DNA of 48,038 nt from positions 7,748 to 55,785 of the forward strand of contig MEKT01000173.1 of NCBI GenBank assembly GCA_001767435.1, written 5' to 3'. Both the position numbers and the translations under genes were made by a program. Below are positions 1-48,038 of this stretch, in pieces. This stretch comes from Acidobacteria bacterium RIFCSPLOWO2_02_FULL_65_29. GTDB taxonomy: Bacteria; Acidobacteriota; Vicinamibacteria; Vicinamibacterales; CAVVIG01. Within the stretch, counting starts at the first letter, position 1; the number at the start of each line of letters is the position of its first letter. Below the pieces are notes generated by a model. That model was given only the letters and a program-made list of their open reading frames with translations, was not told the origin of the DNA and did no database searches.

Positions 1-1670
1 GGCATATAACGGGCGTCGCTGCCGCCATCAATCACGACTCGACGCTCGCCGGACGCGAGCGACTGCGCGACGATTTGTGCCGTGTCCCATCTATCAGCGC
101 GTTGACCCGTCGTCGTGAGCGTGAACAGGAGGACGTCGCCGCCAGGCAAGAGGTGAGGGCCGTGCGCGACCTCGCCATCCTTGGACGTGATGAGAACCTC
201 CGGCTTGCCGCCATTCGACGGCACGCGCATGATGCCGCCTTCGCCCTGACTGAACACAATCGATTCGCCACTCCAGCTCATGCCGAAAGGATTACTGGCC
301 GGACAGATAGTGACGGCCGTGCCGCCGTTCACTCCGATTCTCTTGAGCGAGCCATCGGCAAAGAACGCGATCGAGAGCCCATCGGGTGAAAAGACCGGCG
401 TCGTCACCTGCTGGCTTTGAGTGCCGGAAATCGGCTGGGCATCGAGACCTCCCAGGGAACGAAGGTACAACTGGGCATTGGCGACGTACACGATCTTCGT
501 GCCGTCGGGGGAGATCGCGAGCGAATGGCGGCCTGTATTCGTAAACTGCTGGCCCTCAGGGAGCACGATTGGGAATCTCGTGATCGTGGCCGCCTGGGGC
601 TCGGGGCTGAGCATCCATATCGCGATCGCGCCGGCGACGGCGGCGCCGGTGAGGGCGCCGGCTGCCCACGGCAGCCACGTCCGCGAACTGGCCGGCACAT
701 TCGGAGCGGCGGCCGCTTGTTCTGTCAGGCCGATTGAGCCATCGAGCGCCAGGCGCACGTCGCCCATGTCGCGCACACGCTGCTTCGGATCCTTGCGAAG
801 ACACCATGTCAGCACCGCTCGCACTGCCGGTGGGACGTCGGGCGGCAGCGCGCTCCAGTTCGGCTCGCTCTTCATCACCTCGGCGAGCGTCAAGGAGATG
901 TCCTCGCCTTCGAACGCACGCTTCCCGGTCAGCAGCTCGAACAACACGCACCCAAAGGCCCAGACGTCGGCCCGCTTGTCGACGGGTTTGCCGCGCGCCT
1001 GTTCCGGGCTCATGTACGCGGCGGTGCCAAGCAGGACACCAACACCGGTCATCCCGATCGGGCTCGTGAGCGTCGGCGAGCGCGAGAGATCGTCCCTGCC
1101 TGGTCCACCCGACCTGCCGGCCTCGACGGCCTTCGCGAGGCCGAAGTCGAGCACTTTCACCGTGCCGTCACTCCGCACCTTGATGTTCGCCGGTTTCAGA
1201 TCTCGATGAATGATTCCGAGCTCGTGCGCCGCCTCGAGTGCGTCGGCCATTTGGCGGGCAATTGTCAGCGCCTCACTGACCGGAAGCCCGCCGGCTTTGG
1301 GCTGTGGGCTTTGGGCTCCAGGGCCTGTGCGCTCACGTCCTAAAGCCCGAAGCCCAGAGCCTGAATCCAATTTCTCCGCGAGAGTCTCGCCCTCGACCAA
1401 CTCCAGTACCAGCGCCTTCACGCCATCTGCTTCTTCGAGCCCGTGAATGGCGGCGATGTTTGGATGGTTCAGCGAGGCAAGGATCTGGGCTTCGCGCTGA
1501 AAGCGCGCAAGGCGATCGGGATCCGAAGCGAAGATTTCCGGCAGAATCTTCAGCGCGACATCGCGACCGAGCTTCGTGTCGTGGGCGCGGTAGACCTGGC
1601 CCATCCCGCCCTCACCAATGAGGCCGAGGACTTCGTACGGGCCGAGACGGCTTCCGACGGTCAGCGGCAT
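1..1670 (-). CDS. Membrane-anchored Ser/Thr protein kinase with TolB/WD40-like propeller (partial, 3' end cut)
   Basis: The frame is open from an ATG at 1668-1670 to the left edge (about 556 codons), so the C-terminus is missing. The kinase domain has a Gly-rich loop GEGGMG (residues 19-24), the ATP-binding Lys in VALK (K41), HRDLKPAN (H155, D157) and DFG (D175), followed by an APE-like MSPEQ segment. A single membrane helix lies at about residues 330-353. The rest resembles the beta-propeller repeats of TolB-type sensor domains (ISPDGTKIVY, FSPDGLSIAF). Family knowledge: PknB-like Hanks kinases with outer propellers are very numerous in Acidobacteriota. The stretch at residues about 103-126, between hinge and helix E, is a low-complexity insert encoded by a palindromic repeat. 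The ligand and targets cannot be told from sequence. Confidence 0.9.
   Translation of the reverse strand, partial: MPLTVGSRLGPYEVLGLIGEGGMGQVYRAHDTKLGRDVALKILPEIFASDPDRLARFQREAQILASLNHPNIAAIHGLEEADGVKALVLELVEGETLAEKLDSGSGLRALGRERTGPGAQSPQPKAGGLPVSEALTIARQMADALEAAHELGIIHRDLKPANIKVRSDGTVKVLDFGLAKAVEAGRSGGPGRDDLSRSPTLTSPIGMTGVGVLLGTAAYMSPEQARGKPVDKRADVWAFGCVLFELLTGKRAFEGEDISLTLAEVMKSEPNWSALPPDVPPAVRAVLTWCLRKDPKQRVRDMGDVRLALDGSIGLTEQAAAAPNVPASSRTWLPWAAGALTGAAVAGAIAIWMLSPEPQAATITRFPIVLPEGQQFTNTGRHSLAISPDGTKIVYVANAQLYLRSLGGLDAQPISGTQSQQVTTPVFSPDGLSIAFFADGSLKRIGVNGGTAVTICPASNPFGMSWSGESIVFSQGEGGIMRVPSNGGKPEVLITSKDGEVAHGPHLLPGGDVLLFTLTTTGQRADRWDTAQIVAQSLASGERRVVIDGGSDARYM
1293..1363. repeat. Low-complexity palindromic repeat inside the kinase gene (family F)
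   Basis: The left arm (1293-1322) repeats GGGCTTTGGGCT-like units and the right arm (1339-1363) repeats AAGCCCGAAGCCC-like units, so the two can pair. It is translated in frame as a Ser/Gly/Pro-rich loop between the kinase hinge and helix E, where most homologues are short. The same unit style recurs at 24316-24375 and 47037-47068. Confidence 0.7.
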
Positions 1671-1692
1671 AGACTCAAAGACTCGCGCCGCC

Positions 1693-1719
1693 GTAGGCAG
1701 GACTGAAGTCCTGCACTAC
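1693..1719. repeat. REP-like palindrome, GTAG...CTAC
   Basis: A perfect 8-bp inverted repeat (GCAGGACT / AGTCCTGC) with a GA loop is flanked by GTAG on the left and CTAC on the right. This matches the tetranucleotide-plus-palindrome layout of bacterial REP sequences. Relatives are at 6451-6504 and 33883-33944. No RAYT transposase is in the window. Confidence 0.7.
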
Positions 1720-1778
1720 ACACGGGCGCGAAGCGCTCCATCGCTCGAGTTTTCACTTGTCCGTAGTACCCGACGCGG

Positions 1779-1860
1779 TCGACAGTCGACAGTCTAGAGT
1801 TGACAGAACACACCGATCGACGTCGATGACCTGTCGAGTGTGAACTGTCAACTGTAAACT
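1779..1860. repeat. Imperfect dyad of GTCGACAGT / ACTGTCAACT units (family D)
   Basis: The left arm (1779-1806) ends AGAGTTGACAG and the right arm (1831-1860) contains CTGTCAACTGT, its complement, so an imperfect hairpin is possible. The same unit appears at 24242-24312. Confidence 0.6.
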
Positions 1861-1871
1861 TCGCTACAAAG

Positions 1872-1897
1872 CGACTAACGACTAACGACTAACGACT
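1872..1897. repeat. CGACTAA tandem array at the transketolase 3' end (family A)
   Basis: Three perfect CGACTAA units plus a partial fourth. On the minus strand they encode the last residues of transketolase (SLVVSR) and its TAG stop. The same unit builds the dyad at 22255-22340. Confidence 0.8.
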
Positions 1898-3752
1898 TTT
1901 TCACCGCGGCGACGATGTGCCTGGCGGAGATGCCGAATCTGTCGAGCAACTCTTCCGGCTTGCCGCTTCGTGGAATCTCGCGCACGGCGATGCGGTGGAC
2001 GCACATGCCGGCGTCGCTCACGGCTTCCGCCACCGCGTCGCCAATGCCGCCAGCCGCGTAGTGATCTTCCACGGTGATGATGCGGCCGCCAGTCGCCGTT
2101 CCCGCCGCCACGAGCGCCGCCCGATCGACGGGCGCCACCGAATACAGATCGATCACACGAATCGCGGTGCCCTTCGCCTTCAGCTGTGTGTGGGCCTTCA
2201 AGGCTTCGAACACGGTCACGCCAGCGGCGACGACGGTGACGACGTCCTTGGGGCTCTCGCGGAGGACCTTCAAGCCGCCGATCGTAAACGTCTCGTCGGC
2301 CGAATAGAGGATCGGCGTCTTGGGTCGGCTGGTGCGCATGTAAGCCGGGCCGGGGTGGTAAGCCATCAACGCCACCAGACGCTCGGTGCTGACGGCGTCG
2401 CACGGATAGAGCACGGTGATGTTGGGCTGCGCTCGGCACATGGCCAGGTCCTCGAGCGCCATCTGCGACGGTCCGTCTTCGCCGATGGACACCCCGGCGT
2501 GGCTGCCGGCCATCTTGATCGGCAGGTTGCTGATGGCCGCCATCCGGATGAAATCAGCGGCGCGCGTCAGGAAGCACGCGAAGGTCGACGGAAACGGAAT
2601 CGCTCCGCGCGCGGCCAGTCCCATCGCCGATCCCAGCATGATCTGCTCGGCAATGAAGTTCTGGTAGAAGCGGTCGGGCGCCGCCTTCTCGAACTTGTCG
2701 CTGAACGTGGAGTTTTTCACGTCGGCGTCGAGCGCGACGATGCGCGGGTCGGCCTCGCCGAGTTTGGCGAGTGCCGTGCCGTACGCCTCGCGTGTCGCCA
2801 CCTGGTCGCCGGCCTTGTACGAGGGGGCGGCGATCGGCTTGGGCCAGGGCGCGCTCGCAGGCCGCGTCGCCGGCTTGGCGATCTGCTGGTGCAGGTTGAC
2901 GCCTTCGGGCACAGGCACGAACTGCTTCTCCAGCTCGGCCAGAACGCGGTCCAGTTCTTCGCCCTTCTTGAACGGCTTGCCGTGCCACCCGTCCTTGCCT
3001 TCGACAGACGACACGCCTTTGCCCTTGATGGTGCTCGCCAGGATCATCGTCGGCCGGCCGGCGGTGGCGCGCGCCTCGGCAAAGGCGCTGAGGATGGCGT
3101 CCATGTCGTGGCCGTCGATGACGATGGCGTGCCAGCCAAAGGCGCGCCAGCGACGGGCGAACTCGTCGAGGTCGTGCGCCCACATCGTGGCGCGGCTCTG
3201 GCCGAGCGCGTTGACGTCGGTGATGCCGCACAGGTTGTCGAGCCGGTCGACGCCGGCGACGTCCGCGGCTTCCCACACCGAGCCTTCGGCCGATTCACCG
3301 TCACCCACAAGGCAATAGGTCCGATAGTCGGACTTGATCCGGCGCGCGTTCAGAGCGCAGCCGACCGCGGCGCAGATGCCCTGGCCGAGCGAACCCGTGG
3401 CCACGTCGACAAACGGCAGCCGCGGCGTGGGATGTCCCTCGAGATCCGACGTGATCTCGCGCAGCCTGAGGAGATCGGACCGGTCGAACGCGCCCGCCTC
3501 GGCCCACGCGGCGTAGAGCAGCGGGGCCGCGTGACCCTTCGAGAGCACGAAGCGATCGCTGCCGGGATGCTTCGGGTCCTTCGGATCGAACCGCATCTCG
3601 GCGAAAAAGAGCGCCGCGACCAGATCGGCGGCCGAGCAGCAGCTGGTCGGGTGGCCGCTCGCCGATTGAGACGTGGATCTGATCGAATCGATCCGAAGCC
3701 GGGTGGCGACATTCTTCAGGGCGGGAACCAGGGAAGCGCGATCTAACGGCAT
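1875..3752 (-). CDS. tkt: Transketolase
   Basis: A 625-residue thiamine-diphosphate enzyme moving two-carbon ketol units in the non-oxidative pentose phosphate pathway (cytosol). The N-terminal TPP domain has GHPTSCCSAADL and the TPP/Mg motif GDGE (G150-D151-G152) with the downstream N. The central pyrimidine domain has HAGVSIGEDGPSQMALEDLAM, and a C-terminal transketolase domain follows. Length and motif wording resemble the animal-type (~623 aa) rather than the ~660-aa E. coli branch; that is my reading, not an alignment. The last residues (KSLVVSR) come from a CGACTAA repeat array rather than conserved sequence. The ATG at 3750-3752 gives the expected N-terminus; no Shine-Dalgarno is evident. 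It lies 109 bases downstream of the 308-aa gene, across a repeat hairpin. Confidence 0.95.
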   Translation of the reverse strand: MPLDRASLVPALKNVATRLRIDSIRSTSQSASGHPTSCCSAADLVAALFFAEMRFDPKDPKHPGSDRFVLSKGHAAPLLYAAWAEAGAFDRSDLLRLREITSDLEGHPTPRLPFVDVATGSLGQGICAAVGCALNARRIKSDYRTYCLVGDGESAEGSVWEAADVAGVDRLDNLCGITDVNALGQSRATMWAHDLDEFARRWRAFGWHAIVIDGHDMDAILSAFAEARATAGRPTMILASTIKGKGVSSVEGKDGWHGKPFKKGEELDRVLAELEKQFVPVPEGVNLHQQIAKPATRPASAPWPKPIAAPSYKAGDQVATREAYGTALAKLGEADPRIVALDADVKNSTFSDKFEKAAPDRFYQNFIAEQIMLGSAMGLAARGAIPFPSTFACFLTRAADFIRMAAISNLPIKMAGSHAGVSIGEDGPSQMALEDLAMCRAQPNITVLYPCDAVSTERLVALMAYHPGPAYMRTSRPKTPILYSADETFTIGGLKVLRESPKDVVTVVAAGVTVFEALKAHTQLKAKGTAIRVIDLYSVAPVDRAALVAAGTATGGRIITVEDHYAAGGIGDAVAEAVSDAGMCVHRIAVREIPRSGKPEELLDRFGISARHIVAAVKKSLVVSR

Positions 3753-3762
3753 AGGCCAACAA

Positions 3763-3893
3763 TTTCAGAGTTCAGATTTCAGAGATTACAGATTGAGGCT
3801 TGGATGCTGGAAGCCGAGTGCAGATTCTATTGCAAAACGACTCCGATCTGAAATCTGAAACTCAGTCTGAACTCTGAAGTCTGAAATCTGAAC
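3763..3893. repeat. Dyad of TTCAGATTTCAGAG / CTCTGAAATCTGAAC units (family C)
   Basis: The left arm (3763-3798) and right arm (3846-3893) are built from complementary degenerate units around CTGAACTCTGAA, giving a long imperfect hairpin just upstream of tkt. The right arm encodes the C-terminus and stop of the 308-aa gene. The same unit recurs just before thiG (46234-46256). Confidence 0.75.
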
Positions 3894-4788
3894 TTCCACG
3901 AAAGCGCAGGTATTCGTCAATGGCCAGGCCGTACACGGCAGACTCGGTGCCCCGGTCGCGATAATCGAGGGCGAGCGCCTCGAGCGTGCGTCGGGCATCT
4001 TCCGCGTAGTCCGACTGTCCCGCGATGACGGCCATCTGGCGGTACTCGGGGTCGGCGTGCAGGGCCGCCAGCCGGCACAGCACGCGCGCGGCCTCACAGT
4101 TCGCCAGAAAGAACCGTTCGGCGTGCTCCGTTCGACGTTCGACGTGCTCGCGTGCGGCGTTCGGCGTTCGACGTTCGAGCCGAAACCCACCCCCCGGATC
4201 ATCCCACCACGTGCGGCGGGCGAACTGGACCAACTCCTCGGCCAGCATCGCATATGGCAACCGCCCCGCGATAGCGAACGCCGTGAGGAGCGTCGCCGAG
4301 GCGGCGGCGTGGTCCAGCAGGTCGCCGCCGACCAGGCCTTCGCCGGGCTCGTACGATGCGCCGACAATCCGCTCCAGTTCGTCGATCGCGGCGACGGCGA
4401 CGACGTCTTCGTTGCCGAGATGCGCGGCAATCAGGCACGCGTCAATCGAGCGCAGGGCCGGTCTGAGCGCTCCCTTGCCGGGCCAGCTCCGACGAAGCGC
4501 GACGACAAGGGCGGCGGCGGTGGCCGGCAAGCGCTCATCCTCGGAGATCGCCGCGGCCTCCACGAACACGCCGAGCCACTCGGACTGCCCAGCGTCTGGG
4601 CGATCCGGCGACGTGGCACGATCGAGCGCCCGCGCAAGCGCGGAGCCCAGCGCGTCGCCGAGGTCCGCGCGACCCGTCGCGGCGTAGCGGCGAAGGAGCA
4701 ACGTCAGGCCCGCCGGCGACGCGGGCTCTCCGCCGGCCAGCGCCCCGAGCACGCAATCGACGATCCATGCGAGGGCGGCCTCGTGCAC
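3862..4788 (-). CDS. Uncharacterised alpha-helical protein, YyaL/AGE-type six-hairpin C-terminal domain-like
   Basis: 308 residues from a GTG at 4786-4788. The second half (NCEAARVLCRLAALHADPEY..., AEDARRTLEAL..., YGLAIDEYL) resembles the last helices of YyaL/DUF255 proteins, which carry a six-hairpin glycosidase-like fold; no thioredoxin domain is present. I would call it a stand-alone relative of unknown function. Two oddities: residues about 204-225 (ERRTPNAAREHVERRTEHAE) are coded by tandem GTTCGACGTTCG units, and the last 11 residues (SSDFRLQSSD region) are coded by the family C repeat that also gives the TGA. A TATAAT box on the minus strand (4794-4799) lies 5 nt before the GTG, suggesting a leaderless transcript. 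Confidence 0.55.
   Translation of the reverse strand: MHEAALAWIVDCVLGALAGGEPASPAGLTLLLRRYAATGRADLGDALGSALARALDRATSPDRPDAGQSEWLGVFVEAAAISEDERLPATAAALVVALRRSWPGKGALRPALRSIDACLIAAHLGNEDVVAVAAIDELERIVGASYEPGEGLVGGDLLDHAAASATLLTAFAIAGRLPYAMLAEELVQFARRTWWDDPGGGFRLERRTPNAAREHVERRTEHAERFFLANCEAARVLCRLAALHADPEYRQMAVIAGQSDYAEDARRTLEALALDYRDRGTESAVYGLAIDEYLRFRGSSDFRLQSSD
4115..4179. repeat. In-frame GTTCGACGTTCGACG repeats inside a coding sequence (family G)
   Basis: Degenerate GTTCGGCGT/GTTCGACGT units are repeated with interruptions within the 308-aa gene and translated as an Arg/Glu-rich segment containing ERRT twice. The composition differs from the helical protein around it. Confidence 0.65.
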
Positions 4789-4793
4789 AGGAA

Positions 4794-4818
4794 ATTATAG
4801 GACCGGGATCCATATAAT
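4794..4818. promoter_or_regulatory. Back-to-back TATAAT boxes for a divergent leaderless pair
   Basis: Minus-strand TATAAT occupies 4794-4799, 5 nt before the GTG of the 308-aa gene. Plus-strand TATAAT occupies 4813-4818, 6 nt before the ATG at 4825. Transcription would start at or next to each start codon. No -35 box was assigned, and there is no transcription evidence. Confidence 0.6.
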
Positions 4819-4824
4819 GTGCGG

Positions 4825-5322
4825 ATGCTCGCCATCCGGTACCTCGCGCTGACGGTCCTCGTCATCTGGCTCGGAGGCATGATCGTGCTCGGCCTGCTGG
4901 TCGCGCCCTCCACCTTCGGCGTGCTCCAGACCTCGGCTCCAGACCCTGGCAGCGGGCGAATGCTCGCCGGCGCGGTCTTCGGCGAGATCCTGCGGCGGTT
5001 CCATCTGCTCGCCTACGGATGCGGTGTCGTCCTTCTGACCTGTCTATTCATGATGAAGTTCATCGGGCCGCCTCCGACGGCGTTCGTCGCGCGCGCAGCC
5101 CTCGTCGCGCTGATGCTCGCGCTGGCCGTCTATTCCGGCGTGCCGGTCTCGCGCGAGATCGCCGCGCTGCAGGCGCAGGTCTCCGGCCCCATCGGCGCGC
5201 TGCCCGAGACCGACGCCCGGCGCGTCAGGTTCGATCGCCTGCACTCCCTGTCCACGACGCTCATGACGATCAACATGGGACTGGGGATTGTGTTGTTGTA
5301 CTGGTATGTCAGGGAAAGTTAG
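4825..5322 (+). CDS. DUF4149 (TMEM205-like) membrane protein
   Basis: About 165 residues with four predicted membrane helices. The N-terminal helix carries WLGGMIVLG, then FGEILRRFH leading into helix 2, which matches the DUF4149 pattern; helix 4 is MTINMGLGIVLLYWYV. Function unknown; the domain is common as a small inner-membrane protein. A GTG at 4819 is in frame two codons upstream, but the ATG at 4825 sits 6 nt after a TATAAT box, so I prefer it as a leaderless start. The final Glu-Ser and TAG come from the AAGTTAG repeat that fills the gap to the next gene. Confidence 0.8.
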   Translation: MLAIRYLALTVLVIWLGGMIVLGLLVAPSTFGVLQTSAPDPGSGRMLAGAVFGEILRRFHLLAYGCGVVLLTCLFMMKFIGPPPTAFVARAALVALMLALAVYSGVPVSREIAALQAQVSGPIGALPETDARRVRFDRLHSLSTTLMTINMGLGIVLLYWYVRES

Positions 5323-5346
5323 AAGTGAGAAGTTAGAAGTTAGAAG
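5316..5346. repeat. AAGTTAG tandem repeat at a gene 3' end
   Basis: Repeats of AGAAGTTAGAAGT begin inside the last codons of the DUF4149 gene and supply its stop. They fill most of the 45-base gap before the isocitrate dehydrogenase gene. No complementary arm is seen. Confidence 0.7.
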
Positions 5347-5367
5347 GACAGAGCACAACCAATCCTG

Positions 5368-6369
<1,002 letters not shown>

Positions 6370-6371
6370 AG

Positions 6372-6555
6372 CGCTATCAGCTATCAGCTGTCAGCCTTCA
6401 GCCGTCAACTGGGCCGCAACGCTGAGAGCGTGTGAAGAAATCGCAGGTTTGTAGCGTCCGGCTTCAGCCGGACCATGAAAAGTCCGCCTAAAGGCGGACA
6501 CTACGGCGATTTCTTCGCAGACTCTGATAGCTGAGAGCTGAAAGCTACTGCTGAC
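6372..6555. repeat. Three-layer nested palindrome
   Basis: Outer layer: GCTATCAGCTGTCAGCC-type units (from 6372) face complementary CTGATAGCTGAGAGCTG units (about 6525-6555). Middle layer: a perfect 11-bp inverted repeat, GAAGAAATCGC (6434-6444) and GCGATTTCTTC (6506-6516). Inner layer: a REP pair, GTAG-led palindrome (6451-6473) and CTAC-ended palindrome (6482-6504). It fills the gap between icd and the acyltransferase gene. Confidence 0.8.
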
Positions 6556-6563
6556 GGCCATGC

Positions 6564-6569
6564 TATAGT
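6564..6569 (+). promoter_or_regulatory. Candidate -10 box TATAGT
   Basis: TATAGT ends 10 nt before the ATG of the PlsB-like gene, so a transcript would carry only a few untranslated bases. It lies just after the nested palindrome. No -35 was assigned. Confidence 0.45.
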
Positions 6570-6579
6570 CGGCACTCAG

Positions 6580-7701
6580 ATGCTCGATGACATCACACAG
6601 GCCGTGCTGGCACGGACCGAGGTCGCCAAGTACCTCCGCGGCACCGAAGGCGAGCGCGCCGACCACGCCCGGGAGCGCATCTGCGCGTATCTGGACGAGC
6701 TGCGCACCACGCAGCGGCACCAGCTCTATCGCGCGCTGCAGCATCCCCTCTACCCGATTCTACGCAAGATCGAGCGAATAGACGAACAGCTGCACCACGT
6801 GATCAACGCGACCCGTGACCACCGCGTCGTCTACGCCTCGAATCACAAGAGCCACACCGATTACCTGGTCGAGCCGCTGGCGCTCGACGACAACGGCATT
6901 CGCCCGCCGCTCATCGCCGCCGGCATCAATCTGTTCGGCGGACCGCTCGGCCTGGTGCAGCGGCATATCACGGGCGCGATTCCGATTCGCCGGAACAGCC
7001 GGGATCCGGCGTACCTCGTCACGCTCAAGGCGTACGTGGCGGAGGTCGTCAAGGAGCACGACCTGTTCTTCTATCTCGAAGGCGGACGGAGCTACACCGG
7101 GGAACTGAAGGCGGCGAAAACCGGTTTGCTGCACGCCGCGCTCAGCTCGAACCGATCCGACATGGTCGTGGTGCCCGTGGCGGTGGCTTACGATCTCGTG
7201 CTCGAGGATCACTACCTGTCGCGCCAGGGAGCGAAGAAGCAGGCGCGGCCGTTCGCGCGCGAGCTGGCCGAGCTGGTGCGGCACGCGGTCGGGTACTGGT
7301 CCCGGGCATTTGTCACCTTCGGCGCGCCCATCGGCGTCGGCGACTACGACCCGCAGTCGCGCACCGAGGTGCTCGAGCTGGCCCGGCTCATTCGCGCCCG
7401 CATCGGCTTGCAGTACAAGGTGCTGCCCACCGCGCTCTTCGCCGCCGCCATGCGGCCGTCGATCGCGGCGCGCGATCTCGAGGATCGCATCGATCAGTTG
7501 CTGGAGGAGCTGGCGGTCAAGCGCGCCAACCTCGCCGTGACGAGCGGCCGCCAGGCTGTCGAGCAAGCCGCCGGGCCGCTCGAAACGCGAGGGGTGATCG
7601 TGAACGAGCGCGGGCGATTCCGCGTGCGAGACCGCGGCATGCTCCGCTACTACGCGAAGACGATCGAGCACCTGCTCGCGACGCCCGGCCGGACGCACTA
7701 G
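6580..7701 (+). CDS. Short PlsB-like glycerol-3-phosphate acyltransferase
   Basis: 373 residues with the four GPAT blocks in order: HX4D in NHKSHTDYL (H89, D94), GAIPIRRN (block II), FYLEGGRSYTGEL (block III) and VVPVAVAYDLVLE (block IV). These match the PlsB/mitochondrial GPAT branch rather than PlsC, yet the protein is under half the length of E. coli PlsB (~800 aa). It would acylate sn-glycerol-3-phosphate at position 1 at the inner membrane, starting phospholipid synthesis; DHAP acyltransferase is an alternative. Neighbouring proline dehydrogenase starts 4 nt after its stop, suggesting cotranscription without a shared pathway. Confidence 0.8.
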   Translation: MLDDITQAVLARTEVAKYLRGTEGERADHARERICAYLDELRTTQRHQLYRALQHPLYPILRKIERIDEQLHHVINATRDHRVVYASNHKSHTDYLVEPLALDDNGIRPPLIAAGINLFGGPLGLVQRHITGAIPIRRNSRDPAYLVTLKAYVAEVVKEHDLFFYLEGGRSYTGELKAAKTGLLHAALSSNRSDMVVVPVAVAYDLVLEDHYLSRQGAKKQARPFARELAELVRHAVGYWSRAFVTFGAPIGVGDYDPQSRTEVLELARLIRARIGLQYKVLPTALFAAAMRPSIAARDLEDRIDQLLEELAVKRANLAVTSGRQAVEQAAGPLETRGVIVNERGRFRVRDRGMLRYYAKTIEHLLATPGRTH

Positions 7702-7705
7702 CTGA

Positions 7706-8635
7706 ATGCTGGATAGCGCCTCGAAGACCTTCTTTCACCTGCTCGCCGGAAGCCGCGTCCTCAGCCACGTTGCGGCCCGCTACGGGATGCGCAAGCCGAC
7801 CAGTTTCGCCAGACGCTTCATCGCCGGCCGAACCGCAGAGGAAGCCATCGCGGCGGCCCGTACGATCGAAGCCACCGGGTGCCTCCAGACGCTGGACTAC
7901 CTGGGCGAGAGCGTCGCAAGCCTCGCCGAGGCCGACGCCGCCACGCGCGACTACCTGACCGTCATCGATCAGATCATCGGGTCGGGCATCGGACGCAATT
8001 TGTCGCTCAAGCTCACGCAGCTTGGCCTCGACGTCGACCGCGCGAGCACGGTGGACAACCTCCGGAAGATTCTGGCTCGCGCCGACGGCTTCTTCGTGCG
8101 CGTCGACATGGAGAGCTCGCGGTACACCGACGTGACGCTCGACATCTTCGAGCTGCTGTGGGAACAGGGCTACCACCAAATTGGCATCGTCCTGCAGGCC
8201 GACCTCTATCGCACCGAGCAGGATCTGAGGCGCGTCATGCGGCTCGGCGCGCGGGTTCGGCTGGTGAAGGGTGCGTACAAAGAGCCGCGATCGATGGCCT
8301 ACAAGCACAAGGCCGATGTCGATGCGGCCTATGCGCGGCTCATCAAGGTGCTCCTGACCGAGGGTAACTACCCGGCGATCGCCACCCACGATCCGGTGCT
8401 CATCGACCAGACCAGGCGCATGGCGCACGAGCAGGGGATCGCGGCGGACCGGTTCGAGTTCCAGATGCTGTACGGCATCCGCAGGGACTTGCAGGCCGGG
8501 CTGGTACAGGACGGCTATCGCGTACGTGTGTACGTGCCGTTCGGCCGCCAATGGTTCCCTTACTTCATGCGCAGGCTCGGCGAGCGCCCGGCGAATGTCG
8601 GGTTCGTGATCAGAGGAATACTAGGGGAAAGATAG
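7706..8635 (+). CDS. Proline dehydrogenase, monofunctional
   Basis: 309 residues, typical of stand-alone PRODH (FAD, beta/alpha barrel), oxidising proline to pyrroline-5-carboxylate at the membrane. Signature segments: LKLTQLG, RVDMES, VLQADLYRTEQDL, ARVRLVKGAYKEP (active-site Lys and Glu), ATHDP, FEFQMLYGIR and the C-terminal YVPFGRQWFPYFMRRLGERP, whose Arg pair binds the substrate carboxylate. No P5C dehydrogenase domain is fused or adjacent. It follows the acyltransferase stop by 4 nt with no clear Shine-Dalgarno. Confidence 0.93.
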   Translation: MLDSASKTFFHLLAGSRVLSHVAARYGMRKPTSFARRFIAGRTAEEAIAAARTIEATGCLQTLDYLGESVASLAEADAATRDYLTVIDQIIGSGIGRNLSLKLTQLGLDVDRASTVDNLRKILARADGFFVRVDMESSRYTDVTLDIFELLWEQGYHQIGIVLQADLYRTEQDLRRVMRLGARVRLVKGAYKEPRSMAYKHKADVDAAYARLIKVLLTEGNYPAIATHDPVLIDQTRRMAHEQGIAADRFEFQMLYGIRRDLQAGLVQDGYRVRVYVPFGRQWFPYFMRRLGERPANVGFVIRGILGER

Positions 8636-8636
8636 T
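8631..8636 (+). promoter_or_regulatory. Candidate -10 box GATAGT, leaderless spacing
   Basis: GATAGT ends 6 nt before the ATG at 8643 and overlaps the stop codon of proline dehydrogenase. It matches the spacing seen at 4825, 16877 and 19684. Confidence 0.4.
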
Positions 8637-8642
8637 CGGTGC

Positions 8643-9422
8643 ATGCCAAAAGTCATCGCCATCACCGGAGCCTCGGCCGGTATCGGCCGGGCGACCGCCC
8701 TCACGCTTGCCCGACGCGGCGCCTCGCTCGCGCTCCTGGCGCGGCGCCGCGATCGGCTCGACGAGGTCAGCGCCGACATCGCGCGACTTGGCGGCCAGGC
8801 GTTGACGCTCGTCGGCGACGTGACGAACGAGCGCGACCTGTACGATCTGGTCGACCGCGCGAGCGAACGCTTCGGACGACTCGACGTGATGGTGGCAAAT
8901 GCCGGCTTCGCCATCTATGGAGACATCGAGAAGATTCGGCCGGCCGACATGCAGCGGCTGCTCGACGTGAACTACATGGGCACGTATCACGCCGCGCGGG
9001 CCGCGCTTCCGGTGTTTCGCCGCCAGGCGGCCGGCCATCTGATCATCATCTCGTCCATCGTCGGCAAGCGCGGTGTGCCGTTCATGGGCGCGTACGCCGC
9101 AACGAAATTCGCACAGGACGGCCTTGCCCAGTCTCTGAGGGCCCAGCTCGACGGCACGGGCGTCGACATCACGGTGGTCTTTCCCATTTCGACCAACACC
9201 GAATTCTTCAGCGTGATGACGCGAGAGTCGGGACACGCGACGCGCGCCGACGGCCCGCGCCAGAGCGCCGAAACGGTGGCCGAGGCCATCGCCCAGGCCA
9301 TCGACCGTCCGGTCCCTGAAGTGTTTCCCTACAGGCGGTCGCGCGGCCTCGCCCTCCTGAACGTCCTCGCGCCAGGGTTCTGCGACCGGCTCGTCAAGAG
9401 ATGGGGCAGGAAGCCAATTTGA
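8643..9422 (+). CDS. Short-chain dehydrogenase/reductase
   Basis: 259 residues, classical SDR. The cofactor motif TGASAGIG is at residues 8-15, with ARRRDRL after beta-2 (basic residues suggest NADPH), NAG in VANAGFAIYG, a catalytic Ser in IISSIVG and the YAATK catalytic Tyr/Lys. The C-terminal tail (VFPYRRSRGLALLNVLAPGFCDRLVKR) resembles SDRs that act on lipids or ketoacyl chains, so a lipid substrate is possible, but the substrate cannot be set from sequence. Its TGA runs straight into a family B repeat. Confidence 0.88.
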   Translation: MPKVIAITGASAGIGRATALTLARRGASLALLARRRDRLDEVSADIARLGGQALTLVGDVTNERDLYDLVDRASERFGRLDVMVANAGFAIYGDIEKIRPADMQRLLDVNYMGTYHAARAALPVFRRQAAGHLIIISSIVGKRGVPFMGAYAATKFAQDGLAQSLRAQLDGTGVDITVVFPISTNTEFFSVMTRESGHATRADGPRQSAETVAEAIAQAIDRPVPEVFPYRRSRGLALLNVLAPGFCDRLVKRWGRKPI

Positions 9423-9517
9423 TCAGCCCTCAGCCGTCAGCTTTCGGCAACGCGCTCCGAATGTAAGCTGATGGCTGATGGCTGATAGCTGATCGCTGAT
9501 CGCCAATGGCTGATCGC
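9422..9517. repeat. CTGATGG/CTGATAG repeat dyad between SDR and CCA genes (family B)
   Basis: The left arm (TCAGCCCTCAGCCGTCAGC) and right arm (repeated GCTGATGG/GCTGATAG/GCTGATCG) are complementary. The right arm runs into the next gene, so the first codons of the CCA enzyme (ATG GCT GAT CGC) look like another repeat unit. The same family forms the outer layer at 6372-6555. Confidence 0.75.
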
Positions 9518-10858
9518 TTCATTCGATCTATTGCCGAAGCCGTCCACCACTCCGGCGGCCGCGCCCTTGTCGTCGGGGGATGGGTGCGGGACCGACTGCT
9601 TGGCCGGGAGTCGAAGGACGTCGACATCGAGGTCTTCGGCGTGCCGGCCGACGCGCTCCGTGGGCTGCTCGAGTCGCTTGGCCGCGTGGAGTCGGTGGGT
9701 GAGAGCTTCCAGGTCTACAAGATCGGCGACATCGACGTCTCCCTGCCCCGCCGCGAGTCGAAATCCGGACGCGGACACAAGGGCTTCGACGTGACCGGCG
9801 ATCCGTCGATGACGATCGAACAAGCCGCGCGCCGCCGCGACTTCACGGTCAACGCGATTTCTTGGGATCCGCTGACCGACGAGCACCTCGATCCGTTCGA
9901 CGGCCGCTCGGATCTGGCCGGAAAGATCCTCCGCGTGGTCGACCCGGCGACGTTTGCCGACGACAGCCTGCGCGTGCTGCGCGGAGTGCAGTTCGCCGCC
10001 CGTTTCGGCTTCGCGCTCGACGAACGGGCTCGCACCCTGTGCCGGTCGATCCCCCTCGATGATCTGCCGGCCGAACGCGTCTGGGGTGAGATCGAGAAGC
10101 TGCTATCGGCGCCCCGGCCGTCGGTCGGGTTCGCGCTCGCGCTCGACCTCGGCGCCATCGACAAGCTCTTTCCCGAGCTCCGCGCGCTCGTCGGGTGCCC
10201 GCAGGAACCCGAGTGGCATCCCGAAGGCGACGTGTGGGTGCACACGCTGCAAGTCGTCGACCAGGCGCGGACCCGGGTGGACGACCTCGATCGGCCTCAG
10301 CGGATCGCCGTCATGCTCGGCGCCGTCTGCCACGACCTCGGCAAGCCCGCGACGACGGCGTTCGTCGACGGACGCATGCGATCCATCGATCACGAGGCGC
10401 AGGGCGTTCCGCCGGCCACCGCGTTTCTGGATCGCCTCAACATCCACTCGATCGACGGCTACGACGTCCGCAAACAGATCCTCGGCATCGTTGCTTACCA
10501 CCTCAACCCGGGCATGTGGTTCAAAGTGAAGAATGACGTCGGGGACGGCGCCTTCCGGCGGCTTGCGCAGAAGGTGGATCTCGAGCTGCTCGCGCGCCTC
10601 GCGAAGTCGGACTGCCTCGGCCGCGAGCCGGGGCATTTCAACTGCGACGCGATGGACTGGTTTCTCGAGCGAGCCCGATTGCTCGGCGTCGAGCACCGCC
10701 CGCCGGGACCGATTCTGCTTGGGAGGCACTTGCTGGCGCTGGGCGTGAAACCTGGACCGCGAATGGGCGAGATTCTGAGAGCGGTTTACGAACAGCAACT
10801 CGACGGCACGGTGACGACGATGGAGGAAGCCATCGCCACGGCGCGGACGCTCATCTAG
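9506..10858 (+). CDS. cca: CCA tRNA nucleotidyltransferase / poly(A)-polymerase family protein with HD domain
   Basis: 450 residues. The class II nucleotidyltransferase head has VGGWVRDRLLGRESKDVDIEV (GG...D-x-D metal site), then RRRDFTVNAI and DPFDGRSDL, and a neck domain with DDSLRVLRGVQFAARFGF. A C-terminal HD domain follows (HTLQVVDQA..., CHDLGKP). It would add or repair the 3' CCA of tRNA; the HD phosphohydrolase part is as in E. coli-type CCA enzymes. Poly(A) polymerase is an alternative family label. The start codon lies in a CTGAT repeat with no Shine-Dalgarno, so the exact start is uncertain by a few codons. Confidence 0.9.
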   Translation: MADRFIRSIAEAVHHSGGRALVVGGWVRDRLLGRESKDVDIEVFGVPADALRGLLESLGRVESVGESFQVYKIGDIDVSLPRRESKSGRGHKGFDVTGDPSMTIEQAARRRDFTVNAISWDPLTDEHLDPFDGRSDLAGKILRVVDPATFADDSLRVLRGVQFAARFGFALDERARTLCRSIPLDDLPAERVWGEIEKLLSAPRPSVGFALALDLGAIDKLFPELRALVGCPQEPEWHPEGDVWVHTLQVVDQARTRVDDLDRPQRIAVMLGAVCHDLGKPATTAFVDGRMRSIDHEAQGVPPATAFLDRLNIHSIDGYDVRKQILGIVAYHLNPGMWFKVKNDVGDGAFRRLAQKVDLELLARLAKSDCLGREPGHFNCDAMDWFLERARLLGVEHRPPGPILLGRHLLALGVKPGPRMGEILRAVYEQQLDGTVTTMEEAIATARTLI

Positions 10859-10947
10859 CGGCGCCGCTCGTCCTTGGGTATTCGGCTAATCGCGATCAGA
10901 CCAGCTATGAAGACGAGCAGGCCAGAGAGCAACGGAATAATCAACAT
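10855..10947 (-). CDS. 30-residue single-pass membrane peptide, coupled to the 78-aa gene
   Basis: A tiny frame MLIIPLLSGLLVFIAGLIAI... ending SRIPKDERRR. It is one hydrophobic helix (about residues 2-20) followed by a strongly basic tail, so N-out/C-in topology is expected. Its ATG lies 2 nt after the TGA of the upstream 78-aa gene, in keeping with translational coupling. Its stop overlaps the convergent cca stop. No family is recognised; the coding call rests on position, length of hydrophobic helix and basic tail. Confidence 0.5.
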   Translation of the reverse strand: MLIIPLLSGLLVFIAGLIAISRIPKDERRR

Positions 10948-10949
10948 CC

Positions 10950-11186
10950 TCACTGCCGTTTCAACTCCAAAACAATCCCACCAGCCAGAAGAACAGCGAC
11001 CGCTCCAATCGTACCGAGCACGAAACGAGGAGTCAATGGACCGTTCTCAAGGATTCGATCCAGGGGCGCAAACACCGCGATAAGCACCGCAGCCTCGCGG
11101 AGAAATTCGCTGCCGATCCCGGCGACAATGCTCGCGCCCGATGGCCGACGGTCAAGCGGCACACAGCACGAGAGAGCACCATCCAT
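10950..11186 (-). CDS. Small membrane protein, 78 aa, unknown
   Basis: The N-terminal third is polar and may not be translated. The core FLREAAVLIAVFAPLDRIL looks like a re-entrant or amphipathic helix, and FVLGTIGAVAVLLAGGIVLEL is a membrane helix, ending with a basic KRQ. I recall similar short proteins being common and uncharacterised in Acidobacteriota. The ATG at 11184-11186 is the only ATG in frame; an internal GTG at residue 9 is possible. The 30-aa membrane peptide starts 2 nt downstream. Confidence 0.55.
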   Translation of the reverse strand: MDGALSCCVPLDRRPSGASIVAGIGSEFLREAAVLIAVFAPLDRILENGPLTPRFVLGTIGAVAVLLAGGIVLELKRQ

Positions 11187-11291
11187 GCCACATCGCCGGC
11201 CGCGGGTTTTCCGGGGCTTTCGCGACGCCGGACGTCATGGCGTTTGCAGTTCCTGCAGCGTGTTGGATCAACGCCGCGGGCAGTTTCTGCA
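11187..11291. other. Short spacer upstream of the 78-aa gene
   Basis: Contains GC-rich imperfect palindromic sequence (CCGCGGGTTTTCCGG, GACGCCGGACGTC) and no recognised promoter or gene. Confidence 0.4.
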
Positions 11292-13769
11292 CTAATACCG
11301 GAACAACACCTGCAGCTTGGTGAAGAACGCACGGTTCGTTCGCTGGAGCTCGGTTGTTGGAAGCAGCAGGGCGTTGATCTGATCGCCCTGCCGGTAGCGG
11401 TCGTCGTAGCCGACGTAGAACGCGGTGCCGGAATTCACCCGATAGGTCACCAGGACGTTGGCGCCCAACGTCTTGTCGTAGTCGTTGAAATCCAGGATGT
11501 TGCGCACGAGCAGACGCTCGGTGAACTGGTAGGTCGTCTGCGACCGGAAGATCTTGATGTCGAAGACCTCGGCGTCGCTCCTGGGATCGACGAGACGGCT
11601 CGTGTTCAGCGAGATATCCGACTGCAGCCGCGAGAACGGCCGCACGGTGGTGAACACGTTGATATTCGATCCGCCGCCCAGGAACGGGTTCTCGACGTAC
11701 CGCACCTGATCGCCGCGGCTGACAAACCCGCCAAACGATACTTTTCGGCTCGTGTTGACGTTGCCGCCGACGTTGAACCGCGTCTTGTCGAAATTGGTCC
11801 CGAGATACCGTTCCATGTCGCGGTTCACTCCCGCGTTGAAGCTAATCGCCCTCGCGAACATGAAGCTCACGCCGGTGTTGAACATCTCGTCCTGCAGGTC
11901 GCCGTTGAAATCGTAGTTGCGCGAGTAGCGCACCTGCGGGCCCCAGTTGATGAGCGAGGCCTGCGGCCACCACCGGTACATCACGTTGCCCTCGGTCTGG
12001 CGCTGATCGACGCGCCGGACAAATCCCATATCGGTTTTGAAACCAGGGCTGATCTCGAAGTTCATGATGCCGTAGCTCAGATTTCGACCTTGCTTTTGGA
12101 GTCCCATGTCGAACATCCAGCCGGATGTCTCGATGCCCGCGAGATCGCGATGGCGCGTGGCGACGGTACGCACGCTGAGGCGGTGATTGCTGCCGATGCG
12201 GAATTGGCTGTCGAGGCCGCCGGCACGGCTGTAGCTGTCGAGGAATTCGCGATCGGTCACGATCGCGCCGACCGTCGATTCGGAGGCCAGGTCGTACCGC
12301 ACCCGCCCCAGCAGGACCTGCGTGGACTGTCCGTAGGCGGCATCCAGCGGGTCGTCGACCTTCCCCGGCGCCTCGTCGTTGGCCAGAACGAACCCCACGG
12401 TCGTTCGGCCGACCTTGCCCGTCACCTTCGCCCCGTAGCGCGGATCGACGATCGTGCGGGTGTGGACCAGGTTGACCGGCCCCCCCACGTTGAAGATCTC
12501 CTGCCCCTCGATAAAGAACGGCCGCAGCTCCGGATAGAACAGCGGAAAGCGCTGGTTCACGTCGATCTGTTGCCGATCCGATTCAATTTGCGAGAAGTCC
12601 GGGTTGAAGGCAAAGTCCAGCGTCAGGTTCGACGTGATGCCGTACTTCACGCCCACGCCGCCCTCTTCGATATCACTCGCCGAATAAGCAGCCGTGGTCG
12701 TGTTCAGGCTCCCCGCCTGAATCGCCGTGACCGTCGGAAGAATCTCCAGGTTGCGGCTCGTCGACAGGCCGGTCATCCCGTCGAGCAGGCCCATCTGCCG
12801 CAGAAAGCCCATCACGTCGCGCGAGGTGGGCGCCCAGACGAGGGTCTCGTCCTTGCTCTCGATGGTGCGCGAAATCTGGAACCCCCAGCGATGCATCTGC
12901 CCGCCGCTTCGCGCGGGATACCGCAGGCTCTTGAACGGAATGGCCATTTCCGCCGTCCAGCCGTCCTCGACGAGCGCGCCGGCCGATTCAAACAGCGCAT
13001 CCCACGACGAGTCGCCCTGCGAGCCGCGGGCACCCTGGCCACCGCCACCGCCACCAGGGAATCCACCACCACCGCCACCGCCACCGCCACCACCACCGCC
13101 GCCGCCTGGGCCTCGCCCGCCACCGCCGCCGCCCGGCCCGCTGTTGTTCAAGATCGCGTCGCCCTGGACGCCGTAGGCGTTCACCTCGAAGGAATAGCCC
13201 CGCTGTTGATCGAGAAACGGATCGAAGAAGACGGCAACCGTGTCGTCGCGCCCGACTTGATCGCGGTCCGCGCGGTTGGCGCGAATCTGGCCCGTGTCGG
13301 AATAGTGCGCGTAGATCCCGAAATAGATTCGTTGGCTGTCGTACGAGATATACACGTCGGTGGCTTCGGTCGCGGGCGCCCCTTCAACCGGGCGCTCCTG
13401 GACGAAGTCCGAGACGTGCACGGCGGTGCGCCAGACGGCGTCGTCGAGACGTCCATCGAGCCGTGGCGCGGCCGGCGCGCGTGTCACGGTGACGGAGGGG
13501 CGGCCAGCCAACGCGCCTGGTGCCGGGGCTATTTCGTTGTCGGCGTCGTCGAGAGCCGCGCCGGCGGCATCGCTGCCAATTTGCACCGCTCCGGCCGCCA
13601 AGCCAGGTTTGTCCTCCTGGGCGGGCCTGGCGCTGGATACGGGCCCGGCAGATTGCGGCTCGGCCTGCGCGGGGGCTTGAGCGGACGCCGGGGCAGCCAG
13701 CATGGACACGCAGACGCAGGTGGAAGCAGCGCAGACGCGCAGCCGAAGCGTTCCTACGGGAGCAGACAT
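11292..13769 (-). CDS. DUF5916 outer-membrane protein with CBM9-like domain
   Basis: 825 residues. An N-terminal signal peptide (hydrophobic VCVSMLAAPASAQA) precedes a Pro/Ala-rich linker. A CBM9-like sandwich follows (PRLDGRLDDAVW, YISYDSQRIYFGIYA, RDDTVAVFFDPF). The DUF5916 barrel begins with DFAFNPDFSQIESDRQQIDVNQRFPLF and PFFIEGQEIF and ends with the aromatic VLFRY typical of outer-membrane barrels. Role unknown; such proteins are abundant in Bacteroidota and Acidobacteriota and are presumed to be outer-membrane transport or binding proteins. A glycine run at residues about 210-246 sits in the CBM9-like domain and is coded by a CCACCGCC microsatellite. It lies 46 nt after the M16 gene on the same strand. 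Confidence 0.85.
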   Translation of the reverse strand: MSAPVGTLRLRVCAASTCVCVSMLAAPASAQAPAQAEPQSAGPVSSARPAQEDKPGLAAGAVQIGSDAAGAALDDADNEIAPAPGALAGRPSVTVTRAPAAPRLDGRLDDAVWRTAVHVSDFVQERPVEGAPATEATDVYISYDSQRIYFGIYAHYSDTGQIRANRADRDQVGRDDTVAVFFDPFLDQQRGYSFEVNAYGVQGDAILNNSGPGGGGGGRGPGGGGGGGGGGGGGGGFPGGGGGGQGARGSQGDSSWDALFESAGALVEDGWTAEMAIPFKSLRYPARSGGQMHRWGFQISRTIESKDETLVWAPTSRDVMGFLRQMGLLDGMTGLSTSRNLEILPTVTAIQAGSLNTTTAAYSASDIEEGGVGVKYGITSNLTLDFAFNPDFSQIESDRQQIDVNQRFPLFYPELRPFFIEGQEIFNVGGPVNLVHTRTIVDPRYGAKVTGKVGRTTVGFVLANDEAPGKVDDPLDAAYGQSTQVLLGRVRYDLASESTVGAIVTDREFLDSYSRAGGLDSQFRIGSNHRLSVRTVATRHRDLAGIETSGWMFDMGLQKQGRNLSYGIMNFEISPGFKTDMGFVRRVDQRQTEGNVMYRWWPQASLINWGPQVRYSRNYDFNGDLQDEMFNTGVSFMFARAISFNAGVNRDMERYLGTNFDKTRFNVGGNVNTSRKVSFGGFVSRGDQVRYVENPFLGGGSNINVFTTVRPFSRLQSDISLNTSRLVDPRSDAEVFDIKIFRSQTTYQFTERLLVRNILDFNDYDKTLGANVLVTYRVNSGTAFYVGYDDRYRQGDQINALLLPTTELQRTNRAFFTKLQVLFRY
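13033..13140. repeat. CCACCGCC microsatellite coding for a poly-glycine loop
   Basis: Tandem CCA/CCG/CCT-type triplets on the plus strand read as glycine codons on the minus strand, inside the CBM9-like domain of the DUF5916 gene. Triplet phase is kept, so length changes would stay in frame. Confidence 0.8.
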
Positions 13770-13815
13770 ATGAAGGTTACGTTCCTGAAAAATGTCCTTG
13801 AAGAAAACGACGAAA

Positions 13816-16650
13816 TTAGGGCGTTCCCGCTCCGCGGACCGCGAGCGTCGCGTCCGGGCTGCGCAGCTCCAGAGCGCCGAGGTTCAGCTTCTGCAGCTCG
13901 GACTGGATCTTCGCGCGATCGCCGACGGCCACGACGATGAGTTTTTCCGGCACGAGATACCGCTTGGCGACCTCGCTGGTCTGGTCGAGGGTGACCGCGG
14001 ACAGCCTCGCCGGGTACGTGCGGAAGTAGTCGAGGCCGAGGTCGAAGAGGTAGATATTCGTGGTCGTGGCCGTGACGTCTCCGCTCGTCTGAAAATCCGA
14101 CGGCAGCGAGCGCACCAGCGAATCCTTCGCCATCGTGAGCTCGTCGGCGGACATCGGCGTTTCGCGCATCCGGCGAATCTCCTTCAGGATTTCAGACACG
14201 GCCGGCGCGGTCGCGTCGGTCCGCACGCCGGACTGCACGAGAAACGGCCCAGCCGAGCGTCGGAAGACGAACTGGGAGCTCGCCCCATAAGTGTAGCCGT
14301 GCTCCTCGCGCAGGTTCAAGTTGATTCGGCTCGAAAACAGGCCTCCGAGCGCCTCGTTCATCACGCGCAGCGCCTCGTAATCGGGTGTCGAACGCGGCGC
14401 CCCGATCGAAGCCACGCGCACTTGCGTCTGCGGCGCGCCGGGCTTGTCCACGATCACGAGGCGCGCGGCGGTGGTCGCCGGATCGCCAAACGGGCGAGCG
14501 GCCGGCGCACCGCGCGGCCAGTCGCCAAACGCCTTCTCAACGTCCGGCCTCAGACTGGCGGCCGTGATCGCTCCCGACACGACGAGCGCGGCGTTGTTCG
14601 GCACGAAATGCTCGGACCAGAATGTCCGCATGTCGTCGCGCGTCATCGCCTTGTTCGACGCCTCGGTGCCGAGGTCGACGTACCCGTACGGATGCGCGGG
14701 GCCATACAGCGCGGCGAACATCGCCGAGTTGGCCACGGCGCCCGCATTCTCGCGTTGCTGCGCGAGGGTGCCCAGGCGGCTCGCGCGCTGGCGATCGACT
14801 TCTTCTTCGGGGAAACCCGGATGGCGCGTGACGTCCGCCATCAGATCGAGGAGCGCCGGAAAATTCCGTCCGAGCGACGACCCGGTGATTTGTGTCGCGT
14901 CCATGTTCGACGAGGTCGTGAGCGACGCGCCGAGCTGTGCCACCTGGTCGGCGATCATCGGCGCGGTGCGCGACGAGGTGCCTTCATCCAGCATGGCGGC
15001 CGTGAAATTCGCCAAACCCGGCCTGTCGGTCGGGTTGGCGCCGCTGCCGCTCCGAATCACCAGGTTCGCCGACACCACCGGCAGGCCCGGCCGTTCGTTG
15101 ACGAGGACCGTCAGGCCGTTGGCCAGCTGAAACGAAACGGGCACGGGAAGCGTGAGCATCCGTGGCGCGCCGGGTTTCGGCGGGTCGTTGCGCCACGCGG
15201 CGGCGGCGTTCACCGACTCGGCGCCGGTCCCGGGCGCGATCTTCACTGGCGCCGGCGTCGGCACGGGCGCGCCGAAATCCGGCTGCCCGGGCACGCCGTG
15301 GACGACGACGCGCGCGTTCGGCGCGAGCTCGGCGGCGGCAAACGCTTTCACCGACGCGGGCGTGACGTCCCGGTACCGCTGCACATCCTGCGGCAGATAT
15401 CCCGGGTTCCCGAGAAAGTGGTTATACGTGTTCAGCCGGTTGGCGATGCCGCTGAAGCCGCCGAGCCGTTCGAGGCCCTGCACGATGTTGGTCTCGATGC
15501 CGTTGCGCGCGCGGTCCACTTCGGCCGCGTCGGGGCCCGATTCGCGGAAGCGCGCGAGCTCTTCGTTGAGCGATTGTTCCAGCTCCTCTGCGGTGTGCCC
15601 GGGCCGCGCCGTCGCCTGGATCTGAAACACCGAGCCGAGGGTCAACGAGTACTGCTGCACGGACACTTGCTGCGCGATCTGCTGTTCGTAGACCAGTTTC
15701 TTATACAAGCGGCTCGAGCGGCCGGTGCCGAGGACCGACGCCGCCACGTGCGCGTCGGCGTCGCCCGGCTCGAAAATCGGCGACGTGAGCCACGCCATGT
15801 ACACGCGCGGGAGCTCGACGCGGTCCGTCACCACGGCGCGGCGCTCGGAGGTGATCGGCGGCGTCTGGACCGTCTGCACAGAGGGCTTCGGCACGGGCGC
15901 GCCACGTTTCAGCGGGCCGAAATATTTCTCCACGAGCGCGCGCGTCGCCGCCTTGTCGATGTCGCCGACAATCACCAGGCTCGCGTTGTTCGGCGCGTAG
16001 TACAGCTTGAAGAAATTCTTCACGTCCTCGAGCTTCGCCGCCTGGATGTCGGCGTGCGATCCGATGACGCTTGCGTAATAGGGGTGCTCTTTCGGGAACA
16101 GCTGATGGAAGAGCGCCTCTTCGACAATGCCGTAGGGCGCGTTCTCCACGCTCTGCCTTCGCTCGTTGCGGACGACGTCCTGCTGGTTCGAGAGCTTGCC
16201 TTGATCGAGATCGTCGAGCAAATACCCCATCCGATCCGATTCGAGCCACAGCGCGGTCTCGAGCCGGTCGGCGGGCATCGTCTCGAAATAGTTGGTGCGG
16301 TCGAAATCCGTCGTGCCGTTGAAGTCGCTCCCACCCGCGCCCTCGACGGTCTTGAAGTGCATGTCGCCGGGCGCGTGCTTCGACCCCTGGAACATCATGT
16401 GCTCGAAAAGGTGCGCAAAGCCCGTGCGGCCCGGGTCTTCGTTGGCGGGCCCGACGTGGTACCAGAGGTTCACGGCCACGAGAGGCAGGCGATGATCCTC
16501 GGACACAATGACGTCGAGACCGTTTCCGAGCGTGAACGTCTCGAACTCGAGCGTCGGAATGTCGGGCGGGGTCTCGGCGGTCTGCTGTGGCGCCGAACTG
16601 CACGCAAGGGATGCGGCGAGGAAACACGTCGCGAAGAGATGTTGTTTCAT
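13816..16650 (-). CDS. M16 family zinc metallopeptidase, lipoprotein, tandem domain
   Basis: 944 residues. A lipobox LAC ends at C17, so the protein is probably a periplasmic or outer-membrane lipoprotein. The first M16 half has the inverted zinc motif HLFEH (H80, E83, H84) and the distal glutamate region NERRQSVENAPYG. The second half (from about residue 490) has the same fold, but GLANFTAAMLDEG replaces HxxEH, so it is a non-catalytic partner half, the usual arrangement. It would cleave peptides in the periplasm. No Shine-Dalgarno is clear; the upstream 226-base gap is shared with a divergent gene. Confidence 0.92.
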   Translation of the reverse strand: MKQHLFATCFLAASLACSSAPQQTAETPPDIPTLEFETFTLGNGLDVIVSEDHRLPLVAVNLWYHVGPANEDPGRTGFAHLFEHMMFQGSKHAPGDMHFKTVEGAGGSDFNGTTDFDRTNYFETMPADRLETALWLESDRMGYLLDDLDQGKLSNQQDVVRNERRQSVENAPYGIVEEALFHQLFPKEHPYYASVIGSHADIQAAKLEDVKNFFKLYYAPNNASLVIVGDIDKAATRALVEKYFGPLKRGAPVPKPSVQTVQTPPITSERRAVVTDRVELPRVYMAWLTSPIFEPGDADAHVAASVLGTGRSSRLYKKLVYEQQIAQQVSVQQYSLTLGSVFQIQATARPGHTAEELEQSLNEELARFRESGPDAAEVDRARNGIETNIVQGLERLGGFSGIANRLNTYNHFLGNPGYLPQDVQRYRDVTPASVKAFAAAELAPNARVVVHGVPGQPDFGAPVPTPAPVKIAPGTGAESVNAAAAWRNDPPKPGAPRMLTLPVPVSFQLANGLTVLVNERPGLPVVSANLVIRSGSGANPTDRPGLANFTAAMLDEGTSSRTAPMIADQVAQLGASLTTSSNMDATQITGSSLGRNFPALLDLMADVTRHPGFPEEEVDRQRASRLGTLAQQRENAGAVANSAMFAALYGPAHPYGYVDLGTEASNKAMTRDDMRTFWSEHFVPNNAALVVSGAITAASLRPDVEKAFGDWPRGAPAARPFGDPATTAARLVIVDKPGAPQTQVRVASIGAPRSTPDYEALRVMNEALGGLFSSRINLNLREEHGYTYGASSQFVFRRSAGPFLVQSGVRTDATAPAVSEILKEIRRMRETPMSADELTMAKDSLVRSLPSDFQTSGDVTATTTNIYLFDLGLDYFRTYPARLSAVTLDQTSEVAKRYLVPEKLIVVAVGDRAKIQSELQKLNLGALELRSPDATLAVRGAGTP

Positions 16651-16876
16651 GATCAGCTCTCAAGCCGTCAAGCCTCGGCGAGCCGTCTGGCTCAGCCGTC
16701 GACGTGCTACGCCGCCGAATCCATTATTGTCGCCGATTAGAGCTGTTTTCCGCCATCACGCAGTGGCCGGCTTTTAGCCGGCCCGGCGCGATCGTGAAAC
16801 GACATTGGGCCGGCTGGCCGCACTCCCAACCAGAAGACGGCGGAGAGACCCGGCCACCGGGCAGTACAATTCGCTG
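16651..16876. other. Divergent spacer with a GGCCGGCT palindrome
   Basis: The gap between the M16 gene and the 76-aa gene has a palindrome around 16765-16782 (GGCCGGCT...AGCCGGCC) and a nearby GGGCCGGCTGGCC. The promoter for the plus-strand gene is at its right end. No gene is recognised here. Confidence 0.5.
16865..16870 (+). promoter_or_regulatory. -10 box TACAAT with leaderless spacing
   Basis: TACAAT ends 6 nt before the ATG at 16877; the 6 nt between hold no Shine-Dalgarno. This decides the start of the 76-aa gene over longer in-frame options. Confidence 0.55.
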
Positions 16877-17107
16877 ATGGCTCGTTACACCCTCGTCTAC
16901 GGCGTTCGCCTCGTGCCGGAACACTCGGTGGCAGGTCTCGAAGACGCGAAGCTCTCGCTCTCCGACGGCTCGACCGCCGGTGTCACGCTGCACACCATCG
17001 ACGGCACGATCCCGCAGTTGCGACGCGGCCTCGACCGCAGCCTCGATGCGTTTTTTGATTTGCTTCCAGGCGCCGACGAAGAGGACCTGGAGAAGTTCGC
17101 GGACTAA
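16877..17107 (+). CDS. Small soluble protein, 76 aa, unknown
   Basis: Reads MARYTLVYGVRLVPEHSVAG... and ends GADEEDLEKFAD. No signal or membrane segment; it is acidic at the C-terminus, with a beta-rich first half and a helical second half. I do not recognise a family. The start is chosen because TACAAT lies 6 nt upstream. Its TAA overlaps the TAG of the convergent gene, so the two share their last bases with no terminator between. Confidence 0.6.
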   Translation: MARYTLVYGVRLVPEHSVAGLEDAKLSLSDGSTAGVTLHTIDGTIPQLRRGLDRSLDAFFDLLPGADEEDLEKFAD

Positions 17108-18027
17108 TTTCTTTCAGCCCGCCATTCGTCCAGCAGCCGGGCGGCATTCCCGCCGACCGAGCGCAAGCTGGGCGTCCACCCGAGTGCCCTGGCCCGCGGG
17201 CTGCGAATGAGCTGATCGAGCGACAGCGCGTCCGCGTAGCTCCCCATCTTGGCGCGCGCCTCGTCTATCGGCACGTGGCGGACGTCTGGAGTGAGCGGCA
17301 CGTAGGGCGAGATGGCCGAGACCAGGTCATTCACGCGCTCGTCGCCTTCGTCGTTGGCGTGGTAGACGCCGGCGGCGTCCTCGCGTCCGGCGAGTCGGAC
17401 GTACAGGTCCGCAAGGTCCCGGTCGTACACGAGGGGCCAGTGGTTGTTGCCGTCCCCGACCACCCGCACCAGACCGTTGCTGGCGGCCTTGAACAGGTCG
17501 CCGACCATCCCGGCGCTGCGGCCGTACACGACACCCGGCCGCACCACGATCGTGCGAAGCCTGTCGGTGCCGGCGCCGAGGACGTAATCCTCGTGTTCGG
17601 GCCGCCAGGAGACGTGCTGAATCGGGTTGACGGGCGCGTTCTCGGTCGCCGGCTCCGGCGTGGGTCCCAGCACCCAGGCCGCCGAGGTGTAGACCACGAA
17701 GCGCGTGTCGGGCGCCGTCGAACCGGCCGTGCGCGGACGTGTTGCCGCGGCGATGATCGTGTCGAGCGCCACCCGATCGATTGCCGGCCCGCGACCCAAC
17801 GCCGCGTCGAACGCGGTCAGAATGTAGCCGTCCTGCGCGTCGGCGGCCGCGCGATACGACTCGGGCTCGGCGAGATTGCCGACAATCGGCCGCGCGCCGC
17901 GCGCCGTCACGCGCGCCGCCTTTTCGTTGTCGCGCACGAGCGCCGTCACGTCGTGTCCGCCGCGCACGAGCGCGTCGAGCACCGCGCTGCCGATGTAGCC
18001 CGTGGACCCTGTCAGGAAGATCCGCAT
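17104..18027 (-). CDS. NAD(P)-dependent epimerase/dehydratase family protein
   Basis: 307 residues, extended SDR/atypical NmrA-like fold. The cofactor loop TGSTGYIG is at residues 6-13. YTSAAWVLG covers the Ser/Tyr area, but the usual YxxxK is not obvious: the expected site reads WRPEHEDYVL. VVRPGVVYG and WPLVYDRDLADLYVRLA are typical of the family. It is probably a NAD(P)H-binding reductase or regulator with an unclear active site. Substrate unknown; not linked to the sugar operon. It overlaps the convergent 76-aa gene by 4 nt. Confidence 0.8.
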   Translation of the reverse strand: MRIFLTGSTGYIGSAVLDALVRGGHDVTALVRDNEKAARVTARGARPIVGNLAEPESYRAAADAQDGYILTAFDAALGRGPAIDRVALDTIIAAATRPRTAGSTAPDTRFVVYTSAAWVLGPTPEPATENAPVNPIQHVSWRPEHEDYVLGAGTDRLRTIVVRPGVVYGRSAGMVGDLFKAASNGLVRVVGDGNNHWPLVYDRDLADLYVRLAGREDAAGVYHANDEGDERVNDLVSAISPYVPLTPDVRHVPIDEARAKMGSYADALSLDQLIRSPRARALGWTPSLRSVGGNAARLLDEWRAERN

Positions 18028-18190
18028 CCGAAGCGCTACAGCTTACTCTGAACGGCTTCGTCCAGGCGAACACAGATGACCGATGTCGCGGACGGACTTT
18101 CTGGCAAAAGCCCGTTGTGTCGTTGCGACTTCGTGTTACGCGGCGGAATGTCGGGGCCGAGGAAGAATAAACTGATCGTCCGCGGAGCCT
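18028..18190. other. 163-base spacer, no gene seen
   Basis: Contains a CGCGGACGGA / TCGTCCGCGG inverted pair and a CACGAAGTCGCAACGACACAA-like stretch on the minus strand that resembles the repeat at 26653-26680. A promoter for the gene starting at 18027 should be here, but no box is convincing. Confidence 0.4.
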
Positions 18191-19663
18191 TTACCGGCCA
18201 GCGGTGGCGCTCGTGGCGACGGGCGTCGCGCCGAGAAAGGCCTTGAAGCCGCGATAGAGCTCCCAGAGATCGACCTTCGCCGAAACGTCCATCGGCGAGT
18301 GCATGCTCAGGATCCCGATGCCGACGTCGGCCGCGTCGATGTCGGCGTTGGCGAACCACTGCGCGATCGTGCCGCCGCCGTAGCCCGCCTTGTACGCATG
18401 CGTCTGCCAGTGCACGCCCGCGCCGGTGAACAAGCGGCGCAGCTTTGCGAAATACTCGCTGTCGGCCTGGCGGCCCGATCCGTATTCCTTGAACACGAGG
18501 CCCCACCCGAGCCGCGCCGATCCGTTGGGCAGATACGGCTGCGGAAAGTTGGGATCGAGCGCCGTCGTGCAGTCCGACACGAGCACGTTCGAGGCGCCGA
18601 GAGCGTGCCGGAGCATCAGATCGCTGTACACGGGCTCCTGGGCAGCGATGATCTCGGCCAGTCGCGTCCGAAACCACTCGGAGGCGACGCCCGTCGTCCA
18701 CGAGCTGACCTCTTCGTTGTTCACGCCGTAGGCGATCGCGGTTTTCGCCGGATTTCTGACGTCGACGATGGCGCGAAACGCCGCGAACCCGTTCGACCGA
18801 TCGTCGTGGCCAAACGCGCCCACGAGCTGACGGTCGAGCCCGATGTCGACGGGCATCTGCGCCGGCACAATCTGGAGGTCCGTCGACAGGAAATCGTCGC
18901 GCGTCAGCCCGTATCTCTCGCGAAGCGCCGCCGTCGCGGCCTCCGAGGTCAGAGCCAGCACCGGATCGAGCTCCTCTGTTTGAATGACGTCGCGGTTGCG
19001 GCGATCGAGAAAGTCCCGATCGACGTGCGGCGCCAGGTCGGGAATCAGCAGCACCGGGTCGCCGGGCGCGTGCCCGATGTCCACCGACACGATGGTCCCG
19101 TCGGTCTTCACAATGCGGCCGATCAGGGCGAGCGGCCGGTTCACCCACTGGTAGTTCTTGATGCCGCCGTGGACCGACGTATCGAGGAGCGCGATGTCGA
19201 AGCTGTCGCGGAACGGCTTCGGCTTCAGCTCGAGATGCACCGAATCGTTGTGCGTGTTGACGATGCGCGCACCCGAGGTGAGTGGGTCGGTGCCGATCAC
19301 GAACGCGATGATCGTGCGATCGCGGTTGACGGCGTACCAGCGCGAGCCGGGCCGCACGTCCGCACGTGTCGGCGATCCGGGCCAGGGCTTGAAGCCCGCG
19401 GCCTCGACGATCGCGAGGGCCTGGTGCACGAACGTCATCGCGCTCTTGGCGCGGCCGATGAACTGTTTGAAGTCCTCCCCGAAGCGCATGACCTCGTCGC
19501 GCTGCGCCTGGGAGAGCCTGGGCCAGACAGGGCCGACAGCGTCCACGGGGCCGGGCTGCTGGGCCCCGTCTCCAGCGCTCGCGGCCGCTCGCGCCTGCGC
19601 CGCGACGGACGCGGCCTGAGAAAGAACTGCGGCGACGAGGAGCGTTCGCAGCAAGACGTTCAT
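18191..19663 (-). CDS. Secreted M18-like (aspartyl aminopeptidase family) metallopeptidase
   Basis: 490 residues from the ATG at 19661-19663. A GTG 18 nt upstream is open, but the ATG starts a clean signal peptide (MNVLLRTLLVAAVLSQAASVAAQA). M18 landmarks: NTHNDSVHLELKP (first metal His), FGHDDRSNGF (bridging Asp), NNEEVSS (catalytic Glu pair), SDCTTALDPNFP (Asp) and SMHSPMD near the end (last His). All expected metal ligands seem present. M18 enzymes are normally cytosolic dodecamers releasing N-terminal acidic residues; an exported one is unusual. The TATGAT box 6 nt before the ATG suggests a leaderless mRNA and overlaps the promoter of the divergent gene. Confidence 0.8.
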   Translation of the reverse strand: MNVLLRTLLVAAVLSQAASVAAQARAAASAGDGAQQPGPVDAVGPVWPRLSQAQRDEVMRFGEDFKQFIGRAKSAMTFVHQALAIVEAAGFKPWPGSPTRADVRPGSRWYAVNRDRTIIAFVIGTDPLTSGARIVNTHNDSVHLELKPKPFRDSFDIALLDTSVHGGIKNYQWVNRPLALIGRIVKTDGTIVSVDIGHAPGDPVLLIPDLAPHVDRDFLDRRNRDVIQTEELDPVLALTSEAATAALRERYGLTRDDFLSTDLQIVPAQMPVDIGLDRQLVGAFGHDDRSNGFAAFRAIVDVRNPAKTAIAYGVNNEEVSSWTTGVASEWFRTRLAEIIAAQEPVYSDLMLRHALGASNVLVSDCTTALDPNFPQPYLPNGSARLGWGLVFKEYGSGRQADSEYFAKLRRLFTGAGVHWQTHAYKAGYGGGTIAQWFANADIDAADVGIGILSMHSPMDVSAKVDLWELYRGFKAFLGATPVATSATAGR

Positions 19664-19669
19664 GGTTAC

Positions 19670-19677
19670 ATCATAAT
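19670..19677. promoter_or_regulatory. Overlapping bidirectional -10 (ATCATAAT)
   Basis: The eight bases read TATGAT on the minus strand (19670-19675) and CATAAT on the plus strand (19672-19677). Each lies exactly 6 nt from a start codon: ATG at 19663 (minus) and GTG at 19684 (plus). Two divergent leaderless transcripts would use the same melted bases, so they may compete for polymerase. Confidence 0.6.
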
Positions 19678-19683
19678 TCACTC

Positions 19684-22248
19684 GTGGCGCGTGAGACGCT
19701 CATCGACTTCTTTCACGACCTCGCCCGGGCGCGCGGCGAATTCCTCGTGCACGACGACGGGTTTCGGGCGCGCACGTATTCCTACGCCGAGGTCGGTGCC
19801 GCCGCGCGCGGGTTCGCGGCCCGTCTGCACACCGCGGGCATGCGCAAGGGCGACGCGGTCGTCTTCTTCTGCGAGAACCGCCCGGAATGGATCGTCGCCT
19901 TCTGGGGGTGCCTGCTCACCGGCGCGGTCGTCGTGCCCATCGACTATCGCTCGTCGCCGGATTTTCTCGTGCGCGTCAGCCGGATCGTCTCTGCGAAACT
20001 CGTGCTCATCGGCCAGGACGTGCCGCCGCCTGTCGAGACCGGCGGCGCGCCGATCTGGAGGCTGCCCGACATCGAGTGGCACGACGGCGCGTCGCCGCCG
20101 GTCCCCGTCACGCGCGACGAGGTCGCGGAGATCATTTTCACTTCCGGCGCCACCGCCGAACCGAAGGGCGTCGTCATCACGCATCGCAACATCCTGGCCA
20201 ACATCGTGCCCGTCGAGCGCGAAGTGCTGAAGTATCGGAAGTGGGGACGGCCGTTCTTCCCGCTGCGCTTTCTGAACCTGCTGCCGCTCAGCCACATGTT
20301 CGGCCAGGCGATGGCGACCTTCATCCCGCCGATGCTGCCGGGCGTGGTGGTCTTCATGCGCGGGTACAACCCGGGCGAGATCGCCGCGCAGATCAAGAGC
20401 CGGCGCGTGTCGGTTCTGGTGTCGGTGCCGAAGATTCTGGACGTGCTGCGCGAGCATGTCGAACGCAGAGCGCATCGCCGACCGGCGGGGCCAGAGGAGA
20501 ACACCGGACCACGGCGCGAGGGAGTGGTCGCCGGCTCCGCCGCGCCGAAACCGACGAGCCCGCTGGTACGCGTGGCCAGGCGCTGGTGGCGCCACCGCGA
20601 CGTGCACCGGATCTTCGGCTGGAAGTTCTGGGCGTTCGTCGTCGGCGCCGCGCCGCTCGAAGCGGAGCTCGAAGCCTTCTGGGGTGAGCGTGGCTTCGCC
20701 GTCATTCAGGGCTACGGCCTGACCGAAACCGCGCCGATCGTCACGCTGAACCATCCGTTCGGGACCAAGCGAGGCTCGGTGGGCAAGGCCATCGCGGGCG
20801 TCGAGATGAAGATCGCACCCGACGGCGAGATCCTCGTGCGCGGCGAGAACGTCACCAGCGGATATTTCCACGCCGCCGAGGAAACGGCGCGCGCGTTCGA
20901 CGACGGGTGGTTTCACACAGGCGACATCGGCGAGATCGGCGAAGGCGGTCAGCTGTTCATCCGCGGACGCAAGAAGGAGATGCTCGTCACCCCCGAGGGA
21001 TTGAACGTGTTTCCGGAGGACGTCGAGCGCGTGCTCAATCGTCTGCCGGGCGTGCGCGATTCGGCCGTGGTGGGCGCACCCGGCACCGACGCCGCCGGTT
21101 CGAAAGCCGAACGCGTACACGCCATCCTGGTGCTGGACCCTGGCGTCGACCCCGACGAGATCGTGCGCGCGGCGAACGCCGAGCTCGCGGATCATCAGAA
21201 GATCCGCCGGGCGCTCGTGTGGCCGGAGCCGGAGCTGCCTCGAACCGAGGGCACACGGAAGCTCAAGCGCGCGCTCATGCGCGAATGGGTCGTCGGCGGC
21301 GGGGCCCCTCGCCACGCGCCGTCCGGCAGCGACCCTCTCGCCTCCCTCGTCGCCCGGTACGCGGGCCGCGGCGACCTGTCGCCGAAGACCACGATCGAGG
21401 AGCTGGGGTTGAGCTCGCTCGAGCGCGTCGAGCTGATGGTCGCGCTCGAGGATGCGTTCCAGACGCACCTGGACGAAGGCGCGTTTTCCGAGGCCAAGGA
21501 CCTCTCACAGCTCCGAGCGCTCGTCGAGCGCGCAGCCGTCTCCGATGTGCCGGCGGCCGAGCCGGTGGATTTCCCCGTGTGGAACCGGACGTTGATTCCC
21601 CGCTCGATTCGACGTGTGTCGCTGCCAACCTGGATTCTGCCGCTCGGCCGGGTGTTCGCGCATCTACACGTCGAGGGGCGGGAACATCTCGCGGCGATTC
21701 GGTCGCCTGTGATTTTCGCGTCGAACCATCAGAGCCACATGGACACACCGGTGATCCTGTCGGCGCTGCCCCCACGCCTGCGCTATCGCCTCGCGACGGC
21801 GATGGCGAAGGAATTTTTCAAGGCGCATTTCTTCCCCGACGAGTACGGCCGCAAGGCGTGGCTCACCAACAGCCTGAACTACTACCTGGCGGCGCTGTTC
21901 TTCAACGCGTTTCCCCTGCCGCAGCGCGAGGCCGGCGCGCGGCAGACGCTGCGCTATATCGGCGAGGTCCTCGAGAGCGGCTTCTCGGTGCTGATTTTTC
22001 CGGAAGGCCGGAGAACCGACACCGGCGCGATCGATCGATTTCGTCCCGGCATCGGGATGATCGCGGCGCGCCTCGGCGTACCGGTCGTGCCGGTGAGGAT
22101 CGAGGGACTCGACCGGGTGCTGCATCACACGTGGAGGATGGCGCGCCCGGGCCCGGTGCGCGTCGCGTTCGGCGCGCCGATGCGGCTGGTCGGCGACGAC
22201 TACGAAGCGATGGCGAAGCAGGTGGAAGAGGCGGTCAGAACGTTGTAA
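19684..22248 (+). CDS. Fusion: AMP-dependent acyl ligase, acyl carrier domain, PlsC-type acyltransferase
   Basis: 854 residues. Residues 1 to about 530 are an acyl-CoA/ACP ligase: TSGATAEPKG (P-loop variant of TSGTTGxPKG), GYGLTET, and FHTGDIGEI with RKKEMLV. A carrier domain (about 540-620) has ELGLSSLERVEL with the phosphopantetheine Ser at about S578; the usual Asp before it is Ser. The C-terminal part (about 640-854) is PlsC-like: NHQSHMDTPV (H682, D687), FPEGRRTDTG and VPVVPVRIEG. It likely activates a fatty acid, loads it on its own carrier and transfers it to a lysolipid or glycerophosphate, unlike E. coli Aas, which needs free ACP. There is an insert around residues 262-300. GTG start, leaderless. 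Confidence 0.87.
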   Translation: MARETLIDFFHDLARARGEFLVHDDGFRARTYSYAEVGAAARGFAARLHTAGMRKGDAVVFFCENRPEWIVAFWGCLLTGAVVVPIDYRSSPDFLVRVSRIVSAKLVLIGQDVPPPVETGGAPIWRLPDIEWHDGASPPVPVTRDEVAEIIFTSGATAEPKGVVITHRNILANIVPVEREVLKYRKWGRPFFPLRFLNLLPLSHMFGQAMATFIPPMLPGVVVFMRGYNPGEIAAQIKSRRVSVLVSVPKILDVLREHVERRAHRRPAGPEENTGPRREGVVAGSAAPKPTSPLVRVARRWWRHRDVHRIFGWKFWAFVVGAAPLEAELEAFWGERGFAVIQGYGLTETAPIVTLNHPFGTKRGSVGKAIAGVEMKIAPDGEILVRGENVTSGYFHAAEETARAFDDGWFHTGDIGEIGEGGQLFIRGRKKEMLVTPEGLNVFPEDVERVLNRLPGVRDSAVVGAPGTDAAGSKAERVHAILVLDPGVDPDEIVRAANAELADHQKIRRALVWPEPELPRTEGTRKLKRALMREWVVGGGAPRHAPSGSDPLASLVARYAGRGDLSPKTTIEELGLSSLERVELMVALEDAFQTHLDEGAFSEAKDLSQLRALVERAAVSDVPAAEPVDFPVWNRTLIPRSIRRVSLPTWILPLGRVFAHLHVEGREHLAAIRSPVIFASNHQSHMDTPVILSALPPRLRYRLATAMAKEFFKAHFFPDEYGRKAWLTNSLNYYLAALFFNAFPLPQREAGARQTLRYIGEVLESGFSVLIFPEGRRTDTGAIDRFRPGIGMIAARLGVPVVPVRIEGLDRVLHHTWRMARPGPVRVAFGAPMRLVGDDYEAMAKQVEEAVRTL

Positions 22249-22254
22249 ACCGAT

Positions 22255-22340
22255 AAGTCGTTAGTCGTTAGTCGTTTGTCGTTAGTCACGGAGTGATGAG
22301 ACTCACGACTATCGACTATCGACTATCGACTATCGACTAA
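22255..22340. repeat. Hairpin of GTCGTTA / CGACTAT units (family A)
   Basis: The left arm (22255-22297) repeats TTAGTCG and the right arm (22307-22340) repeats CGACTAT, ending CGACTAA; together they can fold into a long stem. It sits between the acyltransferase fusion and infA. The same unit is at the tkt 3' end. Confidence 0.8.
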
Positions 22341-22383
22341 ATGTGGCACAATAATTGTCTGCAAAGAAAGGAATGCTAGCCGT

Positions 22384-22602
22384 TTGAGCAAGGATGATTT
22401 GATCGACATGCAGGGCACCGTCGTCGCGGTGCACAGCGGGGGGCTCTACCGCGTGCAGTGTGACGCCGGACATGAAGTACTGGCCCAGCTCAGCGGGCGC
22501 ATGCGCCGCTTCCGCATCAAGGTCGTCCCGGGCGATCGCGTGACCGTCGGCGTGTCGCCGTACGATCCGGTCCGGGGCATCATCACCTTCCGCGCACGCT
22601 AG
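22384..22602 (+). CDS. infA: Translation initiation factor IF-1
   Basis: 72 residues, the normal IF-1 length: an OB fold (MQGTVVAVHSGGLYRVQCDAGHEVLAQLSGRMRRFRIKVVPGDRVTVGVSPYDPVRGIITFRAR). It binds the 30S A site during initiation. The start is TTG at 22384 (Ser-Lys-Asp-Asp follows), with an AAAGGAA about 9 nt upstream as Shine-Dalgarno; no ATG gives the expected N-terminus. A CACAAT box further upstream may be its -10. The helicase gene starts 13 nt after its stop. It is away from the ribosomal-protein operon where infA usually sits, and diverges from classic IF-1 (YDPVRGIITFR for YDLTKGRIVYR), so it may be a second copy. Confidence 0.9.
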   Translation: MSKDDLIDMQGTVVAVHSGGLYRVQCDAGHEVLAQLSGRMRRFRIKVVPGDRVTVGVSPYDPVRGIITFRAR

Positions 22603-22615
22603 CCACCGACAAGGT

Positions 22616-23965
22616 TTGAGATCCCATACAACTGATCGGCGACGCCCGAGCCACCGGCACGGGCCTTCACACGGACGCCCGCGCCGCGGCGCGCACACCT
22701 CGCATCCGCGGCCGACGCCGGCGCACGCCCAGGCGCCCGCGCTGGAGCCGACGCCGTGCGACACCACACCGGCCCCCTTCACGTCGCTCGGCCTCGATGC
22801 GCGCTTGCTCGAAGGGGTCCGCGACCTCGGGTTCACCGAGACGCGCCCGATCCAAAGCGCGGTCATTCCCCTCGCGCTCGGCGGCCACGACGTGATCGCC
22901 AGCGCCGCAACCGGCACGGGAAAGACCTGCGCCTTCGTCGTCCCCATCCTGCAGGGCTTGCTCGAAAAAGGGGTCGGCAGGATTTCTGCGGTTTCCATCG
23001 ACCCTGTCGCTCAGGCGTTTTCGCGTTCGCACTCGCTGCCCAGCCCACCTCCCGCGCCTGCCCCGGCCGCCGAGCCGATCAAGAGCCGGGTCCTCGTGCT
23101 GGCCCCGACGCGCGAGCTGGCCGTCCAGATCGAAGACGAAATTCACGGCCTGTCGTACCACACCACCATCACGAGCGCGGCGGTGTACGGCGGCGTCGAG
23201 ATGGGGCCGCAGGAGCGGGCGCTCAAGGCCGGCGTCGACATCATCGTCGCCACGCCGGGGCGATTGATGGATCACATGCGGCAGCAGCATGCCGACCTCG
23301 CGAGCATCGAGATTCTCGTGCTCGACGAGGCCGACCGCATGATGGACATGGGCTTCTGGCCCGACGTCAAGCGCATCGTCGCGGCGCTGCCCACCGCGCG
23401 CCAGACGCTTCTCTTCTCGGCGACGATCCCCGACGAGGTCGTGCGGCTGGCGCTCGAGATCGTGCGCGATCCGAAGTACGTGCAAGTGGGGCACCGCAGC
23501 AAGCCGGCTCGCACGATCACGCATCGCGCCGCGATCGTCTCGTCGGCGCACAAACTGGACTGGCTGATCGAGCACCTGCGGCGGCCCGAAGGACCGGTGC
23601 TGGTCTTCTCGCGGACCAAGATCGGCGCCGATCGGCTCGCACGGCGGCTCTCGGCAGCCAGCATTCGCTGCACGGCGCTCCACGCGGATCGGACGATGGA
23701 CCAGCGGCGCGCCGCGGTCGAAGGATTTCGCGGCGGCAAGTACCACGTGCTCGTCGCCACCGACATCGCGGCCCGCGGTCTCGACATCGACGGCATTCAC
23801 ACCGTGATCAACTACGAGCTGCCCGATTCGCCCGACACGTACGTGCACCGCGTCGGACGGACGGGCCGAGCCGACGAGGCGGGCCACGCGATCACGCTCG
23901 TCGAACCCGACGAGCAACACGAGTGGGCGCAGCTGGAAAAGTCCGTCGGCGTTCACATGGAATGA
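22616..23965 (+). CDS. rhlE: DEAD-box RNA helicase (RhlE-like)
   Basis: 449 residues. Q-motif area (FTETRPIQ), motif I AATGTGKT, Ia PTRELA, Ib TPGRLMDHM, II VLDEADRM, III SATIP, then ARGLDI and HRVGRTGR in the second RecA lobe. The N-terminus is a His/Pro/Arg-rich tail (about 50 aa) from a TTG at 22616 with AAGG 4-6 nt upstream. Between motif I and Ia there is an extra segment of about 40 residues (about 123-160; SRSHSLPSPPPAPAPAAEP) not usual in RhlE. It would unwind short RNA duplexes in ribosome assembly or decay; the infA neighbour fits a translation role. Its TGA overlaps the ATG of the next gene (ATGA). Confidence 0.9.
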   Translation: MRSHTTDRRRPSHRHGPSHGRPRRGAHTSHPRPTPAHAQAPALEPTPCDTTPAPFTSLGLDARLLEGVRDLGFTETRPIQSAVIPLALGGHDVIASAATGTGKTCAFVVPILQGLLEKGVGRISAVSIDPVAQAFSRSHSLPSPPPAPAPAAEPIKSRVLVLAPTRELAVQIEDEIHGLSYHTTITSAAVYGGVEMGPQERALKAGVDIIVATPGRLMDHMRQQHADLASIEILVLDEADRMMDMGFWPDVKRIVAALPTARQTLLFSATIPDEVVRLALEIVRDPKYVQVGHRSKPARTITHRAAIVSSAHKLDWLIEHLRRPEGPVLVFSRTKIGADRLARRLSAASIRCTALHADRTMDQRRAAVEGFRGGKYHVLVATDIAARGLDIDGIHTVINYELPDSPDTYVHRVGRTGRADEAGHAITLVEPDEQHEWAQLEKSVGVHME

Positions 23966-24243
23966 GATTTGGAATGTCTGATCGGTTTCCCCCAGTCGTA
24001 CCGTCCGCCGACCTGCCGTTGCCCGCCGCGGTCGACAACTCGGCGCTGTCGGCAGCCGTGATGAAGTTCAAGTCGTGCCGCTGGCGCCGTCCGCCTGAAG
24101 ACGGGCCCGAATGCTGCGGCCACCGAGATGTGCTGCCCATGGCCGGCATCAGCTTCAACCCCGAAGCGTGGTGTCCCGACTGCCAGTTCTTCAAGCTTCG
24201 CAGGACTCCGAAGAAAAGAAATCCGGACGAGTACCGGTACTGA
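23962..24243 (+). CDS. Small Cys-rich protein, putative zinc ribbon, coupled to the helicase
   Basis: 93 residues from the ATG that overlaps the helicase stop (ATGA); an internal ATG at 23974 is possible. The C-terminal half has KSCRWRRPPEDGPECCGHRDVLP and WCPDCQFFKLRRTPKKR: one Cys, a CCGH cluster and a CPDC knuckle that could hold zinc, then a basic tail fit for RNA or protein contact. I do not know a named family. The coupling suggests it works with the helicase. The TGA passes straight into a CAGTCGGCAGTC repeat. Confidence 0.65.
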   Translation: MRFGMSDRFPPVVPSADLPLPAAVDNSALSAAVMKFKSCRWRRPPEDGPECCGHRDVLPMAGISFNPEAWCPDCQFFKLRRTPKKRNPDEYRY

Positions 24244-24375
24244 CAGTCGGCAGTCTGCAGTCGGCAGTCTCCAGTCTCCCGGTCGACAGTCTCAGTCTGC
24301 AGTCGACAGTCCCAAACCCCGAATCCCGAGTCCAAGCCCGAGCCCCGAGCCCGAGCCCCAAGCCCCGAGTCCCTA
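24242..24375. repeat. Composite spacer repeat: CAGTCTGCAGTCGG units then CCGAGTCCAAGCCCGAG units (families D and F)
   Basis: The first part (24242-24312) has degenerate CAGTCGGCAGTC units. The second (24316-24375) has CCCGAATCCCGAGTCC and GAGCCCGAGCCCC units. The array begins at the stop of the Cys-rich gene and reaches the stop codon of the convergent BRCT-TPR gene, filling the entire spacer. Confidence 0.75.
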
Positions 24376-25521
24376 CTCTGAAAATTCTCTGGCCAGTTCC
24401 ACCCACTCGCCGTTCGGCGCGAGCTGTTGATACGCGCGCCAATGCGGCCGCGCCTCGTGAGACAGTCCCATCTTCTCGCACGTCACCGCAAGATAGAAGT
24501 GCGTATCGGCGTAGCGGGGATTGAGGCGGAGCGCCTCGCGGTAGCACGCCAGCGCTTCGGTGAAGCGGCCGAGGTCATGGTAGATGTTGCCCAGGTTGAA
24601 GTGCGCCTCGAAGAAATCGGATTCGAGTCCGATCGCGCGCTCGTAGAGCGCCTGCGCCTCGGCCAGCTCGTCGCGGCTGTAGTGAATGTTCGCCAGGTTG
24701 ATCAGCGCGGCCACCAGATACGGGTCGAGCTCGAGGGCCTTGCGATAGGCCGACGCCGCATCCTCGAGCCGTGCCTCGTCGCCGTCGTCGATTTCCGACG
24801 CCGCACGAAAGTATTCCTCGGCGAGGGCCGTGTCGCGCCGGCTGGCCTCGCCGTCGAGCACCTGGCGCGGAGCGGGCGGAGGCGCCTGGCGCGCGAGCGC
24901 GATGATGCGGGCGGGCGCGGCGTCGAGCCGGAAGTCGAACGCCAGCTGCCCCTCGCGCGACGCGAGCAAGGCCCGGACCACGCTTCGGAACGACGCGCCC
25001 TGCGCGAGCTCGTCGTTGGCCTGCTTGATGGCCGGCAGATCCGGGAACCCAAAAAAGGTGTCGGCGTTGGTTCGCAGCACCGGCCGAATCACGCCGCACT
25101 TGACGAGGTAGCGCAGATGATCCTCGCGCAGCGACCGGTAACGGACCATCAGATCACGCATCGCGTGATACTGACGCTTGAGCGTGTCGGGCGCCGGCAC
25201 GCCCGCCAGCCGGCAGAACTGGTCCTCGGATAGAATGTCGATCTGCGCCTGCCGTTGGGCGTTCAGCTCCTCCGCGCGCTTCAGCTTGTTGCTTTTTTCT
25301 CTCGCCGACGCGTCGGAGGAGTCCACGGACGGCCCGAACCCCTCAGCGCCCACCACCACCATTGTCGTCTTCGCATTGACATCGTCGGCCGTGATCCCGC
25401 CGAGACGCGCCACGAGCGCGCGCGCTTCCCGCCGGCCGAGCGAGCTCAGCTTGCCGGTAAAGACGACGAGTTGTCCCTGGAGTGGTTGCTGGTCGGGCCG
25501 CTCGGGCGAGGGTGGGGGCAA
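24373..25521 (-). CDS. BRCT domain / MerR-like helix / TPR protein
   Basis: 382 residues from a TTG at 25519-25521 with GGAGG 4 nt upstream. Residues about 14-110 are a BRCT domain (LQGQLVVFTGKLSSLGRREARALVARLGG, KTTMVVVG), like that of NAD-dependent ligase. Residues about 115-195 hold a winged-helix/MerR-like part (YRSLREDHLRYLVKCGVIRPVL, FGFPDLPAIKQANDELAQG). From about residue 225 there are at least three TPR units (AEEYFRAASE, AALINLANIHYSRDELAEAQALYERAI, AHFNLGNIYHDLGRFTEALACYREAL). No ligase or nuclease part. Probably a scaffold or regulator; target unknown. Convergent with the helicase operon across a repeat-filled spacer. Confidence 0.82.
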   Translation of the reverse strand: MPPPSPERPDQQPLQGQLVVFTGKLSSLGRREARALVARLGGITADDVNAKTTMVVVGAEGFGPSVDSSDASAREKSNKLKRAEELNAQRQAQIDILSEDQFCRLAGVPAPDTLKRQYHAMRDLMVRYRSLREDHLRYLVKCGVIRPVLRTNADTFFGFPDLPAIKQANDELAQGASFRSVVRALLASREGQLAFDFRLDAAPARIIALARQAPPPAPRQVLDGEASRRDTALAEEYFRAASEIDDGDEARLEDAASAYRKALELDPYLVAALINLANIHYSRDELAEAQALYERAIGLESDFFEAHFNLGNIYHDLGRFTEALACYREALRLNPRYADTHFYLAVTCEKMGLSHEARPHWRAYQQLAPNGEWVELAREFSE

Positions 25522-25567
25522 TCGGCCTCCGCTCGAGTACGAAGATGAAGGAGAATGAACGGAATGT

Positions 25568-25670
25568 CAATCGGGTAATCGGGTAATCGGGTAATCGAGT
25601 CATTGGAACTCGATGCCCCAATTCCTCGCAATTCCAATTATTCAATTACCCGATTACCCAATGACCCGAT
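25568..25670. repeat. GGGTAATC / GATTACCC hairpin (family E)
   Basis: The left arm repeats AATCGGGTAATCGGGT (25569-25598) and the right arm ATTACCCGATTACCC (25645-25670). The right arm runs up to and includes the ATG of glucokinase. The same unit occurs at 45789-45897 before thiS. Confidence 0.8.
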
Positions 25671-26652
25671 GGCTTTGATCCTCGCGGGTGACGTCGGCGC
25701 CACCACGACACGGCTGGGGCTCTTCGATCGCGCGCCTGATCGGCCGCGGCCGGTGGCCATCCGTACGTTTCCCACGCGCTCGTACCGTGATCTGGGCAGC
25801 GTGGTGTCGGCCTTTGCCCGCGACCCCGTCGTGACGGGCGCCGAGGTGGAATGCGCCTGTTTCGGAGTCGCCGGCCCAGTCACCGGCAGTCGCGCCGAGC
25901 TCACCAATGTTTCTCCACCGTGGACGGTCGACGCACGGACGATCGCACAGTCGTTCGACATCCGATCCGTGCGCCTCGTGAACGATCTGGAGGCGCTGGC
26001 GTACGCGGTTCCAGTGCTGCGAGCCGAGGAAGTGGTTGTCCTGCAGGAAGGCGACGGCACGCGCGGAGGCCATGTGGCCCTGCTCGCGGCAGGTACCGGC
26101 CTGGGTGAAGCCGCCCTGTACGCGATCGATGGGAGGCTGGTGCCCATGGCGTCTGAAGGCGGCCATGCCGACTTTGCGGCCAGGACGGAGCGGGAGATCG
26201 ACCTGCTGCGCGACCTGATCCAGCGGTTCGGCCATGCCCCGGTTGAGCAGGTCGTGTCGGGCCTCGGCCTGGTCAACCTGCACCGTGTGACGCACGCGGG
26301 CCCGTGCGTCGCGACCGAGGATGTGGACGGGCCCGACGCGCCGGCGGCGATCACCCACGCCGCGCTCGAGCGGCGCTGCCGCGGCTGTGTGGACGCGCTC
26401 GGGATGTTCGTCGACGCCTACGGCGCCGAGGCCGGCAACCTCGCGCTGCGCGCGATGGCCACGGGCGGCGTCTTCGTGGGCGGCGGCATTGCCCCAAAGA
26501 TCCTGCCAGCGCTCCTCGACGGTCGGTTCATCCGGGCGTTCGTGGACAAAGCGCCGCCGTTTGGCGGGATGCTCGCGAAGATTCCGGTCAAGGTGATCGT
26601 CAACGAGCACGCCGCACTGCTCGGCGCCGCGATCCACGCGGCCTCGATCTGA
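25669..26652 (+). CDS. glk: Glucokinase
   Basis: 327 residues, the E. coli Glk type. GDVGATTTRLGLF is the phosphate-binding loop, CFGVAGPV follows, the catalytic Asp is in LVNDLEALAYAVP, then LAAGTGLGEA, SEGGHADFAA (glucose-binding Glu/His) and GGGIAPKILPAL. It phosphorylates glucose to glucose-6-phosphate in the cytosol. The start ATG at 25669 is in the last unit of an upstream repeat hairpin; a longer frame from 25603 would only translate repeat and is rejected. No clear Shine-Dalgarno. Stands alone, convergent with the large flavoprotein gene. Confidence 0.9.
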   Translation: MALILAGDVGATTTRLGLFDRAPDRPRPVAIRTFPTRSYRDLGSVVSAFARDPVVTGAEVECACFGVAGPVTGSRAELTNVSPPWTVDARTIAQSFDIRSVRLVNDLEALAYAVPVLRAEEVVVLQEGDGTRGGHVALLAAGTGLGEAALYAIDGRLVPMASEGGHADFAARTEREIDLLRDLIQRFGHAPVEQVVSGLGLVNLHRVTHAGPCVATEDVDGPDAPAAITHAALERRCRGCVDALGMFVDAYGAEAGNLALRAMATGGVFVGGGIAPKILPALLDGRFIRAFVDKAPPFGGMLAKIPVKVIVNEHAALLGAAIHAASI

Positions 26653-26680
26653 AGCCACGAAGACCCGAAGGCACGAAGAA
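26653..26680. repeat. CACGAAGACCCGAAGGCACGAAG direct repeat (imperfect)
   Basis: Short imperfect units of CACGAAG/CCGAAGG follow the glucokinase stop. A related stretch is on the minus strand around 18105-18140. Confidence 0.5.
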
Positions 26681-26700
26681 GCGTTGATCGTCGTCTTGGA

Positions 26701-29700
26701 TTACACGTGCGGGATGGGCTCCGCCTCGAGCAGGTGATCCAGCCACATGTTCGAGAGCTTCTCCTGCACGGTGTTCTGGCGGAGCCTCGCGGCCAGGTTG
26801 GGAAAGTCCACACGGTCCATGTCCTGATCCTGGTTGAAGCACGAGAAGACAATCGTGTCCTTCCCCGTCGCCGGGTCGACGTGCTTCTGCAGACACTGCG
26901 CGCAGACCTCCTTCATCATGCACTGCATCGGCGAGTTGATGCTCGCGATGCTGGCATGATCCGCCTTGAGGTATGGCGCGAGCACGCCGTGCCGCGCGGC
27001 CTTTACCGCCGCCATCATCCGGTCTGATCCGATCGCGATGATCCGGTCGACGGTCTCGAGCGGCACGATGGCGCGGCCGAGCGCGCCCGCCTGGTAGGCC
27101 AGTACGGCCTGCACGATGTTGCCGCGGAAGTGGGCGTCCTGCGGGCGTCCCGGCACGATGGCGGCGCCCGTATCCGTGCTCCAGACGACCTGGTCGGTGG
27201 CAGCCTCGATGTCTTCCCGCTTGAAGAGGTCTTCGCCCTTCTTGTATCCGGCGAAATAGATCACGGTGTTGCCACGCTCACGCATGGCCTTCGCAATCGA
27301 AAAGAGGACGGCGTTACCGAGTCCGCCGCCGAGCAGGAGAACGTGCGTGCGCTCGGGAATTTCGCTGGGCGCGCCGGTGGGACCCATCACGACCACGGGC
27401 TCGCCCTTGCGCAGATAGGCGACAAGCCGGCTCGACACGCCGAGCTCGAGCGCGATGAGCGACAGCAGGCCTCTCTGCTTGTCGACCCACGCGCCGGTCA
27501 GCGCGATGCCTTCCATGAGGAGCGGCACACCGCACGCGCGGCGCGTCACCGACTCGTAGTTCTGCAGGCGGTAGAACTGTCCGGGGTGAAAGTGGCGAGC
27601 CGCCGCGGGGGCGTGCACGATCACCTCGATGATGGTCGGCGTGAGCCGGACGACGGCTTCGACCGTTGCCACGAGCTCGTGGTCGAGCCGCGCGACGAGC
27701 GCGCGCCAGGCCCGATCGCGCTCGGGCTGGGCCGCGGGATCGAGCGAGGCCAGCTCGCGCGCGAAGAGCTCCACAATCTTCGGATATCCGTGCTTCGCCG
27801 ACGCCATGGCCTTGACCACGTTGCCCGCGTAGCGAGGATGGTTGTCGCCGTAGTAAGTGACGAGCTTCCCGCCCGCGTCGTACGAGGTGAAGAAGCCGTC
27901 GGCGTCTGGCACCACGTGAAAGCGTCCGTCGACGTGGGGTTCGGCGCGGTGCGGCTGAAAGAACTTCCTTTTCGCGTCGAGCTGAAACGTCCCGGGCGCC
28001 TCTTTTTCGCAGGTGATGTTGGGCGTGGTCCCGGCGGCCACGAGCACGGTGCGGGCCGGCAACGTGAGAGTGTCTTTCCCTACCTGCCCGACATTGTCCA
28101 ATGCTCGCGGGGCCCCACCCCCGCTCGCTCGCGCTGCGGCGCTCGAAGACTCGCTCTCCTCGCGCGGGCCGCGGGCGCTCCCTGGCTGTCCCTCGCGCCT
28201 GAAGATCATCGCCTGCACGGCGCCGCGCTCGTCGGGGACGGCCTCGACCGGGTTGAGGTTCTCCGCAAAGGCGATGCCTTCCTCGAGCGCCTTGATGACT
28301 TCTTCGTGATTCAGCCGGTAGGCCGGCGAATCGACCATCCGTTTGCGATAGGCGATCGTGACGCCGCCCCAGGCGCGCACGAGCGGAACAAAGTTCGGTC
28401 GCTCCCCGGTGCGCTCGGCGCGCGCCCGTTCCGCCCGGACGGCGGCCCCGTGCGCGCGATATTCGTCGAGTAGCTCGAGCTCCTCGGCCTCGTACTTCGC
28501 TCGCACGGCCGCTTCGCCGCGCGCGGCGGCAAGCGTCTCGTACTGCCGCAGGAATTTTTCGACCTGCAGCGGATAGTACGCCATCAGTTCAGTCGCCGTG
28601 TCGATCGCCGTCAGCCCGCCGCCGATCACGATGGCGGGAAGGCGCGCCTGAAGATTGGGCAGCGCATCGCGCTTGAAGGCGCCGGTCAGCTGCAGCGCCA
28701 TCAGAAAGTCGCTGGCCTTTCGGATGCCGCGAATCAGGTTGTTCTTCAGGTCGATGATCGTCGGACGGCCCGCGCCCGTGGCAATGGCGACATGATCGAA
28801 GCCGTACGCCCACGCGTCGTCGATCGGCACCGTGCCGCCGAAGCGGACGCCGCCGTACATCTTCAATCCTCGGCGGCGCGCGAGGGTGAGATGCAGCAAC
28901 GTCAGGAAGTTCTTGTCCCAGCGGACCGTGATGCCGTATTCCGAGACGCCGCCGAATCCTTCGAGCACGCGCTCGTCGAGAGGACGATAGACGTCGGCCC
29001 AGTCGCGAATCGGGTTCGCTAGCGCTTCGTCGGGCAGCGGCTCGATTTTCAGCCCGTCGATCCCCACCACGCCGAGGCCTTCGTTCACCAGGTAATGAGC
29101 GAGCGTGTAGCCGGCCGGACCGAGGCCGACGACGAGAACGTTTTTGCCGTTGTAGGGCAGGGCGTGGGGACGCTTGACATTCAGCGGATTCCAGCGCGTG
29201 AGCAGGCCATAGATCTCCACGCCCCAGGGCAGGTCCAGCACGTCGGTCAGGACGCCCGTTTCAATCTGCGGGATGTTGACGGGTTCCTGCTTCTGGTAGA
29301 TGCACGACTTCATGCAGTCGTTGCAGATGCGGTGGCCGGTGCCGGCGCACATCGGGTTGTCGACGGCGACGAGCGCCAGGGCACCCACCGCGTCGCCCTG
29401 CTTCTGCAGGAGGTGCATCTCGGAGATCTTTTCATCGAGCGGGCAGCCGGCGAGCTCGATGCCGAGCGGGTTGACGGCGAACCTGCCGACGCTGTCTGTC
29501 CGGGGGCCCCTGCCCCCCGCATCAAACAATCCCTTCGAGCACGAGTCCTTGTCGCGCTCGTGGCACAACACGCAGTAGTGAATCTCGCTCAGGACGTCGC
29601 GCCGGTTCATACGCCGGTCGGTCAGCGTGAAGCCGTCGCGCCGGCGGAGCCGCCAATCCGGGCCCAGCCTGATGTGTTCTCGCGTGTCCCCGCCCTGGTT

Positions 29701-30513
29701 CAATCGCGTCTCGTCGCTCGACGATGCTCGCGACGATCTTGAGCTCGTCGAAAGCTCCGCTTCGAGTGGCCAGCGATCGGGGCGCTTGGTGTCGACGAGA
29801 TGCCAGTAGTCGAGGGTTTCCGGAAACCGGAAGATCACCCACGATCGATACGCGCGGTCGTGCACGCGGGCGGCGCACCAGCGCTTGAGCGCGTCGAGCT
29901 CGGCGGCCACGGCGTCCTTCCCGGCTTTTTCCCGGTCGAGCAGCGCGCATCCGGCGCGCGCCAGCGCCAACTCGACGTCGGCCGACTCACCTGACGCGTC
30001 GTGCCCGTCGTCACCCGACGCGTCGTGCCCGGCTTCAGCCGACGCGTCGTGCCCGGCTTTAGCCGGACCCAGCCAACCCGCGATCATCCTATCTACCGCC
30101 GCGTCGTCTTCAGCCGACCGCGAGACGAGGGCGCCGGCCTTGACGAGCGGCAGCGCGCGGCGACGGACGAAATCAACCTTGAAGCGGAAGAGGTCGTCCT
30201 CGGCGCGCGTCCGCTCGCCGATCGCGCCGGCGTCTGGTCCGATCGCGAACAGCCGCGTGACAAATCGACTGACCTGCCCCGCCATCGCGACGAGCAGATT
30301 CGACCGCACCACGGGCGGCATCGGCGCATCCGGAGAGCGGCGATACGCGTCCCACTCCCGCCAGAAGCCAGGATCGGCGGCCGCGACCCCTTCGCAAAAG
30401 CGATCGTAGAGGGACGCAAGTCGTTCCGGATCGTGCAGATCCGGAAAGGCGTAACCTGGAATCCCGAGCGGTGGAGCGGCCGGGGAATTGGAGGCGGCGA
30501 GAGGAGAGTCCAT
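26701..30513 (-). CDS. Giant fused Fe-S flavoprotein oxidoreductase (GltD/NfnB-like plus PyrK/NfnA-like)
   Basis: 1270 residues from the ATG at 30511-30513. Residues 1 to about 300 are an unassigned helical region. A GltD/Fer4_20-like Fe-S part (about 310-430) has CVLCHERDKDSC, AGCPLDE and CNDCMKSCIYQKQEPVNIPQ. A two-Rossmann FAD/NAD(P)H reductase follows: VVGLGPAGYTLA at about 458, VIGGGLTAIDTATE at about 626 and VLVAAGTTPN at about 820. Then an FNR-type module with HPGQFYRLQNYE and LLLGGGLGNAVLFSIAKAM (about 1055). The end has CMMKEVCAQC plus a later Cys, the PyrK/NfnA [2Fe-2S] layout. It probably moves electrons between NAD(P)H and another carrier, perhaps by Nfn-like bifurcation (inference). 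At least four in-frame low-complexity inserts lie in loops. Confidence 0.82.
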   Translation of the reverse strand: MDSPLAASNSPAAPPLGIPGYAFPDLHDPERLASLYDRFCEGVAAADPGFWREWDAYRRSPDAPMPPVVRSNLLVAMAGQVSRFVTRLFAIGPDAGAIGERTRAEDDLFRFKVDFVRRRALPLVKAGALVSRSAEDDAAVDRMIAGWLGPAKAGHDASAEAGHDASGDDGHDASGESADVELALARAGCALLDREKAGKDAVAAELDALKRWCAARVHDRAYRSWVIFRFPETLDYWHLVDTKRPDRWPLEAELSTSSRSSRASSSDETRLNQGGDTREHIRLGPDWRLRRRDGFTLTDRRMNRRDVLSEIHYCVLCHERDKDSCSKGLFDAGGRGPRTDSVGRFAVNPLGIELAGCPLDEKISEMHLLQKQGDAVGALALVAVDNPMCAGTGHRICNDCMKSCIYQKQEPVNIPQIETGVLTDVLDLPWGVEIYGLLTRWNPLNVKRPHALPYNGKNVLVVGLGPAGYTLAHYLVNEGLGVVGIDGLKIEPLPDEALANPIRDWADVYRPLDERVLEGFGGVSEYGITVRWDKNFLTLLHLTLARRRGLKMYGGVRFGGTVPIDDAWAYGFDHVAIATGAGRPTIIDLKNNLIRGIRKASDFLMALQLTGAFKRDALPNLQARLPAIVIGGGLTAIDTATELMAYYPLQVEKFLRQYETLAAARGEAAVRAKYEAEELELLDEYRAHGAAVRAERARAERTGERPNFVPLVRAWGGVTIAYRKRMVDSPAYRLNHEEVIKALEEGIAFAENLNPVEAVPDERGAVQAMIFRREGQPGSARGPREESESSSAAARASGGGAPRALDNVGQVGKDTLTLPARTVLVAAGTTPNITCEKEAPGTFQLDAKRKFFQPHRAEPHVDGRFHVVPDADGFFTSYDAGGKLVTYYGDNHPRYAGNVVKAMASAKHGYPKIVELFARELASLDPAAQPERDRAWRALVARLDHELVATVEAVVRLTPTIIEVIVHAPAAARHFHPGQFYRLQNYESVTRRACGVPLLMEGIALTGAWVDKQRGLLSLIALELGVSSRLVAYLRKGEPVVVMGPTGAPSEIPERTHVLLLGGGLGNAVLFSIAKAMRERGNTVIYFAGYKKGEDLFKREDIEAATDQVVWSTDTGAAIVPGRPQDAHFRGNIVQAVLAYQAGALGRAIVPLETVDRIIAIGSDRMMAAVKAARHGVLAPYLKADHASIASINSPMQCMMKEVCAQCLQKHVDPATGKDTIVFSCFNQDQDMDRVDFPNLAARLRQNTVQEKLSNMWLDHLLEAEPIPHV
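29991..30062. repeat. Three 24-bp tandem repeats with REP-like core, inside the flavoprotein gene
   Basis: Units at 29991, 30015 and 30039 share ACGCGTCGTGCCCGGCTT; the last two end in a CCGGCTTCAG or CCGGCTTTAG core, then CCGG, as in the REP at 6451. They are translated in frame as AGHDASAE-like octapeptides (residues about 151-174). Confidence 0.8.
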
Positions 30514-30679
30514 CTGGTTGAAGGCCCCAGAAAGGTACGTCGATCTTCCAAAACGAGTCAACGATCGGGTACCGTGATTGCAGCTCCCTCGCCGGAAGTC
30601 ACGACGGTCGCGTTATGTGTCGGATTCGAAGACACACGCGCGCCCAACGTTACACAGTGCCCTTGTGGGGAGCTACACA
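30514..30679. other. Divergent spacer between flavoprotein and DUF5666 genes
   Basis: Holds the minus-strand promoter above and, near its right end, a GGGGAG Shine-Dalgarno for the plus-strand gene. No convincing plus-strand -10/-35 pair and no repeat array were found. Confidence 0.4.
30532..30561 (-). promoter_or_regulatory. Candidate promoter of the flavoprotein gene
   Basis: Minus-strand TTGACT (30556-30561) and TACCTT (30532-30537) are 18 bp apart. Transcription would start near 30525, about 12 nt before the chosen ATG. A TTG at 30561 opens the same frame but coincides with this -35, so it is not used as the start. Confidence 0.45.
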
Positions 30680-32074
30680 ATGCGAACCCGGATTTCAATT
30701 TTGGTGGCGCTGGCCAGCCTGGCCACGGCCTGCTCTCAACTGTCGGCGCCCTCGGCCCCATCGTCAGTCAGCATTCCCGGCCGAGCAGCGGCACCGGCAC
30801 CGGCGCCTGTTCCTGGTCCCAACGCGAGCGGCGCCACAATCAGCGGAACCGTGATCGGCAACGTATCCGGCACCCGGCTTGGGGCTGCCGCTACCGGGCT
30901 GACCGTCACGGTGGTGGGCACCACGGTGTCGGTGAGCGTCGATTCCAGCGGGCAGTTCACGCTGCGGAACACGCCGACCGGGCAGGTGCAGCTCCGATTC
31001 ACGGGACCCGGGTTGGATGCGGTTGTGACGATTGAGGGCGTTGGCGACCACGACGAGATTCGCATCACCATCCGCGTCTCGGGCGGTGCGGCTGAGATCG
31101 AGGATCATCGTCACGAGAGCCCGGACCACCGCGTGGAGATCGAGGGCCGGATTACCGACATCGACCTCGCCGGCCGGACGCTCCGGGTCGCAGACGCGGT
31201 GATCAACGTCCCGGCGGGCACGACGATCCGCCATGGCGGCACGCCAGTGGATTTCTCCAGCCTTCATGTCGGCGATCGCGTGCACATCAAAGGCGCCGCG
31301 ACGGGGCCGACGGTCACGGCGAGCGAAGTCAATCTGCAGAACCCCAGCGGCCCGGGTAAGCCCGACGACGCTGCCGGACGCGTCGAGTTGAAAGGCGCCA
31401 TCGCCGATCTCGCCGGGGCGTGTCCGAGCATTTCGTTCGCGATTTCCGGTTCGCCCGTCGCGACCAACGCCGCCACACAGTTCGAGGGCGGCGCGTGCAA
31501 CACGCTGAAGAATGGCGACAAGGTCGAGGTGAAGGGCACTAGACAGTCGAATGGCACGGTCCTCGCCAGCGAGGTGGAGAAAGAGGACGACGACGATGAT
31601 GACAACGAACACGAAGTGGGAGAGGTCGAACTGAAGGGCGCGCTCGCCGGCCTCTCCGGCACGTGCCCGTCGATTGCGTTCACCGTCTCGGGCTCATCGG
31701 TGGCGGCAAACGGAAGCACGAAATTCGAGGGCGGCGCGTGCAGCACGCTCAAGAACGGCGACAAGGTCGAGGTGGAAGGCACGCGGCAGTCGAACGGCAC
31801 GGTCCTCGCCAGTGAAATCGAGAAAGAGGACGGCGACGATGACAAGAAACCCGCGGCAGGACCGGTCGAACTGAAGGGTGCGCTCGGGGGCCTCTCCGGC
31901 ACGTGCCCGTCGATTGCCTTCACCGTCTCAGGTTCATCGGTGGCGGCAAACGGAAGCACGAAGTTCGAGGGCGGCGCGTGCAGCACGCTCAAGAACGGCG
32001 ACAAGGTCGAGGTGGAAGGCACGCGGCAGTCGAACGGCACCGTTCTCGCCAGCCAAATCGAGAAAAAGAAATAG
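30680..32074 (+). CDS. DUF5666 repeat lipoprotein
   Basis: 464 residues. A lipoprotein signal ends LASLATAC (Cys about residue 17). It is followed by a Pro/Ala linker, a carboxypeptidase-regulatory-like beta domain (TGLTVTVVGTTVSVSVDSSGQF) and then one divergent and three closely similar DUF5666 beta-barrel units (ELKGALAGLSGTCPSIAF...GDKVEVEGTRQSNGTVLASE), joined by acidic linkers such as EKEDDDDDDNE. It is anchored to a membrane, presumably facing the periplasm or outside. Binding partner unknown; the acidic linkers might bind Ca2+ (guess). GGGGAG at 30667-30672, 7 nt before the ATG, sets the start. Confidence 0.8.
   Translation: MRTRISILVALASLATACSQLSAPSAPSSVSIPGRAAAPAPAPVPGPNASGATISGTVIGNVSGTRLGAAATGLTVTVVGTTVSVSVDSSGQFTLRNTPTGQVQLRFTGPGLDAVVTIEGVGDHDEIRITIRVSGGAAEIEDHRHESPDHRVEIEGRITDIDLAGRTLRVADAVINVPAGTTIRHGGTPVDFSSLHVGDRVHIKGAATGPTVTASEVNLQNPSGPGKPDDAAGRVELKGAIADLAGACPSISFAISGSPVATNAATQFEGGACNTLKNGDKVEVKGTRQSNGTVLASEVEKEDDDDDDNEHEVGEVELKGALAGLSGTCPSIAFTVSGSSVAANGSTKFEGGACSTLKNGDKVEVEGTRQSNGTVLASEIEKEDGDDDKKPAAGPVELKGALGGLSGTCPSIAFTVSGSSVAANGSTKFEGGACSTLKNGDKVEVEGTRQSNGTVLASQIEKKK
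31382..32070. repeat. Three tandem ~240-bp coding repeats
   Basis: Units start at 31382, 31625 and 31865 (243 and 240 bp apart). Units 2 and 3 are nearly identical in DNA, differing at only a handful of bases over about 200; unit 1 is more distant. This points to a recent in-frame duplication. Confidence 0.85.
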
Positions 32075-32077
32075 AAT
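32072..32077 (+). promoter_or_regulatory. Candidate -10 box TAGAAT over a stop codon
   Basis: TAGAAT begins with the TAG stop of the DUF5666 gene and ends 7 nt before the ATG at 32085, giving a leaderless start for the DUF3108 gene. Confidence 0.4.
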
Positions 32078-32084
32078 ACGTCTC

Positions 32085-32867
32085 ATGCGAGTCGCCAAGA
32101 GAGTGGCGCTGGGACTGGCCGTCCTGGCATCGCTCTCTCCGCCTCCCTCGCTCCTCGCGCAGCGCGCGGCGGTCGCGCGAGAAGCGGCGGTGCCGTTCAT
32201 GGTCGGCGAGACGCTCACCTACGACGTGTCGTGGTCGTCGGTCCTCGTGGCGGGCACGGCGACGGCGCAGGTCGTCGAGAAGAAGGCGTCGCCCCCAGGA
32301 GCCGCGTACGCCATCGTGGTCGACGGCCGGCCGGTACCGCTGGTGGCGCGGCTGTACAACCTGTATTACAAGATGGACACGCTCGTCGACAGCTTCACGC
32401 TGCTGTCGCGAGGTGGCTCGCTGTACAGCGAGGAAGGCGCCGAAAAATCCACGGTCACGACACGCTTCGACCGCACGGCGCGCCGCGCCTTCTTCGAGCG
32501 ACGGAGCGCCACGCTCGAGAAGGCCGACATCTCCATTCCCGCCGACGCGCAAGACGGCCTGGCGGTGCTGTACGCGCTGCGCGGACGAACCTTCAAGGCC
32601 GGCGACCGTTTCACGACGCCGGTCGCCGACAGCGGATCGATGTACACGGTGCAGGTGGACGTTGCGGCCCCCGGGCCGGTCAGAGTGCCGGTGGGTGAGT
32701 TCACCGCCTGGAACCTGAAAGGGGCGATCAGCGACGCCCAGGGTCAGCCGGTGTGGAAAGACATCGTGGTCTGGATTTCGAACGACGCGCGGCGTCTGCC
32801 GGTGAAGCTCCAGGCGGAACTGCCGGTTGGCACGTTCGTCCTCGCGCTCAAAGAGGTGAGGAACTGA
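32085..32867 (+). CDS. DUF3108 periplasmic protein
   Basis: 260 residues with a signal peptide (MRVAKRVALGLAVLASL...LLAQRA). The mature part fits DUF3108: VGETLTYDVSWSSVLVAGTATAQV, YKMDTLVDSFTLLSRGGSLYSEEG, DISIPADAQDGLAVLYALRGRTFKAGDRF and KDIVVWISNDARRLPVKLQAELPVGTFVLAL. DUF3108 proteins are periplasmic beta-rich proteins of unknown role. Its TGA overlaps the CTG start of the kinase downstream, so it heads or joins the sugar operon; that link hints at a role in envelope glycan handling. Confidence 0.85.
   Translation: MRVAKRVALGLAVLASLSPPPSLLAQRAAVAREAAVPFMVGETLTYDVSWSSVLVAGTATAQVVEKKASPPGAAYAIVVDGRPVPLVARLYNLYYKMDTLVDSFTLLSRGGSLYSEEGAEKSTVTTRFDRTARRAFFERRSATLEKADISIPADAQDGLAVLYALRGRTFKAGDRFTTPVADSGSMYTVQVDVAAPGPVRVPVGEFTAWNLKGAISDAQGQPVWKDIVVWISNDARRLPVKLQAELPVGTFVLALKEVRN
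32853..32858 (+). promoter_or_regulatory. Shine-Dalgarno GAGGTG deciding a CTG start
   Basis: GAGGTG (followed by AGGAA) lies 5 nt before CTG at 32864-32866. No ATG, GTG or TTG in frame gives the expected MIITRTPFRVSFFGGGTDY N-terminus of this kinase family, so CTG is the best start. Confidence 0.55.
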
Positions 32868-33859
32868 TCATCACCCGCACACCGTTTCGCGTGTCGTTCT
32901 TCGGAGGCGGCACCGACTATCCCGCCTGGTACCGCGAGCACGCCGGCGCCGTGCTGGCGACAACGATCGACAAGTATTGCTACATCAGCGTCCGAGAGCT
33001 CCCGCCGTTTTTTGCTCACAAGTTCAGGGTCGTGTACTCGCTTGTCGAGAACGTCAGCGAGGTCGGTGACATTGCGCATCCCGCCGTGCGTGCGGTGCTC
33101 GAGTGGCTGGGGACCGACAGGGGTCTGGAAATTCACCACGACGGCGATCTGCCGGCGCGGTCGGGGCTCGGATCGAGCTCCGCTTTCACGGTCGGGTTGA
33201 TCGGCGCGATGCACGCGCTCCGCGGCCGTCACATCTCGAAAGACGCGCTCGCCGCGGCCGCGATTCACGTCGAGCAGTGCCTATTGCGCGAGCCGGTCGG
33301 CGTGCAGGATCAGATCTGCGCCGCTTTCGGCGGGTTCAACCACATCACGTTCCGCCGCGACGGATCGTTCGACGTCACGCCGATGGTCGTGCCGCGCGAG
33401 CGGCTCGAGGCGCTGCAGGATCACCTCTTGCTGGCGTTCACGGGCGTGTCGCGCACATCCGCCGACGTGGCCAGCACGATCGTCGAGAACCTTGGCGATC
33501 GAGCCGCGGAAATGCGCAGCCTCCAGGACATGGTCGACCGCGGCGTCGGCATCCTGTCGTCCTCGTCGACCGACCTCGCCGAGTTCGGCCGGCTGCTCGA
33601 CGAAAGCTGGCGGCTCAAACGGCGGCTGTCGGCGCGAGTCACCAACCCGGGGATCGACAGCCTGTACGAAACGGCAGTCGGCGCCGGCGCGATCGGCGGA
33701 AAGCTGCTGGGCGCGGGCGGCGGGGGCTTCATGCTGCTGTTTGTCAGACCGGAAGACCGCGCGCGCGTCCGCCGCGCGCTCGGCGACTTGATTGTCGTGC
33801 CGTTCAAGTTCGAAACCTCCGGCTGCCGTGTCGTGCTGTACCAGCCCGATGGCCTGTAA
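32864..33859 (+). CDS. hddA: GHMP-family sugar kinase, HddA-like (D-glycero-D-manno-heptose 7-phosphate kinase type)
   Basis: 331 residues. The N-terminus (M)IITRTPFRVSFFGGGTDYP is typical of HddA and related sugar kinases. The ATP loop is PARSGLGSSSAFTVGLIGAM, and the C-terminal motif GGKLLGAGGGGFMLLF completes the GHMP set. EQCLLREPVGVQDQICAAFGGFN is also shared with HddA. It would phosphorylate the anomeric position of a heptose-7-phosphate or a related sugar on the way to a GDP-sugar. L-fucose/L-arabinose-type kinases of the same family are alternatives. The start is a rare CTG overlapping the previous TGA (CTGA). HddC and GmhA/GmhB are not in the window. Confidence 0.78.
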   Translation: MIITRTPFRVSFFGGGTDYPAWYREHAGAVLATTIDKYCYISVRELPPFFAHKFRVVYSLVENVSEVGDIAHPAVRAVLEWLGTDRGLEIHHDGDLPARSGLGSSSAFTVGLIGAMHALRGRHISKDALAAAAIHVEQCLLREPVGVQDQICAAFGGFNHITFRRDGSFDVTPMVVPRERLEALQDHLLLAFTGVSRTSADVASTIVENLGDRAAEMRSLQDMVDRGVGILSSSSTDLAEFGRLLDESWRLKRRLSARVTNPGIDSLYETAVGAGAIGGKLLGAGGGGFMLLFVRPEDRARVRRALGDLIVVPFKFETSGCRVVLYQPDGL

Positions 33860-33882
33860 TTCCGGGAGACGCTTGTGTTGAC

Positions 33883-33944
33883 GTGTGGAGCGCAGGTCTT
33901 GAGACCTGCCGCCGCCGGCGGGGCAGGACCGAAGTCCTGCGCTA
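33883..33944. repeat. REP pair between kinase and E1 alpha genes
   Basis: Two palindromes: GCAGGTCT/AGACCTGC (33892-33909) and GCAGGACC/AAGTCCTGC (33923-33940), in the order expected for a BIME, ending GCGCTAC. It is the only sizeable gap (150 nt) early in the operon and might attenuate transcription or protect mRNA ends. Confidence 0.7.
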
Positions 33945-34009
33945 CCTGACCGGCAGTACCTCGCCTCGAGCGCCTTCCAGGATCAAGCTCTGTAAGCCCT
34001 GTAACGTCG

Positions 34010-35047
34010 ATGGCTGACCGACCCATCCGATATCGATATGCGGGCAAGGCAGCGCAGGGATTCCAGCGCTTCGCCGCGTCGAAGCCGCCCGAGTTCCTCA
34101 TCGGCCTCTATCGATCCATGTTGCGCATCAGGCGGATCGAAGAAGCGATCGAGCGGCGCTACCGCGAGGATCAGATGAAGACACCCATCCATCTGGTGAT
34201 TGGTCAGGAGGGGACGGCCGTCGGCTGCTGCGCTGCGCTTCGCCACGCCGATCTGCTCTATACGAGCCATCGCACACACGGCGGCTATCTGGCCAAGGGC
34301 GGCGACCTCAGGGCCATGCTCTGCGAGATGCACTGCCGGGTCAACGGATGCGTCGGATCTCGAGGCGGCTCGATGCACCTCGTCGACAAGCGCGTCGGCA
34401 TGGCCGGGACATCGGCGATCGTCGGCGGCGCCGTGCCAATCGCCACGGGCGCGGCACTGGCCGCGCAGATGAAGGGCGAAGATCGCGTGGTGGTGACGCT
34501 CATCGGCGACGCGACCACCGAAGAGGGCGTGACCTCCGAGAGCTTGAATTTCGCGGCGCTCAGAGGCCTACCGATCGTGTTCTTCTGCGAAAACAACTTC
34601 TACTCGGTGCAATCGCCGCTCGACGTTCGCCAGCCACCGAGGAGCATTCGCGCATGGGCGGAAAGCCACGGAATGGCCGCGTGCACCGTGGACGGCGTCA
34701 ACGTGCTCGCCGTGCGCGAGGCCACCAGCGCCGCTGTCGCCAGGGCCAGGGCCGGCGAAGGGCCGACCTTCATCGAGGCCGAGGTCTACCGCTTTCGGGC
34801 GCACGGCGGCGCCGGCGACGACAGTCACACCGGCTACCGCGCGGTGGCCGAGCGCGAGGCATGGGAGGCCGTCTGCCCGATCGCGATCTTCGGCGGCTAT
34901 CTCACGAGCGCCGGGCTGCTCGGGGACGCGGCCGTCGCCGAGATGGAAGGGCGCATCGCGGACGAGATCGACGAGGCGTTCGCGTTCGCGCTGGCCAGCC
35001 CGTACCCCACCGAGGCCGATCTCCTTCGCCACGTGTACGCCGAGTGA
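34010..35047 (+). CDS. TPP-dependent E1 alpha subunit (2-oxoacid dehydrogenase type), in a sugar operon
   Basis: 345 residues. RIRRIEEAI and the HRTHGGYLAKGGD region are standard for E1 alpha. The TPP/Mg motif reads LIGDATTEEG...VFFCENNFYSV, with GDA where most have GDG. The loop EVYRFRAHGGAGDDSHTGYR is unlike the phosphoserine loop of pyruvate dehydrogenase. It pairs with the beta subunit next door. No E2 (lipoyl) or E3 is near, which argues against a normal dehydrogenase complex. In this setting I infer a carboligase that decarboxylates pyruvate (or another 2-oxoacid) and adds the two-carbon unit to a ketosugar. The first ~15 residues are poorly conserved, so the start could shift. Shine-Dalgarno not clear. 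Confidence 0.85.
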   Translation: MADRPIRYRYAGKAAQGFQRFAASKPPEFLIGLYRSMLRIRRIEEAIERRYREDQMKTPIHLVIGQEGTAVGCCAALRHADLLYTSHRTHGGYLAKGGDLRAMLCEMHCRVNGCVGSRGGSMHLVDKRVGMAGTSAIVGGAVPIATGAALAAQMKGEDRVVVTLIGDATTEEGVTSESLNFAALRGLPIVFFCENNFYSVQSPLDVRQPPRSIRAWAESHGMAACTVDGVNVLAVREATSAAVARARAGEGPTFIEAEVYRFRAHGGAGDDSHTGYRAVAEREAWEAVCPIAIFGGYLTSAGLLGDAAVAEMEGRIADEIDEAFAFALASPYPTEADLLRHVYAE

Positions 35048-35053
35048 GAGGCC

Positions 35054-35059
35054 AGAGGA
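35054..35059 (+). promoter_or_regulatory. Shine-Dalgarno AGAGGA for the E1 beta gene
   Basis: AGAGGA is 6 nt before the ATG at 35066, in the 18-nt gap after the E1 alpha stop. Confidence 0.55.
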
Positions 35060-35065
35060 ACGCGA

Positions 35066-36103
35066 ATGCCGTGGGATGAGGGTCTCGTCAACTCGCTCGT
35101 GTACGACCGGCCCGATCCCGGCGAGGGCCGGGTCATGAGCTACGTCGGCGCCATCAACGAAGCGCTCACGATCGCGCTCGACAGCGACCCGTCGGTCCTC
35201 GTGCTCGGCCAGGGTGTGGACGATCCGTCCGCGATGTTCGGCACGACAAGGGGCCTGCAGGATCGATTCGGCCTGCGCCGCGTCTTCGACACGCCGCTGT
35301 CGGAAGAGGCGATGATGGGCGTGTCGGCCGGCGCCGCGATGAACGGCATGCGGCCCGTCTACATGCACAACCGCCCCGACTTCGTGCTGCTGGCCTTCAA
35401 CCAGCTCGTGACGCACGCGCCCAAGTTTCATTTCATGGACAATGGTCAGACGACGGTGCCGATGGTCGTGTGGGCGGCGATCGGCCGGGGCTGGGGGTCT
35501 GGTGCTCAGCACTCGCAGGCTATTCACGGCATGCTCCTCGGCGTGCCCGGGCTGAAGATCGTGATGCCAAGCACGCCGCACGACGCCAAGGGACTGCTCC
35601 TCGCGGCCATCATGGACAACAATCCGGTCTGCGTATTCGAGCATCGCTGGTTGATGAAGAAAGACGGCGTCGTGCCCGAAAGGCCCTATCGCGTGCCGAT
35701 CGGCAAGGGCATCTGCCGAAGGCGCGGGCGCGATCTCACGATCGTCGGCGCCTCGCACGCGATCGAGCTGGGCGCCCAGGCGGCGGCGCTCCTGGCATCC
35801 GAGGGCATCGAGGCTGAAGTGATCGATCTGCGGACGATCAAGCCGCTGGACGAATCGATCGTGCTCGAGTCGCTCCATCGCACCGGACGCCTTCTCGTCG
35901 TCGACACGGCATGGGCGACCGGCGGCGTGTGCGCGGAAGTCGGCTGCCTCGCGGCCGAGAAGGGCTTTCGCGACCTGAAGGCCCCGGTCGGCCGGGTTGG
36001 CCTGCCCGACGCGCCGGCGCCTGCCGGATTCACACTCGAACAGTTCTACTATCCCGACGCGCCCCGGATTGCCGAGGCGGCTCGCGGGCTGATGCGCGCC
36101 TAG
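35066..36103 (+). CDS. TPP-dependent E1 beta subunit, partner of the preceding gene
   Basis: 345 residues. The N-terminal pyrimidine-binding domain (SYVGAINEALTIALDSDPSVLVLGQGVDDPSAMFGTT, DTPLSEEAMMGVSAGAAMNGMRPVYM) has the glutamate of SEE that activates TPP. Mid-region: QTTVPMVVWAAIGRGWGSGAQHSQAIHGMLLGVPGLKIVMPSTPHDAKGLL. The C-terminal transketolase-like domain has LTIVGASHAIELG and VIDLRTIKPLDESIV. DNGQTTVPM replaces the MSGGQ.xVPmVfR wording usual in pyruvate dehydrogenase, in keeping with a different substrate. Translation follows its own AGAGGA; only 1 nt separates its stop from the ColD-like gene. Confidence 0.87.
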   Translation: MPWDEGLVNSLVYDRPDPGEGRVMSYVGAINEALTIALDSDPSVLVLGQGVDDPSAMFGTTRGLQDRFGLRRVFDTPLSEEAMMGVSAGAAMNGMRPVYMHNRPDFVLLAFNQLVTHAPKFHFMDNGQTTVPMVVWAAIGRGWGSGAQHSQAIHGMLLGVPGLKIVMPSTPHDAKGLLLAAIMDNNPVCVFEHRWLMKKDGVVPERPYRVPIGKGICRRRGRDLTIVGASHAIELGAQAAALLASEGIEAEVIDLRTIKPLDESIVLESLHRTGRLLVVDTAWATGGVCAEVGCLAAEKGFRDLKAPVGRVGLPDAPAPAGFTLEQFYYPDAPRIAEAARGLMRA

Positions 36104-36104
36104 C

Positions 36105-37301
36105 ATGGTCTACGACCTCGCAAGCCCGAGCTGGGGACAGGAAGAGCTGGACGCCATCGCGCGCACTCTTCGCGAGGGGCGCTTCACAATGGGCGACCAC
36201 GTGCGCGCGTTCGAGGACGCGTTCGCCGCCAAAATCGGCGTCCGGCACGCTGTCATGGTGAACTCAGGCTCATCGGCCAACCTCGTGGCGATTGCCGCGC
36301 TCTTCTACCTTCGCGAGCGACCGCTGCGTCGCGGCGACGAAGCCATCGTCCCGGCTATTTCCTGGGCCACCAGCTTTCATCCGCTCCAGCAGTACGGCTT
36401 GAAGCTGCGTTTTGTGGACGTGGATCTCGACACGCTCAACATGGACGTATCGCGGCTGGCCGACGCACTCACCCCGCGGACGCGCCTGGTCGTGGGCGTC
36501 AGCATCCTCGGTAATCCGGCTGCCGTCGACGTCATGCGGACCTTTGCCGACGCGAACGATCTCCATTTCCTCGAAGACAACTGCGAGTCGCTCGGCGCCA
36601 CGCTGAACGGCCGGTGGTGCGGCACCTTCGGACACGTCGGCACGTTCAGCACGTTCTACTCTCACCATTTGTCGACCATGGAGGGAGGGCTGCTGGTGAC
36701 CGACGACACCGAGATCGCGCACCTCGCGCGAGCGATCCGGAATCACGGCTGGGCGCGCGACCTGCCGGCCGACTCGCCGATCAACGCTCCGGCCAGCGAC
36801 GACTTCTTCGAGGCGTACCGATTTATCGTGCCGGGATACAACGTGCGGCCGCTCGAAATGTGCGGCGCGATTGGCGTCGAGCAGCTGAAGAAGCTCGACC
36901 GAATGCTCGAGATCCGGCGGGCCAACGCCAAGCATTTCGTCGGCCTGTTCGGAGGAGACCGGCGTTTCATCCTGCAGCGCGAGCACGGCGTCAGCTCGTG
37001 GTTTGGCTTCACAGTGATTCTCAATCCCGAGGCCAGTATCGACCGCGCACGGGCAATGGCCGCCATGCGCGACGCCGGCATTGGCTTCCGCATGATCACC
37101 GGCGGGTGCTTCCTGCGCCACGAGGCCGTGAAGTTCTTCGACTACGACACGGTCGGCGAGATCGTCAACGCGAACATCGCGCACGACAACGGCTTCTTCG
37201 TCGGGAACCATCCGCGCGATTTGTCGAAGGAAATGACGCGGCTGCGCGAAGTGCTCGACGCTGCCGCGGAAAAAAGGATTGGGAGGATTCATGCCCATTG
37301 A
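36105..37301 (+). CDS. colD: GDP-4-keto-6-deoxymannose 3-dehydratase-like (ColD family, PLP)
   Basis: 398 residues, DegT/DnrJ/EryC1 fold. The segments FTMGDHVRAFEDAFA, MVNSGSSANLVAIAALF, IVPAISWATSFHPLQQYGL, FLEDNCESLGATLNG, FIVPGYNVRPLEMCGAIGVEQLKKL, SSWFGF and FFVGNH recall E. coli ColD almost block by block (from memory). The catalytic site reads FYSHHLSTMEGG with His188 where aminotransferases have the PLP Lys, the hallmark of the 3-dehydratases ColD and RfbH/E1. It would remove the 3-OH of a GDP- (or CDP-) 4-keto-6-deoxyhexose to give a 4-keto-3,6-dideoxy sugar. A GDP-heptose analogue is possible given the HddA-like kinase. Confidence 0.85.
   Translation: MVYDLASPSWGQEELDAIARTLREGRFTMGDHVRAFEDAFAAKIGVRHAVMVNSGSSANLVAIAALFYLRERPLRRGDEAIVPAISWATSFHPLQQYGLKLRFVDVDLDTLNMDVSRLADALTPRTRLVVGVSILGNPAAVDVMRTFADANDLHFLEDNCESLGATLNGRWCGTFGHVGTFSTFYSHHLSTMEGGLLVTDDTEIAHLARAIRNHGWARDLPADSPINAPASDDFFEAYRFIVPGYNVRPLEMCGAIGVEQLKKLDRMLEIRRANAKHFVGLFGGDRRFILQREHGVSSWFGFTVILNPEASIDRARAMAAMRDAGIGFRMITGGCFLRHEAVKFFDYDTVGEIVNANIAHDNGFFVGNHPRDLSKEMTRLREVLDAAAEKRIGRIHAH
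37281..37286 (+). promoter_or_regulatory. Shine-Dalgarno GGGAGG setting the SDR start
   Basis: GGGAGG ends 4 nt before ATG 37291, inside the end of the ColD-like gene. An in-frame TTG at 37279 lies before the Shine-Dalgarno and is rejected. Confidence 0.65.
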
Positions 37302-38250
37302 ACAATCCTCCCGACCCCATATCCTCGTGACGGGTGGGGCGGGATACATTGGCTCGGTGCTGGTGCCCGCGCTCCTCGACCGGGACTTTACCGTCACCGT
37401 TGTCGACAACCTCATGTACGGTCAGGACAGCCTGGCCGCCGTCTGCTGGCGGAGGCAGTTTTCGCTCGTCCACGGCGACGTGCGATCGATGGACACGATG
37501 CGCCCGCTCCTGAAGAAGGCCGACGTCATCATCCCGCTGGCGGCGCTTGTGGGCGCGCCGCTCTGCGACCGGGACCCTCTGGCCGCGACCTCCACGAACC
37601 TGCAGGCGATTGCCGACATGGCGGGCGACATCGGCCGCGACCAGCGCGTGCTGCTGCCGGTGACCAACAGCGGCTACGGCGTGGGGGAAGCCGGCAAGTT
37701 CTGCACCGAGGAGACGCCGATCCGGCCCGTGTCGCGGTACGGCCGAGACAAGGTGGCAGCCGAGCGGGTGCTGCTCGATCGCCACCCGTCCTCGATCAGC
37801 TTCCGGCTCGCGACGGTCTTCGGCATGTCGCAACGGATGCGTCTCGATCTACTCGTCAACGACTTTACGTTCCGCGCGTGCCGGGACCGGTCGGTTGTGC
37901 TGTTCGAAAGCCACTTCAAGCGCAACTTCATTCACGTACGCGACGTCGTCCGCGTGTTCCTTCACGGCATCGATCTGTTCGACGCGATGAAGGGACAGGT
38001 GTACAACGTCGGTCTTTCAGACGCGAACCTGTCCAAGCTCGAGCTCTGCCAGCGGATTCAGCAGCACGTGCCCGGCTTCGTCGTTCACGAATCGAACATC
38101 GGTCACGACCCCGACAAGCGCGACTACATCGTCTCGAACGAGAAGATCGAGCGAACGGGATTTCTGCCGGCGTTCTCGCTGGACGACGGCATTCGCGAGT
38201 TGGTGGAGGGCTTCCCCATGCTCCGCCACTCGAAGTACTCCAACGCGTGA
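37291..38250 (+). CDS. Nucleotide-sugar SDR (epimerase/dehydratase/reductase)
   Basis: 319 residues, extended SDR. ILVTGGAGYIGSVLV is the cofactor loop (NAD(P)). Then VDNLMYG, HGDVRS, PLAALVGAPLCDRDP, TNSGYGVGE (catalytic Ser region), a SRYGRDK Tyr-Lys pair, FRLATVFGMSQRMRLDLLVNDFT and KRNFIHVRDV. The wording resembles the WbmH/GDP- or CDP-sugar reductase/epimerase group. In the operon it might reduce the side-chain ketone left by the E1 pair (as YerF does for yersiniose) or the ring ketone; sequence alone does not say. It overlaps the ColD-like gene by 11 nt and the next gene by 4 nt (GTGA). Confidence 0.85.
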   Translation: MPIEQSSRPHILVTGGAGYIGSVLVPALLDRDFTVTVVDNLMYGQDSLAAVCWRRQFSLVHGDVRSMDTMRPLLKKADVIIPLAALVGAPLCDRDPLAATSTNLQAIADMAGDIGRDQRVLLPVTNSGYGVGEAGKFCTEETPIRPVSRYGRDKVAAERVLLDRHPSSISFRLATVFGMSQRMRLDLLVNDFTFRACRDRSVVLFESHFKRNFIHVRDVVRVFLHGIDLFDAMKGQVYNVGLSDANLSKLELCQRIQQHVPGFVVHESNIGHDPDKRDYIVSNEKIERTGFLPAFSLDDGIRELVEGFPMLRHSKYSNA

Positions 38251-40028
38251 GCGACCGCGAATCGATGGAGGTCGACCCTCGCCCGGCCGCCGGACGACAC
38301 CGGGCGCTCTGGGTGCTGGCCGTCAGCGGATCCGTCGGATTCGCGATCGGGATCACCCGGTTCGCCACGTGGCAGGTCGCCGTGGAATCGGCGCAGGTCG
38401 TGGCGGGCCTCGTCACCTACCCTGCGGACCATCCCTTCTACATCTACCACATGAAACTGTGGACGGTGGCGCACCAGGTCTGCGCGCTGTTGCTGTGGGC
38501 CGGCGTGTCCGAGATCGCGCTGTCGAAGCTGGTGAGCGGGATGCTCGGCATGGTCAGCTTCCAGGCGCTCAGCCTCGTCCTGTTCGCGTTCAGCGAGGAC
38601 CTGCTGCTCGCGATTGGCGCGCCGCTCGTCATCCTCTACACGCAGGCGGCCATCCACGGCGCAAACTATCCCATCGCGCTCATGGGCACCGATCACACGT
38701 ACGGCGTCCTTGGCCTCTCCACGGCCGTCCTGGTTGTCGGGCTGCTTGGAGCGGGCTGCTATCGGCTCGGCGGGTTCCTGCTGGGTCTCGCGCCGGCCAT
38801 CCACCCCTCGATCGGCGGCTGGCTCGCCCTCGTCGTGGCCGTGTGCGTCCTCTGGGATTTCCGGCGGCTGCGGGCCGAGCTCCAGCCAGGCCTGCCGTGG
38901 TTCCTCGTGGGCTCGGCGGTGACCGCGCTCAGTCTCGCCGTGCTGCTGGTGATGGCGCGCGACGTGCCTGGCATCGATCGAGCCGAGGCGTCAAAGTACG
39001 TGTCGGCCTTCGTCAACACCTGGGACGATCACCGGCGGCCCGCCAGTCTCATCAGCGTCGCGACCATTCTCAACGTGGACGCGCTGGTGCTGGCGCTGGT
39101 GTGGCTGCGGTGGTTCTCGGCCGACCTCTCGCGATCCGCGGTGTTCGCGCTCAGGATCGTCGTCGCGGCCGCCGCCTTGAGCCTGCCGCTGATCTTTGTG
39201 TCGTGGCTCCCGTCGAGCGCCGTGCCGACGCCGCTCTTGATGCTGATGCCGTCGCGATTCGTGAACTTCAACGTGCTGATGTTCGTGCCGCTCGTGCTTG
39301 GGCTGCTCGGGGCCTGCCGGGACAACGCGTGGGCAAAGACTGCGGCCGCGGGGTTTCTGTGCGCGCTGTTCACGAGCTACCGCAGCATGATCTGGGACGG
39401 GCGGCCCGCGGCCGGATGGCTGGAGCGGCAGATCCAGTTCAATCCGTGGCACGTGTTTGTCGCGGTCTCGATAGCGCTCGTGGCCGCGCGCGCCACGCCG
39501 CGGCTGCGGGACCTGCGGTGGCGGGCGGTGGCGCGGGCTGCTCGGGCTGTGGCGCTTGCGGTTGCGGCGGCGTGCGCGTTTTTCATCTGGTTCCTGCCGC
39601 CGATCTACGAGCTGCTCGACCGCACGAACAATCCGCTGTATGCGGCGGCCGCCGCCGAACGCGAAGGCCTGCTGGCCACCGGCGGCACGTTTCATCTCGT
39701 CCAGCTGTACACGAGGCGTCCAGTGCTCCTGGACGGCGGAGCGCTCGACGGGATCACCTACGCGCCGGCCGGCGGCCCGAAGACCGCGCGCATCCTTCGC
39801 GACGTGTACGGCATCGATTTCTTCGACCCGCCCGAGGAAGCCAGGCGCGTGTCGGGCATTCCGCACCGGGTCAACAAGCCGATCTGGGAACGCTATTCGC
39901 GTCTGAAATGGCAGGAGATCCGGCACGACTTCGGGGTCACGCAAGTCCTGACCCGCGCAGACTGGGTGCTCGATCTGCCGATCGAGGCCGAGGATCAGTT
40001 CTTGAAGCTCTATCGGATTCCGCGATGA
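38247..40028 (+). CDS. Polytopic membrane protein, GT-C-like, 593 aa
   Basis: The start is a GTG overlapping the SDR stop. About 12 hydrophobic helices run from residue 20 to about 445, followed by a soluble C-terminal part of about 140 residues (FHLVQLYTRRPVLLDGGALDGITYAP, IDFFDPPEEARRV...). An Asp pair (GTDHTYG) in a periplasm-facing loop and the many helices suggest a GT-C glycosyltransferase or an EpsG/Wzy-like glycan protein, but no family motif is certain. The soluble tail recalls the periplasmic domains of membrane proteins that bind sugar chains. Upstream gene coupled; the GT2 gene is 61 nt downstream. Confidence 0.6.
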   Translation: MSDRESMEVDPRPAAGRHRALWVLAVSGSVGFAIGITRFATWQVAVESAQVVAGLVTYPADHPFYIYHMKLWTVAHQVCALLLWAGVSEIALSKLVSGMLGMVSFQALSLVLFAFSEDLLLAIGAPLVILYTQAAIHGANYPIALMGTDHTYGVLGLSTAVLVVGLLGAGCYRLGGFLLGLAPAIHPSIGGWLALVVAVCVLWDFRRLRAELQPGLPWFLVGSAVTALSLAVLLVMARDVPGIDRAEASKYVSAFVNTWDDHRRPASLISVATILNVDALVLALVWLRWFSADLSRSAVFALRIVVAAAALSLPLIFVSWLPSSAVPTPLLMLMPSRFVNFNVLMFVPLVLGLLGACRDNAWAKTAAAGFLCALFTSYRSMIWDGRPAAGWLERQIQFNPWHVFVAVSIALVAARATPRLRDLRWRAVARAARAVALAVAAACAFFIWFLPPIYELLDRTNNPLYAAAAAEREGLLATGGTFHLVQLYTRRPVLLDGGALDGITYAPAGGPKTARILRDVYGIDFFDPPEEARRVSGIPHRVNKPIWERYSRLKWQEIRHDFGVTQVLTRADWVLDLPIEAEDQFLKLYRIPR

Positions 40029-40076
40029 GGCGCTCGTCGGCGCGAAGCTGACGCTCGGCCGCTCCGCGCACCGTGG

Positions 40077-40082
40077 CATACT
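40077..40082 (+). promoter_or_regulatory. Candidate internal -10 box CATACT
   Basis: CATACT ends 7 nt before the GTG start of the GT2 gene, in the one longer gap of the second half of the operon. It could give an internal leaderless transcript. Confidence 0.35.
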
Positions 40083-40089
40083 ACCGCCC

Positions 40090-41109
40090 GTGGCCACCGA
40101 CGTGCCGAAAGAGCGCCCAGGGCCCTCGCTGGTCTCGGTCGTGCTGTCGTTTCGGAACGAGGCCGAGAACATTCCGACGCTCATTCGTCGGCTCGACGCG
40201 ATGTGTGCCGGCGCGCGGGTTCCCTACGAGCTGCTGTTCATCAACGACGCCTCGACGGACGCCTCGCTTGCCATTCTGCTCGGCGAGCGCCAGCGCAATC
40301 CGCGCGTGAAGATTCTCACGTTGTCGCGGCGCTTCGGCGTCGCCGAAGGGGTGCTCGCGGGCATGGCGGCGGCCGCGGGAGACGCGGTCGTCTACATGGA
40401 CGCCGATCTGCAGGATCCGCCGGAAGTGGTGCCGGCCCTCATCGAGCGCTGGCGCGCCGGCGCCGACGTCGTACACACGGTGCGTACACGCCGGCACGGC
40501 GAGGCCGCCCTCAAAATGTGGGCCACGCGGCTGGCGTATCGCCTGATTCAAGCCGGATCGAGCATCGAGCTGCCAGTCGACGCCGGCGATTTCAAGCTGC
40601 TTTCCCGCCGCGCGGTCGATCATCTGCTGCGCCTGCGTGAAAGCGATCCGTACCTGCGCGGCCTGGTCGTGTGGCTGGGGTTCAACCAGGCGTTCGTGCC
40701 CTACGAGCGCGACGCCCGGCACGCCGGGAAGACGCATTTTCCGTTCTTCAGCCGGAACCCCTGGAAAACTTTTTTTCTTGGCGTCACGTCGTTTTCGTTC
40801 CTGCCCATCTATCTGTGCGCCGGGCTTGCCGGGACCGGGTTGCTCGCGGCGCTGGCGCTGATCGCCGCCGCGGCCGTCCAACTGGCCGGCGGCTCGAGCG
40901 CCGCGGGCCTGACGATCCTGGCGGGCTTCATCGCGTTTCTCTGGGCGACCACGATCGCCGCCATCGGGCTCGTCGGCCTCTACGTCATCCGCATCTACAA
41001 GGACGTGCGTGGACGTCCGCCCTACATCGTGCAGTCCGCGGTGGGCATCCCGGTTCCCTCCCCCACGCGGGAGCGGTCGAACGAGAGCGAGATCGAGGCC
41101 ATCCTCTGA
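40090..41109 (+). CDS. GT2 glycosyltransferase, DPM1/ArnC type (polyprenyl-phosphate sugar synthase-like)
   Basis: 339 residues from a GTG. The GT-A domain has SVVLSFRNEAENIPTLI, LLFINDASTDASL, the metal motif YMDADLQDPPEV, VHTVRTRRHGEAALKMW and DAGDFKLLSRRAVDHLLRL. Two C-terminal membrane helices (LPIYLCAGLAGTGLLAALAL, FIAFLWATTIAAIGLVGLYVI) end with RIYKDVRGRPPYIV, the standard tail of the GtrB/ArnC/DPM1 group. It would move a sugar from a nucleotide carrier to undecaprenyl phosphate on the inner face, providing the lipid-linked donor for a GT-C enzyme. Its TGA overlaps the next ATG (TGATG). Confidence 0.9.
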   Translation: MATDVPKERPGPSLVSVVLSFRNEAENIPTLIRRLDAMCAGARVPYELLFINDASTDASLAILLGERQRNPRVKILTLSRRFGVAEGVLAGMAAAAGDAVVYMDADLQDPPEVVPALIERWRAGADVVHTVRTRRHGEAALKMWATRLAYRLIQAGSSIELPVDAGDFKLLSRRAVDHLLRLRESDPYLRGLVVWLGFNQAFVPYERDARHAGKTHFPFFSRNPWKTFFLGVTSFSFLPIYLCAGLAGTGLLAALALIAAAAVQLAGGSSAAGLTILAGFIAFLWATTIAAIGLVGLYVIRIYKDVRGRPPYIVQSAVGIPVPSPTRERSNESEIEAIL

Positions 41110-42608
41110 TGATGGACCTCGTCCTCGTCAATCCCGGAAGCCGGGCACAGATCTTTCAGTCGCTTGGCGCGCGCTTGACGGCGGTCGAGAATCCCGTCTG
41201 GGCGGGACTCATCGCCACCTTCGCCCGCCGCAGGAATCTCGGCGTCGCAATCGTGGACGCCGAGGCGCTGGAATTGACGCCCGATCGCGCCGCCGACACC
41301 ATCGTCGCGCTCCACCCTCGCCTGGTGGCGGTCGTGGTGTACGGGCATCAGCCGTCGGCGTCCACGCAGAACATGACGGGCGCGTCGGCCATCGTCTCCG
41401 CGCTCAAGCGGCTGAGTCCGTCGACGAAGATCGTGATGGTCGGCGGACACGTGGCCGCGCTGCCAAGGCGCACGCTGCAAGAAGAAGCCTGCGACTTCGC
41501 GGCCAGCGACGAAGGCCTCGAGGCCGTGACAACGCTCGCCGAGGCGCTTTGTGCGACGGGCGATCCGGACCTCAGGCGCGTGCCCGGGCTCGTCTACCGC
41601 AAGGACGGAGGCGTGGTCTCGAACCCGGCGGCGCCGATCCTGAAGGATCTCGATCGCGACATGCCGGGGATCGCCTGGGACCTCCTGCCGATGCCGGCGT
41701 ATCGTGCGCACAACTGGCACTCGTTCGGGCACCTCGAGCGGCAGCCCTACGCGGCGATCTACACGACGCTCGGGTGCCCCTATCACTGCGCGTTCTGCTG
41801 CATCCAGGCGCCGTTCAAGAGCGGCGAGAAAATGCTCGGACTCAAGGACGAGGTGAACAGCTACCGGTTCTGGAGCCCGGCGCGCGTGCTTCAGGAAATC
41901 GACCTGCTCGTCGGCACCTACGGCGTCCGCAACATCAAGTTCGCCGACGAGATGTTCGTGCTGAACGAGCGTCACGTCATGGGCATTTGCGATCGGCTCA
42001 TCGAGCGGGGCTACGACCTGAACATCTGGGCCTACGCGCGCGTGGACACCGTGAGGAGCGGCATGCTCGACAAGCTGAAGCGCGCCGGCTTCAATTGGCT
42101 CGCGCTCGGCATCGAGGCCGCAGACGAGCGCGTGCTGACCGACGCCAACAAGCGGTACAAGGTGGACGAGGTCCACGACACGGTGCGCCGCATCCAGGAG
42201 GCCGGCATCAACGTGATCGGCAACTTCATCTTCGGTCTTCCGGAAGACACGGTCGACACGATGCGGGCCACGCTCGACCTGGCGCTCGATCTCAAGTGCG
42301 AGTTCGCGAACTTCTACTCGGCGATGGCGTATCCGGGATCGCCGCTCTACGACCAGGCGTTGAAGCTCGGCTGGCGTCTGCCCGACGCGTGGAGCGGCTA
42401 CTCGCAGCACTCGGTCGACACGCTGCCGCTGCCGACCCGACACGTGTCGGCGGCCGACGTCCTTCGCTTCCGCGATCAAGCATTCCACACCTATTTCACC
42501 GATTCGTCGTACCTCGAGATGGTTCGCCGGAAATTTGGAGACGATACCGTCTCGCACCTCCATGAGATGACGGCGCATCGGCTCGTGCGCGCGCACGCAC
42601 CCGCCTGA
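41109..42608 (+). CDS. B12-binding radical SAM protein
   Basis: 499 residues. The N-terminal part (about 1-160) is a cobalamin-binding fold (VLVNPGSRAQ..., IVMVGGHVAALP, CDFAASDEGLEAV). The radical SAM core has C223-x3-C227-x2-C230 in TTLGCPYHCAFCC, then FADEMFVLN, GIEAADERVL and NFIFGLPEDT. No classical DxHxxG is visible in the N-terminal part, so B12 would be base-off or weakly bound. Such enzymes methylate unreactive carbons or rearrange; here a sugar or the carrier lipid is the likely substrate. The ATG at 41109 overlaps the GT2 stop; a second ATG follows immediately. Confidence 0.85.
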   Translation: MMDLVLVNPGSRAQIFQSLGARLTAVENPVWAGLIATFARRRNLGVAIVDAEALELTPDRAADTIVALHPRLVAVVVYGHQPSASTQNMTGASAIVSALKRLSPSTKIVMVGGHVAALPRRTLQEEACDFAASDEGLEAVTTLAEALCATGDPDLRRVPGLVYRKDGGVVSNPAAPILKDLDRDMPGIAWDLLPMPAYRAHNWHSFGHLERQPYAAIYTTLGCPYHCAFCCIQAPFKSGEKMLGLKDEVNSYRFWSPARVLQEIDLLVGTYGVRNIKFADEMFVLNERHVMGICDRLIERGYDLNIWAYARVDTVRSGMLDKLKRAGFNWLALGIEAADERVLTDANKRYKVDEVHDTVRRIQEAGINVIGNFIFGLPEDTVDTMRATLDLALDLKCEFANFYSAMAYPGSPLYDQALKLGWRLPDAWSGYSQHSVDTLPLPTRHVSAADVLRFRDQAFHTYFTDSSYLEMVRRKFGDDTVSHLHEMTAHRLVRAHAPA

Positions 42609-42613
42609 TCGAC

Positions 42614-43537
42614 ATGGACACGAACGCCCGCGTGTACGTCGCCGGAGCGACGACTCTGATCGGCGGCGCGCTCGTGAGGACGTTGGCCGCGCGCGGGTCG
42701 TTTGCGATGATCGGCGACCCCGACCCCGCGTTCGACGACCCGGCCTCTGTCGATCGGTTTTTCGCCAGGACCCGACCCGACTACGTCTTCGTCGCCGCGG
42801 GCAGGACCGCGGGCATCGCCGGCAACGAGCGAGCGCCGGCTGATCTGATGATCGACAACCTGCTCGTCGCCGGGCACCTGGTTCCGGCGGCGTGGCGACA
42901 CGGCGTCAGCAAGCTGCTGTATCTGGCCAGCTCGTGCGTGTATCCCAGGCTGGCGCCGCAACCGCTTCAAGTCTCATCGCTCTGGACCGGAGCACTCGAG
43001 CCGACAAGCGCCGCGTACGCCACGGCGAAGCTCGCGGGCATCACGCTCTGCGAAGCGTTTCGGCTGCAGCACGGCGCGCGGTTCATCCCGGCCATCGGAG
43101 CCGACGTATACGGACCCGGAGACGACTTCACGCCGGACAACGCCCACGTGGTCGGCGCCCTCATCCGGCGGATTCACGACGCGCACGCCGCCCTCCGGCC
43201 GTCGGTCGACGTGTGGGGTTCGGGCGAACCACGCCGCGAGTTCATCTACGTCGACGATCTCGCCGACGCCTGCGCGTTCGTGATGCGTGAGTACGAGGGC
43301 AAGGAACCCATCAATCTCGGCACCGGCGTCGTCTCATCGATCGCGGAGCTCGCCGAAGAGATTTGTCGGATCGTCGGCTACGGCGGCCAGTTGCGCTTCG
43401 ACCGCCGCCGTCTCGACGGCATGCCGTTCAAGGGTCTCGACACGACGCCGCTCCGGGCTCTGGGATGGACGCCGCGCTGGGATCTCCGACGGGGCCTGAC
43501 GAAGACCTACGAGTGGTTCCGGGCCTCATTGGCGTGA
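42614..43537 (+). CDS. GDP-L-fucose/GDP-L-colitose synthase-like epimerase-reductase
   Basis: 307 residues. VYVAGATTLIGGALV replaces the VTGHRGLVG cofactor loop of Fcl. The active site is kept: LASSCVYP (S107 and Cys108 area), EPTSAAYATAKLAGI (Y135, K139), and the GMER landmarks APQPLQ, YGPGDDFTPDNAHVVGALIRRIHDA, WGSGEPRREFIYVDDLADA and PFKGLDTTPLRALGW. Fcl does 3,5-epimerisation and 4-reduction; ColC, a relative, does C5 epimerisation and 4-reduction on the ColD product. With the ColD-like gene in the same operon, a ColC role is attractive, but the two are not separable from sequence by eye. It overlaps the following gene by 4 nt. Confidence 0.82.
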   Translation: MDTNARVYVAGATTLIGGALVRTLAARGSFAMIGDPDPAFDDPASVDRFFARTRPDYVFVAAGRTAGIAGNERAPADLMIDNLLVAGHLVPAAWRHGVSKLLYLASSCVYPRLAPQPLQVSSLWTGALEPTSAAYATAKLAGITLCEAFRLQHGARFIPAIGADVYGPGDDFTPDNAHVVGALIRRIHDAHAALRPSVDVWGSGEPRREFIYVDDLADACAFVMREYEGKEPINLGTGVVSSIAELAEEICRIVGYGGQLRFDRRRLDGMPFKGLDTTPLRALGWTPRWDLRRGLTKTYEWFRASLA

Positions 43538-45783
43538 AGGGCTCACCGCTCGCAGCGCCGCGTCCGTGGCTCATCGCGCTCGTCGCGCTGCTGGCCGGCG
43601 CCGCAGCCGCGCGATCCGCGCTTCAGGTCACCCAGGGTCTTCAAGCGGAATACTTCTTCGACGCACAGCCGGGCGGCGACCCGGCCGTGGCGCTCGTGTC
43701 CCCGGATATCTCGACGGCGCAGATCGCCGCCGATTGGAACGGTTCGCCGCCATCGGCGTTTCGCGCCCGGTGGTTCGGCTACCTCGCGATTCGTCGCGCG
43801 GGCGAATACGCCTTCGCCACCACGTCCGACGATGGGTCGACCGTGACGATCGACGGGCAGCTCGTCGTCGACAACGGCGGCGTGCACGGGCCGCGGGAAG
43901 CCCACGGCCGTATCCGGCTCGAGCCGGGATCGCATTTCGTGCTCGTCGACTACTCGCAGGCGGGCGGACACGCCGAGATGCGCTGGGCGTGGGCGCGCGA
44001 GGGCCGAAGCCTTGCGCCGGTGCCGGGGTGGCTGCTGTCGCCGCGGCGGGTGTCGTACGAACGGGCCGCGATCGCGGCCCTGCTCGATCGCCTCGCCCTC
44101 ACGCTGCTGGCGGCGGTTGCGCTGCTCCTGGCATGGCTGACCATCAAACATACCCACGGTCCGGTCTGGACCGCGCTGCAGGCGCGCCCTCGTGCGGCGA
44201 GTCTCGGCTTGTTCGCCGTGCTGGCGATCGTCGAAACCTGGCCGCTGGCGACCGACCCCGCTCACTTGTCGCGCAACGACAACGGCGACACCGTGCTGAA
44301 CGAGTGGACGCTGGCGTGGGTCGCGCATCAGGCGCCACGCGCGCCTTTCCGCCTGTACGACGCCAACATTTTCTATCCCGAACGCGACACGCTGGCGTAC
44401 TCCGAATCGATGATCGTGCAGTCGGCGATGGCGGCGCCGTTTCTGTGGCTGGGAGCGTCACCGGTGCTCGCGTACAACCTCGTGCTGATGGCGGGCTTCG
44501 CCCTGACCGGCTGGGCGGCCGCGTTGGTCGTGGCCAGGTGGACCGGGGACTGGATCGCGGCGCTCATCTCGGGCATGCTCGCGGGCTTCAACGCGCATAC
44601 GATGTCGCGGCTGCCGCATCTGCAGGCGCAGCACGGGGAGTTTCTGCCGCTCGCGCTGTTCGCGCTGGACGCGCTTCTGCGCGAGCCGCGCGCGGCGAAT
44701 GCGCTCCGACTGGCTGTCTGGTTTGCGTTGCAGGGGCTGACCTCGGTGTATCTGCTCGTGTTCACGGCGTTCGGGCTCGCCGGGGCGGCGATCGTCAGGC
44801 CGGACGCGTACCTCGGTCCGCGCGCCCGCAGGGTTGCGCCAATGGTCGCGCTGGCGGCCGGCGTCGCGGTGGTGGCACTCACGCCGTTTCTTCTGCCGTA
44901 CTGGCGCGCGTACCGCGGTCAGGGCATGACACGCTCGGTCGCCGACGCCGCGCAATACGCCGCGAACTGGTCCGACTACCTGACAACGCCGGCGCGGCTG
45001 CACGGGTGGCTGTGGAGCCGCCACTTCACGTCATTCACGTCGCTCTTCCCGGGAGCGGCCGGATTGGGGCTCGCCGCCGTCGCGGTCGCGACCCGCGTGG
45101 CGTTCAGAGACGCTCGCGCCCGCATGTGCCTGGCGCTGGGCATCGTCGGCTTCGTGTTGTCGTTCGGCCCGAAGGCGCCGGGCTATGCCGCGCTCTTCGA
45201 CATGGTTCCGCTGCTGCACGCCGTGCGGGCGCCGTCCCGGTTCGGCTATCTCGTGATCATCGGCGTGGCGCTTCTGGCGGGATTTGGCGCGGTCGAGCTG
45301 CGGCGGCGCTTGCCGGCGCGACACTGGGCGCCGATGGCCTCGTTGCTGATCGTCCTGGCCATCGTCGAGCCGCTGGCCGCGCCGCTCTACTTGGCGCCGT
45401 TTACGGGCGTGCCCTTGATTTACGACCAGCTTCGAGACGTGCCGGACGCGCTGGTCGTGGAGCTGCCGTTCCCGACGTCCCGAGCGGTGTTTCACAATGC
45501 GAAGTACATGCTCAACTCGACACGGCATTGGAAGCCGATGTTGAATGGGTACAGCGGATTCGTGCCGGGCAGCTACCACGAGCACTTCGCTCAAATCAGC
45601 AGTTTTCCGGCGGCACCGGCGATCGAGGCGCTACGGCGCCTGAAGGTGACGCACCTCTTCGTCCACACGGAGGCCTTCCATCCCGATGTCGATATCATCC
45701 AGCACCTCGCTCGCGAACCGGCACTGACCGAGGTGGCCCGTGAGCTGCCCGTCGTGCTCTACCGGCTGCGGGAGATACAATGA
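43534..45783 (+). CDS. PA14 domain fused to GT-C-like polytopic membrane glycosyltransferase
   Basis: 749 residues from the GTG that overlaps the previous stop (GTGA). Signal/anchor helix at about 12-30; residues about 33-165 form a PA14-like lectin domain (GLQAEYFFD, FRARWFGYLAIRRAGEYAFATTSDDGSTVTIDGQLVVDN, SHFVLVDYSQAGGHAEMRW). Then about 11-12 membrane helices with the loop SRNDNGDTVLNEWTLAWVAHQ, whose Asp/Glu could be the GT-C metal site, and a C-terminal soluble segment (KPMLNGYSGFVPGSYHEHFAQ). Similar membrane cores occur in glycosyltransferase-like proteins of Acidobacteriota. It is the probable user of the lipid-linked sugar; PA14 may hold the acceptor glycan (inference). Confidence 0.72.
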   Translation: MKGSPLAAPRPWLIALVALLAGAAAARSALQVTQGLQAEYFFDAQPGGDPAVALVSPDISTAQIAADWNGSPPSAFRARWFGYLAIRRAGEYAFATTSDDGSTVTIDGQLVVDNGGVHGPREAHGRIRLEPGSHFVLVDYSQAGGHAEMRWAWAREGRSLAPVPGWLLSPRRVSYERAAIAALLDRLALTLLAAVALLLAWLTIKHTHGPVWTALQARPRAASLGLFAVLAIVETWPLATDPAHLSRNDNGDTVLNEWTLAWVAHQAPRAPFRLYDANIFYPERDTLAYSESMIVQSAMAAPFLWLGASPVLAYNLVLMAGFALTGWAAALVVARWTGDWIAALISGMLAGFNAHTMSRLPHLQAQHGEFLPLALFALDALLREPRAANALRLAVWFALQGLTSVYLLVFTAFGLAGAAIVRPDAYLGPRARRVAPMVALAAGVAVVALTPFLLPYWRAYRGQGMTRSVADAAQYAANWSDYLTTPARLHGWLWSRHFTSFTSLFPGAAGLGLAAVAVATRVAFRDARARMCLALGIVGFVLSFGPKAPGYAALFDMVPLLHAVRAPSRFGYLVIIGVALLAGFGAVELRRRLPARHWAPMASLLIVLAIVEPLAAPLYLAPFTGVPLIYDQLRDVPDALVVELPFPTSRAVFHNAKYMLNSTRHWKPMLNGYSGFVPGSYHEHFAQISSFPAAPAIEALRRLKVTHLFVHTEAFHPDVDIIQHLAREPALTEVARELPVVLYRLREIQ

Positions 45784-45788
45784 CGGGT

Positions 45789-45897
45789 GGAATTGGTGGA
45801 ATTGGATAATCGGGTAATTGGATAATCGGGTAATTGATTGAGCGATTGACGTGTCCGACAATTACTCGATTACCCGATTACTCGATTACCCGATTGC
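45789..45897. repeat. GGATAATCGGGTAATT / GATTACCCGATTACTC hairpin (family E)
   Basis: The left arm (45789-45838) and right arm (45860-45897) are complementary degenerate arrays of the AATCGGGT unit, filling the spacer between the sugar operon and thiS. The same family flanks glucokinase (25568-25670). It is a possible terminator structure but has no U-tract. Confidence 0.8.
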
Positions 45898-45911
45898 CCC
45901 ACTTGACACCG

Positions 45912-46112
45912 TTGAACATTATCCTGAACGGCGATTCGTTCGATCTCGACGAGCCCGTCACGATCGCCAGTCTTCTGGCGAAGCTCGACATCGACGCCCG
46001 TCGCGTTGCCGTGGAGCACAACATGGTCGTGCTCAAGCGCGCGTCGTTCGACAGCACCACGGTGCGCGAGGGCGATCGGGTCGAGATCGTCAACTTCGTT
46101 GGAGGAGGTTAG
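45912..46112 (+). CDS. thiS: Sulfur carrier protein ThiS
   Basis: 66 residues, standard for ThiS: MNIILNGDSFDLDEPVTIASLLAKLDID..., VAVEHNMVVLKRASFDSTTVREGDRVEIVNFVGGG with the C-terminal Gly-Gly that is adenylated and thiocarboxylated. It gives sulfur to thiazole synthesis by ThiG. The start is TTG at 45912; upstream sequence in the same frame is only repeat. No THI-box riboswitch is seen upstream, and no thiF/thiC/thiE lies near. Confidence 0.9.
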   Translation: MNIILNGDSFDLDEPVTIASLLAKLDIDARRVAVEHNMVVLKRASFDSTTVREGDRVEIVNFVGGG

Positions 46113-46152
46113 CGCCTGCGGCCATGCCGAGCCGAGGACGAGCAGATCCGAG

Positions 46153-46200
46153 GCGACCCTTCGACAAGCTCAGGGTCGACCTGAGCCAGGTCGAAGGTCG
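46153..46200. repeat. CCCTTCGACAAGCTCAGGG palindromic element
   Basis: Arms CGACCCTTCGACAAGCTCAG and CTGAGCCAGGTCGAAGGTCG are near-complementary. The CTTCGACAAGCTCAGG core is a repeat I recall from many uncultured high-GC bacteria. It lies between thiS and thiG. Confidence 0.65.
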
Positions 46201-46233
46201 AGGCATTAACGTGAAAATATTGAAAATATCGCA

Positions 46234-46256
46234 ACTCTGAACTCTGAACTCTGAAA
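46234..46256. repeat. AACTCTGAACTCTGAA repeat before thiG (family C)
   Basis: Three CTCTGAA units end at the thiG ATG, so the start codon is the edge of the array. Same unit as at 3763-3893. Confidence 0.65.
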
Positions 46257-47053
46257 TGTCATTGGACTCCCTCGTCATCGCCGGCAAAACATTTTCCTCC
46301 CGCCTCATCGTCGGCACGGGCAAGTACTCCTCGCACGCCGTCATGGTGAAGGCGCACGAAGCCTCGGGCGCCGAGATGATCACGGTCGCTGTTCGACGCG
46401 TGAACATCTCGGATCGAACAAAGGAATCCATGCTCGACTACATCGACACCTCGAAATATTTCCTGCTGCCGAATACAGCCGGGTGCTACAGCGCCGAGGA
46501 CGCGATTCGAACGGCGAGGCTGGGGCGCGAGGCGGGCCTGTCGAACTGGGTCAAGCTCGAGGTCATCGGAGACGAACGAACGCTCTTCCCCGACAACGAG
46601 GAGCTCCTGAAGGCCACGCGCGTGCTCGTCAAGGAAGGCTTCGTCGTCCTGCCCTATACGAGCGACGACCAGGTGGTCTGCCGGAAGCTCGAAGACGCGG
46701 GGGCCGCGGCGGTGATGCCGCTTGGCGCGCCGATCGGCTCGGGCCTCGGCATCCAGAACGTGAACAACATCCGGATCATCCGAGAATTCTCGCGCGTGCC
46801 GCTCATCGTCGACGCCGGCGTCGGAACGGCGTCGGACGCGGCGCTGGCCATGGAGCTCGGCGCCGATGGCGTGCTGATGAACACGGCGATCGCCGGGGCG
46901 CAGGATCCCGTGGCGATGGCTGAAGCCATGAAGCTCGCGGTGAAGGCCGGGCGGCTGGCGTATCTGGCGGGCCGGATTCCGCGCAAGCTGTACGCGAGCG
47001 CGAGCAGTCCGATCGAGGGACTGGTCGGCCGCTCCCTCACCCCTAGTCCCTAG
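46256..47053 (+). CDS. thiG: Thiazole synthase ThiG
   Basis: 265 residues, TIM barrel: [95 protein letters not shown] (Schiff-base Lys is the KLEV lysine), [28 protein letters not shown] and [15 protein letters not shown]. It builds the thiazole phosphate from DXP, dehydroglycine and ThiS thiocarboxylate. The 143-nt gap from thiS holds two repeat types. The last residues (SLTPSP) and the TAG come from a CCCTAGTCCC repeat, and the stop overlaps that of the convergent GT4 gene. Confidence 0.95.
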
Positions 47054-47068
47054 TCCCGAGTCCCGATC
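47037..47068. repeat. CCCTAGTCCC / GAGTCCC repeat carrying two stop codons (family F)
   Basis: Units of CCCTAGT and CCCGAGT span the end of thiG and of the convergent GT4 gene. TAG on the plus strand (47051-47053) and on the minus strand (47050-47052) lie in the same unit. Confidence 0.75.
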
Positions 47069-48038
47069 TCATCGTATATCTGCTCGTACTCGGCCACCAT
47101 CCGTTCGATCGAGAACAGCCGGACGACTCGCGCGCGGCCGGCTTCACCCATCGCTCTGGCGGCATCGGGATTCCTCAACACGGCCAAGACGGCCTGGCCG
47201 AGCGCAGCGGCATCGCCTACCGGCACCAGGAGTCCGGTCTCTCCCTCGACGATCGCTTCCGCGTTCCCGCCGACACGCACGGCCACGATCGGCTTGGCGG
47301 CCGCCATGGCCTCGAGCACGGCATTCGAGAATCCTTCGGTCTCCGAGGGGTGCACCGCGACGTCGGCGAGCGACAGGATGTCGGAAGCCTCGGCGCGCGC
47401 ACCGAGGAAGCGGACGGTCTCCCCGAGACCGGATGACCGCACGTGCGCTTCGAAGTGCGACTCGAGGGGACCCTCGCCTGCCATCAGCAGCACCAGCGTT
47501 GGAAACTCGGCGACCAGTGCAGGCAGCGCTGAAAAGAGGATGTCGTGTCGCTTATACGCGATGAAGTTGGCCACGACCGCGACAACCGGCCCCCTGTCCG
47601 CCAGGTTCAGCTGCGCGCGCAATTCGCGTCTGCGCTGTTCGTCAGGTTGACTCAGCTGAACGCCGTTGTAGACAACTCTGATCTTGGCGGGCGAGACGCG
47701 CTCCTGGCGAATGACGTCCCGGCGCACGGCCTCCGAGTTGGCGATGAGAAGGTCGGTCGCGCTGTTCGCGATCCGCTCGAGGAGTAGGAGCAGCGTCCGC
47801 GACTCCTTGAAGTAGCCCAGACTTCGCCGGCTCGCGACGACGAAGGGCACGCCTGCGAGGCGGGCAGCAAAAGCGCCGAACACGTACGCCCAATAGAGAA
47901 ACCCGTGGACGACGTCAGGCCCGGACGCGCGGATGATGCGCACGAGGCGCAGGAGGCAGCCTGCCGCGTCGAGCGTGCTTCGCAGGCCTCGCAGCTGGCG
48001 CAGGCCGACGACCGACACCGGCACGCCCGCCGCCTCCA
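47050..48038 (-). CDS. GT4 family glycosyltransferase (partial, 5' end cut)
   Basis: The frame is open past the right edge: before a GTG at 48024 it still reads EAAG, so the N-terminus is missing. About 330 residues are visible: [22 protein letters not shown] and [11 protein letters not shown] from the acceptor lobe; [26 protein letters not shown]; then the donor lobe with [56 protein letters not shown] (E-x7-E pair) and GLLVPVGD. A cytosolic or peripheral sugar transferase in glycan synthesis; sugar unknown. It may belong to the same surface-glycan region as the plus-strand operon. C-terminal GTRD and stop are within a family F repeat. Confidence 0.88.

Follow-up and report, generated by a model that had tools for sequence, protein, structure and literature searches.

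Two kinds of bacterial promoter come closest to the site described here. At the E. coli bidirectional promoters studied by Warman, Grainger and colleagues, the two polymerase orientations are mutually exclusive, and at all five promoters tested the basal level was too weak for competition, which was seen upon strong one-way activation, according to the available part of that work (PMC12825309). This promoter class is defined by divergent start sites lying 7-25 bp apart, as stated in the available portion of PMC10268837. The other kind is the promoter of leaderless genes, which account on average for 13.3% of genes in Acidobacteria and occur in 3/3 genomes of that group, as given in the accessible text of Zheng et al. 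2011 (PMC3160421). Neither kind is new in itself; the locus analyzed here, which lies in a window (the whole stretch of DNA that was analyzed) of 48,038 nucleotides, would combine the two.

A 20-nt gap between two start codons

The gap at positions 19664-19683 of the window separates two back-to-back start codons, ATG on the - strand (19663-19661) and GTG on the + strand (19684). Positions 19661-19686 read CAT GGTTACATCATAATTCACTC GTG, where GGTTACATCATAATTCACTC represents the 20 intergenic bases, and within them ATCATAAT provides CATAAT on the + strand and TATGAT on the - strand. The features of the site and its flanking genes are the following:

19670..19677, both strands: candidate shared promoter core ATCATAAT, a pseudo-palindrome with two -10 hexamers that overlap by 4 bp
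19672..19677, + strand: -10 CATAAT serving the + gene, with 6 nt between it and GTG, conserved at -12 in the family and order
19670..19675, - strand: putative -10 TATGAT serving the - gene, with 6 nt between it and ATG, less well supported than its + counterpart
18191..19663, - strand: M18-family aminopeptidase of 490 aa whose N-terminus looks signal-like by eye (PF02127, E=1.2e-57)
19684..22248, + strand: protein of 854 aa with AMP-binding, phosphopantetheine carrier (PP-binding) and acyltransferase domains and a GTG start (PF00501, PF00550, PF13193, PF01553)
17104..18027, - strand: NAD-dependent epimerase-like gene behind the peptidase (PF01370)

Each of the opposed hexamers matches the -10 consensus at 5 of 6 positions, and their 4-bp overlap on opposite strands is one of the features expected of a bidirectional promoter. 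The promoter scan of the core site gave no match to a -35 hexamer at 16-18 nt, the element that a classical sigma-70 promoter would carry. CATAAT is without the first-position T, a base present in 79% of the -10s found at -12 in this genome. From the -10 positions, transcription is predicted to start at 19684 (+) and 19663 (-), 21 bp apart. An earlier note on this DNA had placed the hexamers, their coordinates, the 6-nt spacings and the 20-nt distance correctly to the base, and our analysis agrees with its interpretation as regards both -10s, their overlap and the predicted double leaderless geometry; its further proposal, that the peptidase and the lipid enzyme compete at the site, is not supported as the purpose of the arrangement and is taken up below.

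The 8-mer ATNATAAT occurs once in the window, where about 0.46 occurrences are expected for such a composition, and 34/100 shuffled windows contained at least one copy. The 8-mer alone is thus not significant, and the argument must rest on position and conservation.

Regarding the flanking genes, the peptidase reached 370 bits against PRK02256, under its cut-off of 529. Its reading frame can be extended mechanically to a GTG at 19681, the start chosen by our own gene caller; the signal-like sequence begins at ATG 19663 and not at that GTG. In many relatives, the epimerase-like gene that follows it here takes the first divergent place. A weak - strand sigma-70-like match (TCGACA-17-CAGAAT, 9/12) was located at 20462-20434, upstream of the peptidase gene by about 770 nt, and the simple consensus scan, which yielded 2 matches against 0.7 expected, found none on the - strand nearer to the peptidase than 20434.

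To place the site in its genomic setting, we used a sample of 1.31 of the 5.51 Mb of this draft genome, with 1021 starts called by a small codon-usage script written for this analysis in place of a published gene finder. TANNNT with its T at -12 precedes 32/1021 starts, compared with a mean of 4.8 and a maximum of 12 at control positions (-75 to -31), and -10s with at least 4/6 matches also peak at -12 (38 starts, background 6.7). The excess of -10s between -18 and -11 amounts to about 6% of starts, and 0.4-Mb samples of two relatives, G015 and G029, showed excesses of about 6% and 5%, respectively, with a less sharp peak. Together with the 13.3% reported in the accessible text of PMC3160421, these excesses indicate that leaderless genes are ordinary in this genome, which has a general TANNNT leaderless class.

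Divergent pairs of this compactness do not stand out in the same sample. Gaps of 1-60 between divergent starts were found in 11/149 divergent pairs, with no visible peak at start-to-start gaps of about 20 nt; the M18/AMP-binding pair was counted among the 149 with a gap of 2, the caller having used GTG 19681. Likewise, no genome-wide excess linked a + -10 to an overlapping - -10 in divergent pairs, where numbers are small: such a hexamer accompanied 1/7 divergent starts at gaps of 100 or less, 1/9 at gaps above 100 and 4/24 co-directional starts. Another divergent pair of this genome, at G000:C27:76897-76922, has a gap of 26 and weak TATCAT (-) and TACAGT (+) hexamers with a 2-bp overlap, each lying 8 nt from its start codon.

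Conservation of the two hexamers and turnover of the divergent gene

The + promoter was followed in 24 family-level loci, namely this genome and 23 GTDB loci, with near-duplicates such as L105/L109 included. Conservation spans only the bases between roughly -17 and -1; farther out, from -60 to -18, every position stays at or below 0.60 bit, and the 24 loci contain no conserved -35 block. Within the conserved stretch, A at -14 is found in 20 loci, T at -13 in 19, A at -11 in 21, T at -10 in 19, A at -9 in 23 and T at -7 in 22, and the C at -12, like the rest of the core, is held in 19-23 of 24. The T, C, A and C at -6 to -3 are kept in 21, 22, 23 and 16 of the 24 loci, respectively. This TCA(C), at 19678-19681 of the window between the -10 and GTG, is conserved about as well as the -10 itself, and it has no counterpart at this genome's starts with a -10 in the -12 position.

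At the level of the order, our set comprised 91 loci, one per genome and this genome included, drawn from 114 genomes with a match, the other 23 being partial or not fetched. Start codons of the relatives were extrapolated from tblastn, and 2/91 loci (L293, L294) have no start codon at the extrapolated position. A + -10 with at least 5/6 matches, 5-10 nt from the start, was present in 70/91 loci, leaving 21 without one at that threshold; the spacing is exactly 6 nt in 39/70 and 9 nt in 12/70. In G003 and G019, TACAAT replaces CATAAT at identical spacing. The + gene therefore has the mark of TANNNT leaderless genes, a -10 whose conserved position is about 6 nt ahead of the start codon, and the + side of the promoter is well supported.

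Evidence for promoter activity on the - side, as read from the same loci, is weaker. Positions -14 and -13, whose A and T are kept in 20/24 and 19/24 family orthologues, fall inside the - hexamer but outside the + hexamer. In this genome, 38 starts have a -10 at -12, and among them A at -14 (26%) and T at -13 (21%) are near background, so that AT at these positions is not a general part of a + promoter. Across the order, an overlapping - -10 (at least 5/6) was found in 45/57 loci with a divergent neighbor within 200 nt and in 2/13 without one (Fisher p=3.2e-5), where 4 of the 13 do have a divergent gene, at 206-713 nt. Relaxing the threshold on the + hexamer gave 46/61 with and 5/16 without such a neighbor, and at genus level the Fisher test gave p=0.014 at the stricter threshold and 0.096 at the laxer one. 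The GTDB set showed the - -10 in 38/42 loci with a divergent neighbor and in 5/12 without, and family f2 in only 5/12 of its divergent loci; the background, taken as the share of all + -10s in the genome sample that have an overlapping - -10, was 50/327 (15%). This association is confounded by phylogeny, as only 2-3 phylogenetically independent pairs bear on it and they give no significance.

Spacing on the - side is more variable. Measured from the - -10, the first divergent gene begins after 6-13 nt in 18-20 of 45 loci, two loci having alternative starts, and after 16-177 nt in the remaining 25-27. No distance is below 6 nt, in a count built so as to admit only starts downstream of the hexamer. 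The short spacings involve unrelated genes (M18, epimerase, DisA-like). Exactly 6 nt was observed in only 2/45 loci, this genome and G008, so most relatives are not strictly leaderless on this side. For the M18 gene in particular, the distance from the - hexamer is 6 nt here and in G008, 16 in G007, 22 in G013 and 21 in G012 (12 from a GTG), and mechanical calls put the start farther away in G003, G019 and G022. In L106 (G013) and L110 (G012), TATGATGTAA is kept upstream of M18, at 22 and 21 nt from its ATG, and an AGGTG Shine-Dalgarno-like motif stands between TATGAT and that ATG, as if a leader had been lost or gained there among the relatives. The M18 peptidase thus appears to carry a leader in some species and to be leaderless in others, behind the same TATGAT.

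The gene served by the - side also differs among relatives. In the 42/80 GTDB loci whose first divergent gene could be named, to which the partner tree is confined, this gene was an epimerase in 20, a DisA-like gene in 12, M18 in 8 and a hydrolase in 2. A quick tree of the + protein from these 42 loci requires 8 or more changes of the first divergent gene, the least possible being 3; across the sequences compared, the core stays while this gene changes. The gene orders seen (DAC-M18, DAC-epimerase, M18-epimerase and epimerase first) are mixed in a manner that fits the loss of promoter-proximal genes, after which the - face would pass to the gene behind, although the tree accommodates gain as well as loss. 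The DisA-like protein scored 25 bits against Pfam DAC, below the cut-off of 27, and a search of this genome, run without a positive control, gave no match to its gene. Proteins of this type, about 450 aa long, were seen in L118, L124, L126, L129, L132, L108 and L121, one of them with a weak DAC match. The hydrolase resembles dienelactone hydrolase by eye, its name coming from no search.

A two-way promoter and the competing readings

We consider it likely that the gap is a minimal bidirectional leaderless promoter with mutually exclusive directions, in which the + half is conserved and the - half serves a changing partner. A single pseudo-palindromic -10 region, with no recognizable -35, would bind polymerase carrying the main sigma factor either way, and once melted it would serve the enzyme in both orientations. 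The usual 7-bp step from each -10 would set transcription to start at the G of GTG (19684) and the A of ATG (19663), so that both mRNAs would be leaderless. At any moment the two orientations would exclude each other sterically, and mutual exclusion at the core is plausible by analogy with the E. coli promoters. The + half would act as the conserved owner of the site and the - half would serve whichever gene comes first in the divergent operon; M18 would have come to adjoin it in this genome, probably through loss of a promoter-proximal gene.

Some of the same observations could also be obtained if only the + promoter were real, with TATGAT a by-product of pseudo-symmetry and the M18 promoter situated inside the + coding region, giving a longer leader. 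The - -10 does persist in some loci without a divergent neighbor within 200 nt (2/13 or 5/16, depending on the threshold), the phylogenetic test lacks power, the first divergent codon is 16-177 nt away in more than half of the 45 loci, and the weak match at 20462-20434 offers a promoter-like sequence on the required strand. We nevertheless regard a purely + promoter as unlikely in view of the co-occurrence of the - -10 with a divergent neighbor (45/57 against 2/13), the short distance of 6-13 nt that separates it from the start codons of three unrelated genes (18-20/45 loci), and the lack of any - strand match nearer than 20434 in the consensus scan. A related question concerns the register of the + hexamer. 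Seven family loci with TATCATAGT (L003, L010, L011, L013 and L017-L019) have their best -10 at 9 nt from the start, a spacing shared by 12/70 order loci, which would agree with very short leaders beginning about 3 nt before GTG if the working -10 were the register farther upstream, which reads TATCAT in relatives and CATCAT here. This seems quite improbable to us, because CATCAT scores 4/6 here and CATAAT 5/6, because A at -11 (21/24) and T at -7 (22/24) are slightly better kept than A at -14 (20/24) and T at -10 (19/24), and because the TANNNT peak of the genome is at -12.

The two remaining readings concern what the conserved block is for. According to the earlier note, polymerase competition would balance the peptidase against the lipid enzyme as a regulatory switch. 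Overlapping -10s cannot be occupied both ways, and in E. coli competition arises when one direction is activated; however, the basal activity of the tested E. coli promoters is too low for it (both from the available part of PMC12825309), and the partner gene has changed at least 8 times among the relatives. Since this partner is often an epimerase, a DisA-like gene or a hydrolase, a competition dedicated to peptidase and lipid enzyme is not borne out, and partner turnover argues against any peptidase-specific purpose; we find such a switch very doubtful. An operator or another protein-binding site in place of a -10 would account for the conservation of TCAC before GTG, a motif missing where other genes of this genome have their -10 at -12. 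Even so, the block matches a consensus -10 and is spaced from the start codon exactly as in the general leaderless class, and the substitution of TACAAT for CATAAT in G019 and G003 leaves that spacing unchanged, which makes an operator highly improbable in our judgment.

Related sites and comparison with known systems

Beyond this locus, our confidence is evenly divided on whether the Vicinamibacterales possess a class of double-leaderless palindromic promoters, with a ATNATAAT core and a start codon about 6 nt on each side, that may persist as a two-way module while genes swap or vanish behind either face and may sometimes split into two -10s. The pattern YAT-N6-ATNATAAT-N6-RTG was found at 6 sites in 162 order genomes and, with shifted spacing, at 2, the backwards control giving 2 in each case. 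This excess of 6 over 2 is modest, so the exact 6/6 geometry is rare, and we rejected it as a common genome-wide device on account of these 6 sites in 162 genomes. Clear divergent pairs among the six are the core site, G014 and G043. The others are doubtful: our own gene caller puts the start of the - gene of G080 51 nt further in, G098 lacks a start codon at the TAT, and the + frame of G105 runs for only 29 codons before the locus ends.

The window itself contains a second site of related design:

4789..4824, both strands: second divergent pair, predicted leaderless, with non-overlapping TATAAT (-) at 4794-4799 and TATAAT (+) at 4813-4818

Here the - TATAAT is 5 nt from a GTG and the + TATAAT 6 nt from an ATG, and the genes encode a 308-aa protein without an assigned family and a DUF4149 protein. 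A perfect ATTATAAT palindrome lies beside the homologue of the 308-aa protein in 17/21 family loci (this genome and 20 relatives). In 10 of the 17 it is flanked on both sides by candidate start codons at a distance of 6-9 nt; on the 308-aa side, 7 of the 10 have a TTG that was picked mechanically. The four loci without the palindrome are this genome, G022, and G024 and G008, both cut short before the gene start. In G005, G007, G016 and G026, a frame of 332-334 aa stands beside the palindrome, and no DUF4149 match was found there. G043, from another family, has the palindrome with 6 nt on both sides; it was found via the pattern and is excluded from the second-site counts. Across the order, CAH-N7-ATTATAAT-N6-RTG was detected in 14/162 genomes against 0 in the backwards control, and 6 of the 14 represent one locus, the second site; with spacings of 13 and 12, the same pattern gave 2/162 and its control 1. 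In L314, tandem repeats of TGCAATCC run into the palindrome.

The DUF4149 site resembles the core site in its hexamer register, its + spacing of mostly 6-7 nt and its partner change, and differs in having a perfect palindrome in 17/21 family loci, in place of which our own genome has two separate TATAAT boxes. It thereby offers a natural experiment of one palindrome versus two separate -10s, just as the relatives of the core site offer the same promoter with other partners, or M18 with a leader. Such comparisons could show whether mutual exclusion has a regulatory use.

Two leaderless genes sharing one -10 were not found in the literature searched, whose coverage leaves most subscription journals outside. 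Papers that bring leaderless genes together with divergent genes, or with overlapping or bidirectional promoters, do not describe such pairs in their titles or the opening of their abstracts, and a search combining leaderless, Acidobacteriota and transcription start found no literature. The word "leaderless" is absent from the available text of PMC10268837, and "divergent" from the main text of PMC3160421. With the genes of Zheng et al. 2011, as described in the accessible part of PMC3160421, our locus shares a -10-like element directly before the start codon; unlike that work, which treats single genes, it presents two predicted leaderless genes on one -10 region. With the Warman-Grainger promoters it shares one pseudo-symmetrical -10 region for both strands and a predicted start distance within 7-25 bp, although the distance predicted here is 21 bp and the E. 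coli promoters prefer 18, with 10 and 23 also common, in the portions of those papers available. Unlike them, both mRNAs are here predicted to be leaderless, with start codons at +1, and because the gap has no room for a leader or a ribosome site, a -10 shared by two leaderless messages would be about the tightest arrangement possible.
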